In this document: positions 1-47,617 of the stretch, one piece after another
Numbering within the stretch: the first letter of the stretch is position 1
How the letters are laid out: every line of letters starts with the position of its first letter
Origin: Sulfurihydrogenibium sp.
Lineage (GTDB): Bacteria; Aquificota; Aquificia; Aquificales; Hydrogenothermaceae
Assembly (NCBI RefSeq): GCF_028276765.1
Contig: NZ_JAPYVU010000007.1
Span: forward strand, 1 to 47,617
Reading direction: 5' to 3'
DNA length: 47,617 nucleotides
Notes under the pieces: generated by a model
Seen by the model: the letters and a program-made list of their open reading frames with translations, nothing else
What the model was told of the DNA's origin: nothing
The model's database searches: none
Position numbers and translations under genes: made by a program

Positions 1-19
1 ATTTTTTAAACAGACAAAA

Positions 20-48
20 ATTCTATCACTTTTTATTTCTTTTGTCAA
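20..48 (-). promoter_or_regulatory. Sigma-70-type promoter firing off the left edge
   Basis: On the minus strand there is a consensus -35 TTGACA (43-48) and a -10 TAGAAT (20-25) separated by 17 nt. The predicted start is near position 13, so the transcript leaves the window. It lies downstream of a second, similar promoter (94-121). The driven gene is not visible. Confidence 0.6.
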
Positions 49-93
49 GAGGTTTTTTCTTTCTTCTTATTCGTTTTTCAAATTGGACTAATT

Positions 94-121
94 ATTATAT
101 CCATTTTTTCTTGATTGTCAA
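94..121 (-). promoter_or_regulatory. Second strong leftward promoter, next to IS-A
   Basis: On the minus strand a perfect TTGACA (116-121) is followed after 16 nt by a perfect TATAAT (94-99). It lies 10 bp from the left end of IS-A, so anything upstream of this promoter was displaced by the insertion. Two near-consensus promoters in tandem suggest a highly expressed gene or stable RNA to the left of the window; that is inference. Confidence 0.6.
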
Positions 122-130
122 GGGGGTTGT

Positions 131-965
131 GAGGGTGTTCTAAAATTATTTTCTCAGTTAAAATTAAATACACAAAATCAAAAAATGGAATGTTTGCATG
201 AGAAAAACAGGAATATCCTTTAAACAAATCTATAAGCTTACAAAAAGATTTTTTAAAAAAGATTGAATATAAGGAAAAGAAAAATAGTCAAAGAGATAGA
301 CCAAGAAAATACAAAGATGAATTTATAATAGCTATATTTCTATATCAAACACTAAAACAATATTCTTATAGAGAAGTTCTTCAAGAACTTAAATATCTTG
401 GCTTTAAAACTCCTTCTCTAAATGACTATCATTATAGGATTAAACAGATTAATGAAAACGCTTTAAAATTATTACTGGAAAAAATAGGGCAGCACTTTAT
501 TGAAAAAATCAAAGATAAAATACAGTACTACATAGCAGATGCTACAGGTTTTGCCTATGGAGATATTTATAACCTTAAATGGAGAAGAGGAATAGAGGTA
601 AAGCATTAATCTTAGGATGTGAAACAGGTAAAGCTTATGCAAGTGAAATAAAGATGTTAAATCAGATATTAAACAAAGTAGATTTTATCAAAGGACTACC
701 TTTTATAGCTGATAAAGGTTATGATTCAATAAGCATAATACAAAAAATCTTAGACATTGGACTTATTCCTGCTATAAAGATAAAGCAAACTCTTAGAATA
801 AAAATAAAGCATCTATTGAGACAGTTATCAAAGAATATAGCTAAGAAGTTAGCTATTGCTTGGGCTATTCTTTGGAATTTCTACATGATTTTAATTTATG
901 TATTTTTGTCTATTCTATCAGTCTTGATTTTGAAAAGAAGTTTTTTTGATTTTTGGAACGGCCTC
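131..965 (+). mobile_element. IS-A: decayed IS5-like insertion sequence, 835 bp
   Basis: The left end GAGGGTGTTCTAAAA (131-145) and the right end TTTTGGAACGGCCTC (951-965) are imperfect terminal inverted repeats, matching at 12 of 15 positions. Length, ends and the DDE-type remnants inside fit the IS5 family. The right end abuts the interrupted transposase reading frame of another element (IS-B, 966-1237), so IS-A landed in IS-B. No convincing target-site duplication remains, because sequence left of 131 is not IS-B. An internally deleted copy of the same element lies at 21304-21552 on the other strand. Confidence 0.75.
199..949 (+). pseudogene. IS-A transposase, frameshifted remnant
   Basis: Three frames must be joined to read a DDE transposase. 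It starts MRKTGISFKQIYKLTK at 199, and that frame stops within about 25 codons. A second frame runs from about 253 to 609 and contains YYIADATGFAYGD, the probable first catalytic Asp. A third frame carries LGCETGKAYASEIKML and PFIADKGYD, the probable second Asp. A further shift gives KASIETVIKEYS, the probable catalytic Glu. In-frame stops interrupt all segments, so this copy cannot make active transposase by ordinary translation. One programmed shift is known in some IS5 relatives, but several unrelated shifts indicate decay. Confidence 0.75.
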
Positions 966-1138
966 AGTGTAAGAATAGGAGTGTTTGAAATGTAGGATGT
1001 AATATATAAAGCTGCAAGCTGTAAATCAGATACCTTAAGTGGTCTACCTGCTTTCCTTTTTGATTGAATGTTTAAAAGTATAGTTAAATGCTCATAGATT
1101 TTTTGAAATATTGTAAAATAAAGATTAGAGTTTTGCAT
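966..1138 (-). pseudogene. IS-B transposase N-terminal fragment
   Basis: Reads MQNSNLYFTIFQKIYEHL, then a basic segment KRKAGRPLKVSDLQLAALY, and is interrupted after ISNTPILTL where IS-A begins. Codons beyond that belong to IS-A. The GRP(L/K) segment before a helix is common in transposase N-termini. The start is supported by AAGGAAG eight nt upstream of the ATG. The rest of the gene is absent from the window. Confidence 0.55.
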
Positions 1139-1146
1139 TTTTACTT

Positions 1147-1190
1147 CCTTGGTGGAATTTTTGCTATTACAATTTTAACTGCCACCAAGG
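1147..1190 (-). promoter_or_regulatory. Hairpin that may sequester the IS-B transposase RBS
   Basis: On the minus strand CCTTGGTGG (1190-1182) pairs perfectly with CCACCAAGG (1155-1147), and the 3' arm runs into AAGGAAG, the RBS of the transposase start at 1138. The second IS-B copy at 31079-31121 keeps the pairing with one mismatch but adds an outer CT/AG pair (CTCCTTGG/CCAAGGAG). IS10 and other elements use similar hairpins to block translation of transcripts that read in from outside. Function here is inferred from that precedent. Confidence 0.5.
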
Positions 1191-1287
1191 AGTTTTTTTA
1201 GATGTTTTATTTATATTTGAATTTCTCACCCGAGGTATTTAAATAATGAGAGCAAAAGAGGATGAAAATTTAGAAGTAAAATATTCT

Positions 1288-1535
1288 GAGAGGCTATTCC
1301 AAAAATCCACACAATCATTCTACAGCCTTGGGAAGAATCTTATTTTAATTTTTAAAAGTATTAAAACATAAGATCCTTCGAACTAAAGCCATCAGAATGA
1401 CATAGAAAGGTTGAATGATAAGCACTAAAGGAAGGATAATCTTGGATGCCATTCTGAACGAAGTTTTGCTGTTGGATGACAGAAAGAGTAATAATATCGT
1501 TCTCAATTCTGCAAGGATCTACCCCCCTTACTTCT
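1288..1535. repeat. Composite dispersed repeat (three core units) after thiL
   Basis: Begins with the family-1 terminus (GAGGCTATTCCAAAAATCC). It then has a degenerate GTCATTCTG...GAATCTT core, an inverted core (GATCCTTCGAACT...CAGAATGAC), the family-2 spacer (AAAGGTTGAATGATAAGCA) and a further degenerate core to about 1490. It fills the gap between IS-B and the thiL stop. An ORF reading through it is an artefact. Confidence 0.55.
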
Positions 1536-1537
1536 CA

Positions 1538-2479
1538 CTATTTAAAATGGTCAAAACTTTCTTTATTCAATTCTACTACTTTATCACCTTCTTTTAGAAA
1601 CACTCCAAAGCCTTCTTCTGTATAGCCGATTTCCATTAAATCTAAATCTTTTTCAGAAATTAAAGCTACTTCATACTCCTCACCACTTGTTAGGATGTAA
1701 TCTAATGGGTCTTTTTCATACTTTAAGCAAAACTTTTTTAAGTTTTCATCTATTTTTAATTTTTCTTTTTCAATGATAATTTTTACATTACTTTTTTTAG
1801 AGATATGACTTAAATCCGAAGTCAAGCCGTCGCTAATGTCTATACATGCTGAAGCTTGTTTGATTTTTTCTACCAAGTCTATTCTTGCTTTTGGTCTGTA
1901 ATGTTTGTTGATTAAAGCAATTTCAAAGTCTTCATACTCTTGTTTATCCATTAGAATAAGTTCTAAGCCTGCTTTACTGCATCCAAGGTTGCCTGATAGA
2001 TAAATTTTTTGATTTGGTTTAGCCGTAGACCTTGAGATAAATTTTTCAGTTTCTCCTACCATTGTCATATCTATCATGATTTGATTTGAAGATGAACAAT
2101 TGCCGCCGATTGTATAAAAACCGTAATAATCCTGAGCTTCTTTGATTCCAAGATAAACTTTTTCAATAAAGCTGTATTCTAAATCCTTCGGCAGTGCCAA
2201 GGATAATAAAGCCCATCTTGGCAAACCACCACAAGCAACCACATCACTAACATTTGACGTTGCAAGCTTCCAACCTAAATCCTCCGGTTTGATTTTACCT
2301 TTTAAAAAATGTGAGTTTTCAACTTGTATATCAACGGTAAACAAAATCAGCCTACCATTTATGTTTACACATGCACAATCATCACCATAACCAACCAACA
2401 CATCTTTATCATGTATTGGCAGTATCTGATTTAATCTCTCTATCAGTCCAAACTCGCCAATATGATTTATCCTTTCCAT
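1538..2479 (-). CDS. thiL: Thiamine-monophosphate kinase
   Basis: ThiL phosphorylates thiamine phosphate to thiamine diphosphate with ATP, the last step of TPP synthesis, in the cytosol. The 313-aa protein fits the family length. It shows the PurM-like signatures: GYGDDCA near residue 30, FTVDIQVENSHF around 47-58 (the metal- and substrate-binding Asp and HF motif), SNVSDVVACGG, and CIDISDGLTSDLSHI in the C-terminal half. It starts 10 nt after the stop of the glycosyltransferase gene, so the two are probably cotranscribed. ThiO, another thiamine gene, lies at 23200, so the thiamine genes are scattered. The C-terminus is complete and ends just before the repeat block at 1288-1535. Confidence 0.93.
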   Translation of the reverse strand: MERINHIGEFGLIERLNQILPIHDKDVLVGYGDDCACVNINGRLILFTVDIQVENSHFLKGKIKPEDLGWKLATSNVSDVVACGGLPRWALLSLALPKDLEYSFIEKVYLGIKEAQDYYGFYTIGGNCSSSNQIMIDMTMVGETEKFISRSTAKPNQKIYLSGNLGCSKAGLELILMDKQEYEDFEIALINKHYRPKARIDLVEKIKQASACIDISDGLTSDLSHISKKSNVKIIIEKEKLKIDENLKKFCLKYEKDPLDYILTSGEEYEVALISEKDLDLMEIGYTEEGFGVFLKEGDKVVELNKESFDHFK

Positions 2480-2489
2480 AAATCCACCT

Positions 2490-4028
2490 TCAATTTGAAA
2501 TTAAAACTGATACTGAATTTTCAAACAAATCTTTTTTTTGAATGATAACTTTTAAGTCTTTAATGTCTTTTAACTCTTCTAAATACTCATCCCTTGTTAG
2601 GACGTAAACTCTGCCTGATTTAATAAAATTTTCAACATCTTGTTTAGAGTTTAGAGGAACTATCTTCTTCTTTAAGTAAAAGGAAAAAGCTGGATTGTAT
2701 CGTTTATAATAGCCTACGGGTCTGTCTTTTTCCATGTAATTTAGTATAATTCTAACTGATGAGTATTTGTCAATCTCCGGCAAAATAACTGTGTAAAGTG
2801 TAATGCTCATTGCAACGCTTGAAATAAAAAGAGAAAGAATGACCTTTTTGATATCTTTAAAGTAGATTAAAGTAAACAATCCGCCAACTACCAAAATAAG
2901 AAAGTAAAAACTATAATTTACAAGTAGATATAGATTTTTGTCATTCTTTAATGTTGTGTATAAAACAAAAGGCAGTGATGCTGTAAAGATGAGATAAAAA
3001 ATTAAAGAAGATAAATAGTTTCTAATCTTTAAAAGTGTAAGAGATAGAAGTATTGCAAAGGCTGGATATGCAGGTACTGTATAGTTTGGCAGTTTTGTTT
3101 TAGAAACACTAAAAAATCCTGTGTATATTAATACTATCAAGCCTAAGTAAAGATAGTCTGGATTTAATCTATTTTTTAGAGTCTCTTTGACTGATTGGTA
3201 AGTAAAAATGCTAAATGGAAGCATTCCGATAAGAATAAAAAGGATTGTAATCAGAAATATTCCCCCGTGCCCTTCCATTGAGTCTGTAAATCTGCTAATG
3301 TTGTGCTTCAAGAAAAATTCTTTTGTCCATTGAAAATCTGTTTCTATGCTAACTAACACATACCAAGGAAGAGATATTAAAGCTGTTAAAATTAAACCTT
3401 TATGAATTTTCAAGCTTTTAATGGCTGATATGCTTTTTTCTGCTGAAAGTAAAAACGCAAAAATTATAAAAAATGGTAAAACTAACGCAACTATTCCTTT
3501 TGCTAACACTCCAAAGCCAAGGGCTATGTATAAAGTCCAAAGATATTTTTCTTCGTTGAATTTATAAAAAAGATAAAAGCTAAAAAATGCTAAGTTTATG
3601 AAAAATATCAAATACGGGTCTGGAACTGCCATATGAAATTGAAAAACAAAATGCAGTGATGAAATCAGAACAATGGCTGATAAAATGGCTGTTTTTGTGC
3701 TAAATATTTTTTTTGCAAAGAAGTACGTAATCATTACCGTTAAGCTTCCAAAGACTGATGAGAAAAATCTTGCTGAAAATTCACTTACTCCAAAGATAAG
3801 ATAAGAAAGCATCATAAAATAGTAATGTAGTGGTGGTTTGTCCGTTCTTAATTCGTAGTTGAATGTTGGAACGATGAAGTTTTTAGATTCTAACATCTCT
3901 CTTGCACAGGATGCGTTTTTTGCTTCATCAAGACTAAAGATTGATACTCCACCGATGTTTAAAGAAAATAGAAAAAAAGAAAATAAGCCTATCAATATGA
4001 GATTGTAATCTATTTTTTTAGTATCCAA
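2490..4028 (-). CDS. ArnT/PMT-type membrane glycosyltransferase
   Basis: A 512-aa polytopic protein with about 11-12 hydrophobic segments and a C-terminal soluble tail. The first periplasmic loop has SLDEAKNASCAREML and then RTDKPPLHYYF, the layout of the lipid-linked sugar transferases of the ArnT/PMT superfamily (GT83/GT39-like); the Asp of DEA is the expected catalytic or metal-binding residue. Members move a sugar from a polyprenyl phosphate onto lipid A or protein in the periplasm. The exact acceptor cannot be read from the sequence. It is followed after 10 nt by thiL, with no functional link known to me. No transmembrane helix is visibly missing. Confidence 0.8.
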   Translation of the reverse strand: MDTKKIDYNLILIGLFSFFLFSLNIGGVSIFSLDEAKNASCAREMLESKNFIVPTFNYELRTDKPPLHYYFMMLSYLIFGVSEFSARFFSSVFGSLTVMITYFFAKKIFSTKTAILSAIVLISSLHFVFQFHMAVPDPYLIFFINLAFFSFYLFYKFNEEKYLWTLYIALGFGVLAKGIVALVLPFFIIFAFLLSAEKSISAIKSLKIHKGLILTALISLPWYVLVSIETDFQWTKEFFLKHNISRFTDSMEGHGGIFLITILFILIGMLPFSIFTYQSVKETLKNRLNPDYLYLGLIVLIYTGFFSVSKTKLPNYTVPAYPAFAILLSLTLLKIRNYLSSLIFYLIFTASLPFVLYTTLKNDKNLYLLVNYSFYFLILVVGGLFTLIYFKDIKKVILSLFISSVAMSITLYTVILPEIDKYSSVRIILNYMEKDRPVGYYKRYNPAFSFYLKKKIVPLNSKQDVENFIKSGRVYVLTRDEYLEELKDIKDLKVIIQKKDLFENSVSVLISN

Positions 4029-4139
4029 ACAAAGGCTCCGGAGAAATCTTTAAAAATCTTTGATTTTTGAGTTTGAAAGGTATTATAGCATATTTTAAAG
4101 AAAGATAAAAAGTCGCTACAGTGTTTGGATAAAGCTAAA

Positions 4140-4364
4140 GAGAGTTCCAAAAAACAGTATCGTTATTTTACAGCTGGCTAAGAATCCCTGTCCTTTTACC
4201 TCATTACTTACTTACCCTTTTTAAAAGAGGAGATCCTTCGGACTTACGGCCTCAGGATGACAGCGAATGTTTGAATGATAAATATCAGAGAAAGGATAGC
4301 CTTATTTGTCATTCTGAGCGAAGCGAAGAATCTCCTATTTTTATTGAATTTTTTACATGACGTA
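4140..4364. repeat. Chimeric dispersed repeat, family-1 end to family-2 end
   Basis: Fills most of the 439-bp gap between uvrC and the glycosyltransferase gene. It starts with a family-1 terminus (GAGAGTTCCAAAA at 4140) and has a degenerate core. A second core in inverse orientation (GATCCTTCGGACTTACGG..., 4232-4262) and a third core (GTCATTCTGAGCGAAGCG..., about 4310-4335) follow. It ends in a degraded family-2 terminus (ATGACGTA, 4357-4364). Carrying one terminus of each family marks it as a recombinant. I see no gene here. Confidence 0.6.
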
Positions 4365-4467
4365 TCCGTATCTGTTAGCTTTAAAAAAATCTTTATTATA
4401 AACTTCAACTTTCATTTTCTTACCGTTTGAGCGATTCATCAATCGTATTTACTCATTTTTTCCTATG

Positions 4468-6198
4468 TTAAAACTTTAAATATTCCTTTATCTTTTGACT
4501 TACAGATGTAGGAATTCCAAGCTTTTTTAACTCTTCGTCGCTTGCCTTTAAAATATTGTCCAATGTTTTATAAGTCCTGTATAAAATTTCCTTTCTTTTC
4601 TCACCTATACCTTCAATGTTATCAAGAACGCTTTTTAAACCTTCCTTTTCTCTTAACTTTCTGTTGTAAGTAATGGCAAATCTGTGGGCTTCATCTCTTA
4701 TTTTGGTAAAGAACTTTAAAAGTTCTTGATTTTCAAACAATCTAACCTCTTTTCCGTCATCTGTATAGATAATTTCCTCTTTTTTTGCTATCGAGAAGAC
4801 TCGCAGATTTTCAAGCCCAAGCTCTTGTCTTACAGCCAATCCTTGGCTTAGCTGACCTTTTCCACCATCTATTAAAACAAGCTCCGGCGGGTTATCCATC
4901 TCTTTATACCTTCTAAATCTACGTGTTAAAACTTCTCTTAATGATGCAAAATCATCTATATAATTGACCGTTCTAACTCTAAACCTTCTATACTCTCTTT
5001 TATTCATGCTTCCATTTTCCCAAACAACACAAGAACCAACCGTAAACTTCCCATCAAGATGGGAAATATCAAAACATTCCACCCTGTTTGGAAGACCAAA
5101 TCCAAACACTTTTTCAAACTCTGATTTAAGATTTTCTATGTTTTCTATGTTTATGTTTCTTTTTATAAACCCTTCCACTTGCTCCGGCAAAGAGGTAAGT
5201 ATTTCAACTTCTTTATTTTTCCCTTTTAAAAGCCATTGTTTAAGATTTTCCAAGTCTTCTAAATCTTTGTTTGTGATGATTGTTTTTGGTATGTATGTGT
5301 CTTTACTGTAATAATCAGTGATGATGGCTATCTCATTACCTTCTTCAAACTCTTCATTTTGAACCTTTAGCTCATCCTTTCCAACAATTCTATTTCCTCT
5401 TACGATAATCAGATAAACTCTATTTCTGAGAAAATAAAAAATATCAGCCTCTTCAACGCCAACACCTATAACTTCTTGTTTTTTTATTGTCATCTCAATA
5501 GCTTTGATTTGGTCTCTAATGACTGCTGCTTTCTCAAACATAAGCTTGTTCGTATAGTCATTAATTTTATCGTAGAGTTCGTAAATAACATTTTTAACAT
5601 TTCCCGATAAGAAGGCTTTGGCAACCTTTGCATCTTCCTTGTACTCTTTCATAGATATTTTATCTGCACAAGGACCAGAGCAAAGCCCAAGATGATAATC
5701 AAAACATACTAAGCTTCTTTTTGGCAGTGGGTCGCAGGTTCTTAGTTTAAACAGTTTATGAATTAGCTCTTTCATAGCTCTTGCGGTTCTTGCAGGAAGA
5801 AAAGGTCCAAAATACTCTCCCTTTATCTCTCCAAACTTTCTGCTGATTTTAACAGTTGGATACTCTTCATCCGTGATAACAAGCATAGGATAACTACTTC
5901 CTGATTTTAATCTTACATTACATTTTGGTTTGTACTGTTTGATAAGTTCATTTTCAAGGACGAATGCTTCGTAGTCTGATTTTGTTATTATCCATTCTAT
6001 ACTTGAGCTTTCTTTAAAAATTTTTCTTTCTTTTGGGTCTACTTTTAATTGCTGATAATGATTTTTTAGGCGATTTTTTATATTTACAGCTTTTCCGATG
6101 TAAACATATTGCTTTTTACTATCTTTAAACAGATAAACGCCCGGCTCCTCCGGTGCTTTATTTATAAACTCTAATGCCCAATCAAAATTTTTATTCAT
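4468..6198 (-). CDS. uvrC: Excinuclease ABC subunit C
   Basis: UvrC makes both incisions around a lesion marked by UvrAB in nucleotide excision repair. The 576-aa protein has the GIY-YIG nuclease at its N-terminus (EPGVYLFKD...YVYIGKAVNIKNRL, about 18-45), a Cys-rich linker (CDPLPKRSLVCFDYHLGLCSGPC, about 154-177), a UVR motif (YTNKLMFEKAAVIRDQIKAIE, about 215), and the RNase H-like endonuclease domain (CFDISHLDG and LVLIDGGKGQL). C-terminal helix-hairpin-helix motifs include LDNIEGIGEKRKEILY. It is slightly shorter than E. coli UvrC (about 610). It is a single gene; its partner uvrA is at 9327-12089 on the opposite strand. The family-1 repeat at 6245 lies about 45 bp upstream of its start. 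Confidence 0.96.
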   Translation of the reverse strand: MNKNFDWALEFINKAPEEPGVYLFKDSKKQYVYIGKAVNIKNRLKNHYQQLKVDPKERKIFKESSSIEWIITKSDYEAFVLENELIKQYKPKCNVRLKSGSSYPMLVITDEEYPTVKISRKFGEIKGEYFGPFLPARTARAMKELIHKLFKLRTCDPLPKRSLVCFDYHLGLCSGPCADKISMKEYKEDAKVAKAFLSGNVKNVIYELYDKINDYTNKLMFEKAAVIRDQIKAIEMTIKKQEVIGVGVEEADIFYFLRNRVYLIIVRGNRIVGKDELKVQNEEFEEGNEIAIITDYYSKDTYIPKTIITNKDLEDLENLKQWLLKGKNKEVEILTSLPEQVEGFIKRNINIENIENLKSEFEKVFGFGLPNRVECFDISHLDGKFTVGSCVVWENGSMNKREYRRFRVRTVNYIDDFASLREVLTRRFRRYKEMDNPPELVLIDGGKGQLSQGLAVRQELGLENLRVFSIAKKEEIIYTDDGKEVRLFENQELLKFFTKIRDEAHRFAITYNRKLREKEGLKSVLDNIEGIGEKRKEILYRTYKTLDNILKASDEELKKLGIPTSVSQKIKEYLKF

Positions 6199-6244
6199 GA
6201 TAAATAATTTAACTATTTGGCTTTAAATAGTCAAGTTGATGCAT

Positions 6245-6347
6245 GAGGGTGTTGCAAAAATCCACATCGTCATTCTGCAGCCGGCGAAGAATCTCATTTT
6301 TTCTTATTTTAAAAAGAGGAGATCCTTCGGCTTACAGCCTCAGGATG
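6245..6347. repeat. Family-1 dispersed repeat, right end lost
   Basis: Starts with GAGGGTGTTGCAAAAATCC, then the core GTCATTCTGCAGCCGG...GAATCTC, a T/A-rich spacer and the inverse core GAGATCCTTCGGCTTACAG...CAGGATG. The right terminus is missing. The preceding AGTTGATGCAT is repeated before a second family-1 terminus at 6891, so 6235-6905 is bounded by a direct repeat of about 24 bp. Confidence 0.6.
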
Positions 6348-6414
6348 TTCTATGTCTGCTATAGGGGCTTGTTAATAATCTAATTAAAGTACGACACAAC
6401 CTTAGAACCTTGAA

Positions 6415-6496
6415 AATCAAGCATCAAACATTACAAATTTGTAATTTTTCACCTTACTTGTTGATAATCAAGCATAAAACATTACAAACTTGTAAT
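6415..6496. promoter_or_regulatory. Tandem 31-bp repeats, each ending in a TTACAA/TTGTAA palindrome
   Basis: AATCAAGCAT-C/A-AAAC followed by ATTACAAATTTGTAAT occurs at 6415-6445 and again, with an ATTACAAACTTGTAAT end, at 6466-6496. Two further half sites (TTGTAATC) follow directly. A related 14-bp palindrome (TTACAAAATTGTAA, 7630-7643) lies upstream of the secreted-protein gene. These look like binding sites of one dimeric regulator, or decayed repeats. The rest of 6348-6650 has no ORF I can support, only a short GC-rich stretch (GCGCGCGCACGAG, 6581-6593) and a perfect palindrome CTCTTAAGCTTAAGAG (6633-6648). Confidence 0.35.
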
Positions 6497-6651
6497 CTTT
6501 TTGTAATCTTCTTGTAATCTTTAACTATTGATTTTACTTGTTTGTTTGTCATCATTATTGCATTTTTGTTATATCTGGTAGCGCGCGCACGAGATAGATA
6601 GAGGAGCACGCGTCTGATTGAATAAACACTATCTCTTAAGCTTAAGAGCTA

Positions 6652-6797
6652 AATAATGCTTGGCTTTGCTTAGTTATCTAATAACAAAATCAGTGATGCA
6701 GTCAAGACTGCATGCGTTAGCATGCACCGTTAGGTTTGGTCTTGACTGCATCACTACTGATTTTGTTAAAATATTTTTTGCAAAGCCAAGCATTATT
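6652..6797. repeat. 146-bp nested inverted repeat (possible structured RNA or MITE)
   Basis: The outer arms AATAATGCTTGGCTTTGC (6652-6669) and 6780-6797 are perfect 18-bp complements. The inner arms at 6683-6707 and 6740-6767 (AACAAAATCAG...GATGCAGTCAAGA and its complement) match over 25 bp apart from one 3-nt bulge. The centre holds a third perfect 7-bp hairpin, TGCATGC-GTTA-GCATGCA (6709-6726). No ORF uses it. It is unlike the dispersed repeat families of the window and I see no second copy. It could be a structured RNA, a cruciform or a remnant of a mobile element. Confidence 0.6.
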
Positions 6798-6837
6798 AGT
6801 AATGATTCTTAATATCAATATCTGGGGTTCAATATAC

Positions 6838-6955
6838 GATGACGGAAAGGTAAGCTTACGAGAATTTTGGAACAGTCTTAGTTGATGCATGAGGGCGTTG
6901 CAAAATTTTTGTAAATTTACCTTTCCTTGTCATTCTTGAGGTAAATCTGCTTATT
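6838..6955. repeat. Two abutting family-1 fragments
   Basis: A right half (GATGACGGAAAGGTAAGC to TTTTGGAACAGTCTT, 6838-6879) is followed by a left terminus (GAGGGCGTTGCAAAA, 6891-6905) and a decayed core containing TGTCATTCTTGAGG. The remaining bases to the secreted-protein gene at 7118 hold nothing I can identify. Confidence 0.5.
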
Positions 6956-7117
6956 CAGAGAGATAATTAAAAAATGGAAAACGGAAAAAGTCTATACCTG
7001 CTTTAAAGGGAGCTTCTTATGAAATTTTACAATTGTTTAATAAAAAATTTTTAATCCAGACACAAAATTATTAATAGGTCTCTATGGAAGTGAGAAATCG
7101 CCCCCAATCAAATTATT

Positions 7118-7555
7118 TTAATGAATTTTATCTTGCTTAAATTGCTGTCTTAAAGCTTTTAATTGCTCATGACATGCTTTTAGTTGTTCGTGATTGGTTG
7201 CATTAGCTACACAATCTTTAATACTTTGTGGAACGTTTGGATGGTTGCTTAATTCATTCAATAAGTTTTGTTTTCTCATTTCAAAAACTTTTTGTTTCAA
7301 CTGCTCTCTTTCTTGCTTTTCTTTCTCTTCACAAGCTCTATACTCTTCTTTTGTTTTTGCATTATGTATGCATTGGTCTGCTTCTTGTAGAATTCTTATT
7401 CTTTCTTGGTGTGAGTAGCTTTCGATATCTATAACTTTCTGCAAGTTTTGCCCCTGATTTGGAGCTGTTGGCATTGGTTGTGAATTTGGATTTGCTAAAG
7501 TTGTACCAAAACCTAATCCTATAAATGCCACTGCTTTTAATAAGCTTTTCTTCAT
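7118..7555 (-). CDS. Small secreted protein with twin CX12C motifs, unknown function
   Basis: I do not recognise this 145-aa protein. The start at 7555 is chosen because AGGAGG lies 9-14 nt upstream and the product begins with a clean signal peptide (MKKSLLKAVAFIGLGFGTTLA, cleavage after Ala21). A more upstream ATG (7588) would bury the signal. The mature protein has a Pro/Gln-rich segment, then a highly charged Lys/Glu/Gln-rich helical region. It carries exactly four Cys, at 62, 75, 115 and 128, in two matching units: C-x2-NA-x3-E-x3-AC, each with 12 residues between the cysteines. This suggests two disulfide-pinned helical hairpins in the periplasm, i.e. an internal duplication. It stands alone, divergent from recN. 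Confidence 0.75.
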   Translation of the reverse strand: MKKSLLKAVAFIGLGFGTTLANPNSQPMPTAPNQGQNLQKVIDIESYSHQERIRILQEADQCIHNAKTKEEYRACEEKEKQEREQLKQKVFEMRKQNLLNELSNHPNVPQSIKDCVANATNHEQLKACHEQLKALRQQFKQDKIH

Positions 7556-7629
7556 TTTTTTTTCGCCTCCTGACAAAATTATTAGCATTCAAGATACACT
7601 TCTTGTATTACAAAACAATTAAATACAGC

Positions 7630-7643
7630 TTACAAAATTGTAA
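7630..7643. promoter_or_regulatory. Palindrome TTACAAAATTGTAA upstream of the secreted-protein gene
   Basis: A perfect 14-bp palindrome in the divergent promoter region between the secreted-protein gene and recN. It is followed by TTTTTCA exactly as in the 6430-6445 copy. It may be an operator for either gene. Confidence 0.35.
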
Positions 7644-7740
7644 TTTTTCAAAATCTTGAAAAACTATCAAACAATAATAATTTAAAAATTCACTATGTTA
7701 TAATTTAAAATTGAGACTTTAAAATCAAACGGGGTATTAT

Positions 7741-9339
7741 TTGCTTTCAGAGATTAGAATTAAAAAATTCCTTTATTTAAAAGATGTTGAGATTTCTCTT
7801 TCTGATAGACTGAATGTTTTTACCGGTGAGACGGGCGTTGGTAAATCTCTAATCATTGATGCTATATCGTTTGTTCTTGGAGAGAGAGGAAGCTTTGAAG
7901 AGAATGATTATGTTGAGCTGATGTTTGAAGCAGACAATCAGTATGCAGAAGATGGAATTTTGATTCTTGCACGGCAGGTAAAAAATGGAAAAAATATATA
8001 CTATCTAAACGGAAGAAAGGTTGTTAAATCTATCATTGGTGAGATTTCTCAAAACCTTATAGAGATTCACGGACAGCATGCAAGCCAAAAGCTTTTTGAT
8101 ACAGACTATCAAAGAGAAATTTTTGATAAATTTTCAAAAGTAGAAGATAAACTTGAAGAGTTTCAAAAGTTATATTCAGAGTATACAAAAGTCAAAAAAG
8201 AGTATGAAGACATTCTATCAAAACAGGCAGAAAATCAAAGAAAGATTGATTTTTTAACATTTCAGATAAACGAGCTTTCATCTGCAAACATAAAGCCGGG
8301 AGAAAAACACAAGCTTGAAGAGGAATATAAATATTTATCAAATATAGCACTTATAAAAGAAGTTGTAGAGCTTTCTAAAAGTGTTTTATCAATTCAAGAC
8401 AACAGCGTTTTATCAAATTTAAGCTTGGTGATAAAAAATATCTCAAAAATTTCTGATTTAAGCGAGAGTTTAAGCAAAGTTTTACAAAATCTTGAAGAAG
8501 CTAAAGCTTTAATTGAAGATGCTTTTTATAAGCTTGAAGATACAGATTTTTATGCAGATGATTATAAGCTTAGAGAGGTTGAAGAAAGACTAAATCTTAT
8601 CAATAACTTAGAGAGAAAGTATCATGTTGAAGCTGATGAGATGTCAAACTTGCTACAGAGTTTAAATGACGAGCTTTCAACACTTATGAGTTTAGAAGAC
8701 AAACTGCCTGAGCTTGAAGATAGGTTAAAAACATTAGAAAATAAGATTAATCAGTTAGCGGATGAAATATCAAGCATTAGAAAAAGCAAAGTAAGGGAGT
8801 TTGAAGACTTAGTGGTTGAAGGTTTAAAGGATTTGGCGTTTAAGACACCTATTTTTAAAGTTAAGATAGAAGAAAAGCCAATAGACAGATACGGAAAAGA
8901 TAAGATAACTTTTTATTTTTCTGCAAACTTAGGATTTGAACCAAGACCGCTTTCAGAAGTTGCATCCGGCGGTGAAATTTCAAGAATCTCTTTAATATTA
9001 AAACTAATATCAAAAAAATCTGTTAAAACGTTAATCTTTGACGAGATAGATACAGGAATTGGCGGAAAAACAGCCATAGAGATGGCTAAAAAATTGAAAG
9101 AGCTGTCAAAAGATTTTCAAGTTATTTTAATTACTCATCTTCCACAGATTGCAGTAGTTGGAGATAGACATTTTTACATCAGCAAAGAGATTGAGGATGG
9201 TAAAACCGTTGCAAAGGTAAGTCTTCTTGAAGAAGACAGAAGTCATGAAATAGCAAGAATGCTTACAGGAATGATTGATGAAAATTCTTTAAATTTAGCA
9301 AAACAGCTTTTGAAAGAAGGAGAGAAATGGACAAGATAG
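7741..9339 (+). CDS. recN: DNA repair protein RecN
   Basis: RecN is an SMC-like ATPase that acts early in double-strand break repair. The 532-aa protein has Walker A GETGVGKS (29-36) after an N-terminal beta strand, then long coiled-coil arms (about 150-360) with the usual [12 protein letters not shown] region. The C-terminal ATPase half has the signature [16 protein letters not shown] and Walker [15 protein letters not shown], then [15 protein letters not shown]. It is near the normal length (about 550). Translation starts at TTG with CGGGG a few bases upstream. A -10 TATAAT lies at 7699-7704 with no clear -35. The last 13 nt overlap uvrA, so the two are translationally coupled. Confidence 0.95.
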
Positions 9340-12089
9340 TAATCCATGGTGCAAGACAACATAACTTAAAAAATATAGATTTAGAACTTCCAAAGAATAA
9401 ATTAATAGTTATTACTGGACCATCAGGCTCCGGAAAATCTTCATTGGCTTTTGATACAATTTATGCAGAAGGTCAAAGAAGATATGTAGAAAGCCTGTCA
9501 GCTTATGCAAGACAGTTTCTTGGAGTAATGGAAAAACCTGATGTAGACAGTATAGAAGGACTATCTCCCGCAATAGCAATAGACCAAAAAACCACATCTA
9601 AAAATCCACGTTCAACAGTTGGAACAATAACGGAAATTTATGATTATTTAAGACTCTTATTTGCAAGGGTAGGAAAACCACACTGTCCGGAATGTGGGGT
9701 TGAAATCTCATCACAATCTGCACAAGAGATATCAGAAAGTATAATGTCTTTGCCGGAGGGAACAAAAATACAGATAATCGCACCAATCATTAGAGGACAA
9801 AAAGGGGAGCATAAAGATACCTTAGAAAAGTTAAAAAGGCTTGGATATCCAAGATTAAGAATAGATGGAGAAGTTTATCTTACAGAAGAAGTTCCAAAGC
9901 TTGATAAAAACAAAAAACACACAATTGAAGTTGTAATAGATAGAGTTGTTATAAAAGAAGGTTCAAGAACAAGGGTTAATGACTCTGTGGAGCAGGCTTT
10001 AAAGCTTTCTGATGGGCTTGCGGTCGTAAATCTTGTAGATGAAGGTAAAGATATTATCTACAGTGAAAAGTTTGCATGTCCTATTCATAACTTCTCCATT
10101 CCTGAGCTTTCGCCAAGACTTTTTTCTTTTAACAGTCCTTATGGAGCCTGTCCAACCTGTAAAGGTCTTGGAGTTATTCATAAAATTGATGAAAATCTTT
10201 TAATAGATGAAGAAAGAGTAGCCACAGAAGCTTTTAGGATAGCCGAGAATATCTCTTTTAAATACATAAAAGCAATGGTTAGTGATTATTTAACTTTTAA
10301 TAGAATTCCAAGGCTTAAAAAATTCAAAGAACTACCACAGCATGTAAAAAAAGAGATTCTTTATGGCGGTAGATATTTTGAAGGCGTAATTCCGCATCTT
10401 GAAAGAAAATTCTTAGAAACAGATAACGAAAAATACAGAGAAGAAATAGGGAAATACATTAAAGAAATTCAATGTCCAGAGTGTAAAGGTGCAAGGTTAA
10501 GAAAAGAAGCTCTAACTGTACTTGTCAACGGCAAGAATATTTACGATGTTGTAAAAATGGATATAGCCAAAGCTTTTGAGTTTTTCCAAGAGTATGAAAG
10601 TATACCAAAAACAGAAAAAGAAAAACTAATCTCAGAAAAGATTGTAAAAGAGATAAAAGAAAGATTAAAGTTTTTATTAGATGTTGGACTTGATTATCTA
10701 ACCCTTGACAGGACAGCCACAACTTTAAGCGGTGGAGAATCTCAAAGAATTAGGCTTGCTACTCAAATAGGCTCTAAATTGTCGGGTGTTTTATACGTTC
10801 TTGATGAGCCATCTATAGGACTTCATCCAAGAGATACAGAAAAACTAATCAATACATTAAAAGAGCTTAGAGACCTTGGAAACACTGTCATAGTAGTAGA
10901 GCATGACCCGGAGACTATTGAAGAGGCAGATTATATTGTTGATATTGGACCGGGTAGCGGTGTATACGGTGGCTATATTACAGCAGTTGGAACTGTTGAA
11001 GAGATAAAAAATAATCCAAATTCATTAACAGGTAAATATTTAAGCGGAAAGCTAAAAATTCCACTACCGGCAAAAAGAAGACCGCCGAATGATGATAAAT
11101 ACTTAATCATTCGTGGTGCAAAAGAGCATAATCTAAAAAATATAGATGTAAAAATTCCACTTGGATTGTTTGTAGCTATCACAGGAATATCAGGAAGTGG
11201 CAAATCAACGCTGATATACGATATCTTATGGCAAGCAGCAAAAAATAGATTCCATGGGTCAAATGAATACGTAGGCAAGCATGAAAAAATAGAAGGATGG
11301 GAGCATATAGACAAAGTTATAAACGTAGACCAATCACCCATAGGAAGAACGCCAAGGTCAAACCCGGCAACCTACACAAAAGTTTTTGACTTAATAAGAG
11401 AGCTTTACGCATCTACTCCTGAGGCAAAAATAAGAGGATACGACCCGGGAAGGTTTTCTTTTAACGTAAAAGGAGGAAGATGTGAAGCATGCCAAGGTGA
11501 AGGTGTGGTTAAAATTGAGATGCACTTTCTGCCGGATATATACGTAACCTGTGAAGTCTGCGGTGGAAAAAGATACAACAAAGAAACTTTATCTGTTTTA
11601 TACAAAGGAAAAAGTATTGCAGATGTTCTTGATATGACAGTTGCGGAAGCTTTAGAATTTTTTGAAAATATACCATCTATCAGAAACAAATTAAAACTTT
11701 TGCATGATGTGGGTCTTGATTATATAAAACTTGGACAGCCGGCAACCACGTTAAGCGGTGGAGAAGCTCAAAGAATAAAACTTTCAAGAGAGCTGTCAAA
11801 GAGAGATACAGGGAAAACTCTTTACCTGTTAGATGAGCCAACAACAGGCTTACATTCTCATGATGTAGCAAAGCTAATACAGGTTTTAAACAAACTTGTA
11901 GAAAAGGGCAACACTGTTGTTGTGATAGAGCATAATCTTGATGTTATAAAGTGTGCAGATTGGATCATAGACCTTGGACCGGAGGGCGGTGATAGGGGTG
12001 GCTATATTGTAGCAGAAGGAACGCCAGACATGGTTGCAAACAATGAAACATCTTATACAGGAAAGTTTTTGAAAAAGTATTTAAAGTAA
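9327..12089 (+). CDS. uvrA: Excinuclease ABC subunit A
   Basis: UvrA is the damage-sensing ATPase of nucleotide excision repair. The 920-aa protein has two ABC modules: Walker A GPSGSGKS (31-38) and GISGSGKS in the C-terminal half. There are two signatures ([14 protein letters not shown] and [14 protein letters not shown]) and two Walker B regions ([24 protein letters not shown]). Zinc-binding modules are CPECG, ACPIHNF...[19 protein letters not shown], and CEACQGEGV...CEVCGGKRY in the second half. In one module the first pair reads C-P-I-H instead of C-x2-C, so His may replace a Cys ligand. It overlaps recN by 13 nt and probably shares its transcript. Length is typical (about 940). Confidence 0.97.
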
Positions 12090-12123
12090 GGAGTAAGAAA
12101 ATAGGTTGAATAGATACCTTTCA

Positions 12124-12219
12124 TACGTTGGGTGAGAAATTATTTGAATAACAATAAAAGAAAAGATTCTTTAGCTTACAGCTTCAAAATGACAATGTTA
12201 ATTTTTACAACAATCTTTT
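12124..12219. repeat. Family-2 left end joined to a family-1-like right end
   Basis: Starts with the family-2 terminus TACGTTGGGTGAGAAATT (12124-12141), then one inverse core (GATTCTTTAGCTTACAGC...AAAATGAC), and finishes with TTAATTTTTACAACAATC, similar to the degraded family-1 end beside recG (32681-32706). It lies between the convergent uvrA and histidine-kinase genes. Confidence 0.45.
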
Positions 12220-12228
12220 AAGAAGGAT

Positions 12229-13242
12229 TCATGTTTTGGGTATTTTGATATAAAATTTACTTCCTTTTCCTACTTGGCTTTCTACCCATACTTTGCCTTT
12301 ATGGGCTTCTGTGATGTGTTTAACGATGGATAATCCTAAACCTGTTCCGCCGATGTTTCTACTTCTTGATTTATCAACTCTGTAAAATCTTTCAAACACA
12401 AGAGGAATTGATTCTGGTGGTATTCCTATACCTGTATCTATGACGCTTATAATGTCATACTTTCCGTCGGTTTTTGCATTTACTTCCACTGTACCGTTTT
12501 GAACGTTATATTTTATTGCATTTTCAATTAAATTTTTTAGCGCTATGCTTAATTTTTGTTCGTCTGCATAAACTTCAAAATTTTTAGGAACATTATTTAT
12601 AAGTTTTATGTTTTTATCTTTTGTTAAATGCTGTAAATCTTCAAAGATATCTTCAACTTGTTTGTATAATAAATACTTTCTCTTGTTTACTAAATCTTCT
12701 TGAGATTCAAGTCTTGCAAGTATAAGAAGGTCATTTATGAGAGAGTCCATTTGGTTTATTCTTTTTTTTGCCATGTCTACAAATTTCAGGATGTTAGAAT
12801 CTTTTATCTCCTCTTCTATTGTTTCCATGGCAGATTTTAAAACAGAGATTGGAGTTTTTAGCTCATGAGATACGTTAGATACAAAATCTTTCTTTGCTTG
12901 TTTGTAAATCTCAAATGGTGTTATATCTTGTAAGTGAATTATTTTTTTGCCTTTAATGTGATAGACGTTGACTAAGTATTTACTACTATCTATGTTTACC
13001 TCCAACTTTGTGTCTTTGTCGTAATCATGGGAAATTATAGAATAAAGATAATTATCATTTATAACTTCTTTAAAATGCTTACCTTCGTAATCTGGAGTAT
13101 TTAAAAATCTCTGTGCAAATCTATTTACAAACAAGATATTTTTATTTTCATCAACGACAATGACGCCTTCTTTTAAATAGTCAAGAAAACTTATTAGTAT
13201 TTCATAATCTAAATGCTGGTCTTTTAGGGTATTACTTTCCAT
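12229..13242 (-). CDS. phoR: PhoR-like sensor histidine kinase without membrane anchor
   Basis: This 337-aa kinase has an N-terminal PAS domain (about 12-110: FLDYLKEGVIVVDENKNILFVN), a HisKA helix pair with the phospho-accepting His126 in FVSNVSHELKTP, and the HATPase motifs NLIENAIKYN, DTGIGIPP, FERFYRVD and GGTGLGLSIV. This is the PhoR order of the phosphate system. PhoR proteins normally carry one or two N-terminal transmembrane helices; none is present, so this one should be cytosolic and may sense the Pst complex only through PhoU. Its start overlaps the phoU stop by 11 nt, which supports joint regulation. The cognate response regulator is not in the window, so the gene symbol is by context. 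Confidence 0.8.
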   Translation of the reverse strand: MESNTLKDQHLDYEILISFLDYLKEGVIVVDENKNILFVNRFAQRFLNTPDYEGKHFKEVINDNYLYSIISHDYDKDTKLEVNIDSSKYLVNVYHIKGKKIIHLQDITPFEIYKQAKKDFVSNVSHELKTPISVLKSAMETIEEEIKDSNILKFVDMAKKRINQMDSLINDLLILARLESQEDLVNKRKYLLYKQVEDIFEDLQHLTKDKNIKLINNVPKNFEVYADEQKLSIALKNLIENAIKYNVQNGTVEVNAKTDGKYDIISVIDTGIGIPPESIPLVFERFYRVDKSRSRNIGGTGLGLSIVKHITEAHKGKVWVESQVGKGSKFYIKIPKT

Positions 13243-13897
13243 TTTCGTCTAATTCCTGATGTCTTAGCATTTTTCCTTCTTTCATGTAAATAACTTCTTC
13301 TGCTAAGTTTGTTGCTATGTCTGCAACTCTTTCTATGTTTTTAACAACGTCTATAAGTCTTAATCCAACTTTTATCGTTGACGGGTCTTCTACCATGTAA
13401 GTGTATAACTCTCTTATTATCTGGTCTTCTAATGCATCTATTGTGTCGTCTCTCTTTATTACATCTCTTGCAAGATTTGTATCATTTTCTGCAAAGGCTT
13501 TTATTGCATCTTTAACCATCTGTATTGTTAACTCAGTCATTTTTGGTAAATCTACATATTCTTTTAACTTTGGCTTCGTTAATATAGACTGGGCATGCTC
13601 TTTTATGTTTTCTGCATGGTCTCCTATTCTTTCAAGGTCTCTGTTTACAAACAAGTCCATTGCAAGCATTCTTAAATATTTTGCCTCCGGCTGAAATCTT
13701 GCCATGGTTGTTATTATCAATGATTCATTTTCTACTTCCATCTGGTCAACTATACTTTCATTTTCTTCAACATATTTTAAATACTCCGGGTTATGCTCTA
13801 TGATAGCTTTTATTGAGTTATCTATCATATTTTCTACAATTTCAGCCATTTTTAAAAGTCTTTCTTTGATTTCATTTAATCTTGGTTCTATTAACAT
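13232..13897 (-). CDS. phoU: Phosphate transport regulator PhoU
   Basis: The 221-aa, all-helical protein consists of two PhoU repeats with the metal-binding motifs seen in the family (MDLFVNRDLERIGDHAENIKEHA around 90 and LIDVVKNIERVADIATNLAEEVIY near the C-terminus). PhoU links the Pst transporter to the PhoR kinase and damps the phosphate-starvation response. It lies 50 nt after pstB and overlaps the kinase gene, in the order pstC-pstA-pstB-phoU-phoR. RBS GGAGG is visible before the ATG. Length is normal. Confidence 0.95.
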   Translation of the reverse strand: MLIEPRLNEIKERLLKMAEIVENMIDNSIKAIIEHNPEYLKYVEENESIVDQMEVENESLIITTMARFQPEAKYLRMLAMDLFVNRDLERIGDHAENIKEHAQSILTKPKLKEYVDLPKMTELTIQMVKDAIKAFAENDTNLARDVIKRDDTIDALEDQIIRELYTYMVEDPSTIKVGLRLIDVVKNIERVADIATNLAEEVIYMKEGKMLRHQELDENGK

Positions 13898-13947
13898 GCA
13901 ATATCCTCCTTCATAATTACTTATTGAATTTTTTAAAAAGTCTCATC

Positions 13948-14712
13948 TTAACCAAATTTACCTGAAACATAATCTTCTGTAAGTTTTTTACTTGGTTTAG
14001 TAAATATAATATCTGTTAAATCAAATTCAATAAGCTCTCCAAGATACATAAATGCAGTGTAGTCTGAAACCCTTGCTGCCTGTTGCATGTTATGGGTAAC
14101 AATAATTATAGTATGATTTTTCTTTAATTCAACTATAAGCTCTTCTATCTTTGATGTTGATATTGGGTCAAGTGCTGACGTTGGCTCGTCAAATAGTATG
14201 ACTTCTGGTTTTACTGCTATTGCTCTTGCTATACATAACCTTTGTTGCTGCCCACCTGACAAAGAAAAAGCTGATGCATTAAGTCTATCTTTTACTTCGT
14301 CCCAGAGTGCAGCATCTTTTAAAGCTTCTTCAACTCTGTTTTGTAGCTCTGTTTTGTTTTTAATTCCTTGAAGTCTCAGTCCATATGCGACGTTATCAAA
14401 TATAGACATTGGAAACGGCGTTGGTTTTTGGAACACCATACCAATTTTACTTCTTAAGATCATCAAATCTACATCTTTTGCAAGAATATTTTTGCCTTCA
14501 AATATTATTTCTCCTTCATATCTGTTGCCCGGGTATAGGTCATGCATTCTGTTAAAACATCTAAGTAGTGTAGTTTTACCACATCCAGAGGGTCCAATCA
14601 GTGCTGTAATCTTATTTTCATAAACCGGCATGTTTATATTTTTTAAAGCCTGTTTATTGCCAGCATAATAAAAATTTAAGTTTTTAACTTGTAATTTTAC
14701 ATTTTCAGACAT
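13948..14712 (-). CDS. pstB: Phosphate ABC transporter ATP-binding protein
   Basis: The ATPase of the high-affinity phosphate importer. The 254 aa contain Walker [10 protein letters not shown] (40-48), Q-loop [13 protein letters not shown], signature LSGGQQQRL, Walker [14 protein letters not shown] and the switch His in [10 protein letters not shown]. The QKPTPFPMS segment and the C-terminus [19 protein letters not shown] are typical of PstB. It sits 12 nt after pstA. Confidence 0.97.
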
Positions 14713-14724
14713 TTAGTTTTCCTC

Positions 14725-15558
14725 CTAAGAGTGTTTTTTCCTTTGGATTAAGTATCTTGCTGTGATTGATGCAATCAATACGAAAAATGTAAGAATAAAT
14801 GATGCTGCCCATGCTTGTCTGTGCCATTCATCATACGGTCCCATGGCATATTGGAAGACCGTAACTGTTAAAGATGCCATCGGTTGTGTGATATTGTAGG
14901 TTGTAAAGTTGTTGTTAAATGATGTGAATAATAATGGTGCAGTTTCTCCGGATATTCTTGCTACTCCAAGAATTACACCTGTTAAAACTCCTACTTTAGC
15001 AGCCTTTAAAACAACTTGAAAGCTAACCTGCCATGGCTGAGCTCCAAGAGCGTAAGCTGCTTCTCTTGTTTCCCGTGGAACTAATTTCATCATCTCGTCA
15101 GTTGTGATTACTATAACCGGTATCATAAGCAATGCAAGTGCTACAGAACCGGCTATTCCCATAAAATGACCAACAGGATAAACAAGTATCGCATAAACTA
15201 CTGCACCTATGACGATAGATGGATTGCTTACCATTATATCAACTATATTTCTTGCAATTTTGAACACTTTTGAGTTTTGACCATACTCAGCAAAGAATAT
15301 ACCGGCTAATATTCCAATAGGCGTTCCTATCATAGTTCCAAGGGTAGTAATGATTAAATGACCGATAAATGCATGTTTTAATCCACCACCTTCCATACCG
15401 GGTGGAACCGGGTCTTTTGTAAATAAATCTAAATTTATGTATTTAAAACCGTTAATAAGCAAATCTCCAAGTATCCAAAACAAGAAAAATAATCCAAGCA
15501 ATGCAGAAAAACCCGATAATGTAAGGAATATGTAATTTTCTAACTTTCTTTTAACCAT
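14725..15558 (-). CDS. pstA: Phosphate ABC transporter permease PstA
   Basis: The 277-aa inner-membrane permease has six predicted helices and the cytoplasmic EAA-type loop REAAYALGAQPWQVSFQVVLKAA that docks PstB. It also has the PstA hallmark GGLKHAFIGHLIITTLGTMIG near the first conserved helix and ARISGETAPLLFTSF near the end. It follows pstC by 3 nt and precedes pstB by 12 nt. Confidence 0.96.
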   Translation of the reverse strand: MVKRKLENYIFLTLSGFSALLGLFFLFWILGDLLINGFKYINLDLFTKDPVPPGMEGGGLKHAFIGHLIITTLGTMIGTPIGILAGIFFAEYGQNSKVFKIARNIVDIMVSNPSIVIGAVVYAILVYPVGHFMGIAGSVALALLMIPVIVITTDEMMKLVPRETREAAYALGAQPWQVSFQVVLKAAKVGVLTGVILGVARISGETAPLLFTSFNNNFTTYNITQPMASLTVTVFQYAMGPYDEWHRQAWAASFILTFFVLIASITARYLIQRKKHS

Positions 15559-15561
15559 GGC

Positions 15562-16512
15562 TTACACCTTCCATTTCTTTTCTAATCTTAAAAGCATAAT
15601 TTTAGAAAGATATAAAACAATAAATGACATAACAAAAAGTATCAATGCAAGGTAATATAAAGAAGAAAGATAAACAGCTGTGTCTGCTTCTGTAAATTGG
15701 TTTGCCAAAGCAACGGTGATGGTTGTAAATGGGTCTAAAAGTGATTTTGGTATTTGGTTTACGTTTCCTGCTAAAAATGTAACTGCCATCGTCTCTCCAA
15801 GTGCTCTACCGGTAGATAAGATAAAACCACCTGCGATACTTGATGTTGTGATGGGTATCATCACTTGTTTTATAACTTCCCATTTTGTAGCCCCAAGGGC
15901 ATAAGCTGATTCTTTCATTATCGGCGGAACCATGTTAAACGCATCTTTAACAACAGAGCTCATAAATGGAATTATCATTATTCCAAGAACAAGAGATGTT
16001 GTTAAAACATCAATTCCTGTAGGAGAACCTTCAAAAAGCTTTCCTATTAAAGGAATTCCGCCAAGCTTAGCTTGAAGCCATGGCTCTACTTTTTCGCCAA
16101 ATAACGGAGCAATTACAAACAATCCCCACATACCATAAATGATACTTGGAATTCCGGCTAGAAGCTCTATTGCAGTTGAGAAGATTGGCTTTAGTTTGTT
16201 TGGTGAAAGTTCAACCAAGAAAATAGCAATACCAATTGAAATTGGAGCAGCGAATAATGTTGATAAAAATGTTGCTATCAACGTTCCAACTATAGGAGCC
16301 AACCCGCCAAATTTAAGTGCAACCGGGTCCCATTCAGCAGATGTTAAAAAGTTTAAAACTCCAAAAGTTTGGATAGCAAGGTATGCTTCTTTATACAGTA
16401 CAATGAATATAATCACAGGAAGTATAAAGCCTATAAATATTGCTGCAAATCCAAGTATTATTTTTAAAAGTTTTTCTACAAGAAGCGCCCTTTTTAGTGC
16501 TGTATTTTCCAT
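15562..16512 (-). CDS. pstC: Phosphate ABC transporter permease PstC
   Basis: The 316-aa partner of PstA. It has six helices, GGLAPIVGTLIATFLSTLFAAPISIG, LLAGIPSIIYGMWG, the coupling loop KESAYALGATKWEVIKQVMIP and GRALGETMAVTFLAGN, all standard for PstC. It begins a tight run pstC-pstA-pstB. A 428-bp gap holding a dispersed repeat and a terminator separates it from pstS, so it probably has its own promoter or depends on read-through. A possible -10 (TATAATAAT) lies about 25-40 bp upstream. Confidence 0.96.
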   Translation of the reverse strand: MENTALKRALLVEKLLKIILGFAAIFIGFILPVIIFIVLYKEAYLAIQTFGVLNFLTSAEWDPVALKFGGLAPIVGTLIATFLSTLFAAPISIGIAIFLVELSPNKLKPIFSTAIELLAGIPSIIYGMWGLFVIAPLFGEKVEPWLQAKLGGIPLIGKLFEGSPTGIDVLTTSLVLGIMIIPFMSSVVKDAFNMVPPIMKESAYALGATKWEVIKQVMIPITTSSIAGGFILSTGRALGETMAVTFLAGNVNQIPKSLLDPFTTITVALANQFTEADTAVYLSSLYYLALILFVMSFIVLYLSKIMLLRLEKKWKV

Positions 16513-16562
16513 TCTTTAAGCTCCTTACTTTACTGTTTGTTAAACAATTATTATAAATTAAG

Positions 16563-16801
16563 TACACGTCAGGTGAGAAATTAAAAGGTATACATTCACA
16601 CCTTTCTTATCTTACTCCTACAGCATGCAAAGAATCTAGTATTTTTCTATTAAAAAACCCAAAAAGAAGATCCTTAGGACTAAAGTCCTCAGTATGACAG
16701 GCAAAGATTGATTAATAAGCATAAGAGAAAAGTCGATCTTATTTGTCATTCTGAGCGAAGCGAAGAATCTCCTACTTTTACCCAATTTCTCACCCGGCTT
16801 A
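16563..16801. repeat. Family-2 dispersed repeat, both ends present
   Basis: Left terminus TACACGTCAGGTGAGAAATT (16563-16582) and right terminus AATTTCTCACCCGGCTTA (16784-16801) are inverted repeats. Inside are a degenerate core, an inverse core (GATCCTTAGGACTAAAGTCC...), the family-2 spacer with GATTGATTAATAAGCAT and a complete GTCATTCTGAGCGAAGCG core. A reading frame through it encodes a CHSERSEES-type peptide, a common artefact of this repeat. It lies between pstS and pstC. Confidence 0.7.
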
Positions 16802-16875
16802 TTTACATATACACTTTTATAGTTTTAGAAAATCCTAAAACACTATTATGTAGCAAAAACAATATTGCTATTCTT

Positions 16876-16910
16876 AAAAAACAAAAAGCCCCACCTTTTT
16901 AGAGGTAGGG
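16876..16910 (-). terminator. Rho-independent terminator after pstS
   Basis: On the minus strand CCCTACCT pairs with AGGTGGGG around a CTAAAA loop (one G-T wobble), followed by CTTTTTGTTTTTT. It lies 31 bp after the pstS stop, so it should reduce transcription into pstC and set the usual excess of binding protein over permease. Confidence 0.8.
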
Positions 16911-16940
16911 CAAAATTGGAGGTTAGACATGAGAAAAGTA

Positions 16941-17951
16941 TTACATCAATCCGTTTTCTTTCCAGTATGACCTGATTAAATCTTTCACGTTTTGTGGCAA
17001 TGGGATATAGTTTAATCTCTCTGCTTCTTGATCTCCGTTTGTAAATGCCCAGTCAAAGAACATAACAGCTTTTTTTGAGTTTTCTGGTCTATCTTTTGCA
17101 AGTAGAATAAATGTAGCTCCAGCTATTGGGTATGAATTTTTACCTGGTTGGTCTGTTAATACTTCATAGAAATGTTTCTTTTTATCCCATTTAGCGTTAG
17201 CAGCTGCCGCTTGGAAGCTTTCCATAGATGGAGCAACAAAGTTTCCTTCTCTGTTTTTAACTTTTCCGGCAGGCATATTGTTTTGTTTTGCATAGATATA
17301 TTCTACGTATCCTATTGCTCCTCTCATTCTCTTAGTGTAGTTAGCTACTCCTTCGTTTCCTTTTCCGCCTACACCGGTTGGCCAGTTAACAGATGTTCCG
17401 TATCCAACTTTTTCTTTCCATTCTGGGCAAACTTTTGATAAGTAGTTAGTCCAGATCCAAGTTGTACCAGAGCCATCAGACCTGTGAACTACCGTGATTG
17501 GTCTATCCGGTAAGTTTACGCCAGGGTTTAGTTGTTGTAAGTATGGGTCATTCCACTTAGTGATTTTACCCATGTATATATCACAGAGAGCTTTTCCGTC
17601 GAAGTTAAGAACTTGTTTTACTTCTGGTAGGTTGTAAGTTGGAACTACTCCACCGATTACTGTTGGGAATTGGAGTAATTTCTTTTGGTTTAATTCTTCT
17701 GGTGTTAATGGAGCGTCTGATGCACCAAAGTCTACTGTTCTGTTTTCAATTTGTCTGATACCACCACCAGAACCAATTGATTGATAGTTAACTTTGTTTC
17801 CTGTTGCTTTTTCATAAGCATAAGCCCATGCAGACATGATTGGATATACAAATGTTGATCCTGCACCTGTAATTGTAACTCCTGCTATTGCTGCAGTAGA
17901 TGTTGCTAAAATTCCAGCTATTGCAAGTTTTTTCAAGCCTTTAACTTTCAT
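16941..17951 (-). CDS. pstS: Periplasmic phosphate-binding protein PstS
   Basis: The 336-aa precursor has a signal peptide (MKVKGLKKLAIAGILATSTAAIAG, cleaved near residue 23). It carries the PstS phosphate-site motifs TGAGSTFVYP, GSGGGIRQIENRTVDFGASDAPL, VVHRSDGSGTTWIWTNYLS and RGAIGYVEYIYAKQN. It binds phosphate outside the inner membrane and hands it to PstCA. It is followed by a terminator at 16876-16910. Upstream lie TTAACA-like direct repeats at 10-11-bp spacing (17994-18037), candidate sites for PhoB. Confidence 0.97.
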   Translation of the reverse strand: MKVKGLKKLAIAGILATSTAAIAGVTITGAGSTFVYPIMSAWAYAYEKATGNKVNYQSIGSGGGIRQIENRTVDFGASDAPLTPEELNQKKLLQFPTVIGGVVPTYNLPEVKQVLNFDGKALCDIYMGKITKWNDPYLQQLNPGVNLPDRPITVVHRSDGSGTTWIWTNYLSKVCPEWKEKVGYGTSVNWPTGVGGKGNEGVANYTKRMRGAIGYVEYIYAKQNNMPAGKVKNREGNFVAPSMESFQAAAANAKWDKKKHFYEVLTDQPGKNSYPIAGATFILLAKDRPENSKKAVMFFDWAFTNGDQEAERLNYIPLPQNVKDLIRSYWKENGLM

Positions 17952-17980
17952 CTTCTTCTTACCTCCGTTAAATTTTTAAG

Positions 17981-18037
17981 ATTATGATACTATGAAAATG
18001 TTTATTTTTTATTAATTTTTTGTTAAGAAATTTTAAC
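17981..18037 (-). promoter_or_regulatory. pstS promoter with candidate Pho-box repeats
   Basis: On the minus strand four A/T-rich units start with TTAAAA, TTAACA, TTAATA and TAAACA. The second to fourth have an exact 11-nt period (18016-18026, 18005-18015, 17994-18004) and the first is offset by 1 nt. A -10-like TATCATAAT (17981-17989) follows. PhoB/PhoP-family regulators bind direct repeats at 11-bp spacing, and TTAACA-type repeats are the Bacillus form. The region is very A/T-rich, so chance similarity is possible. Confidence 0.4.
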
Positions 18038-18078
18038 AATTTCCCCTCTCCCTCCCAAACATACAAAAAGCAGTAGGA

Positions 18079-19488
18079 TTACCAGCTAAGCTCAGCTGTT
18101 AACATGTATTTTGTTCTGTCTTTATCATTGTTTTTAGTATCACATGTAGCTCCAGTACAATACGAGCTTGCCTTATAATCAAAAGATGCTACGTTTACAA
18201 TCCATTTTACATATTTGTTCATAGTGTATGCCACGCCTGCATAATATGCTTTTCTATCTTTATAGAAAGCTGTTTTTTGATATCCGTCTTTAAACTTCCA
18301 GTAGTCATATCTTCCAAAAATAGCCCAATCTTGAACTGGTCTTACTTCTGCGTTTACAGAGTATCCATCACCTGCTTGTGAAGAAAGTGAGTTATAATCT
18401 GTTTTTGCATACTGTGCTGCGATTAAGAACATTGGATGGTTATAAACTGCATGGATGTGATAGAGGTTAAGATTTTTGTGAGTAGCTGGGTTTTGTCCTA
18501 CAATTTTGCCTTTAGGATCTGAATTAACATGACAATCTGATGGATTAGGACCATTACAAACATAATTATACGTAGTTTGGTAGATATAGTCACTAAAATT
18601 ATTATCATTATATCCAATGTTGCTTGCTAAGTGTAAAGATATGTTTGCGTATTGGTCTTTTGTTGGGTTTACTTTTTTATCTCCGTTTCCAAATATGTGA
18701 TATGTTACTCTACCTTCAAAAGAGTTGTGGAAGCCAGATGAGTTTTTAGAACTTGTATTGATCTTGTCATAACCTTCTCCGTTAAACATTCCTATTTCAG
18801 AAGTGATGTATGGAGTTTTTGTCTTGAAGTTAATTCCAAGGTCTGCTGATGGCCATAATCCCATTCCATCTCCAGACTCCATAAATGTTTTATCTATAGA
18901 CCTGTACCACCATCCAGAATGCTCTTCATAATCAATCCAAGGTGTATGAACTATACCAAACTCAAAGCCAGTGTGAGGTATTAAATCTGAGATATCTTTC
19001 CATAAATAACCGTATTTAATTTTGAGTTTATAGTCTGTACCTGCTGATAAATCAGTTGTAAATCTGATATAGTCTTTGTCTGAGATGTAAGCCTTTGTAT
19101 CAAAGTAAAATCTTCTTGCTTCAAAATCCCCTGAGTCGTTAATTCCTCCGTTGTATTTTTTCTTACTAGCTTGATAAGTATAGCCTAAGTAAGCCTTTCC
19201 GCCAATTTCAAACTTCTTAAACTTACCTGTTAATGCTGGCATGTCTCCCCATTTTTTCTCAAGCTTTGCCAACTTGTCTTTTGCTTCCATTGCTGTTTTG
19301 TCAATTTCCGCTTGGTATCTTGCCTTTTCTGCCTCTTCTTTTGCAAGCTGCTCGTCAATTGCTGCAGCTTCATCTTCTTTTAAGATACCCTTCTCAACAA
19401 GTTTTTTGAGAATAGGGTTCTCGACAACTTGTGCGTTTGCAAGTCCTACAGCTCCTAAGAGAGCCATCACTGCTAAAGTTCTCTTCAT
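18079..19488 (-). CDS. Outer-membrane porin, probably phosphate-regulated
   Basis: The 469-aa protein has a signal peptide (MKRTLAVMALLGAVGLANAQ) and a helical, charged segment (about 35-78, EEAEKARYQAEIDKTAMEAKDK) likely to form a trimer coiled coil in the periplasm. A beta-barrel domain follows, with alternating aromatic strands ending in LTAELSW, i.e. a C-terminal aromatic residue as expected for outer-membrane insertion. The barrel resembles the phosphate-selective porin O/P group by layout, and its place just upstream of pstS supports an outer-membrane route for phosphate or polyphosphate. The barrel contains four Cys near two loops (CNGPNPSDC, CTGATC), which is unusual for porins. Confidence 0.75.
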   Translation of the reverse strand: MKRTLAVMALLGAVGLANAQVVENPILKKLVEKGILKEDEAAAIDEQLAKEEAEKARYQAEIDKTAMEAKDKLAKLEKKWGDMPALTGKFKKFEIGGKAYLGYTYQASKKKYNGGINDSGDFEARRFYFDTKAYISDKDYIRFTTDLSAGTDYKLKIKYGYLWKDISDLIPHTGFEFGIVHTPWIDYEEHSGWWYRSIDKTFMESGDGMGLWPSADLGINFKTKTPYITSEIGMFNGEGYDKINTSSKNSSGFHNSFEGRVTYHIFGNGDKKVNPTKDQYANISLHLASNIGYNDNNFSDYIYQTTYNYVCNGPNPSDCHVNSDPKGKIVGQNPATHKNLNLYHIHAVYNHPMFLIAAQYAKTDYNSLSSQAGDGYSVNAEVRPVQDWAIFGRYDYWKFKDGYQKTAFYKDRKAYYAGVAYTMNKYVKWIVNVASFDYKASSYCTGATCDTKNNDKDRTKYMLTAELSW

Positions 19489-19524
19489 CTAAACAACCTC
19501 CTCTAAAAATATTATTCGCATATC

Positions 19525-19577
19525 ACTATATCAAAAGAATTTTAAGATTTAATGAAAGAATGGTTAAAATTTGTTAA
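19525..19577 (-). promoter_or_regulatory. Porin promoter with TTAAC repeats
   Basis: On the minus strand TTAACA (19577-19572) and TTAACC (19567-19562) lie 10 nt apart. TTTCAT follows in phase, and a -10-like TATAGT lies at 19525-19530. This echoes the region upstream of pstS and suggests shared control by the Pho system. Confidence 0.35.
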
Positions 19578-19595
19578 TAATTTTTTCAAATTTCA

Positions 19596-19774
19596 TACCT
19601 TGGGTGAGAAATTAGCGGTTTTTATAAAATTTAAAAAATGAGATCCTTCGGCCTTACGGCCTCAGGATGACAAAGAAAGGTTGAATGATAAGAATCAGAA
19701 AAAAGGTAACCTTATTTGTCATTCTGCAGCCGGCGAAGAATCTCATACTTTTATTGAATTTCTCATCCGACGTA
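19596..19774. repeat. Family-2 MITE-like repeat, complete (179 bp)
   Basis: Ends are TACCTTGGGTGAGAAATT (left) and AATTTCTCATCCGACGTA (right), an inverted repeat. Between them lie GAGATCCTTCGGCCTTACGG...GGATGAC, the spacer AAAGGTTGAATGATAAG, and GTCATTCTGCAGCCGGCGAAGAATCTC written as its two halves. Core order is inverse-then-direct, the opposite of family 1. Confidence 0.75.
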
Positions 19775-19794
19775 TTTAGAATTAATTTATAATT

Positions 19795-19938
19795 GAAACT
19801 GTTCCAAAAATCAATGTTGTCATTCTGAGCGTTAGCGAAGAATCTCATTTTTTCTTATTTTAAAAGAGGAGATCCTTCAGTCTTACGGCCTCAGGACGAC
19901 ATGGAAAAGAGAACTTACTATAATTTTGGAACACTCTT
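19795..19938. repeat. Family-1 MITE-like repeat, complete (144 bp)
   Basis: Left end GAAACTGTTCCAAAAA, core GTCATTCTGAGCGTTAGCG, spacer, inverse core GATCCTTCAGTCTTACGG and right end TTTTGGAACACTCTT. It finishes 2 bp before the last base of the methyltransferase gene, so its stems may act as a 3' hairpin for that transcript. Confidence 0.75.
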
Positions 19939-19940
19939 AT

Positions 19941-20588
19941 TTATAATTTCTCAGCAGATATAACGACAAAACTTCCTTCGCCATATCCTTCTTTTGGCAT
20001 TTCTACTTCTTTAATTTCTTCTATTGGCTTAAAAATCGTCTGATAAAATTTAAAATTTCCAAAACCATATTTTTCTAACATTTTAACAATTTCATCGACA
20101 GAATAAAAATTAGCGTATTTATAGAACAAATGTCCTTGTTTTTTCTTTTCAAAATAAAACTGACCTAAAGGGCTATTTTTATCTATGATTCCAACAATTA
20201 GTCTTCCGCCAATTTTTAAAACTCTTTCAGCTTCTTTTATAACATTTTCAGGATTTTTTACAAAGCAAATTGTTATAACAATGGCTACAAAATCAAATTC
20301 TTCATCATTAAACGGTAATTTTTCACCGTAACCTAAAAACGTTTTAATCCCTCTTTTTTTAGCAATTTTTAACATTTCTTCCGATGGGTCTATTCCATAC
20401 TCAATGCCTAAAACTGCAGCAAATCTGCCTGTTCCTACTCCTATTTCAAGCCCTTTCTTACCATGAGGAATAGCTTTTTTAAGAGCTTCTACTTCAGAGA
20501 GATAGATATATTTGTTTTTCTCATACCATTCATCATAATTTTTAACATTTTTATTAAAGACTTCTTGAATTTCTAAACTATTTTCCAT
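19941..20588 (-). CDS. Class I SAM-dependent methyltransferase
   Basis: The 215-aa protein has motif I GLEIGVGTGRFAAVLG, the acidic strand end GIDPSEEMLKIAKKRG, motif IV-like FDFVAIVITICFVKNPENVIKE and the post-motif strand GGRLIVGIID. This is the UbiE/COQ5-like Methyltransf_11 layout. The substrate cannot be told from sequence. It follows the SSB-tail gene by 5 nt, so the pair is almost certainly cotranscribed. The stop lies 2 bp from a family-1 repeat. Confidence 0.85.
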   Translation of the reverse strand: MENSLEIQEVFNKNVKNYDEWYEKNKYIYLSEVEALKKAIPHGKKGLEIGVGTGRFAAVLGIEYGIDPSEEMLKIAKKRGIKTFLGYGEKLPFNDEEFDFVAIVITICFVKNPENVIKEAERVLKIGGRLIVGIIDKNSPLGQFYFEKKKQGHLFYKYANFYSVDEIVKMLEKYGFGNFKFYQTIFKPIEEIKEVEMPKEGYGEGSFVVISAEKL

Positions 20589-20593
20589 TTTTA

Positions 20594-21154
20594 TTAAAAA
20601 GGAATATCTTCATCATCAATATCATCAAGAGATTCAAAATCTATATCCTTATTATTTGCAAAATTAAAAATATCAGATAAAACTATTCCAGTACTTTGAT
20701 TTATTATATAGTACATCTTCTTACTTAATCTATCTATGGCATTTTTTAGCACATTAACTTCCTCTTTCTCTGCTTCACAGTCTTGAACTTTTACTTTTAT
20801 GTAGCTATCTCTGTAAAAACTATCTCCAAAAGATTGGATTTCATAAGAGTATATTTCCAATTTAATAAAAAACTCGTTTAAACAGTAGGATTCGTTCATT
20901 AATGCTGTTAAATGTTCAAGCTCTTTCTTTATTTTATTTTTCATTTCATTTGCGATCAGATCTATTAGTAAATATTCTTTTGTAGTTTTTATTTCCGTAA
21001 TTTCTATATCCAATTTATAATCATCATTTATGAATACTTTGTATTCTATGTCTATTTGGTCAAAATAGATTGAGTCTCTTGTTTTCAGTTGATTACCAAC
21101 ATCTTCTACAACAGATTTTTTTAGCATATCTTCTAAAATTTGATATTTACTCAT
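20594..21154 (-). CDS. Unknown protein with an SSB-like C-terminal tail
   Basis: I do not recognise the 186-aa protein. It starts after AAGGAGT and has a mixed alpha/beta pattern: a short helix, then strands KLDIEITEIKTTKEYLLIDL, a charged helix LIANEMKNKIKKELEHL, and strands ending YIKVKVQD. A low-complexity acidic C-terminus ends in DIDDEDIPF. That end is the tail by which bacterial SSB recruits repair and replication proteins (consensus DDDIPF with a free terminal Phe); the genuine SSB at 28705-29118 ends DEDVPF. No OB-fold is evident. It is the first gene of a pair with the methyltransferase at 19941. Composition matches neighbouring genes. Confidence 0.75.
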   Translation of the reverse strand: MSKYQILEDMLKKSVVEDVGNQLKTRDSIYFDQIDIEYKVFINDDYKLDIEITEIKTTKEYLLIDLIANEMKNKIKKELEHLTALMNESYCLNEFFIKLEIYSYEIQSFGDSFYRDSYIKVKVQDCEAEKEEVNVLKNAIDRLSKKMYYIINQSTGIVLSDIFNFANNKDIDFESLDDIDDEDIPF

Positions 21155-21232
21155 ATGATACTCCTTAAAAAAACTTGTAAACTATTTTAACAAAAACTTA
21201 GGGTTAAAATATATATTTCTAAGTCTTATATA

Positions 21233-21303
21233 GAGAAATTCAATAAAAATATAAGATTCTTCGCCGGCTGCAGAATGACGATGTGGATTTGTGGAACACC
21301 CTC
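21233..21303. repeat. Chimeric repeat: family-2 side, one core, family-1 end
   Basis: One core unit (GATTCTTCGCCGGCTGCAG...AATGAC) is flanked on the left by the family-2 border (GAGAAATTCAATAAAA) and on the right by a family-1 terminus (GTGGAACACCCTC, ending 21303). The family-1 end is embedded in an IS-A remnant (21304 onward). Confidence 0.6.
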
Positions 21304-21552
21304 ATATCTCCATAGGCAAAATCTGTAGCATGTGCTATGTAGCACTGTCCTGTTTTTCCAGCAATAGTTTTAAAGCCAAGATATTTAGGTTCTTAAAGGA
21401 CTTCTCTATAAGAATATTGTTTTAGTGTTTGATATAGAAATATAGCTATTGAGATTATCCAAAAACTTTTACAATTTAATTGCAATATCATAAAATTATA
21501 TCTGATTTTGTGTATTTAATTTTAACTGAGAAAATAATTTTGGAACACCCTC
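21304..21552 (-). mobile_element. Internally deleted IS-A copy
   Basis: Read on the minus strand, this region matches IS-A (131-570): the terminus TGAGGGTGTTCCAAAATT, then TTTCTCAGTTAAAATTAAAT, the AATAGCTATATTTCTATATC segment and the GATGCTACAGATTTTGCC-like catalytic region (here with CATGCTAC). About 70-190 bp are missing in at least two places. It is inverted relative to the copy at the left edge and is joined to a family-1 terminus at 21303, where a MITE appears to have inserted. Confidence 0.7.
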
Positions 21553-21554
21553 AA

Positions 21555-21570
21555 CTATGAGGAATTGAAA
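21555..21570 (+). repeat. Solitary 3' fragment of the CRISPR repeat
   Basis: CTATGAGGAATTGAAA is identical to bases 14-29 of the 30-bp repeat of the array at 46806-47234. It begins 2 bp after the terminus of the IS-A remnant and is followed by non-repeat sequence (21571 onward) of spacer-like character. No second repeat follows. A 16-nt match is unlikely by chance in this window. Confidence 0.6.
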
Positions 21571-21646
21571 TGTATTAAACTCAAATATGATTACTCCACT
21601 TTTCCGATAATCCTGCCTGAAAACTTTAGTCAAAATAATCTCGTCC

Positions 21647-21674
21647 TTGAATCATAACTCTTTATGACTATATT
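21647..21674 (+). promoter_or_regulatory. Probable promoter of the SDR-MBL-thiO operon
   Basis: TTGAAT (21647-21652), 16 nt, TATATT (21669-21674), then GAAGGA 6 nt before the ATG at 21706. It is the only reasonable promoter before this four-gene run. Confidence 0.4.
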
Positions 21675-21705
21675 TAAACTCTAATAAATCTTATGAAGGA
21701 TTAAG

Positions 21706-22431
21706 ATGGACTTAAAAGGGAAAAACGCTTTAATCACAGGTGGTTCTAAAAGGATTGGCAGGGAGATTGTTTTAGGTCTTGCTGAGCATGGCTGTAATGT
21801 ACTGATTCATTATAACTCTTCCAAAGAAGAGGCTGAAAAAGTATTACAGCAAGCAAAAAGCTTTGGAGTAAAAGCAGAGATTATAAGGGCGGATTTACTT
21901 GATGAAAACCAGCTTATAAGTTTAGTAAACCAATCACTTAATATTTTTGGACACATAGACATTCTAATAAACAACGCATCAATCTACTACAAAAAACCAT
22001 TAGAAGAAGCTACCTTTGAAGATTTAGAAATATTTTACAAGATACATATAAAAGCACCATTCTATTTGTCAAAGAAATTTGGAAAAATTATGTATGAAAG
22101 GAAAGAAGGAAGGATTATAAACATAATAGATTATTCAGCAATTCTTCCTTACAAAGATTTTACACCTTACAGTATATCAAAAGGTGGAATGGTTACCATG
22201 ACAAAAGCATTTGCAAAAGAGTTTGCACCTTACGTACTTGTAAATGGAATACTACCAGGTCCAATCATACCGGCAGAAGGTTTAGATGACATAGAAAAGC
22301 CACTTCAAAAGACACTACTTAAAAAATGGGCGGGTGGAAAAGAAGTTTTTAAGGCTGTAAAATATTTAATAGAAACTGATTTTACAACAGGAGCTTTAAT
22401 CCCTGTAGAAGGAGGAAGGTTAATATTTTAG
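21706..22431 (+). CDS. Short-chain reductase, pteridine-reductase/FolM-like
   Basis: The 241-aa Rossmann enzyme has TGGSKRIG (11-18), i.e. TGxxxRxG instead of the TGxxxGxG of ordinary SDRs; this Arg form marks NADPH-dependent pteridine reductases. The active site reads Asp142, Tyr155 and Lys159, with Asp 13 residues before Tyr where FabG has Ser. The same D-Y-K set is found in PTR1/FolM-type enzymes. NNAS (89-92) and the C-terminal GGRLIF are also present. The likely reaction is NADPH reduction of dihydropterin or dihydrofolate, though a 3-oxoacyl-ACP reductase role cannot be excluded by eye. It heads the operon and its stop overlaps the probable start of the next gene. Confidence 0.8.
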   Translation: MDLKGKNALITGGSKRIGREIVLGLAEHGCNVLIHYNSSKEEAEKVLQQAKSFGVKAEIIRADLLDENQLISLVNQSLNIFGHIDILINNASIYYKKPLEEATFEDLEIFYKIHIKAPFYLSKKFGKIMYERKEGRIINIIDYSAILPYKDFTPYSISKGGMVTMTKAFAKEFAPYVLVNGILPGPIIPAEGLDDIEKPLQKTLLKKWAGGKEVFKAVKYLIETDFTTGALIPVEGGRLIF

Positions 22432-23189
22432 ATTATATAATTTTTCTTGGTACTGGTGGTGGTAGAACTGTAGTTTTTAGACAGCTCAGACATTCTGGAG
22501 GAATGTGGCTTCATTTTGCCGGTAAAAACATACTGATAGACCCAGGACCTGGAAGCTTAATCAGAATCTTTGAAAGAGGATTAGAGCCAAGAGATTTAAA
22601 CGCAATAGTTTTATCCCATAGACATTTAGACCATGTAGCAGATGTAGCATCTGTCGTAGAGTCTGCCACAGATAGCAATAAAAATAAATTAGATTTATTG
22701 CTTGCCCCAAAAGACGCAGTAGATGGAGATGACCCGGTTGTTTTAAAATACACTAAAAAAGGCTTTAAAAAAATTGAGATAACAGAGCTTGGAAAAACCA
22801 TTGAATACGAAAGCATAAAAATAAAACCCTTAATCAAGCACATACACCAGGGTGCAGATACCTACAGCTTACAGTTTGAATATAACAAAAAAATTTTTAT
22901 ATATGTAGCTTGCGGAAGATTTTACGAAGATATGTTGTATGCATACCCAGAAAATCCAGATGTTATGGTTTTTAACACTACATTTGTAAAACCCAATTTA
23001 AACTATTATCATCTTTCTGCCGAAGATGTAGAAAGGATAATCGAAAAAGTAAAACCTAAACTAACCATTTTGACCCATTTCAGTATACAGATGTTAAAGT
23101 ATACACCTTCTAAGGTTGCAAAAGAAATGTCAGACAGAACAGGTTTAAAAGTAATGGCTGCGTATGATGGATTAAAGGTGGATTTTTAG
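22425..23189 (+). CDS. Metallo-beta-lactamase-fold hydrolase with a probable ATT start
   Basis: The first ATG of this frame (22503) would omit the conserved first strand. Upstream in frame the sequence reads LDYIIFLGTGGGRTVVFR, exactly the N-terminus expected for this fold, and no ATG, GTG or TTG precedes it. GGAGGAAGG (22411-22419) is well placed for an ATT at 22425, giving 254 aa and overlapping the SDR stop. The metal site is VLSHRHLDHVAD (HxHxDH), with further His in the LIKHIHQGAD and TILTHFSI segments; the usual metal-bridging Asp strand reads YVACGRF, so one ligand may differ. The family acts on diverse phosphodiesters and thioesters; the substrate here is unknown. Confidence 0.75.
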   Translation: MLDYIIFLGTGGGRTVVFRQLRHSGGMWLHFAGKNILIDPGPGSLIRIFERGLEPRDLNAIVLSHRHLDHVADVASVVESATDSNKNKLDLLLAPKDAVDGDDPVVLKYTKKGFKKIEITELGKTIEYESIKIKPLIKHIHQGADTYSLQFEYNKKIFIYVACGRFYEDMLYAYPENPDVMVFNTTFVKPNLNYYHLSAEDVERIIEKVKPKLTILTHFSIQMLKYTPSKVAKEMSDRTGLKVMAAYDGLKVDF

Positions 23190-23199
23190 GAGTGTATAG

Positions 23200-24297
23200 T
23201 TGAAAGGTATAATCATCGGCGGTGGAATTATAGGGCTTTCGATAGCAAGAGAATTAAACAAATTGGGTTATGAAATTACGATTTTGGAAAAAAATTTACT
23301 TGGAAGAGGGGCATCATGGGCGGCCGGTGGTATGCTTGCACCTCAAGCAGAGGGTTTAACCGGAAATTTTCTAAATTTTGCCGTTGAATCTAGAGAGATG
23401 TATAAAGATTTCGTAAAGCAGCTTGAAAAAGAGACAGGGAATGAAGTTTCATATTATGAATGTGGAATTGTTTGTCCTGCTTTTTCAGAGAAAGAAATGG
23501 AAAACTTATCTAAAAGAGTAGATTATTACAAAGAATTAGGCTTAGAGTCAAAAATTCTTACTCGTCAAGAAATTTTAGATATGGGAATTAAAATCTCAAG
23601 TTTTGTTATCGGTGGAGCTTTTTTCCCACAGGATAAGCAGGTTGATAATAGAAAACTCGTTATATCATTAGTTAAATATGTAAAAAATTCTAATATAACT
23701 GTGAAAGAGTTTACAGAAGTTAAATTTATAGAGGCTGATAATGGAATATTTCAAAGAGTGATCACAAACAATGGGGCTTTTGAAGCAGATTTTTGTATTT
23801 TAGCTGCTGGAGCTTGGTCGGGCGAAATAGAACCTATCAAAGTTTTTCCAGTTAAAGGACAAATGTTGTCATTCAAAACAAAAACTAAAAATGAAATTTC
23901 AAAAATCCTATATAGCAGTAGAGCTTACATAATTCCAAGAAAAGATAGCAATTTAGTTGTTGTTGGTGCTACGCAAGAAAATGTTTTTTTTAAAGAAGGA
24001 AATACGGTATCCGGAATATTTTCACTGCTTAAAGGTTTGTTAGAAACTTTACCATCTACGAAAGACTATGAAATCACAGAAACTTGGTATGGATTTAGAC
24101 CAGCAACTCCCGATGGTCTTCCTATTCTTGGAAAATCTGAGATAAAAAATTTATACTATGCTACAGGCCATTTCAGAAACGGAATATTACTTGCTCCAAT
24201 TACAGCAAAATTAATAACTCAATTAATTCACAAAGGAGAAGAATCGCGTTATTTAAAAATGTTTGATTTCAGTAGATTTTATATAAAAGAGGAGTGA
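23200..24297 (+). CDS. thiO: Glycine oxidase ThiO-like FAD enzyme
   Basis: The 365-aa D-amino-acid-oxidase-fold protein opens with the FAD motif GIIIGGGIIGLSIARELNKL and continues to LEKN for the ribose site. It carries the ThiO hallmark GASWAAGGMLAP and ends with GFRPATPDGLPILGKSE and YATGHFRNGILLAPITA. ThiO converts glycine to iminoacetate for the thiazole of thiamine. The start is TTG with AGGAGTG upstream. It follows the MBL gene by 10 nt and is 4 nt from the next ORF, so it belongs to the operon. ThiL is elsewhere (1538-2479). Confidence 0.85.
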   Translation: MKGIIIGGGIIGLSIARELNKLGYEITILEKNLLGRGASWAAGGMLAPQAEGLTGNFLNFAVESREMYKDFVKQLEKETGNEVSYYECGIVCPAFSEKEMENLSKRVDYYKELGLESKILTRQEILDMGIKISSFVIGGAFFPQDKQVDNRKLVISLVKYVKNSNITVKEFTEVKFIEADNGIFQRVITNNGAFEADFCILAAGAWSGEIEPIKVFPVKGQMLSFKTKTKNEISKILYSSRAYIIPRKDSNLVVVGATQENVFFKEGNTVSGIFSLLKGLLETLPSTKDYEITETWYGFRPATPDGLPILGKSEIKNLYYATGHFRNGILLAPITAKLITQLIHKGEESRYLKMFDFSRFYIKEE

Positions 24298-24301
24298 AAT
24301 T

Positions 24302-24634
24302 ATGAAGGTAAAGGATTATATTGAAGGTGGATTAAAAAATTTTGTAGAAGTTACTCCTTCAGATTATAAAGAAATTGGAAAATGTAAAAGCGGTTGTCAT
24401 GCGGTTAGTTTTTATATTAAAGAAGAAAATGGTAAAATTACTGATGTTAAATTCAACTCATCCAAAAGATGTAAAAAATTACTTGCAGTTGCTGATTATG
24501 TTGCAGAGATAATAAAACAAAAAGGTAAAGTTGAGTTTAAAGATGAAGAAGTCTTGGAATTCTTTAAAGATGAAAAAGAAATAGAAAAAGTTAAAGATAG
24601 ATTAGAGATTATCAAGAAGGCGTTAAACAAGTGA
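24302..24634 (+). CDS. Small IscU/NifU-like protein, degenerate
   Basis: This 110-aa protein is not clearly assignable. Its middle reads GKCKSGCHAVSFYIKEENG, then KITDVKFNSSKRCKKLLAVA, followed by KGK and a charged C-terminal helix ending DRLEIIKKALNK. That order resembles the IscU/NifU fold (GxxxCGD, ITDVxFxxxGC, then a C-terminal helix). But the Cys are at 28, 32 and 57, the Asp of CGD is missing and the third conserved Cys is absent. It may be a scaffold relative that has lost cluster assembly, or an unrelated small metal-binding protein. Good RBS (GGAG) before the ATG. Confidence 0.5.
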   Translation: MKVKDYIEGGLKNFVEVTPSDYKEIGKCKSGCHAVSFYIKEENGKITDVKFNSSKRCKKLLAVADYVAEIIKQKGKVEFKDEEVLEFFKDEKEIEKVKDRLEIIKKALNK

Positions 24635-24740
24635 GTAAGTAGATTAGGTAAAAAACATATCAGAGAAGTATATCTTACAAGAAATTCAACAAAAACGTGA
24701 GATTACAGGTGTTATAAATTTTAGTTGAGCTTGATAATTA

Positions 24741-25811
24741 TCACGAAAAACTAACCTTTTTACTGTTTAAAATATAAAGACCAATCACTAAAAACACAAC
24801 GTCAAAAAAGAATATAGAAAAATACGGAATATTGCCAACTTCAGCAACGGCAGATATTAGTGATGTTCCATACCAGTAAAATACTGTTGCCAAAAATCCT
24901 AAAGCAGTGTAAAGCTTATTATTAGTCCATATAAATCCAAGAATGAAAACCGTTAAAATAAAAGGTGCTATAACAGTAGCCAACTTTTCATAAAACTTGC
25001 TCCAAAAATAATATGATTCATAACCATAAGCTTGAGATATGGAAGCTATTTTGTATAACTCTGAAATTGACACAGGCTTTTTAGCCAGGATAATTTTTTT
25101 TATGTTCTCTACATCAATATTTATATCTAAAATTTTTTTATCAAATTTTTCAACTATAATGTTATCTAAGCTATTTATTTTTATCAACCTTCCGTTTGAT
25201 GCTTCAATTTTATCTAAGCTAACTTTAAAATCTTCTGCTTCTAATCTGTAAATTGGGTTAAACTCCTTATCTAAGCTAATAAATATTAGTTTTTTTCCAA
25301 CCTTTGAGTTTAAATCAAAAAAATCAAAGTATAAAAATTGGTTTTCTCCTATCCTTAGCCACATTTTATAAGCTATGCCTTTGACTTTTTCATCTTCTTG
25401 CTGATTTTTTAACTTTAAATATAAAGTTTGATATATCTGATTAGTCTTTGGCATAACGGTTTCTAAATTTATGACTTGTAAAACCACAACCAAGATTGAA
25501 AAGAGCATAATTCTTATTGAGATATAATTTAAGGATATTCCATTTAGTATGATTGGATAAATTTCTCTGCTTTTTATTAAGTCATTGATAAACATAAAAG
25601 ATGCTACTATTAAAGAAATTGGGATTATGTAATAAGCATTTTCAGGAAGCTTTGTTAGGATGTACAAAGTTAAAGTGCTAAATTCTATGTTTTTTGCTTT
25701 TTTTAAAATCTCAATAAGCTCAATTAAAGCAGAGACTATTGAGAAAGATGGAAAAATGATAAGTAAATATACAAAAAGCTTTTTGTAAATGTAAGCATCT
25801 AAAATTCGCAT
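24741..25811 (-). CDS. LptF/LptG-family permease
   Basis: The 356-aa protein has three N-terminal helices, a large periplasmic jellyroll-like middle (about 125-260, LENQ..., LWLRIGENQFLYFDF) and three C-terminal helices. This is the YjgP/YjgQ layout. Together with LptB it extracts lipopolysaccharide from the inner membrane; only one paralogue is here, so F and G cannot be told apart. It overlaps the MlaE-like gene by one base (stop and start share 25811), indicating coupling of the two envelope-lipid genes. Confidence 0.85.
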   Translation of the reverse strand: MRILDAYIYKKLFVYLLIIFPSFSIVSALIELIEILKKAKNIEFSTLTLYILTKLPENAYYIIPISLIVASFMFINDLIKSREIYPIILNGISLNYISIRIMLFSILVVVLQVINLETVMPKTNQIYQTLYLKLKNQQEDEKVKGIAYKMWLRIGENQFLYFDFFDLNSKVGKKLIFISLDKEFNPIYRLEAEDFKVSLDKIEASNGRLIKINSLDNIIVEKFDKKILDINIDVENIKKIILAKKPVSISELYKIASISQAYGYESYYFWSKFYEKLATVIAPFILTVFILGFIWTNNKLYTALGFLATVFYWYGTSLISAVAEVGNIPYFSIFFFDVVFLVIGLYILNSKKVSFS

Positions 25812-26554
25812 CAGTAAATAAGTGCAGTTAGGAAATAGTCAAGGATTAAGATAACTACTGATGCAACAACTACAGCAGTTGTTGTTGACCTACCAACACC
25901 TTCTGCACCACCTTTGGTAATGTACCCAAAATAAGCTGCTATCGTAACAAGAACAACACCAAACACAGCAGATTTAAACAAACCACCCATAATATCCTTT
26001 AGCTCTGTAAAATCTTTTAATTTTTCCCAATACATGTATTCATTTATTCCGTAAACATAAACAGATGTAAAGTATCCACCAATTACACCGCTTGTATAGG
26101 ATAAAACTGTTAGGAATGGCACCATTAGTATTGCTGTAATTATTCTTGGAGCAACAAGATATCTCATTGGGTCTACTGCCATAACTTCAAGAGCATCTAT
26201 CTGCTCTGTTATTCTCATTGTGCCTATATTTGCAGCAATTGCAGAACCAGACCTTGCAGTAACTAAAAGAGCTACTAAAACAGGCGATAATTCTCTTGCA
26301 AGCGACAATGATACCAAAGCTCCCATCAAAAACTCAGCGTTGAATTTATGAAAGGTTGGATAAGTCTCTACAACTAAAACACCACCGGTAAAAAATCCGG
26401 TTAATACTATCAAAGGTGCAGCATTGACGCCAATATCTTCCATATATTTAAGTATATGCTTTATCTTTGGAAATTTTTTAAAAGATAATAACGTTCTAAG
26501 AAAAAAAATTGTTATGTTTCCTGTATGCTCTATTAAAGAATTTATTACACCCAT
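25811..26554 (-). CDS. mlaE: MlaE-family ABC permease
   Basis: The 247-aa permease shows the family signatures GFFTGGVLVVET, SLARELSPVLVALLVTARSGSAIAANIGTM, and RITEQIDALEVMAVDPMRYLVAPR. The last is the EQIDAL coupling motif. In E. coli the MlaFEDB complex moves phospholipids between the membranes. The ATPase and MlaD partners are not in the window. It follows dnaB by 1 nt and overlaps the LptF/G gene. Confidence 0.9.
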   Translation of the reverse strand: MGVINSLIEHTGNITIFFLRTLLSFKKFPKIKHILKYMEDIGVNAAPLIVLTGFFTGGVLVVETYPTFHKFNAEFLMGALVSLSLARELSPVLVALLVTARSGSAIAANIGTMRITEQIDALEVMAVDPMRYLVAPRIITAILMVPFLTVLSYTSGVIGGYFTSVYVYGINEYMYWEKLKDFTELKDIMGGLFKSAVFGVVLVTIAAYFGYITKGGAEGVGRSTTTAVVVASVVILILDYFLTALIY

Positions 26555-26555
26555 T

Positions 26556-27968
26556 TTAAAAATCTACTCCGTCTTCAGACTCTTCTATATATTCCTGCTC
26601 TTCTTCATAAATTTCTTCTTCTATATTATGACTTGTTTTAGCTAAATTTTCAAATTTAGTTATTTCTTTAATGAATGCTAAATGAACCGTGCCGGTTGGT
26701 CCGTTTCTTTGCTTTGCAATTATTATCTCCGCTAACCCTTCTTCTTGCGGCGAAGGATTTTTCTTATAATACTCAGGTCTATGTATGAATAAAACAAGGT
26801 CTGCGTCTTGCTCAATACTACCAGATTCTCTTAAGTCTGCAAGCTGTGGTCTTTTGTCTGCTCGCATTTCAGCTTGCCTTGAAAGCTGTGCCAAAGCTAC
26901 AACAGGAATTCCAAGCTCTTTTGCTAAAGCCTTTAGCCCTCTTGATATTTCTGCTACTTCTTGTTGTCTATTTTCTACTCTTCTATGGGAGCGAAGCAGT
27001 TGCAGATAATCAACAACGATTATCTTGACATCTTTTTCTTTTTTCAACCTTCTTGCCTTTGCTTTTAAATCTAAGATAGATAAAGAGGCAGTATCATCTA
27101 TATACAATGGCGCATTCATCATTTTTAATGCAACTTCTGTTAATTTCTCAATCTCACTTTCATTTAAAAATCCAGACCTTATTTTTTTAAGTGGAATTTT
27201 AGATTCTTCTCCAAGAAGTCTCATTGCAATTTGTTGTCTTGACATTTCTAATGAGAAAAATGCAGAGGGAACTTCATCTACAACGGATAGATGATGTAAA
27301 ATTGACAATGCAAAGCTTGTTTTTCCCATACCCGGTCTTGCAGCAATTATGACTAAATCACCCGGATGAAATCCGGTGGTTAATCTGTCTAAATCATAAA
27401 ATCCAGTTGGTATTCCTGTGACCACTGTTTCCTTTTTGGAAAGTTCATTGATTATTTTTAAAGTCTCTTTTAAAACTTCTCCAAGACTGTAATAATTTAC
27501 TACTTCTTTATTTTCTGTTACCTGAAAAATTATACTTTCCGCTTCCTCTAATAAACTGTTTATATCAGATTCTTTATTTTTTGCTTTGGCAATTATCTTT
27601 TGCGCAGATTCTATTAAAGACCTTAAAATGGATTTTTCTTTAATGATATCAACAATTTGAAATGCTATGTCAGGCGGAACACTTTCTTCGGAAATTTGGT
27701 ATAAATAACTTATTCCTCCTATGAATTCTAATTTTCCCTTTTTTTCTAATCCGTCTTTTAAGATGATCAATCCTAAGGATTTCCCTTGGTTGAATAAATC
27801 AATAATGGTCTCGTAAATGATTTTATGTTTTTGAAGATAAAAATCATCAATTTTTAGCTTAGTAAGGACTGAGTCAATGATTTCAGGATAAACGATTAAA
27901 CTTCCAAGGATTGCCCTTTCTGCATCTTCATCATAAGGCAAAAAGGGCAAATCCTTTAGAGTTTCCAT
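26556..27968 (-). CDS. dnaB: Replicative DNA helicase DnaB
   Basis: The 470-aa protein has the N-terminal domain (PYDEDAERAILGSLI at about 11-25) and the RecA-like domain with Walker A RPGMGKTS (211-218), Walker B KIIVVDYLQLL and the arginine-finger region RRVENRQQEVAEISRGLKALA. The motif DLRESGSIEQDADLVLFIHRPEYY is typical. It unwinds DNA at the fork. It follows rplI by 8 nt, as in many bacteria (rpsF-ssb-rpsR-rplI-dnaB), and precedes mlaE directly. The C-terminus is very acidic (EEEIYEEEQEYIEESEDGVDF as two short blocks). Confidence 0.97.
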   Translation of the reverse strand: METLKDLPFLPYDEDAERAILGSLIVYPEIIDSVLTKLKIDDFYLQKHKIIYETIIDLFNQGKSLGLIILKDGLEKKGKLEFIGGISYLYQISEESVPPDIAFQIVDIIKEKSILRSLIESAQKIIAKAKNKESDINSLLEEAESIIFQVTENKEVVNYYSLGEVLKETLKIINELSKKETVVTGIPTGFYDLDRLTTGFHPGDLVIIAARPGMGKTSFALSILHHLSVVDEVPSAFFSLEMSRQQIAMRLLGEESKIPLKKIRSGFLNESEIEKLTEVALKMMNAPLYIDDTASLSILDLKAKARRLKKEKDVKIIVVDYLQLLRSHRRVENRQQEVAEISRGLKALAKELGIPVVALAQLSRQAEMRADKRPQLADLRESGSIEQDADLVLFIHRPEYYKKNPSPQEEGLAEIIIAKQRNGPTGTVHLAFIKEITKFENLAKTSHNIEEEIYEEEQEYIEESEDGVDF

Positions 27969-27976
27969 AGCTTTTA

Positions 27977-28426
27977 TTATTTAGATTCTGGTACTACGTG
28001 TACTTTGATAGTTGCTGATACTTCAGGATGTAATTTAACTTGGATATTGTAACTTCCAAGATTTCTAATTGGACTTCTAAGCATTATTTTTTTCTTATCA
28101 ACTTCAATATCTCTTTCTTTTAATTTTTCAGCAATATCTGACGTTGTAACAGAACCATACATTTTTCCGGTCACACCAATCGGTCTTCCTATTTCAACCT
28201 CAACGCCGTTTAGTTTTTTTGCTAATTCAAGAGCTTTCTCTTTTTCTCTTTGGAGCTTTCTTGCTTTTTGGGCTAAAATATTGTCAATAAATCTTTTATT
28301 CTCTTCTGTTAATTCTAATGCCAATCCTCTTGGAATAAGATAATTTCTTGCAAAACCTCTTTTAACCTCTATAACATCACCAATAGTTCCCCAGCCTTCT
28401 ACGTCCTTAGTTAAAACAACCTTCAT
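27977..28426 (-). CDS. rplI: 50S ribosomal protein L9
   Basis: The 149-aa protein begins MKVVLTKDVEGWGTIGDVIEVKRGFARNYL in L9 fashion, with a charged connecting helix and the C-terminal domain (GKMYGSVTTSDIAEKL). It sits between rpsR and dnaB, the usual place. An RBS (GGAGG) is visible in the 11-nt gap. Confidence 0.97.
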   Translation of the reverse strand: MKVVLTKDVEGWGTIGDVIEVKRGFARNYLIPRGLALELTEENKRFIDNILAQKARKLQREKEKALELAKKLNGVEVEIGRPIGVTGKMYGSVTTSDIAEKLKERDIEVDKKKIMLRSPIRNLGSYNIQVKLHPEVSATIKVHVVPESK

Positions 28427-28437
28427 ATTTCACCTCC

Positions 28438-28677
28438 TTAAATAATTACGTAAGGTATTAAAGCAAGCTGTCTTGCTCTTTTAATCTCAACAGCCAACCT
28501 TCTTTGATGTTTAGCACAAGTTCCAGAAGTTCTACTTGGAATTATTTTACCTCTTTCAGATATAAACTCTCTCAATGTTTCAATGTCTTTGTAACTTGGT
28601 TCTTTTTTTTCTGCACAGAATTTACAGTATTTTTTTCTTTTTGGAAAGTATGGTTTATTTTGAGCAGCATTAGTCAT
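28438..28677 (-). CDS. rpsR: 30S ribosomal protein S18
   Basis: The 79-aa protein has [30 protein letters not shown] and [26 protein letters not shown], the S18 core. It keeps two Cys pairs (CKFC and the lone C of TCAK), consistent with the zinc-binding form found in many thermophiles. S18 pairs with S6, encoded two genes upstream. RBS GGAGG is present. Confidence 0.97.
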
Positions 28678-28704
28678 TTTTATTCTCCTCCTTTAAATAA
28701 ATTT

Positions 28705-29118
28705 TTAAAATGGTACATCCTCGTCTGATTCAAAATCTTCGAGCGGTATGTCAAGGTCTTCCTCTGTAGAGGTTGATTTAGCATTTCTATCGCCGGGCTT
28801 TCCAAGTAAGGCTATTCTATCTGCCACAATTTTTACCTTACTTCTTTTTTCGCCAGAAGATGATTCCCACCTATCCTGTCTTAATGAGCCTTCAATAAGA
28901 ATTTGATACCCTTTGCTAAGCTGAGATCCTACTCTTTCAGCAAGTTTTCCGTAACTTTCAATGTCAAAAAAGTAGCTCTCTTCTCTCCACTCTCCGCTTT
29001 TGTCTTTATATCTTCTATTTACAGCTATAGTAAGATTTGTTACCTGTACACCGCTTGGAAGAAACCTAACTTCCGGGTCCCTTGTAAGCCTTCCGATTAA
29101 CATGACCTTATTGAGCAT
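28705..29118 (-). CDS. ssb: Single-stranded DNA-binding protein
   Basis: The 137-aa OB-fold protein has MLNKVMLIGRLTRDPEVRFLPSGVQVTNLTIAVNRR and GYQILIEGSLRQDRWESSSGEKRSKVKIVAD, and a short linker leading to the acidic tip DEDVPF that binds partner proteins. The linker is shorter than in E. coli SSB (178 aa). It sits between rpsF and rpsR, its common location. A second protein with this kind of tail is encoded at 20594-21154. Confidence 0.97.
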   Translation of the reverse strand: MLNKVMLIGRLTRDPEVRFLPSGVQVTNLTIAVNRRYKDKSGEWREESYFFDIESYGKLAERVGSQLSKGYQILIEGSLRQDRWESSSGEKRSKVKIVADRIALLGKPGDRNAKSTSTEEDLDIPLEDFESDEDVPF

Positions 29119-29133
29119 AATTATGCAACCTCT

Positions 29134-29448
29134 TTATTCTCCTTTAGCAACAGCTTTAGGAGTTTTTAATTTCATATTTAAAAATCTGATTATGTCTTCA
29201 TTGATTCTTAGATTGTACTCTAAGATCGCCGGTAGTTTATAATTTTCTGTTTTGTAGTTGATTAAGAAATAGTATCCAGAATTGAACTTGTTAATTGGAT
29301 AGGCAAGATTTCTTCTTCCCCAGTTTTCTTCGTTGTAAATCTCACCTTGGTTTTGCTGGATTAAATCTTTGATTGCCTGAACTCTGGTTTTGATTTCCTC
29401 TTCAGACAAAGTTGGCTTAAGCACGAAAACTAACTCGTAATGTCTCAT
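29134..29448 (-). CDS. rpsF: 30S ribosomal protein S6
   Basis: The 104-aa protein shows MRHYELVFVLKPTLSEEEI, the strand NWGRRNLAYPINKFNSGYYFLINY and EYNLRINEDIIRFLNMKL, diagnostic of S6. It lies 66 nt after pth and 15 nt before ssb. Its leader forms a long bulged stem (29482-29514) that may be an autoregulatory site. Confidence 0.97.
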   Translation of the reverse strand: MRHYELVFVLKPTLSEEEIKTRVQAIKDLIQQNQGEIYNEENWGRRNLAYPINKFNSGYYFLINYKTENYKLPAILEYNLRINEDIIRFLNMKLKTPKAVAKGE

Positions 29449-29481
29449 ACATCTTCCTCCTTTTGGATGATTTTTTAAATC

Positions 29482-29514
29482 AGCCTTCCCGCCAATTTGC
29501 AGGAAAGCAAGGCT
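29482..29514 (-). ncRNA. rpsF leader hairpin, possible S6:S18 regulatory element
   Basis: On the minus strand AGCCTT and AAGGCT form an outer stem, GCTTT bulges on the 5' side, and CCTGC pairs with GCGGG around AAATTG. It begins directly after the pth stop and is 33 nt before the rpsF RBS. S6:S18 complexes are known to bind structured leaders before rpsF in many bacteria; that motif has a conserved CCG which I do not see clearly here. It could instead be a weak attenuator, but no long T-run follows. Confidence 0.35.
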
Positions 29515-30084
29515 TTATATTACATTTTTATTACACATATTCATAGATTTTTCTACACCATATTTTAACACATTTAGAATGCATTCATTTGCATGGGCTA
29601 AAACTTTATCTAACATGAATTTTTCTTCTTTTGTAAAAGGTGATAAAACATAATCGGACACTTCTTCCTTTTTTTCCGGTCTGCCTATTCCTATTTTCAA
29701 TCTGGGAAATTCTTCCGTTTTGATTGTATTAATAATAGATTTTATCCCATTATGTCCACCACTTGAACCTTTTAACCTTAATCTTGCTACTCCAAGCGGA
29801 AGGTCTAAGTCATCATACACAACCAAAATTTCAGATGGTTTTATTTTGTAGTCTTTAAGTATATTTAATACAGCATTACCGCTTAAATTCATATAAGTTT
29901 GTGGTTTTGCAATAATAACATCGTAATCAGGGCATTCGAAAATATGCGAAAAAGCTTTTTCTTTATATTTTTTATCGCAGTTTAAAGACTTGGCAACCAA
30001 ATCAGCAACCATAAAGCCTACATTATGACGAGTGTTTTTATACTTCTCACCCGGATTGCCAAGTCCTATTATTGCCTTAATCAA
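29515..30084 (-). CDS. pth: Peptidyl-tRNA hydrolase
   Basis: The 189-aa enzyme frees peptides from stalled tRNA. It has GLGNPGEKYKNTRHNVGFM (with catalytic His20 in TRHN), KPQTYMNLSG, VVYDDLDLPLG and GSSGGHNGIKSI, the invariant motifs of the family. It starts directly after the rplY stop (30085), without any gap. Length is normal. Confidence 0.97.
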   Translation of the reverse strand: MIKAIIGLGNPGEKYKNTRHNVGFMVADLVAKSLNCDKKYKEKAFSHIFECPDYDVIIAKPQTYMNLSGNAVLNILKDYKIKPSEILVVYDDLDLPLGVARLRLKGSSGGHNGIKSIINTIKTEEFPRLKIGIGRPEKKEEVSDYVLSPFTKEEKFMLDKVLAHANECILNVLKYGVEKSMNMCNKNVI

Positions 30085-30678
30085 TTATGCTGTTGCTCCT
30101 TCTCCTTCTTCAGCTGATACTTCTTCAACTTCAGGTTCAGAAACTACTGCAACAACTTCATCCGGATGTGTCATAATCTTCACACCTTCTGGAGCTTTTA
30201 TATCTCTAACATGGAAAACGTCTCCTAAATCAAGATCAGAAACGTCTATAACAATTTTTTCTGGAATATTCTTTGGAGTTGTTCTTACCAAGATAGAGTG
30301 TAAATGAGCTTCAAAGATACCGCCTTTTTCCACACCTTTAACTTTTCCAACAAATTCAACAGGAACTTCAATATCAAGCTCTACACCCTGCGTTACTTCG
30401 TAAAGGTCAACATGAATAGGCTCGTCTCCTAAGTAGCTGTATTGAATATCTTTTAAAATGCACAATTTTGGCTCTGGATCTCCTTCAATTATTAGCTTAA
30501 TTAAAAAGTTTCCGTGTGGTCTTGAAAGTAGCGATTTTTTAGTAATGTAAACTGAAATGTTTGGGTGCCCTTTACCATAAATCTCTGCCGGTAAATAGCC
30601 TTTTTTTCTGTAATTTTTTAATTCGCTTTTAACAGTTTTCTTTCTTGGTAATGCTTTCCATTCTATGGTTTGAATCAT
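30085..30678 (-). CDS. rplY: 50S ribosomal protein L25 (CTC/TL5 type)
   Basis: The 197-aa protein combines the L25 5S-rRNA-binding domain (WKALPRKKTVKSELKNYRKKGYLPAEIYGKG, HVDLYEVTQG) with the longer C-terminal TL5/CTC beta domain. It ends in an acidic tail (EPEVEEVSAEEGEGATA). It is the first gene of a long run to lptF/G and is followed immediately by pth, the common rplY-pth pair. Confidence 0.95.
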   Translation of the reverse strand: MIQTIEWKALPRKKTVKSELKNYRKKGYLPAEIYGKGHPNISVYITKKSLLSRPHGNFLIKLIIEGDPEPKLCILKDIQYSYLGDEPIHVDLYEVTQGVELDIEVPVEFVGKVKGVEKGGIFEAHLHSILVRTTPKNIPEKIVIDVSDLDLGDVFHVRDIKAPEGVKIMTHPDEVVAVVSEPEVEEVSAEEGEGATA

Positions 30679-30716
30679 TCTAAGCTTCCTCCTTGTTAAA
30701 TTTAAGTTAAAAAAGT

Positions 30717-30746
30717 ATTATATCATAAATTTGTATTTTTTGGGAA
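30717..30746 (-). promoter_or_regulatory. Probable promoter of the rplY-dnaB operon
   Basis: TATAAT (30717-30722) lies 18 nt from a weak TTCCCA (30741-30746), about 40 bp before the rplY start. A good RBS (AAGGAGGAAG) follows. No other promoter-like pair is seen before rplY. Confidence 0.4.
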
Positions 30747-30757
30747 GTTGTTATAGG

Positions 30758-30909
30758 GAGACTGGTTCCATAAATTCACGCCGTCATTCTGAAGCCGACA
30801 AAGAATCTCTTGTTTTCTTTCCAAGTCAAAAAATCAAAAAAAGATACTTCGGACTTCGTCCTCAGGATGATACGGAAAGGTAAGCTTACGAAAATTTTGG
30901 AACACCCTC
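30758..30909. repeat. Family-1 MITE-like repeat, complete (152 bp)
   Basis: Left end GAGACTGGTTCCATAAATTC, core GTCATTCTGAAGCCGACAA, spacer, inverse core GATACTTCGGACTTCGTCC...GGATGAT, then ACGGAAAGGTAAGCTTACG and right end TTTTGGAACACCCTC. It is the best full-length family-1 copy with a sharp right end. The 110 bp after it hold nothing I recognise until the IS-B fragment. Confidence 0.75.
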
Positions 30910-31020
30910 AATATTCTCTAAGGACTTTATAAACTCTTTCTGATTTTGATTTTCTAAACAGATACTAGGATTGAATAGAAGGAAAAATTAGAAATCTGGC
31001 AAGTGTAAGAATATTAGATA

Positions 31021-31153
31021 TCATAGATTTTTTGAAATATTGTAAAATAAAGATTAGATTTTTGCATTTTTGCCTCCTTGGTGGAATTTTTGCTATTACA
31101 ATTTTAACTACCGCCAAGGAGTTTTTTAGATGTAATTTCTCACCCCAAGCATA
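31021..31153 (-). mobile_element. IS-B 5' end, second copy
   Basis: Nearly identical to 1094-1237: transposase start (MQKSNLYFTIFQKIYDI, then stop), the RBS-hiding hairpin and the terminus AATTTCTCACCCCAAGC (31134 onward). Only about 17 codons of transposase remain. It sits just upstream of accC, whose RBS lies 30 bp beyond its end. Confidence 0.65.
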
Positions 31154-31196
31154 TGTAATATAATTTATTAATAATTTTTTGTCAGGAGTAAAGGAG

Positions 31197-32552
31197 TTGT
31201 TAAAAAGAATTAAAAGAATATTGATTGCAAACAGAGGAGAGATTGCTATTAGGGCTATCAGGTCCATTAGAGAGCTTGGCGGAGAAAGTGTTGCTGTTTA
31301 CTCCGAAGCAGATAAAGATTGTATTCATAAAGATTTAGCTGATATATCAGTTTGTATAGGACCTGCTAATGCGACAAAGAGTTACTTAAATATTCCTGCG
31401 TTGCTTTCTGCTATAGATTTAACCCATGCTGATGCAGTTTATCCTGGATATGGTTTTTTAGCAGAAAACCCTACCTTTGCAGCTATCTGTGAAAGAAGCA
31501 ATATAAAATTTATTGGACCATCTTCAGAAACAATAAAACTTACAGGAGACAAAGCACAGGCTCGTGAAGCAGCAAAAAAGGCGGGAGTTCCAATAATTCC
31601 CGGTAGTCCACCAGTAGAAGAACTAAAAGAAGCTTTAGAAATTTCTTCTGAAATTGGATATCCTGTACTTATAAAGGCTGCAGCCGGTGGTGGTGGCAGG
31701 GGTATGAGAGTTGCCCATAACGAGCAAGAACTTGCAAGGCTTTTACCTTTAGCACAAAGAGAGGCAGAAAGTTCTTTTGGTGATAGGCGAGTTTATATAG
31801 AAAAATTTATAGAAAATCCAAAACACATAGAGATCCAGATATTAGCTGATGAGTTTGGAAATGTCATACATCTTGGAGAAAGAGAGTGTTCTGTCCAAAG
31901 AAGACATCAAAAACTTATAGAAGAATCTCCATCTCCATTTATAGATGATAAAATAAGAAAAGAGATGGGAGAAGCGGCTGTTAAGTTTGCTAAGGCTGTT
32001 AATTTTACAGGTGCTGGGACTGTTGAGTTTATCGTTGATAAAAATAAGAATTTTTATTTTATTGAAATGAATGGAAGAATACAAGTAGAACATCCTGTTA
32101 CAGAAATGGTTACAGGTGTTGATATAGTCTCTTGGCAATTAAAAATAGCAGACGGACAAAAGCTAACCCTAAGACAAGAAGAAATTAAACCAAACGGTCA
32201 TGCCATAGAGTTTAGAATAAACGCAGAAGACCCAATCTCTTTTGTTCCTCAACCGGGGAAAATAGAAAAACTATATCTTCCCGGTGGCTATGGCGTGAGA
32301 GTAGATACACATATATATCAAGGATATACTATTCCACCATACTACGATTCTTTAATGGCTAAACTTATCGTTTGGGGAAAATCGAGAGAAGAGGCTATAG
32401 AAAGAGGAAAGAGAGCCTTAAAAGAATTCATTATTGAAGGGCTCAAAACTACCATTCCTTTCCATCTAAAAATGCTTGAACATCCAGAATTTATAAAAGG
32501 AACTTATACAACTTCCTTGGTTGATAAAGAGTTCTTAGGAATAAAAGTATAA
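31197..32552 (+). CDS. accC: Biotin carboxylase (acetyl-CoA carboxylase subunit, AccC type)
   Basis: The 451-aa enzyme carboxylates biotin with ATP and bicarbonate. It begins near IKRILIANRGEIAIRAIRS and contains KAAAGGGGRGMRV (ATP-grasp glycine loop), FIENPKHIEIQILAD, RECSVQRRHQKLIEE, FIEMNGRIQVEHPVTE and HAIEFRINAEDP. The TTG at 31197 is preferred because AGGAG (31184-31188) lies 8 nt upstream; a TTG at 31179 would add six residues and has no RBS. EMNGRIQVEH has Gly where most relatives have Thr or Pro. Aquificales also use related subunits for 2-oxoglutarate or pyruvate carboxylation, so the exact partner is uncertain. It stands alone. Confidence 0.9.
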   Translation: MLKRIKRILIANRGEIAIRAIRSIRELGGESVAVYSEADKDCIHKDLADISVCIGPANATKSYLNIPALLSAIDLTHADAVYPGYGFLAENPTFAAICERSNIKFIGPSSETIKLTGDKAQAREAAKKAGVPIIPGSPPVEELKEALEISSEIGYPVLIKAAAGGGGRGMRVAHNEQELARLLPLAQREAESSFGDRRVYIEKFIENPKHIEIQILADEFGNVIHLGERECSVQRRHQKLIEESPSPFIDDKIRKEMGEAAVKFAKAVNFTGAGTVEFIVDKNKNFYFIEMNGRIQVEHPVTEMVTGVDIVSWQLKIADGQKLTLRQEEIKPNGHAIEFRINAEDPISFVPQPGKIEKLYLPGGYGVRVDTHIYQGYTIPPYYDSLMAKLIVWGKSREEAIERGKRALKEFIIEGLKTTIPFHLKMLEHPEFIKGTYTTSLVDKEFLGIKV

Positions 32553-32560
32553 TTTGACAT

Positions 32561-32706
32561 GAGGCTGTTCTAAAAAATGATAAAGGTATTATCTTGCTGT
32601 CATTTTGCAGCCGGCGAAGAATCTTCTCTTTTCCTCAATTTTTAAAAGAGGAGATCCTTCGGCTTACAGCCTCAAAGGTAGCGTGTTGATTTTTACAAGC
32701 AGCCTT
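32561..32706. repeat. Family-1 repeat between convergent accC and recG
   Basis: Left end GAGGCTGTTCTAAAAAATG, core GTCATTTTGCAGCCGGCGA, spacer, inverse core GATCCTTCGGCTTACAGCC, and a degraded right end TTTTTACAAGCAGCCTTTC. It starts 8 bp after the accC stop and ends against the recG stop, so its stem-loops could serve both transcripts as a terminator. Confidence 0.6.
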
Positions 32707-35106
32707 TCAAGCAATGTTAACTAAATCGAATCTTTGACCGTACTTTTCAAATAGTATCTGCTTTAATTCTTTATGATTTTCAAGCTCTGGGTCTTTTTTT
32801 ATCAATTCTTCAGCTTCTTTTGTAGCTAATTCTAAGATTTCTTTATCTCTTGTTAAGTCGGCAATAGAAAAATCGCTTTCGCCGGATTGTCTTGTTCCTG
32901 TAATTTCTCCTGTTCCTCTAAGCTCTAAGTCTTTTTCTGCAATCTTAAACCCATCTGTTGTTTTTACAAGAATTTTTAATCTTTCTAAGGTTTTTAATCT
33001 TGATTTTTCTTTTGTACTATCTTTCAGTGGATATTTTAGATTAGCCGGGGCTACTAAAAAGCAGTAGCCTTCATACTGACCTCTTCCAATTCTACCTCTT
33101 AGCTGATGAATTTGAGAAAGTCCAAATCTATGAGCTTCTTCTATTACCATCACCGTTGCATTTGGAACATCTACACCAACTTCTATAACCGTTGTTGATA
33201 CAAGAATATAAGCTTTTCCTTCTTTAAACTGTTTCATTATCTCATCTTTTTCTTCTTGGCTCATTTTTCCATGAAGTAGTAAAACTTTTTTATCCGGGAA
33301 TCTTTCTTGCCAATGTTTGTAGCCTTCTTCAGCAGATTTTAGGTCTGATTTTTCTGATTCTTGGATTAATGGATAAACTACAAAGGCTTGTCTTCCTTTA
33401 TCAAGCTCTTGTTTTATAATTTCATACATTTTTTCTCTTTCGTCATCAAAAAGCAAAATTGTTTTTACGGGTTTTCTGCCTTTTGGAAGCTGGTCTAATT
33501 TAGATATATCTAAGTCTCCATAGTTTGCCAATGCTAAGGTTCTTGGAATTGGTGTTGCTGTCATTACTAATACATGGGGCATTTTGTCTGAACGTTCAAT
33601 CAATGCTTTTCTTTGCTCAACTCCAAACCTGTGCTGTTCGTCAACCACTGCCAAAGCTAAGTTTTTGAATTTTAATTTTTCTTCTAATAATGCATGGGTT
33701 CCGATTAAGATTTTTATCTCTCCAAGTTCTACCGCTTTGTATACCTGCTTCTTTTCTGAAGCTTTCATACTTCCTGTTAAAATAGCTATTTCATAATCTT
33801 TCAGATAATCTTTGAGAAAGTTTTTAAAATTATGATAATGCTGCCATGCAAGAATTTCTGTTGGTGCCATTACTGCAGCTTGGTAGCCGTTTAAAGCCGC
33901 TGCCAAAGATGCAGCCGCTGCTACAACCGTCTTACCACTTCCAACATCTCCTTGGACCATTCTATTCATCGGGATTTCTTTTTGTATATCCTCTAAAATC
34001 TCTTTTATGGTTCTAACCTGAGCTTGAGTTAGTTCAAAAGGTAGATTTTTTTGAAAGTTTTCTAAAAAGTTTGAATCTATCTTAATTTTATAGCTTGGAT
34101 GTTTTTGTAGTAAGTATCTTCTGTATTTTTGGGCAAGTTGCAATAAAAAAAGCTCATCGAAAATCAAACGCTTTTGATGTATATCTTGAAAGTTGTTTAA
34201 TAAATCTATATCAAAGCTGTCTTCTGGGAAATGGACATTTTTTATAGCTTTTGAAAGTGATGGAAAGTTATACTTACTTAATATATCATCAGGCATATAA
34301 TCTTTCACAGATGAGAATTTTTCTACAATCTTATACATTCCTCTTCTTAGATGGTTTAAAGTCTGTCCTGTTGTTTTTACAGAACTGTCTCCTCTTAAAG
34401 AGTAAACAGGTGCTATTCTATCTATAATATCTTCTACCGGCTCTAAAATCTCTGGCTGAATGATTGATATATTTTTATTAAAAAAGCTAACTTTTCCAAA
34501 TATTTTTACTTTTTTACCTTTTCTAAATGCTATGAAAAGATAAGGGCTTTCATGGGTGAAAAATGCTGAAAATCTTACATTGTCTTGTTTTAAAATGACC
34601 TCTACTTTTAACTTTCCTCTGCCAACTTTTTTTATATCCTCAACTTCTGCGATGAATGTTCCTGTTTCTCCGTCTTTGACTTTTAGTATTTTCTTTATTC
34701 TTCTGTCTTCATATCTGTTTGGAAGGTTAAAAAGAGCATCTCTTACATTGCTAACCTGGATTTTTTTAAAGGCTTTCTTTTCTGTAGCTAACAAAGATTG
34801 AAGTTTTTCAATGCTTAACTTTGCAAGCTGGACTAAATCAAACTTAGCTTCTTCTTGTTTTTGTGTAGTTTGTTTTTCATACTTTGATTTTACTTCTTCT
34901 AAAAAGTTTAAGACTATCTTTAAAAATTCTCTTTTTTTATTGACGTTTATATTATCAATGGATTTTAAATCTTCTTTTAATCCGGGAGTAAGAATATCGC
35001 CTACGTTTTCAAGTATAGCTTGGGATACTTTTACTCTTTCTAAAAGTTTATCGTTGTAAGATAAAACGGTTCTAATAATTTCAAGTGTTTTGTTGATTTT
35101 TTCCAT
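32707..35106 (-). CDS. recG: ATP-dependent DNA helicase RecG
   Basis: RecG remodels stalled forks and Holliday junctions. The 799-aa protein has an N-terminal helical extension (about 1-110), the wedge OB domain (SNVRDALFNLPNRYEDRR...), motif I GDVGSGKTVVA, Ia APTEILAWQHY, motif II VVDEQHRFGVEQR, III MTATPIPRTL, and motifs V/VI STTVIEVGVDVPNATVMV and QLRGRIGRG. It is about 100 residues longer than E. coli RecG (693) because of the N-terminal extension, as in Thermotoga-like thermophiles. The start lies within the last 26 nt of the upstream DUF1858-like gene. Confidence 0.97.
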   Translation of the reverse strand: MEKINKTLEIIRTVLSYNDKLLERVKVSQAILENVGDILTPGLKEDLKSIDNINVNKKREFLKIVLNFLEEVKSKYEKQTTQKQEEAKFDLVQLAKLSIEKLQSLLATEKKAFKKIQVSNVRDALFNLPNRYEDRRIKKILKVKDGETGTFIAEVEDIKKVGRGKLKVEVILKQDNVRFSAFFTHESPYLFIAFRKGKKVKIFGKVSFFNKNISIIQPEILEPVEDIIDRIAPVYSLRGDSSVKTTGQTLNHLRRGMYKIVEKFSSVKDYMPDDILSKYNFPSLSKAIKNVHFPEDSFDIDLLNNFQDIHQKRLIFDELFLLQLAQKYRRYLLQKHPSYKIKIDSNFLENFQKNLPFELTQAQVRTIKEILEDIQKEIPMNRMVQGDVGSGKTVVAAAASLAAALNGYQAAVMAPTEILAWQHYHNFKNFLKDYLKDYEIAILTGSMKASEKKQVYKAVELGEIKILIGTHALLEEKLKFKNLALAVVDEQHRFGVEQRKALIERSDKMPHVLVMTATPIPRTLALANYGDLDISKLDQLPKGRKPVKTILLFDDEREKMYEIIKQELDKGRQAFVVYPLIQESEKSDLKSAEEGYKHWQERFPDKKVLLLHGKMSQEEKDEIMKQFKEGKAYILVSTTVIEVGVDVPNATVMVIEEAHRFGLSQIHQLRGRIGRGQYEGYCFLVAPANLKYPLKDSTKEKSRLKTLERLKILVKTTDGFKIAEKDLELRGTGEITGTRQSGESDFSIADLTRDKEILELATKEAEELIKKDPELENHKELKQILFEKYGQRFDLVNIA

Positions 35107-35305
35107 AATCTGCTATAAACTGCTTTAGCTCCTCTACAAATTGATTTGGGTCATGTCCGTAGTTTATGGCTGCGATCTGTAATCTTTCATGAGGTTTGCA
35201 AGCACAAACATTGCAGTACATGTTTTTAGATTCAAAAAATCTTCTTGTAAATGGATACTTTCTTAATACTTGCTCTACCGTTGTGTTTAAATCTATATCT
35301 TTCAT
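35081..35305 (-). CDS. DUF1858-like small Cys protein
   Basis: The 74-aa protein has TVEQVLRKYPFTRRFFESKNMYC and ends with IAAINYGHDPNQFVEELKQFI. This is the DUF1858 layout (redox-disulfide domain often linked to hybrid cluster proteins). Three Cys lie close together, CNVCAC (31, 34, 36). Its function is unknown. It sits between ispF (3 nt away) and recG (26-nt overlap), so it is part of the nadK-ispF-recG operon. Confidence 0.75.
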   Translation of the reverse strand: MKDIDLNTTVEQVLRKYPFTRRFFESKNMYCNVCACKPHERLQIAAINYGHDPNQFVEELKQFIADYGKNQQNT

Positions 35306-35308
35306 TAT

Positions 35309-35794
35309 TTAATCCTCCGTTTTTGTCAGTAGAACTACAACATAACAAGATGCTGCTTCTTGTTTGCCTATGCTGTCTAATTTTTCATTGGTTTTAGCTT
35401 TTATGAAAATTCTGTCTTCGCTTATTCCAAGAATTCTGGCTGTGTTTTGTATAATTTGCCTTCTGTAAGGTAAAAGCTTAGGTTTTTCTATTATTATAAC
35501 GCCATCTATGTTTGAGATTTTATATTTTTTATCATCTACTAATTTTTTAGCATAAAAGAGAAAGTATTCACTTGGTTTGTTTTTATATTCTGGGTTTGAA
35601 TCTGGGAACAGCTCTCCAATATCTGCGTATCCTATAGCTCCAAGAAGTGCATCAGTTAAAGCATGAAAGAAGATATCACCATCAGAATGAGCTAAAAAAC
35701 CTTTTTCAGATGGTATTTCCACACCGCCAATGATTAACTTTTTACCACTTTCTAATTTATGAATATCGTATCCGATACCAACTCTTACTTCCAA
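35309..35794 (-). CDS. ispF: 2-C-methyl-D-erythritol 2,4-cyclodiphosphate synthase
   Basis: IspF makes the cyclodiphosphate in the MEP isoprenoid pathway. The 161-aa protein has GIGYDIHKLESG with the metal ligands Asp10 and His12, then GFLAHSDGDIFFHALTDALLGA with His44. The C-terminal IFIKAKTNEKLDSIGKQEAASCY is the substrate-binding TNE region. It overlaps nadK by 10 nt. Confidence 0.96.
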   Translation of the reverse strand: MEVRVGIGYDIHKLESGKKLIIGGVEIPSEKGFLAHSDGDIFFHALTDALLGAIGYADIGELFPDSNPEYKNKPSEYFLFYAKKLVDDKKYKISNIDGVIIIEKPKLLPYRRQIIQNTARILGISEDRIFIKAKTNEKLDSIGKQEAASCYVVVLLTKTED

Positions 35795-36627
35795 TTTAAC
35801 TTTTCCCTTAAAATATCAAAGTAATTTTTATATGGAGTTCTTACGATATGTGCATAATATGGAGATTGTTTTACAACAATCTCATCACCATAAAAAATTT
35901 GAGTACCTTCTTGTCCGTCTAAGGTTAACCATGCATCTTTTTCTTTAGATACCATTTTAATGGTGATTGGCTCTAAGGTTGGCAAAATTATAGGTCTGTC
36001 TGTTAGAGTATGGGGACAGATAGGGACTAAAACAAATACTTCCATCATTGGATATACAATCGGACCACCTGCTGATAAAGCGTAAGCAGTAGAACCGTTT
36101 GGCGTTGATACGATAATTCCATCTCCGTTATAAGTAGTTATATATCTATCTCCAACATAAACTGAAACATCAACGATTCTTGCAAGGATTGCTTTATTGA
36201 TAACTACATCATTTAATACATCAGCTTCTAATATTTTATTTCCTTCTCTGAAAAGACTTACTCTTAACATCATACGCTTTGATATACAAAGTGGCTTGGA
36301 TAGTATGGTTTCAAGCTCTTTAAAAGCATCATCTTTATTAATTTCTGTTAAAAATCCAAGCCTTCCAAGATTGATTCCGATTATTGGAATTTGAAATTTT
36401 GCAACTCTTCTTGCAGTTATCAATAAAGAACCATCTCCACCAACAACAACTAATAAATCCGTGCATTTTAAGTTTTCTTCTTTTTCAAGGTCTGATAAAT
36501 TTTCAAAAATATTGCTTTCTATGTTTTTACTTTCAAGCCATGCTTTCAATTCTTTTGAAAATTTCTTAGCTTCTTCCGATTGCTTTGTAAATATATCAAC
36601 TTTTTTATAAAACGGTAAGATTGCCAT
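35785..36627 (-). CDS. nadK: NAD kinase
   Basis: The 280-aa kinase makes NADP from NAD. It has the GGDG motif (63-66), INLGRLGFLTEI, the NGDGIIVSTPNGSTAYALSAGGPIV loop and a C-terminal AHIVRTPYKNYFDILREKL. It is the first gene of the nadK-ispF-DUF1858-recG run. The upstream gap to 36910 has no gene I can support. Confidence 0.96.
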   Translation of the reverse strand: MAILPFYKKVDIFTKQSEEAKKFSKELKAWLESKNIESNIFENLSDLEKEENLKCTDLLVVVGGDGSLLITARRVAKFQIPIIGINLGRLGFLTEINKDDAFKELETILSKPLCISKRMMLRVSLFREGNKILEADVLNDVVINKAILARIVDVSVYVGDRYITTYNGDGIIVSTPNGSTAYALSAGGPIVYPMMEVFVLVPICPHTLTDRPIILPTLEPITIKMVSKEKDAWLTLDGQEGTQIFYGDEIVVKQSPYYAHIVRTPYKNYFDILREKLNWK

Positions 36628-36910
36628 ATCTCTCCTTGGTTTAGCGTTATATAGTTTTTATTAAATTAATGCTTCTTGATATTTTTTACATGCTTACAAT
36701 CATCTTTAAAGAAATATTTTATCAAAAAAATGGTTTTGAAAGAGATCGTATGGATAAATACTTAGAAATAACAAAAGAGGTTGATAAAATTTCATGGTGT
36801 AAGTAAGGGCATCTTTATCTAATATCTAAAAAGAGTTTGAATTTAGGTATAATTTTAGAGATAATATTCGATAGCAAGTATATATGAATGTAAAAGTAAA
36901 ATAAAACGAA

Positions 36911-37071
36911 TGCGTCAGGGTGAGAAAATCAATAAAAGCATGAGATTTTTCGCTTCGCTCAGAATGACAAAATAGGTTACCCTTTCTCTAATGTTTACCA
37001 TTCAACCTTTATCCGTCATCCTGCAGTCGGCAAAAATCTTCTGTTTTTACCTAATTTATTACCCCGACATA
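36911..37071. repeat. Family-2 repeat abutting the MFS gene stop
   Basis: Left end TGCGTCAGGGTGAGAAAATC and right end ATTTATTACCCCGACATA are the family-2 termini. The cores (GATTTTTCGCTTCGCTCAG...AATGAC, then GTCATCCTGCAGTCGGCAA) run inverse-then-direct, as is usual for this family. It ends 3 bp before the stop codon of the MFS gene at 37074, so it may supply its 3' hairpin. Confidence 0.7.
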
Positions 37072-37073
37072 CT

Positions 37074-38639
37074 TTAATTGGAAGTATTTTTAGAATTAAA
37101 GTCAATCAAATCGGAAATCCACATATAAATAACCGGTAAAGCTCCAAGTAAGCCAAATAGTCCGGCAATAAAAAATGTATCTTGAAATGAAAAGTTTAGA
37201 CTGTGAAGATATTCGACGCCATAAAATAAAGCCTTAGCTTTTAGCTCTGCTACGTTTTCCGGAACTGCTACCATATTTTCTTTGATTTTATCAATAAACT
37301 GACTGACGTAATTGTAATTTTGCATTGCATTTATCCCTTCAAAATGCTCCCATTGGTGCTTGTATAAGTCATTTGTAGCTATTGCAGTCCCAAATGAACC
37401 ACCTACAAACCTTCCATAATGCATAAGTCCTGTACCGAGAGATGTTTTTGGTCCAAGCTTTCTAAGTGCCAAGGTTGTAACCGGTGCAAAAAACATTCCC
37501 ATAGAAATACCAAGAGGAACGGTCATTAATGCAGCTTTAACTGTCGGTGTGTAGTAATCTAACTTTGGAATTATAAAGATAGATGTGATCAAGTATAAAA
37601 CTGTTGCTATGTATAAAACATACTTTTCATTCCACTTATCAGACAAAATGCCGGCAACGGGAGAGAATAAAGCTATAAAAAACGCAAAGGCGAGTATATG
37701 AAGTCCTGCCTCAAAGGTTGGAAGCCCTTTTAGGTTTTCATAGTAAAGTGGAAGAAGGTAAAAAACCTGATACATAGAAAATCCAAGAAGTAAGAAAAAC
37801 ACCATAAAACCTACAAAGTATTCTTTGATTAAAAAAATTTTAAAATCTATCAGCGGCTCTTTTGATAAGATCTCTGAAAGAATGTATAACAGTAATGCAA
37901 ACCCTGAAATTATGGTTAGATATACTATCGTATCAGACATAAACCAACCAAGCTGTTGCCCTTTTGAAAGTAATATTAATAAAGCTATTGTAAAGACAGA
38001 CAAGAAAAAGTAGGATATAAAATTTAGCCTTGCCTTTTCTCTTATCATGCTTGTTTCCGGAAGATAAAAAATTGCAAGGATGGTTGTTAAAATTCCTACC
38101 GGAAGGTTGATAAAAAATACCCATCTCCAATTTAAATACTCTGTAATGTATCCCCCAAGAGTTGGTCCAAGTGCTGGTGCGAAGCTAACACCAAGCCCAA
38201 AAATTCCCATTGCTAAGCCCTTTTTTTCTTCCGGATAGACAGAAAATAAAATCGTTTGTGCTGTTGCCATAATCAAAGCTTCGCCGATACCTTGCGTGAT
38301 TCTTGACGATATCATCCAATCTAAGGATTGTGCTACTCCACACATATAAGATGAAAGCGTAAATACCACTATTCCGGCTATAAATACCTTTCTAAGACCT
38401 ATGACTTTATCAAGCCATTCTGATAAAATCAGCATTACAGCTGAAGCTATCATGTAGGCTGTTATTACCCACTGAATACCGTAAAGGTCTGTTTGAAGTG
38501 GTCCCATCATCTTTGGAACAACAATGTCAACGATGGTTGTATCCAAGATAGCCATAAAGGCTCCGGTCATAACTATAAAAGTGATTAATCCTCTTTCTAA
38601 GTTTGTAATTGTTTCGTAGATAGGTTTATTTTCCATCAC
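37074..38639 (-). CDS. EmrB-type MFS multidrug transporter (DHA2)
   Basis: The 521-aa protein has about 14 transmembrane segments. Motifs: FMAILDTTIVDIVVPKM in helix 1, WVITAYMIASAVMLILSEWLDKVIGLRKVF, RITQGIGEALIMATAQTIL, and GFGLGVSFAPALGPTLGGYI-type antiporter motif C. This is the proton-coupled DHA2 family, which exports drugs with an EmrA-like adaptor and TolC. It overlaps the adaptor gene by 4 nt and is last in the operon. Confidence 0.93.
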   Translation of the reverse strand: MMENKPIYETITNLERGLITFIVMTGAFMAILDTTIVDIVVPKMMGPLQTDLYGIQWVITAYMIASAVMLILSEWLDKVIGLRKVFIAGIVVFTLSSYMCGVAQSLDWMISSRITQGIGEALIMATAQTILFSVYPEEKKGLAMGIFGLGVSFAPALGPTLGGYITEYLNWRWVFFINLPVGILTTILAIFYLPETSMIREKARLNFISYFFLSVFTIALLILLSKGQQLGWFMSDTIVYLTIISGFALLLYILSEILSKEPLIDFKIFLIKEYFVGFMVFFLLLGFSMYQVFYLLPLYYENLKGLPTFEAGLHILAFAFFIALFSPVAGILSDKWNEKYVLYIATVLYLITSIFIIPKLDYYTPTVKAALMTVPLGISMGMFFAPVTTLALRKLGPKTSLGTGLMHYGRFVGGSFGTAIATNDLYKHQWEHFEGINAMQNYNYVSQFIDKIKENMVAVPENVAELKAKALFYGVEYLHSLNFSFQDTFFIAGLFGLLGALPVIYMWISDLIDFNSKNTSN

Positions 38640-39760
38640 TTTTTCTCAATCTCTACCTCTCCACCCAAGCCAACTCTTAAAAGGCTCATGTCTCCTTTTG
38701 TTATTCTTATTTTCACCGGTATCCTTTGTGCCAATTTAGTAAACTCACCTGCTGATATATCCCTTGGAACTAGTGCAAACTTTGCAGCAGATGCAATATC
38801 TATACTTTCCACCTCACCTTCAAAGGTTTTGTCAGGATATGCGTCCAACTTTATGTATGCTTTGTTGCCAACCTTTACACCGCTTAGCTTTGTCTCTTCA
38901 AGTAAAACTTTTATATAAAAGCTATTTTCTTTGACTATTGCATAAACCGGCTGTCCGGCTTTTACAATATCACCAATGGATACGTACTTTTTAGCAATGA
39001 TGCCATTATACGGAGATTTAAGCTCTGTGTATTTTATTTGATTTTCTAAATCTTCTTTCTGTTTTGTAAGTGCTAAAATCTTATTTTCAAGTGCTGAGAT
39101 TTGATCTTGGATTTCTTTACTTACCTGTCCTTGTGTTTTTACAAGCTCTACACTCTCTTTAGATTTAGCCTTTGATACATTAAGCTCTGAGATAGATTTT
39201 TCTATTGCTTTTTTCTGGTCTAATAACACTTTTAGCTGTGTGTTTATCTCTTCATACTTAGCCTTTGGTACAAGACCCTTTTCTAAAAGGTTTCTGTATC
39301 TTTCTTCATCTTTTTTAGCTTTTTCAATCTGTGCTTCTACTTGTGATTTTTGTGCGCTTAGGCTCTCTATTTTTTTATCAATCTCCTGCGTGGTTAAGCT
39401 TGTTATTTTTTGATTTAATTCATTTTCTTGTATGATTCTTGAAAGTTGGTTTTCTAATTGTGATTTTTGTTTTTTTAGACTTTCTATCTCATAGTTTATA
39501 TTTTCAAGTTGGATTTTGTAATCTGTATCATCTATTTTAGCTATTGTTTCATCTGCTTTTACTAAATCGCCTTCTTTTTTGTAAAGCTGGATAATTTTCC
39601 CGCTTACTCTATTAAATCCTACATTAGATAAATAATCAGTCTCAACAAAAACAGCATCTGATATTACATACTTCATTCTGTGTTCTATCCATGTGAAGGC
39701 AAAAAAAGCAAAGATAAGAATCAAAACCAAGACAACAAAAAGACCTATACTTTTCTTCAT
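38636..39760 (-). CDS. EmrA/HlyD-type membrane fusion protein
   Basis: The 374-aa protein has one N-terminal helix (about 5-24) and a lipoyl-like half motif (VSGKIIQLYKKEGDLVKADETIAKID). A long coiled coil (about 75-235) and the second lipoyl half and barrel (LKSPYNGIIAKKYVSIGDIVKAGQ) follow. It bridges an inner-membrane pump to a TolC channel. It overlaps both neighbours by 4 nt, so it pairs with the MFS pump; whether it also serves the RND pump is unknown. Confidence 0.93.
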   Translation of the reverse strand: MKKSIGLFVVLVLILIFAFFAFTWIEHRMKYVISDAVFVETDYLSNVGFNRVSGKIIQLYKKEGDLVKADETIAKIDDTDYKIQLENINYEIESLKKQKSQLENQLSRIIQENELNQKITSLTTQEIDKKIESLSAQKSQVEAQIEKAKKDEERYRNLLEKGLVPKAKYEEINTQLKVLLDQKKAIEKSISELNVSKAKSKESVELVKTQGQVSKEIQDQISALENKILALTKQKEDLENQIKYTELKSPYNGIIAKKYVSIGDIVKAGQPVYAIVKENSFYIKVLLEETKLSGVKVGNKAYIKLDAYPDKTFEGEVESIDIASAAKFALVPRDISAGEFTKLAQRIPVKIRITKGDMSLLRVGLGGEVEIEKK

Positions 39761-41034
39761 TTTAATACCTCTTCTAATCTTCCTACTGACTTCATAAGGT
39801 CAACGTATGCTTTTTGCAGATTGTAGAAGTTTATTTCTCTGCTTTCGTAGGCTTTTGTATATGAGCTTTCAGCATTTAATAAATCTGTGTTTGTTGCAAG
39901 CTGGTTAGCGTACTGCTCTTTTACAAGCTCAAAGTACTCTTTTGCATAGGCAAGACTTTCTTCTGCTACTTTTAGGTTTTGTTTTGCAGTGATGTAGTTT
40001 TCATAGGCTGTTTTTATCTCAAGTTTTATATTCTCTTTAATATTTTCAAGGTCATAGTTAAGCTTTTGTGTGTTTGATTTTGCTTGCAGGTATTTATAAT
40101 ATGGCTCTACTCCTTGGAATTCTAACTGCAAACCTGCTGTAAATATAAGATTTCCTTTTGGGTCAAGGTAGGGACTTTGGGTTGTGTATAGATATTCACC
40201 TTGAACAAAAACCTTTGGTAGAAACTGTGCCTTTTCTATCTCCTCTGACAGCTGAGATTGCTTTATATTTTCTTTGTAGAATGATATTATATTTCTGTTA
40301 TTTAATGCCTTCATTAAAAGCTCTTGATAATTTTCTGGCTCTTTTATGTTTAAAATTGGTTTTTCAAATTTTTCATCTTCTTGTATATTTTTTCCTGTTA
40401 GCTTTGAAAGTCTTGCAAGTGCTATTTTCAGATTTCCTTTTGCTTCTGTTAAAGACCTTTCTACTTCTGCAAGTCTTACCTTTGATTGTAGTAGGTCAAC
40501 CTTTGTTATCAATCCTTCTTTAAAAAATTCTTGCTGTTGTTTATAGATAGACTCAACAGCTTGATACTCTTTTTTATAAACATCTACTAGCGCCGATGCA
40601 ACAAAAACATCTAAATAAGCTTTTATCACTTGTGCTGTAATCTCATCTTTCATCTCTTTATAGTAATACTTAGTAGCTTCAAGGTTGTGCTTTGATATCT
40701 GAATCTTGTTTTTTACCTGCCCACCTGTAAAGATTACATGATTTAGTCCTATGTCAAATGTAAAAAAGTCTTTGTTTGACTGTTTAAAGGAGACTGGGAA
40801 GCTTGGAATTTTTGTCATTGGTGTTTTGTTATAAAATTTTTCTGATGCCGATGCAAAAAAAGTTGGAAATTTGAGATTTTCATCTGCTTTTAACTGATAC
40901 TCAGAAGTTACTATCTGCTGGCTATAGGATTTTAGCTCTGGATTATTTGCAACTGCTTCATTTATAGCATCATGTAAGGTAAGTCCGTAGGAAAACGTCC
41001 AAGCTGCTAAGATGGGAAGAATTAATTTTTTCAT
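39757..41034 (-). CDS. TolC-family outer-membrane efflux protein
   Basis: The 425-aa protein starts with a signal peptide (MKKLILPILAAWTFSYG) followed by LTLHDAINEAVANNPELKSYSQQI. It has two long helical repeats typical of TolC (QLSEEIEKAQFLPKVFVQGEY; NLKVAEESLAYAKEYFELVKEQYANQLATNTDLLNAESSYTKA). It forms the outer-membrane and periplasmic exit duct. It lies 12 nt after the TetR gene and is followed by the adaptor with a 4-nt overlap. Confidence 0.92.
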   Translation of the reverse strand: MKKLILPILAAWTFSYGLTLHDAINEAVANNPELKSYSQQIVTSEYQLKADENLKFPTFFASASEKFYNKTPMTKIPSFPVSFKQSNKDFFTFDIGLNHVIFTGGQVKNKIQISKHNLEATKYYYKEMKDEITAQVIKAYLDVFVASALVDVYKKEYQAVESIYKQQQEFFKEGLITKVDLLQSKVRLAEVERSLTEAKGNLKIALARLSKLTGKNIQEDEKFEKPILNIKEPENYQELLMKALNNRNIISFYKENIKQSQLSEEIEKAQFLPKVFVQGEYLYTTQSPYLDPKGNLIFTAGLQLEFQGVEPYYKYLQAKSNTQKLNYDLENIKENIKLEIKTAYENYITAKQNLKVAEESLAYAKEYFELVKEQYANQLATNTDLLNAESSYTKAYESREINFYNLQKAYVDLMKSVGRLEEVLK

Positions 41035-41046
41035 TACAAAACCTCT

Positions 41047-41601
41047 TTATTTTATGCCTTTAAATATTATATTTAAACCTTTATCTAACCTGTCCTTTAA
41101 TTTCTCTAAGCTTTCATTTTTTATAAGTAAACAGTTAAAAATAAGCTGTCTAATGTATCCGATGATAAGATTGGAAACGACAAAAGAGTCCTGACTTGGC
41201 AGGTCTTTTTCTATGATTTTTGCTAAAAGTTTCTGTAAATCTGAGATTTTTTGAATGTAGATATTTTTAAACTCTTCATTGATTCCAAGTAGATAATGGA
41301 AGAATATTATTGCTATTTCTTTGTTGTTGTAGATTTCTGTTATAAATTCTTCTAAAAGATTCTTTATTTTAACTTCAAAGCTGTCTTCTTTGTGATAGTA
41401 TTTTTCTAAATCCTCCATAAGGCTGCGATGAAGAGTTTTTATAAGCTCTAAGAATAAATCTTCTTTACTTTTAAAGTATAGATAAAATGTTCCTTGTGCA
41501 ACGCCGGCTTTTTCTACAATGTCAGAGACTTTCGTCTCGTGATATCCTTGTGTAGAAAACAGCTCTTTTGCTGCTAAGATAATTCTATCCTTTGTGCTCA
41601 T
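41047..41601 (-). CDS. TetR-family transcriptional regulator
   Basis: The 184-aa protein has the N-terminal three-helix DNA-binding domain MSTKDRIILAAKELFSTQGYHETKVSDIVEKAGVAQGTFYLYFKSKEDLF and a helical ligand domain. It is embedded in the efflux operon, overlapping the ADH gene by 4 nt (ATGA-type), so it is probably an autoregulator. The 18-bp palindrome in the operon promoter (45863-45880) is its likely operator. Ligand unknown. Confidence 0.92.
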   Translation of the reverse strand: MSTKDRIILAAKELFSTQGYHETKVSDIVEKAGVAQGTFYLYFKSKEDLFLELIKTLHRSLMEDLEKYYHKEDSFEVKIKNLLEEFITEIYNNKEIAIIFFHYLLGINEEFKNIYIQKISDLQKLLAKIIEKDLPSQDSFVVSNLIIGYIRQLIFNCLLIKNESLEKLKDRLDKGLNIIFKGIK

Positions 41602-42764
41602 AGGGTATTACTCCTTAATGCCAAGTATAAAATCTCTTTTATTTTGTCTACTGTATAGACTTTATCCAATCCCCATAGCTTTGCAGTTGTGTTATAAACA
41701 TGGTTGGCTATTTTATCTATATCTGACGATGGTATTTTTCCATCTTGAAGTGAAACTGGTGCTCCAACTTTACTAAACCAATTTTTTAAAGCTTTTATTC
41801 CTTCCTCTGCTGTCGGTAGGTTAAACACTTCTTTTGCAAATCTATCAAATTGTTTTCTGTTTTTGTCTTTATACCACCACATCCAAGCAGGAATTACGAT
41901 GGATAAACAAGCTCCGTGTGGAAGGTCGTATAAAGCTCCAAGAGAATGGGCTATCATATGATTTACATAAACACCACCTGCATAGCCTGTTCTTGTAATG
42001 CCGTTTAGTGCAAGAGTTGCCGCCCACATAAATTCAGCCCTTGCATCATAATCTGTTGGATTTTGAAGTATTTTCTCTGTTGTTTCCATAACTGTTTTTA
42101 CTATGCTTTCTACAAGCCTGTTTTCTAAATTAGGACAGACTGTGCAAGTAAAATACCATTCTATTGTGTGTGCTATTGCATCAACTGCTGCGTAAGCTTG
42201 ATACTCCTTGGATACCGTGAAAGTCAATTCTGGGTTTAAAATAGAAACTTTTGGATAGATTAACTCAGAGCCTATGGATAGTTTTTCCTGCGTTTCTTCA
42301 TTTGTGATAACAGCGTATCCGTTCATTTCACTTCCTGTTGCTGCTAATGTAAGAATTGTAAACACAGGAAGTGCATCTGTGATCTCTTTGTCTCTATGGA
42401 AGTATTCCCATACATCTACATCTGATTTTGCTCCTACTGCAATGGCTTTTCCTTCATCAAGTACAGAGCCACCACCAACAGCTAAAACTGCATCTACATT
42501 TTCTTTTTTAGCCTTTTGTATCCCTTCCCTTGTATGGCTAAGCACTGGGTTAGGCTTAACACCACCATGTTCAATCCACTGGATACCATTTTCTTTTAAG
42601 CTTGATATCACTCTATCATACAAGCCTATCTTTTTAATCGATGATTGACCATATACAAATAAAACTTTTTGGATGCCGTAATCTTTCAAAACTTTTCCGA
42701 TAAGGTTTTCCTTACCTTTCCCAAAAATAATTTTTGTCGGATTATAAAACTCAAAGTCATGCAT
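41598..42764 (-). CDS. Iron-dependent alcohol dehydrogenase (YqhD/butanol dehydrogenase type)
   Basis: The 388-aa group III alcohol dehydrogenase has FGKGKENLIGKVLKDYG, the nucleotide motif VGGGSVLDEGKAIA, and the metal-binding His/Asp regions VDAIAHTIEWYF and NHMIAHSLGALYDLPHGACL. The GGGSVLDEGKAIA form is found in YqhD-like NADPH aldehyde reductases, which remove toxic aldehydes. It overlaps the RND gene by 8 nt and the TetR gene by 4 nt. That position in an efflux operon suggests response to a solvent or aldehyde stress; this is inference. Confidence 0.9.
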   Translation of the reverse strand: MHDFEFYNPTKIIFGKGKENLIGKVLKDYGIQKVLFVYGQSSIKKIGLYDRVISSLKENGIQWIEHGGVKPNPVLSHTREGIQKAKKENVDAVLAVGGGSVLDEGKAIAVGAKSDVDVWEYFHRDKEITDALPVFTILTLAATGSEMNGYAVITNEETQEKLSIGSELIYPKVSILNPELTFTVSKEYQAYAAVDAIAHTIEWYFTCTVCPNLENRLVESIVKTVMETTEKILQNPTDYDARAEFMWAATLALNGITRTGYAGGVYVNHMIAHSLGALYDLPHGACLSIVIPAWMWWYKDKNRKQFDRFAKEVFNLPTAEEGIKALKNWFSKVGAPVSLQDGKIPSSDIDKIANHVYNTTAKLWGLDKVYTVDKIKEILYLALRSNTL

Positions 42765-45700
42765 TTTTACTGCCTCCTATTTTAAGGTACGACATTGTGT
42801 ATCTTATTTTATCTATAATCATATAAAAAATTGGTATTACAAATAAACTCAGTGGAAGTGCTGTCATTAGTCCACCGATTACAGCTATTGCCAGCGGCTG
42901 ACGCATCTCTGAACCTTCTGTAAGTCCAAGTACAACAGGAATTAACGATGCTACTATTGTTAAAGTTGTCATTAAGATTGGTCTTAATCTCTCTTTTCTT
43001 GCTTGAATGATTGCGTTGTAAGTGTCTAATCCATCTTTTTTAAGCTGAATAATTCTTTCTATGAATAAAACACTATCTCTTGTAACTAAGCCAATTAGCA
43101 AAATAATTCCAAAGTATGATGTTACGTTTAGCGATGTACCGGTCAATAGAATAAATCCAAACACTCCTGAAATTGCAAGTGGCAAAGTTAGTAAAACCGT
43201 AAATGGATGTAGCAAGCTTTCAAATAATGATGCAAGAATCATATATACAGCTATGATTGCAACAATTAGAGCAAGTCCTAAATAAGAAAATGTTCTTTTA
43301 AACTCTTTTGTCTGTCCTCCGATTTCATAGCTGTATCCCGGCGGCAATGTTTGTTTTATGAAATTCTCTACCTCTGCCACTGCATCACCAACCGACTTTC
43401 CACCTGTCACGTTAGCATAAAGTGTAAAGCTATACTGTCTGTTATATCTGTTGATAACGTTATAACCTGGAGACAATTCATGCTTGATTACATTAGAAAG
43501 CGGAACTAAACCTCCATCTTTTCCTCTAACGTAAACCTTCGAGAGATTTTCAAAGCTTTTTAAAAACTCTTCATCAGCCTTAACTATCATGTCATAACTT
43601 TCTGACCCTTTTTCGTAAGTGCCAATTTTAAACTTTCCAAACAAAAAGTTTAGCGTATTTGCTATATCTTCAACGGAAATACCAAGTGTTGAAGCTTTAT
43701 CTCTATCTATAAATACTTTTACCTCCGGTTTATTTATTCTTAAATCTGTATCAATGTCTGTATAGCCCGGCGTTTGTCTTAACCGTCCTTCCAATTTATT
43801 TGCTATTTGGGATAAAACAGGCAATTCTGGACCTTTGATGATGTACATAACATCTGCAGACCTTCCTGCTGCCGGTCCTACCGCTGATGGTGTATCTACT
43901 ATAGCCCTAACATCTTGAACCTTTCTAAACTCACTTCTAAACCAATCCATGATTACTTTTTGATGTGGTCTTCCTGTTGACCTGTCTTTCAGTGTGATAA
44001 AGAATATTCCACCGTTAACTTCCGGTCTTCCTGCTATACCTTCACCAAAAGCAACCCCGTACCTTAAAACATATGGATTTTTTTCTACTATTTTTTCAAG
44101 CTCCTTTGCCTTTCTATCTGTAAAATCAAAAGATGAACCGGTAGGTGTTTCAAATCTGACTAAAAATCTTCCTTCATCTACAACCGGTGTAAACTCTTTT
44201 GGAACAAAGCTTGCAAGTTTATAACCGATCATAACTGTAACTATTGAGATAGCTAAAACAATAGCTTTATGATTTAAAGACCATTTTAAAGCAACATCAA
44301 AAAGAGATTCAAATTTATCATAAGCTCTCTGAAAGATATTTTTCTCCTTAGCTTGAACTAATCTTGCACTAATCATTGGAGTAAAGCTTAAAGATACTAT
44401 GTAAGAAATTGCTATTGCTACAATTAGCGTAAGTGCAAATCCAAAGAAAAACTTACCAATTACACTTTTAACAAATAAGACAGGTATAAAAATAGCTACC
44501 AAAGAAGCTGTTGATGCAAGTAATGCAAATATAACTGTTTTTGTTCCCTTTTCTGCTGCCTCTATACCTGTTAATCCTTCTTCATTTCTTCTATAAATAC
44601 TTTCCATCACAACTATCGCATCGTCTATAACTAAACCAACCGCAACGGCTAAAGCTAATAGTGTAAATGTGTTTAAAGATTGACCGGCAAAGAATAAAAC
44701 AGCTATAGCCCCTAAAACAGACACTGGAATTGCCATAGATGGTATAAAAGTCATCTTTAAACTTCCTAAGAATAAGAAAACTACAAAAGCAGTTAGCAGT
44801 GCTCCGATGACTATCTCATGCAAAGCATCGTTTACGCTTCTTTCAATAAACGTAGAAGCATCATAGTTTATGTCCAATCTTAAGCCGGCTGGAAGTTGTT
44901 TGTTAAGCTCGTTCATTTTTTCGATAACTCTTTTAGAGACTTCTACCGTATTTTCTTTTGATTGTCTGTAAATGATCAAAGCAATACCCGGCTCCGCTTC
45001 CTTAGAGTCAAAAGCTTTAAATCTTACTAATCCCCTCTTTTCGTCAAATGTAAATTCAGCCTTTCCAACATCTTTAATTCTTATATTGTTTTTAATTATG
45101 ATGTTGTTTATCTCTTCAGGAGATTGACCCTTTCCATAGACTCTTATTGTGTACTCTCTATTTTGACTGTCTATTCTACCTGCCGGAATTTCAACATGAT
45201 TTTTTTGTAGTGCATTAACAACGTCCATAGGTGTTAATTTAAATCCTGCAAGTTTTAACGGGTCTATTCTAACCCACATTACATAATCTCTAAAACCTCC
45301 AAGGTCTACCTGACCAACTCCTTTAACCCTTTCAAACTCTCTTTTGATTACCTTATCAGCATAGTAAGCCATAGTTCCATAGTCAGTATAGCCATGAAGC
45401 AAGATAGCCATCGTTGGAGCCATCCCGGTATCTACTTTTCTAACAATCGGCGGGTCAACGTTTACAGGAAAACTTCTTTGTGCCCTGTTTACAGCATCCC
45501 TCACTTCCTGAGCTGCAATATCAATATCTTTATCAAGGTCAAAGATTACTGTTATTCTTGAAGTTCCTGTAAAACTTGCTGAGTTTATAGCCTCTATACC
45601 GCTTATAGTTGCAAGCTGGTCTTCTATTTTTCTTGTAACGTTTGTATCAACTACGTAAGGAGAAGCTCCTTTATACGTTGTAGTTACTGAAACAATTGGA

Positions 45701-45831
45701 AAATCTACGTTTGGATTTCTATCAACTGGAATGTTTTTAAGACTGTATAAACCAGCAATTATGAAAGCAAACATAAACATCCATGTTGTGATTGGTCTTC
45801 TTATAAAAAAGCTATACATTATTTGCTCCAA
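42757..45831 (-). CDS. RND-family efflux pump (AcrB/HAE1-like)
   Basis: The 1024-aa inner-membrane pump has 12 transmembrane helices and two large periplasmic loops. Markers include FFIRRPITTWMFMF at the N-terminus, YKGASPYVVDTNVTRKIE, the proton-relay Asp403-Asp404 in GLVIDDAIVVMES, and GFILLTGTSLNVTSYFGIILLIGLVTRDSVLFIE plus RLRPILMTTLTIVASLIP in the second half. Its normal periplasmic adaptor is not next to it; the only adaptor in the operon is the EmrA-like one. It is the first gene after the operator-promoter at 45852-45881. Multidrug or solvent export is likely; a metal-type (HME) pump would show different charged residues in helix 4. Confidence 0.95.
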   Translation of the reverse strand: MEQIMYSFFIRRPITTWMFMFAFIIAGLYSLKNIPVDRNPNVDFPIVSVTTTYKGASPYVVDTNVTRKIEDQLATISGIEAINSASFTGTSRITVIFDLDKDIDIAAQEVRDAVNRAQRSFPVNVDPPIVRKVDTGMAPTMAILLHGYTDYGTMAYYADKVIKREFERVKGVGQVDLGGFRDYVMWVRIDPLKLAGFKLTPMDVVNALQKNHVEIPAGRIDSQNREYTIRVYGKGQSPEEINNIIIKNNIRIKDVGKAEFTFDEKRGLVRFKAFDSKEAEPGIALIIYRQSKENTVEVSKRVIEKMNELNKQLPAGLRLDINYDASTFIERSVNDALHEIVIGALLTAFVVFLFLGSLKMTFIPSMAIPVSVLGAIAVLFFAGQSLNTFTLLALAVAVGLVIDDAIVVMESIYRRNEEGLTGIEAAEKGTKTVIFALLASTASLVAIFIPVLFVKSVIGKFFFGFALTLIVAIAISYIVSLSFTPMISARLVQAKEKNIFQRAYDKFESLFDVALKWSLNHKAIVLAISIVTVMIGYKLASFVPKEFTPVVDEGRFLVRFETPTGSSFDFTDRKAKELEKIVEKNPYVLRYGVAFGEGIAGRPEVNGGIFFITLKDRSTGRPHQKVIMDWFRSEFRKVQDVRAIVDTPSAVGPAAGRSADVMYIIKGPELPVLSQIANKLEGRLRQTPGYTDIDTDLRINKPEVKVFIDRDKASTLGISVEDIANTLNFLFGKFKIGTYEKGSESYDMIVKADEEFLKSFENLSKVYVRGKDGGLVPLSNVIKHELSPGYNVINRYNRQYSFTLYANVTGGKSVGDAVAEVENFIKQTLPPGYSYEIGGQTKEFKRTFSYLGLALIVAIIAVYMILASLFESLLHPFTVLLTLPLAISGVFGFILLTGTSLNVTSYFGIILLIGLVTRDSVLFIERIIQLKKDGLDTYNAIIQARKERLRPILMTTLTIVASLIPVVLGLTEGSEMRQPLAIAVIGGLMTALPLSLFVIPIFYMIIDKIRYTMSYLKIGGSKNA

Positions 45832-45851
45832 CGTTTGGTTATCTTGCTTTC

Positions 45852-45881
45852 ATTATATAATATGACTGATAAATCAGTCAA
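45852..45881 (-). promoter_or_regulatory. Efflux operon promoter overlapped by an 18-bp operator palindrome
   Basis: On the minus strand -35 TTGACT (45881-45876) and -10 TATAAT (45857-45852) are 18 nt apart. The palindrome TGACTGAT-AA-ATCAGTCA (45863-45880) covers the -35 and most of the spacer, so a bound protein would block RNA polymerase. The TetR encoded at 41047-41601 is the probable ligand. The RND gene starts about 20 bp downstream with GGAG as RBS. Confidence 0.75.
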
Positions 45882-45894
45882 GGAATTATAAGAG

Positions 45895-46007
45895 AAGACT
45901 TGCAAAAATCCATACCGTTATTTTGCAGCCGGTGAAGAATCTATTTTTCTCAATTTTTAAAAGATGACGCAGAAAGGTAAGCTTAAGAGAATTTTATAAG
46001 CATTTTC
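45895..46007. repeat. Degraded family-1 repeat
   Basis: Left end GACTTGCAAAAATCC, core GTTATTTTGCAGCCGG, then a partial inverse core (AAAAGATGACGCAGAAAGG) and right end TTTTATAAGCATTTTC. It lies 14 bp upstream of the efflux promoter. Confidence 0.5.
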
Positions 46008-46017
46008 ATTTTCTGCT

Positions 46018-46170
46018 GAGGCTGTTCCAAAAATCCAAATCGTCATTCTGAGCGAAGCGAAGAATCTCATGTTTTTCTTTTTAAATTAAAAATAAGAAGA
46101 GTAGATCCTTCGACTTACAGCTTCAGGATGACACGGAAAGGTAAACTTACAAGAATTTTGGAACACTCTC
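46018..46170. repeat. Family-1 MITE-like repeat, complete (153 bp)
   Basis: Left end GAGGCTGTTCCAAAAATCC (46018), core GTCATTCTGAGCGAAGCG, spacer, inverse core GATCCTTCGACTTACAGC...GGATGAC, right end TTTTGGAACACTCTC (46156-46170). The two ends match at 13 of 15 bases. The flanks (CATTTTCTGCT and CATTTCTGCT) are similar and may be a remnant of target duplication. Confidence 0.75.
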
Positions 46171-46180
46171 TCATTTCTGC

Positions 46181-46209
46181 TTGACAGGTTAAAAATTATT
46201 TTGTATATT
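46181..46209 (+). promoter_or_regulatory. Strong promoter into the CRISPR-side noncoding region
   Basis: TTGACA (46181-46186), 17 nt, TATATT (46204-46209). It fires rightward into about 590 bp without a convincing ORF that precede the CRISPR array. The region has direct repeats (GTGAGAC and GAGATGTGAGACG around 46280-46312) and, near its two ends, TTGGAAATTGAATAGG (46241) and TTGGCAATTGAATAAG (46754). Confidence 0.5.
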
Positions 46210-46713
46210 TATATTAGCTTTTTAGATTTTTAACTGTACCTTGGAAATTGAATAGGTTAGCCCGCACAAGCTTGTTTTACGTGAAAACGTGAGACGTGAG
46301 ATGTGAGACGTTAAATATTGGTTTATCAATAATTTAGTGATTTTTATCTGATTGATTGATGACTTGGTGGGGTGATTTAAAAGTCAGTAAAGCTAAGGTA
46401 TTGGTAATGTGATTTTATTTTTTGATGTTTGATTTAAGCTCGTGTAGTGATGTTTTTAAAAAGATTTTTTGAAAAGTGAATGTAAGTATTTGTTATATTA
46501 AATTTTTTGATTTTGAAATTTTAAGCATTTAAGTTTTTGAGATTTAGGAGTTTTTTATTTTAAAATTTTTTAAGATCGGGAAGTTAAGGAGTGATATTTG
46601 CAGCGGGCTTCTGAGTTTTAGGTCTTCAGCAGGAGGCTTGTGATGGGATGTTAAAGGATAAAATATAATAATATATTTTCTGTATATCGAGGTTTGCTGC
46701 AAAAAACTTCAAC

Positions 46714-46742
46714 TTGCGGATTTTTTAAAAATTTGGTATAAT
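46714..46742 (+). promoter_or_regulatory. CRISPR leader promoter
   Basis: TTGCGG (46714-46719), 17 nt, TATAAT (46737-46742); the start would be near 46749, about 57 bp before the first repeat. It is a natural pre-crRNA promoter and agrees with the leader lying left of the array. Confidence 0.5.
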
Positions 46743-46805
46743 GTTTTACACATTGGCAATTGAATAAGATTTTTGCGAATTTATTTTTGAGTTAAAATTT
46801 AACGG

Positions 46806-47234
46806 GTTTGTAGCCTACCTATGAGGAATTGAAACGAATTTAAAAACTTCTCATTCAAAACAAGAGAAAACGTTTGTAGCCTACCTATGAGGAATTGAAA
46901 CTCGATTATCTTAAAAATTATCTTGAAAATTCTTATAAGTTTGTAGCCTACCTATGAGGAATTGAAACAGTAATCTCTCTACTACCATACGGTGTAGCTT
47001 GCTTTGTTTGTAGCCTACCTATGAGGAATTGAAACTCATACCCGCCTGTAATATTTTATCCTCCTGGTTATCGTTTGTAGCCTACCTATGAGGAATTGAA
47101 ACTACTGCCATTTGCTTATCAGATTTTGGATTTGTTGGAGTTTGTAGCCTACCTATGAGGAATTGAAACTCCATTCACCGTTCTTGTCCTTGTGGCTTCT
47201 GTTTAGTTTGTAGCCTACCTATGAGGAATGAGAC
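46806..47234 (+). CRISPR. CRISPR array: 7 repeats, 6 spacers
   Basis: Seven 30-bp repeats (GTTTGTAGCC...ATTGAAAC) begin at 46806, 46872, 46939, 47006, 47073, 47140 and 47206. The first six are identical. The last is degenerate at its 3' end (ATGAGGAATGAGAC, 29 nt), which marks the far end of the array. Spacers: 46836-46871 (36), 46902-46938 (37), 46969-47005 (37), 47036-47072 (37), 47103-47139 (37), 47170-47205 (36). The repeat ends in ATTGAAAC, usual for type I-B and III systems. No cas gene is in the window; only the array end is visible. I found no protospacer for any spacer within the window. Confidence 0.97.
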
Positions 47235-47270
47235 TTTTTGAAAAGTTTTTGATAATGGTATTTCTTGTTT

Positions 47271-47456
47271 GTCATTCTGCAGCCGGTGAAGAATCTCCTA
47301 TTTTTGTTTCTTTCTTTTTAAAACACATTAAAACAATGAGATCCTTCGGCCTTAGGATGACAAAGAATGACCTAATGTTATCATTCTGAGCGTCAGCGAA
47401 GAATCTCATGATTTTCTTTTAAAGTCAGAAAATCAAAAAAGTGGTTCTTCGGACTG
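47271..47456. repeat. Multi-core repeat after the CRISPR array
   Basis: Begins 36 bp after the degenerate repeat: core GTCATTCTGCAGCCGGTGA, inverse core GATCCTTCGGCCTTAGGATGA, a second direct core ATCATTCTGAGCGTCAGCG, then GGTTCTTCGGACTGG. No clear family-1 or family-2 termini are left. The last 160 bp of the window hold no feature I can identify. Confidence 0.5.
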
Positions 47457-47617
47457 GTGTACAAGCTAAAAGAAACATGGGAAAATATTATATATGCTTT
47501 GTCCAATAATAGAAAATCATAGAATAGTCTATTTTTTTCTGCATACGTTTTATTGCTTTTCTTTAATTAATTATACACTACGCTAATAATTATTCATTGT
47601 TAAAAACCTATTAATAA

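Follow-up and report, generated by a model that had tools for sequence, protein, structure and literature searches.

Possible SSB-type docking tips on an orphan protein and on other non-SSB proteins of Aquificota

We tentatively propose that the C-terminal tip of an orphan protein from Sulfurihydrogenibium sp., which ends in DEDIPF, is a docking motif of the kind found at the C-terminus of SSB (SSB-Ct). The gene lies in a window of 47,617 nucleotides, which is the whole stretch of DNA that we analyzed, and its features are listed in Table 1. The chances of a docking tag and of a coincidence seem roughly even to us, with docking ahead by a narrow margin. The orphan's tip may dock weakly, or its likeness to SSB-Ct may be accidental. 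A preliminary description of this DNA had suggested that the protein, as a mimic of SSB's tail, could compete for SSB's partners or deliver them. This idea is partly supported: similar tips recur in the order, but the orphan's homologue has serine instead of the penultimate proline, and RecG from the window lacks the aligned arginines.

Table 1. Features of the window that bear on the orphan protein and its tip
Feature	Position	Strand	Evidence or remark
Left arm of the 47-nt inverted repeat (dispersed repeat) bracketing the pair	19718..19764	.	96% complementary to 21233-21279
Second of the paired genes, a class-I SAM methyltransferase (Methyltransf_11)	19941..20588	-	E = 2.5e-20; adjoins the orphan in both genomes
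Orphan gene, 186 aa, C-terminus ...DDIDDEDIPF then stop	20594..21154	-	ORF translation; purifying selection relative to the G004 copy; no known family
SSB-Ct-like tip DEDIPF (G004 homologue: DEDISF)	20597..20614	-	Sequence; six-frame pattern; comparison of the copies
C-terminal arm, residues 153-186, probably disordered, acidic at its end	20597..20698	-	pLDDT below 50; residues 170-184 the same in both copies
Predicted folded core, residues 33-150, beta-hairpin plus long helix, twice	20705..21058	-	AlphaFold2 from two sequences; pLDDT mostly about 60-80
Right arm of the 47-nt inverted repeat bracketing the pair	21233..21279	.	96% complementary to 19718-19764
Genuine SSB, ends ...DFESDEDVPF then stop	28705..29118	-	Translation
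RecG	32707..35106	-	37% identity to E. coli RecG; E, I and V aligned to R467, R474 and R614

The orphan gene and its tail

The orphan's reading frame ends with FESLDDIDDEDIPF and a stop codon. The window's genome (G000, 1.75 Mb) contains one copy, and another genome of the same genus (G004) contains a second (G004:C1:1243434-1243991), which is 90% identical over its full length with no gaps or stops. The codons of the two copies differ by 28 synonymous and 18 non-synonymous changes, and dN/dS is about 0.11 (NG86), 0.17 (YN00), or 0.24 (LWL85). Since dN/dS is about 0.11-0.25 overall, the orphan is, as judged from its two copies, a genuine and constrained protein-coding gene. Beyond the G004 copy, we found no homologues in genome contigs, viral contigs, phages, plasmids, or 136 genomes from the phylum, and there were no matches of credible score in Pfam, NCBIfam, PADLOC, PHROGs, or the sequences in PDB. 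By these searches, this is a lineage-specific and lineage-restricted gene. (Another 14 marginal profile matches in the phylum, with E from 8e-4 to 0.3, covered only parts of frames that were longer or interrupted, and we consider them noise. We also rejected phrog_1507, with E = 0.012, as the orphan's family: its matches in relatives were weak and mostly within frames of 660-880 amino acids.)

The preliminary description gave the tail as DEDIPF at a free C-terminus, and its coordinates, strand, and letters are exact. It also placed the orphan nearer to the consensus than the genuine SSB, which is correct: the orphan's tip is one letter away from DDDIPF, while the DEDVPF of the window's SSB is two letters away. 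We scanned the gene ends of the whole genome by using six-frame DNA patterns, and the pattern [DE][DE][hydrophobic]PF-stop had just two matches, at the ends of SSB and of the orphan. From an independent-residue composition and an assumed 1800 genes, 0.014-0.017 such protein ends are expected per genome. Across 61 related genomes, there were 140 six-frame matches ending in PF-stop among those listed, as compared to 50 for the swapped FP-stop, and much of this excess is due to SSB itself and to the two families that are described below. These numbers imply that the orphan's tip is unlikely to have arisen from composition alone, with the caveat that the tip was picked from among many possible features of the window and that an acidic tail was already present.

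The tail was not borrowed from ssb, as far as we can tell by inspection: beyond the tip, the identity across the last 17 residues is no more than their acidic composition gives. The tail of DnaB, the replicative helicase encoded elsewhere in the window (26556-27968), is also acidic and finishes with Phe (EEEQEYIEESEDGVDF, ending in ESEDGVDF).

The homologue in G004 keeps part of the tail. Its stop is at the same position, and all of the acids, the Ile, and the terminal Phe are retained. The penultimate residue (185) differs: a single base (CCT to TCT) turns the Pro of the window's protein into Ser in G004. Residues 170-184 are unchanged between the two copies and residues 162-169 differ at four positions. 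Given 18 changes across 186 residues, a run of 15 unchanged residues would occur by chance about one time in five. As we have two sequences, the conservation of the tail cannot be judged, and neither Pro nor Ser can be called ancestral. In E. coli, the same change from the penultimate Pro to Ser (SSB P176S, or ssb-113) leads to a temperature-sensitive phenotype (PMC10164576; also PMC4118853, PMC13220808). With this change, RecG binds the tip peptide 7-fold more weakly (23 instead of 3.1 uM), and removing the Phe weakens binding beyond 30 uM (PMC10164576). If the rules from E. coli apply, then the tip in G004 would be weakened.

We also predicted the orphan's structure with AlphaFold2. The resulting model, from two sequences, has low confidence (overall pLDDT of 59), and its core (about residues 33-150) has the topology beta-beta-alpha-beta-beta-alpha. 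The tip probably sits in a flexible arm, as pLDDT is below 50 for residues 153-186, although this is only an indirect sign of disorder. The preliminary description saw no evident OB fold, and our results agree: comparison to Pfam, NCBIfam, PHROGs, and PDB sequences gave no OB fold, and the model, which has low confidence, does not form an OB barrel. The sequence thus speaks against an OB fold, and so, to a weaker degree, does the model. A Foldseek search of the model against PDB and viral models gave no credible fold match; the best E was about 1e-3, but the query-normalized TM-scores were 0.12-0.37. We rejected matches to MHC/CD1-like proteins, as these reflect the resemblance of two helices on a sheet in a low-confidence model.

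Docking or coincidence

In our proposal, the orphan is small and cytosolic. Its folded core probably comprises two units of beta-hairpin plus helix, and its acidic arm is flexible. If the tip docks, then its terminal Phe would enter the hydrophobic pocket of a replication or repair protein that binds SSB. Basic residues would hold the carboxylate of the Phe, and the Asp and Glu residues of the tip would touch a basic ridge. The orphan would thereby be recruited to SSB-coated DNA, or would compete there, and the ISF tip in G004 would be a weakened form.

The preliminary description named RecG as a possible partner of the tail, which our analysis does not support. E. coli RecG holds the SSB tip via R467, R474, and R614 (PMC10164576). 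In a pairwise alignment, RecG from the window has E, I, and V in place of these arginines, with basic residues adjoining the first and the third, so RecG is a doubtful receptor.

Two other families of non-SSB proteins bear on the proposal. The first, of 155 amino acids (L163-L192; G037-G107), is present in 61 genomes, all from family f2; it has no relative in PDB and belongs to no family in Pfam or NCBIfam. Its C-terminus is DDDEIPF in most of 17 aligned sequences, and the variants include DDDEISF, EDDGIPF, DDDKTPF, and DDDEVPF, with ISF and TPF being rare; the linker ahead of the tip varies in sequence, but the tip is retained across genera. The second family, of 120 amino acids (L133-L162), is encoded adjacent to guaB and is present in 102 of the 136 genomes. 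Most of 15 aligned members, from g8, g3, g6, g4, and g2, end in EDDLPF or EDDMPF, as does the family in most genera of f1 besides the window's genus, and in two g5 genomes the protein ends in EDDISF or DDDISF. In the window's genus, this protein lacks the PF tip and ends in GENEEES or GDNEEEF (as in EGDNEEEF; the G000 copy is at C55:4238-4576). We chose the 17 and 15 sequences because their alignments reach the query's last residues, and the tip therefore looks more conserved in these samples than it is in either family as a whole. On the sequences compared, proteins other than SSB carry SSB-like tips repeatedly within the order. We also noticed a prophage-type DnaB in G013 (L086:56-1450) that ends in ETEDVPF, with a phage-like ssb adjoining it on the same contig.

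In the orphan and in both families, Pro is sometimes replaced by Ser while the acids and the Phe are retained. Because some members of both families have this Ser, ISF need not imply a loss of function. This softens the argument from G004, and docking by the orphan is still plausible. It is also conceivable, but in our view unlikely, that the Aquificota share a docking code, in which the orphan, the 155-aa proteins, and the 120-aa proteins all carry SSB-Ct-like tips, with IPF as the strong form and ISF as the weak form.

Several results support docking. The tip is exact and free, it is unique to the orphan and ssb in this genome, and few such ends are expected by chance. The gene is under purifying selection, and residues 170-184 of the arm did not change while residues 162-169 did. 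The low confidence of the model for the arm is as expected if the arm is flexible. Finally, two unrelated families of non-SSB proteins keep SSB-like tips across genera. Against docking, the only homologue has a Pro-to-Ser change at a position where this is weakening (with n = 2), RecG lacks the aligned arginines, the orphan has no DNA-linked operon neighbor, family, or fold, and the genus' own copy of the 120-aa family lacks the PF tip.

A coincidence, which we give about the same weight, would mean that the tail is a generic disordered acidic one, which serves for solubility or charge or binds the protein's own basic surface, that it ends in IPF or ISF by chance, and that it has no SSB receptor. 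The loss of the penultimate Pro in the sole homologue and the absence of a functional link to DNA repair would fit this explanation, as would the choice of this tail from among the many features of a 47-kb window. Also, other proteins nearby finish in acidic residues and a Phe without matching the SSB motif (ESEDGVDF in DnaB and EGDNEEEF in the genus' 120-aa protein). On the other hand, only about 0.015 such ends are expected per genome, the acids, Ile, and Phe are retained in both copies of the orphan, and PF-stop outnumbers FP-stop in the relatives, even if SSB accounts for much of that.

The methyltransferase gene and the locus

As the preliminary description reported, the orphan sits beside a methyltransferase gene, which starts 5 bp past the orphan's stop codon. 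The neighbor is a full member of Methyltransf_11 (PF08241; 73.3 bits, as compared to the curated cutoff of 21.2). The two genes are present in 2 of the 136 genomes from the phylum (2 of 7 from the genus), and are adjacent in both. The methyltransferase has orthologs in 68 of the 136 genomes, at E up to 1e-18, as well as in Methanocaldococcus. In the Aquificota and Methanocaldococcus loci that we examined outside of G000 and G004, the genes upstream of the methyltransferase are unrelated and the orphan is not beside it. Because the methyltransferase is widespread and its upstream genes are unrelated, adjacency tells us little about the orphan's function. We therefore do not support a function common to the two; they need not act together, and the methyltransferase is a small-molecule-type class-I enzyme. 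No DNA-metabolism gene neighbors the orphan in its operon. The nearest relative of the methyltransferase outside of Aquificota, from Methanocaldococcus sp. SG1 (L120:2151-3603), overlaps the end of a regulator gene. The overlapped gene presumably encodes a DNA-binding regulator, which looks ModE/LysR-like.

In G000, the genes that flank the pair are porin-like on one side and a short-chain dehydrogenase (SDR) gene on the other; in G004, they are lapA-like and serS genes, and the SDR gene is elsewhere. Given these different flanks, the pair has changed place. In G000, the inverted repeat around the pair is made up of small dispersed repeats, and its core motif occurs 15 times in the window (0.19 expected). 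Two abundant dispersed motifs, TTTTGGAACACCCTCA and GGCGAAGAATCTCA, have 11 and 15 sites in the window, often together between genes, and these repeats look MITE-like. The last half of a CRISPR repeat (ctatgaggaattgaaa, window positions 21555-21570) lies ahead of the SDR gene and abuts the right side of the pair. At the same place, ahead of the same gene, a close relative (G005, L063:3420-3660) has four CRISPR repeats (GTTATTAGCCTACCTATGAGGAATTGAAAC), so the array in the window was truncated next to dispersed repeats.

We considered whether the pair is a selfish or counter-defense cassette, an element that uses the tip to hijack replication or repair enzymes of its host, and we find this improbable. 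It would account for two adjacent genes that occur in few genomes of the genus and at differing loci, that lie within dispersed repeats in G000, and that abut the remnant of a CRISPR repeat there, at the site of a short array in G005. However, the pair has no match in the phage, plasmid, or viral collections and lacks an integrase or transposase, and the methyltransferase is common in the phylum (and present in Methanocaldococcus) with no orphan beside it in the loci we examined. No defense-specific PADLOC model matched either gene: the orphan had no match, and the methyltransferase matched only the methyltransferase part of mad2, which is a generic domain.

It is very improbable that the orphan's ORF has degenerated or does not code for protein, which would leave its tail meaningless: it has no family, no fold match, and occurs in two genomes only, but its full-length, gap-free identity to the G004 copy, its dN/dS, and the lack of stops all argue against this.

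Relation to SSB and to the other families

Work on SSB-Ct docking has so far dealt with it as something that only SSB does, and we found no description of a natural non-SSB protein that mimics SSB-Ct in the literature with open licenses. If docking is correct, then non-SSB proteins with the same free tip would be further molecules that compete for these pockets or serve as adaptors to them. With two sequences, the orphan is a weak case and a poor system for deciding between docking and coincidence. In the 155-aa and 120-aa families, the tip is largely conserved across dozens of genomes; they are better test cases, and the 155-aa proteins suit the purpose well. Both families are from the same order, and they make the docking idea directly testable by peptide binding.

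Like SSB-Ct (DDDIPF), the orphan has a flexible acidic arm, as predicted, with [DE][DE][DE][IV]PF at its free C-terminus. Unlike SSB, it has no OB fold by the comparisons above, its only homologue ends in ISF, and its docking partner is putative. The similarity to Methyltransf_11 and class-I SAM methyltransferases concerns the neighboring gene and not the orphan. The 155-aa family of Aquificota resembles the orphan in being non-SSB, in its SSB-like tip, and in the occasional change from Pro to Ser, but it is unrelated in sequence, and it keeps its tip across genera in 61 genomes despite a variable linker. The 120-aa family is likewise non-SSB with an SSB-like tip, and has Ser instead of Pro in the two g5 members; in contrast to the orphan, with which it shares no sequence relationship, it is found in 102 genomes and is missing its tip in the window's own genus.
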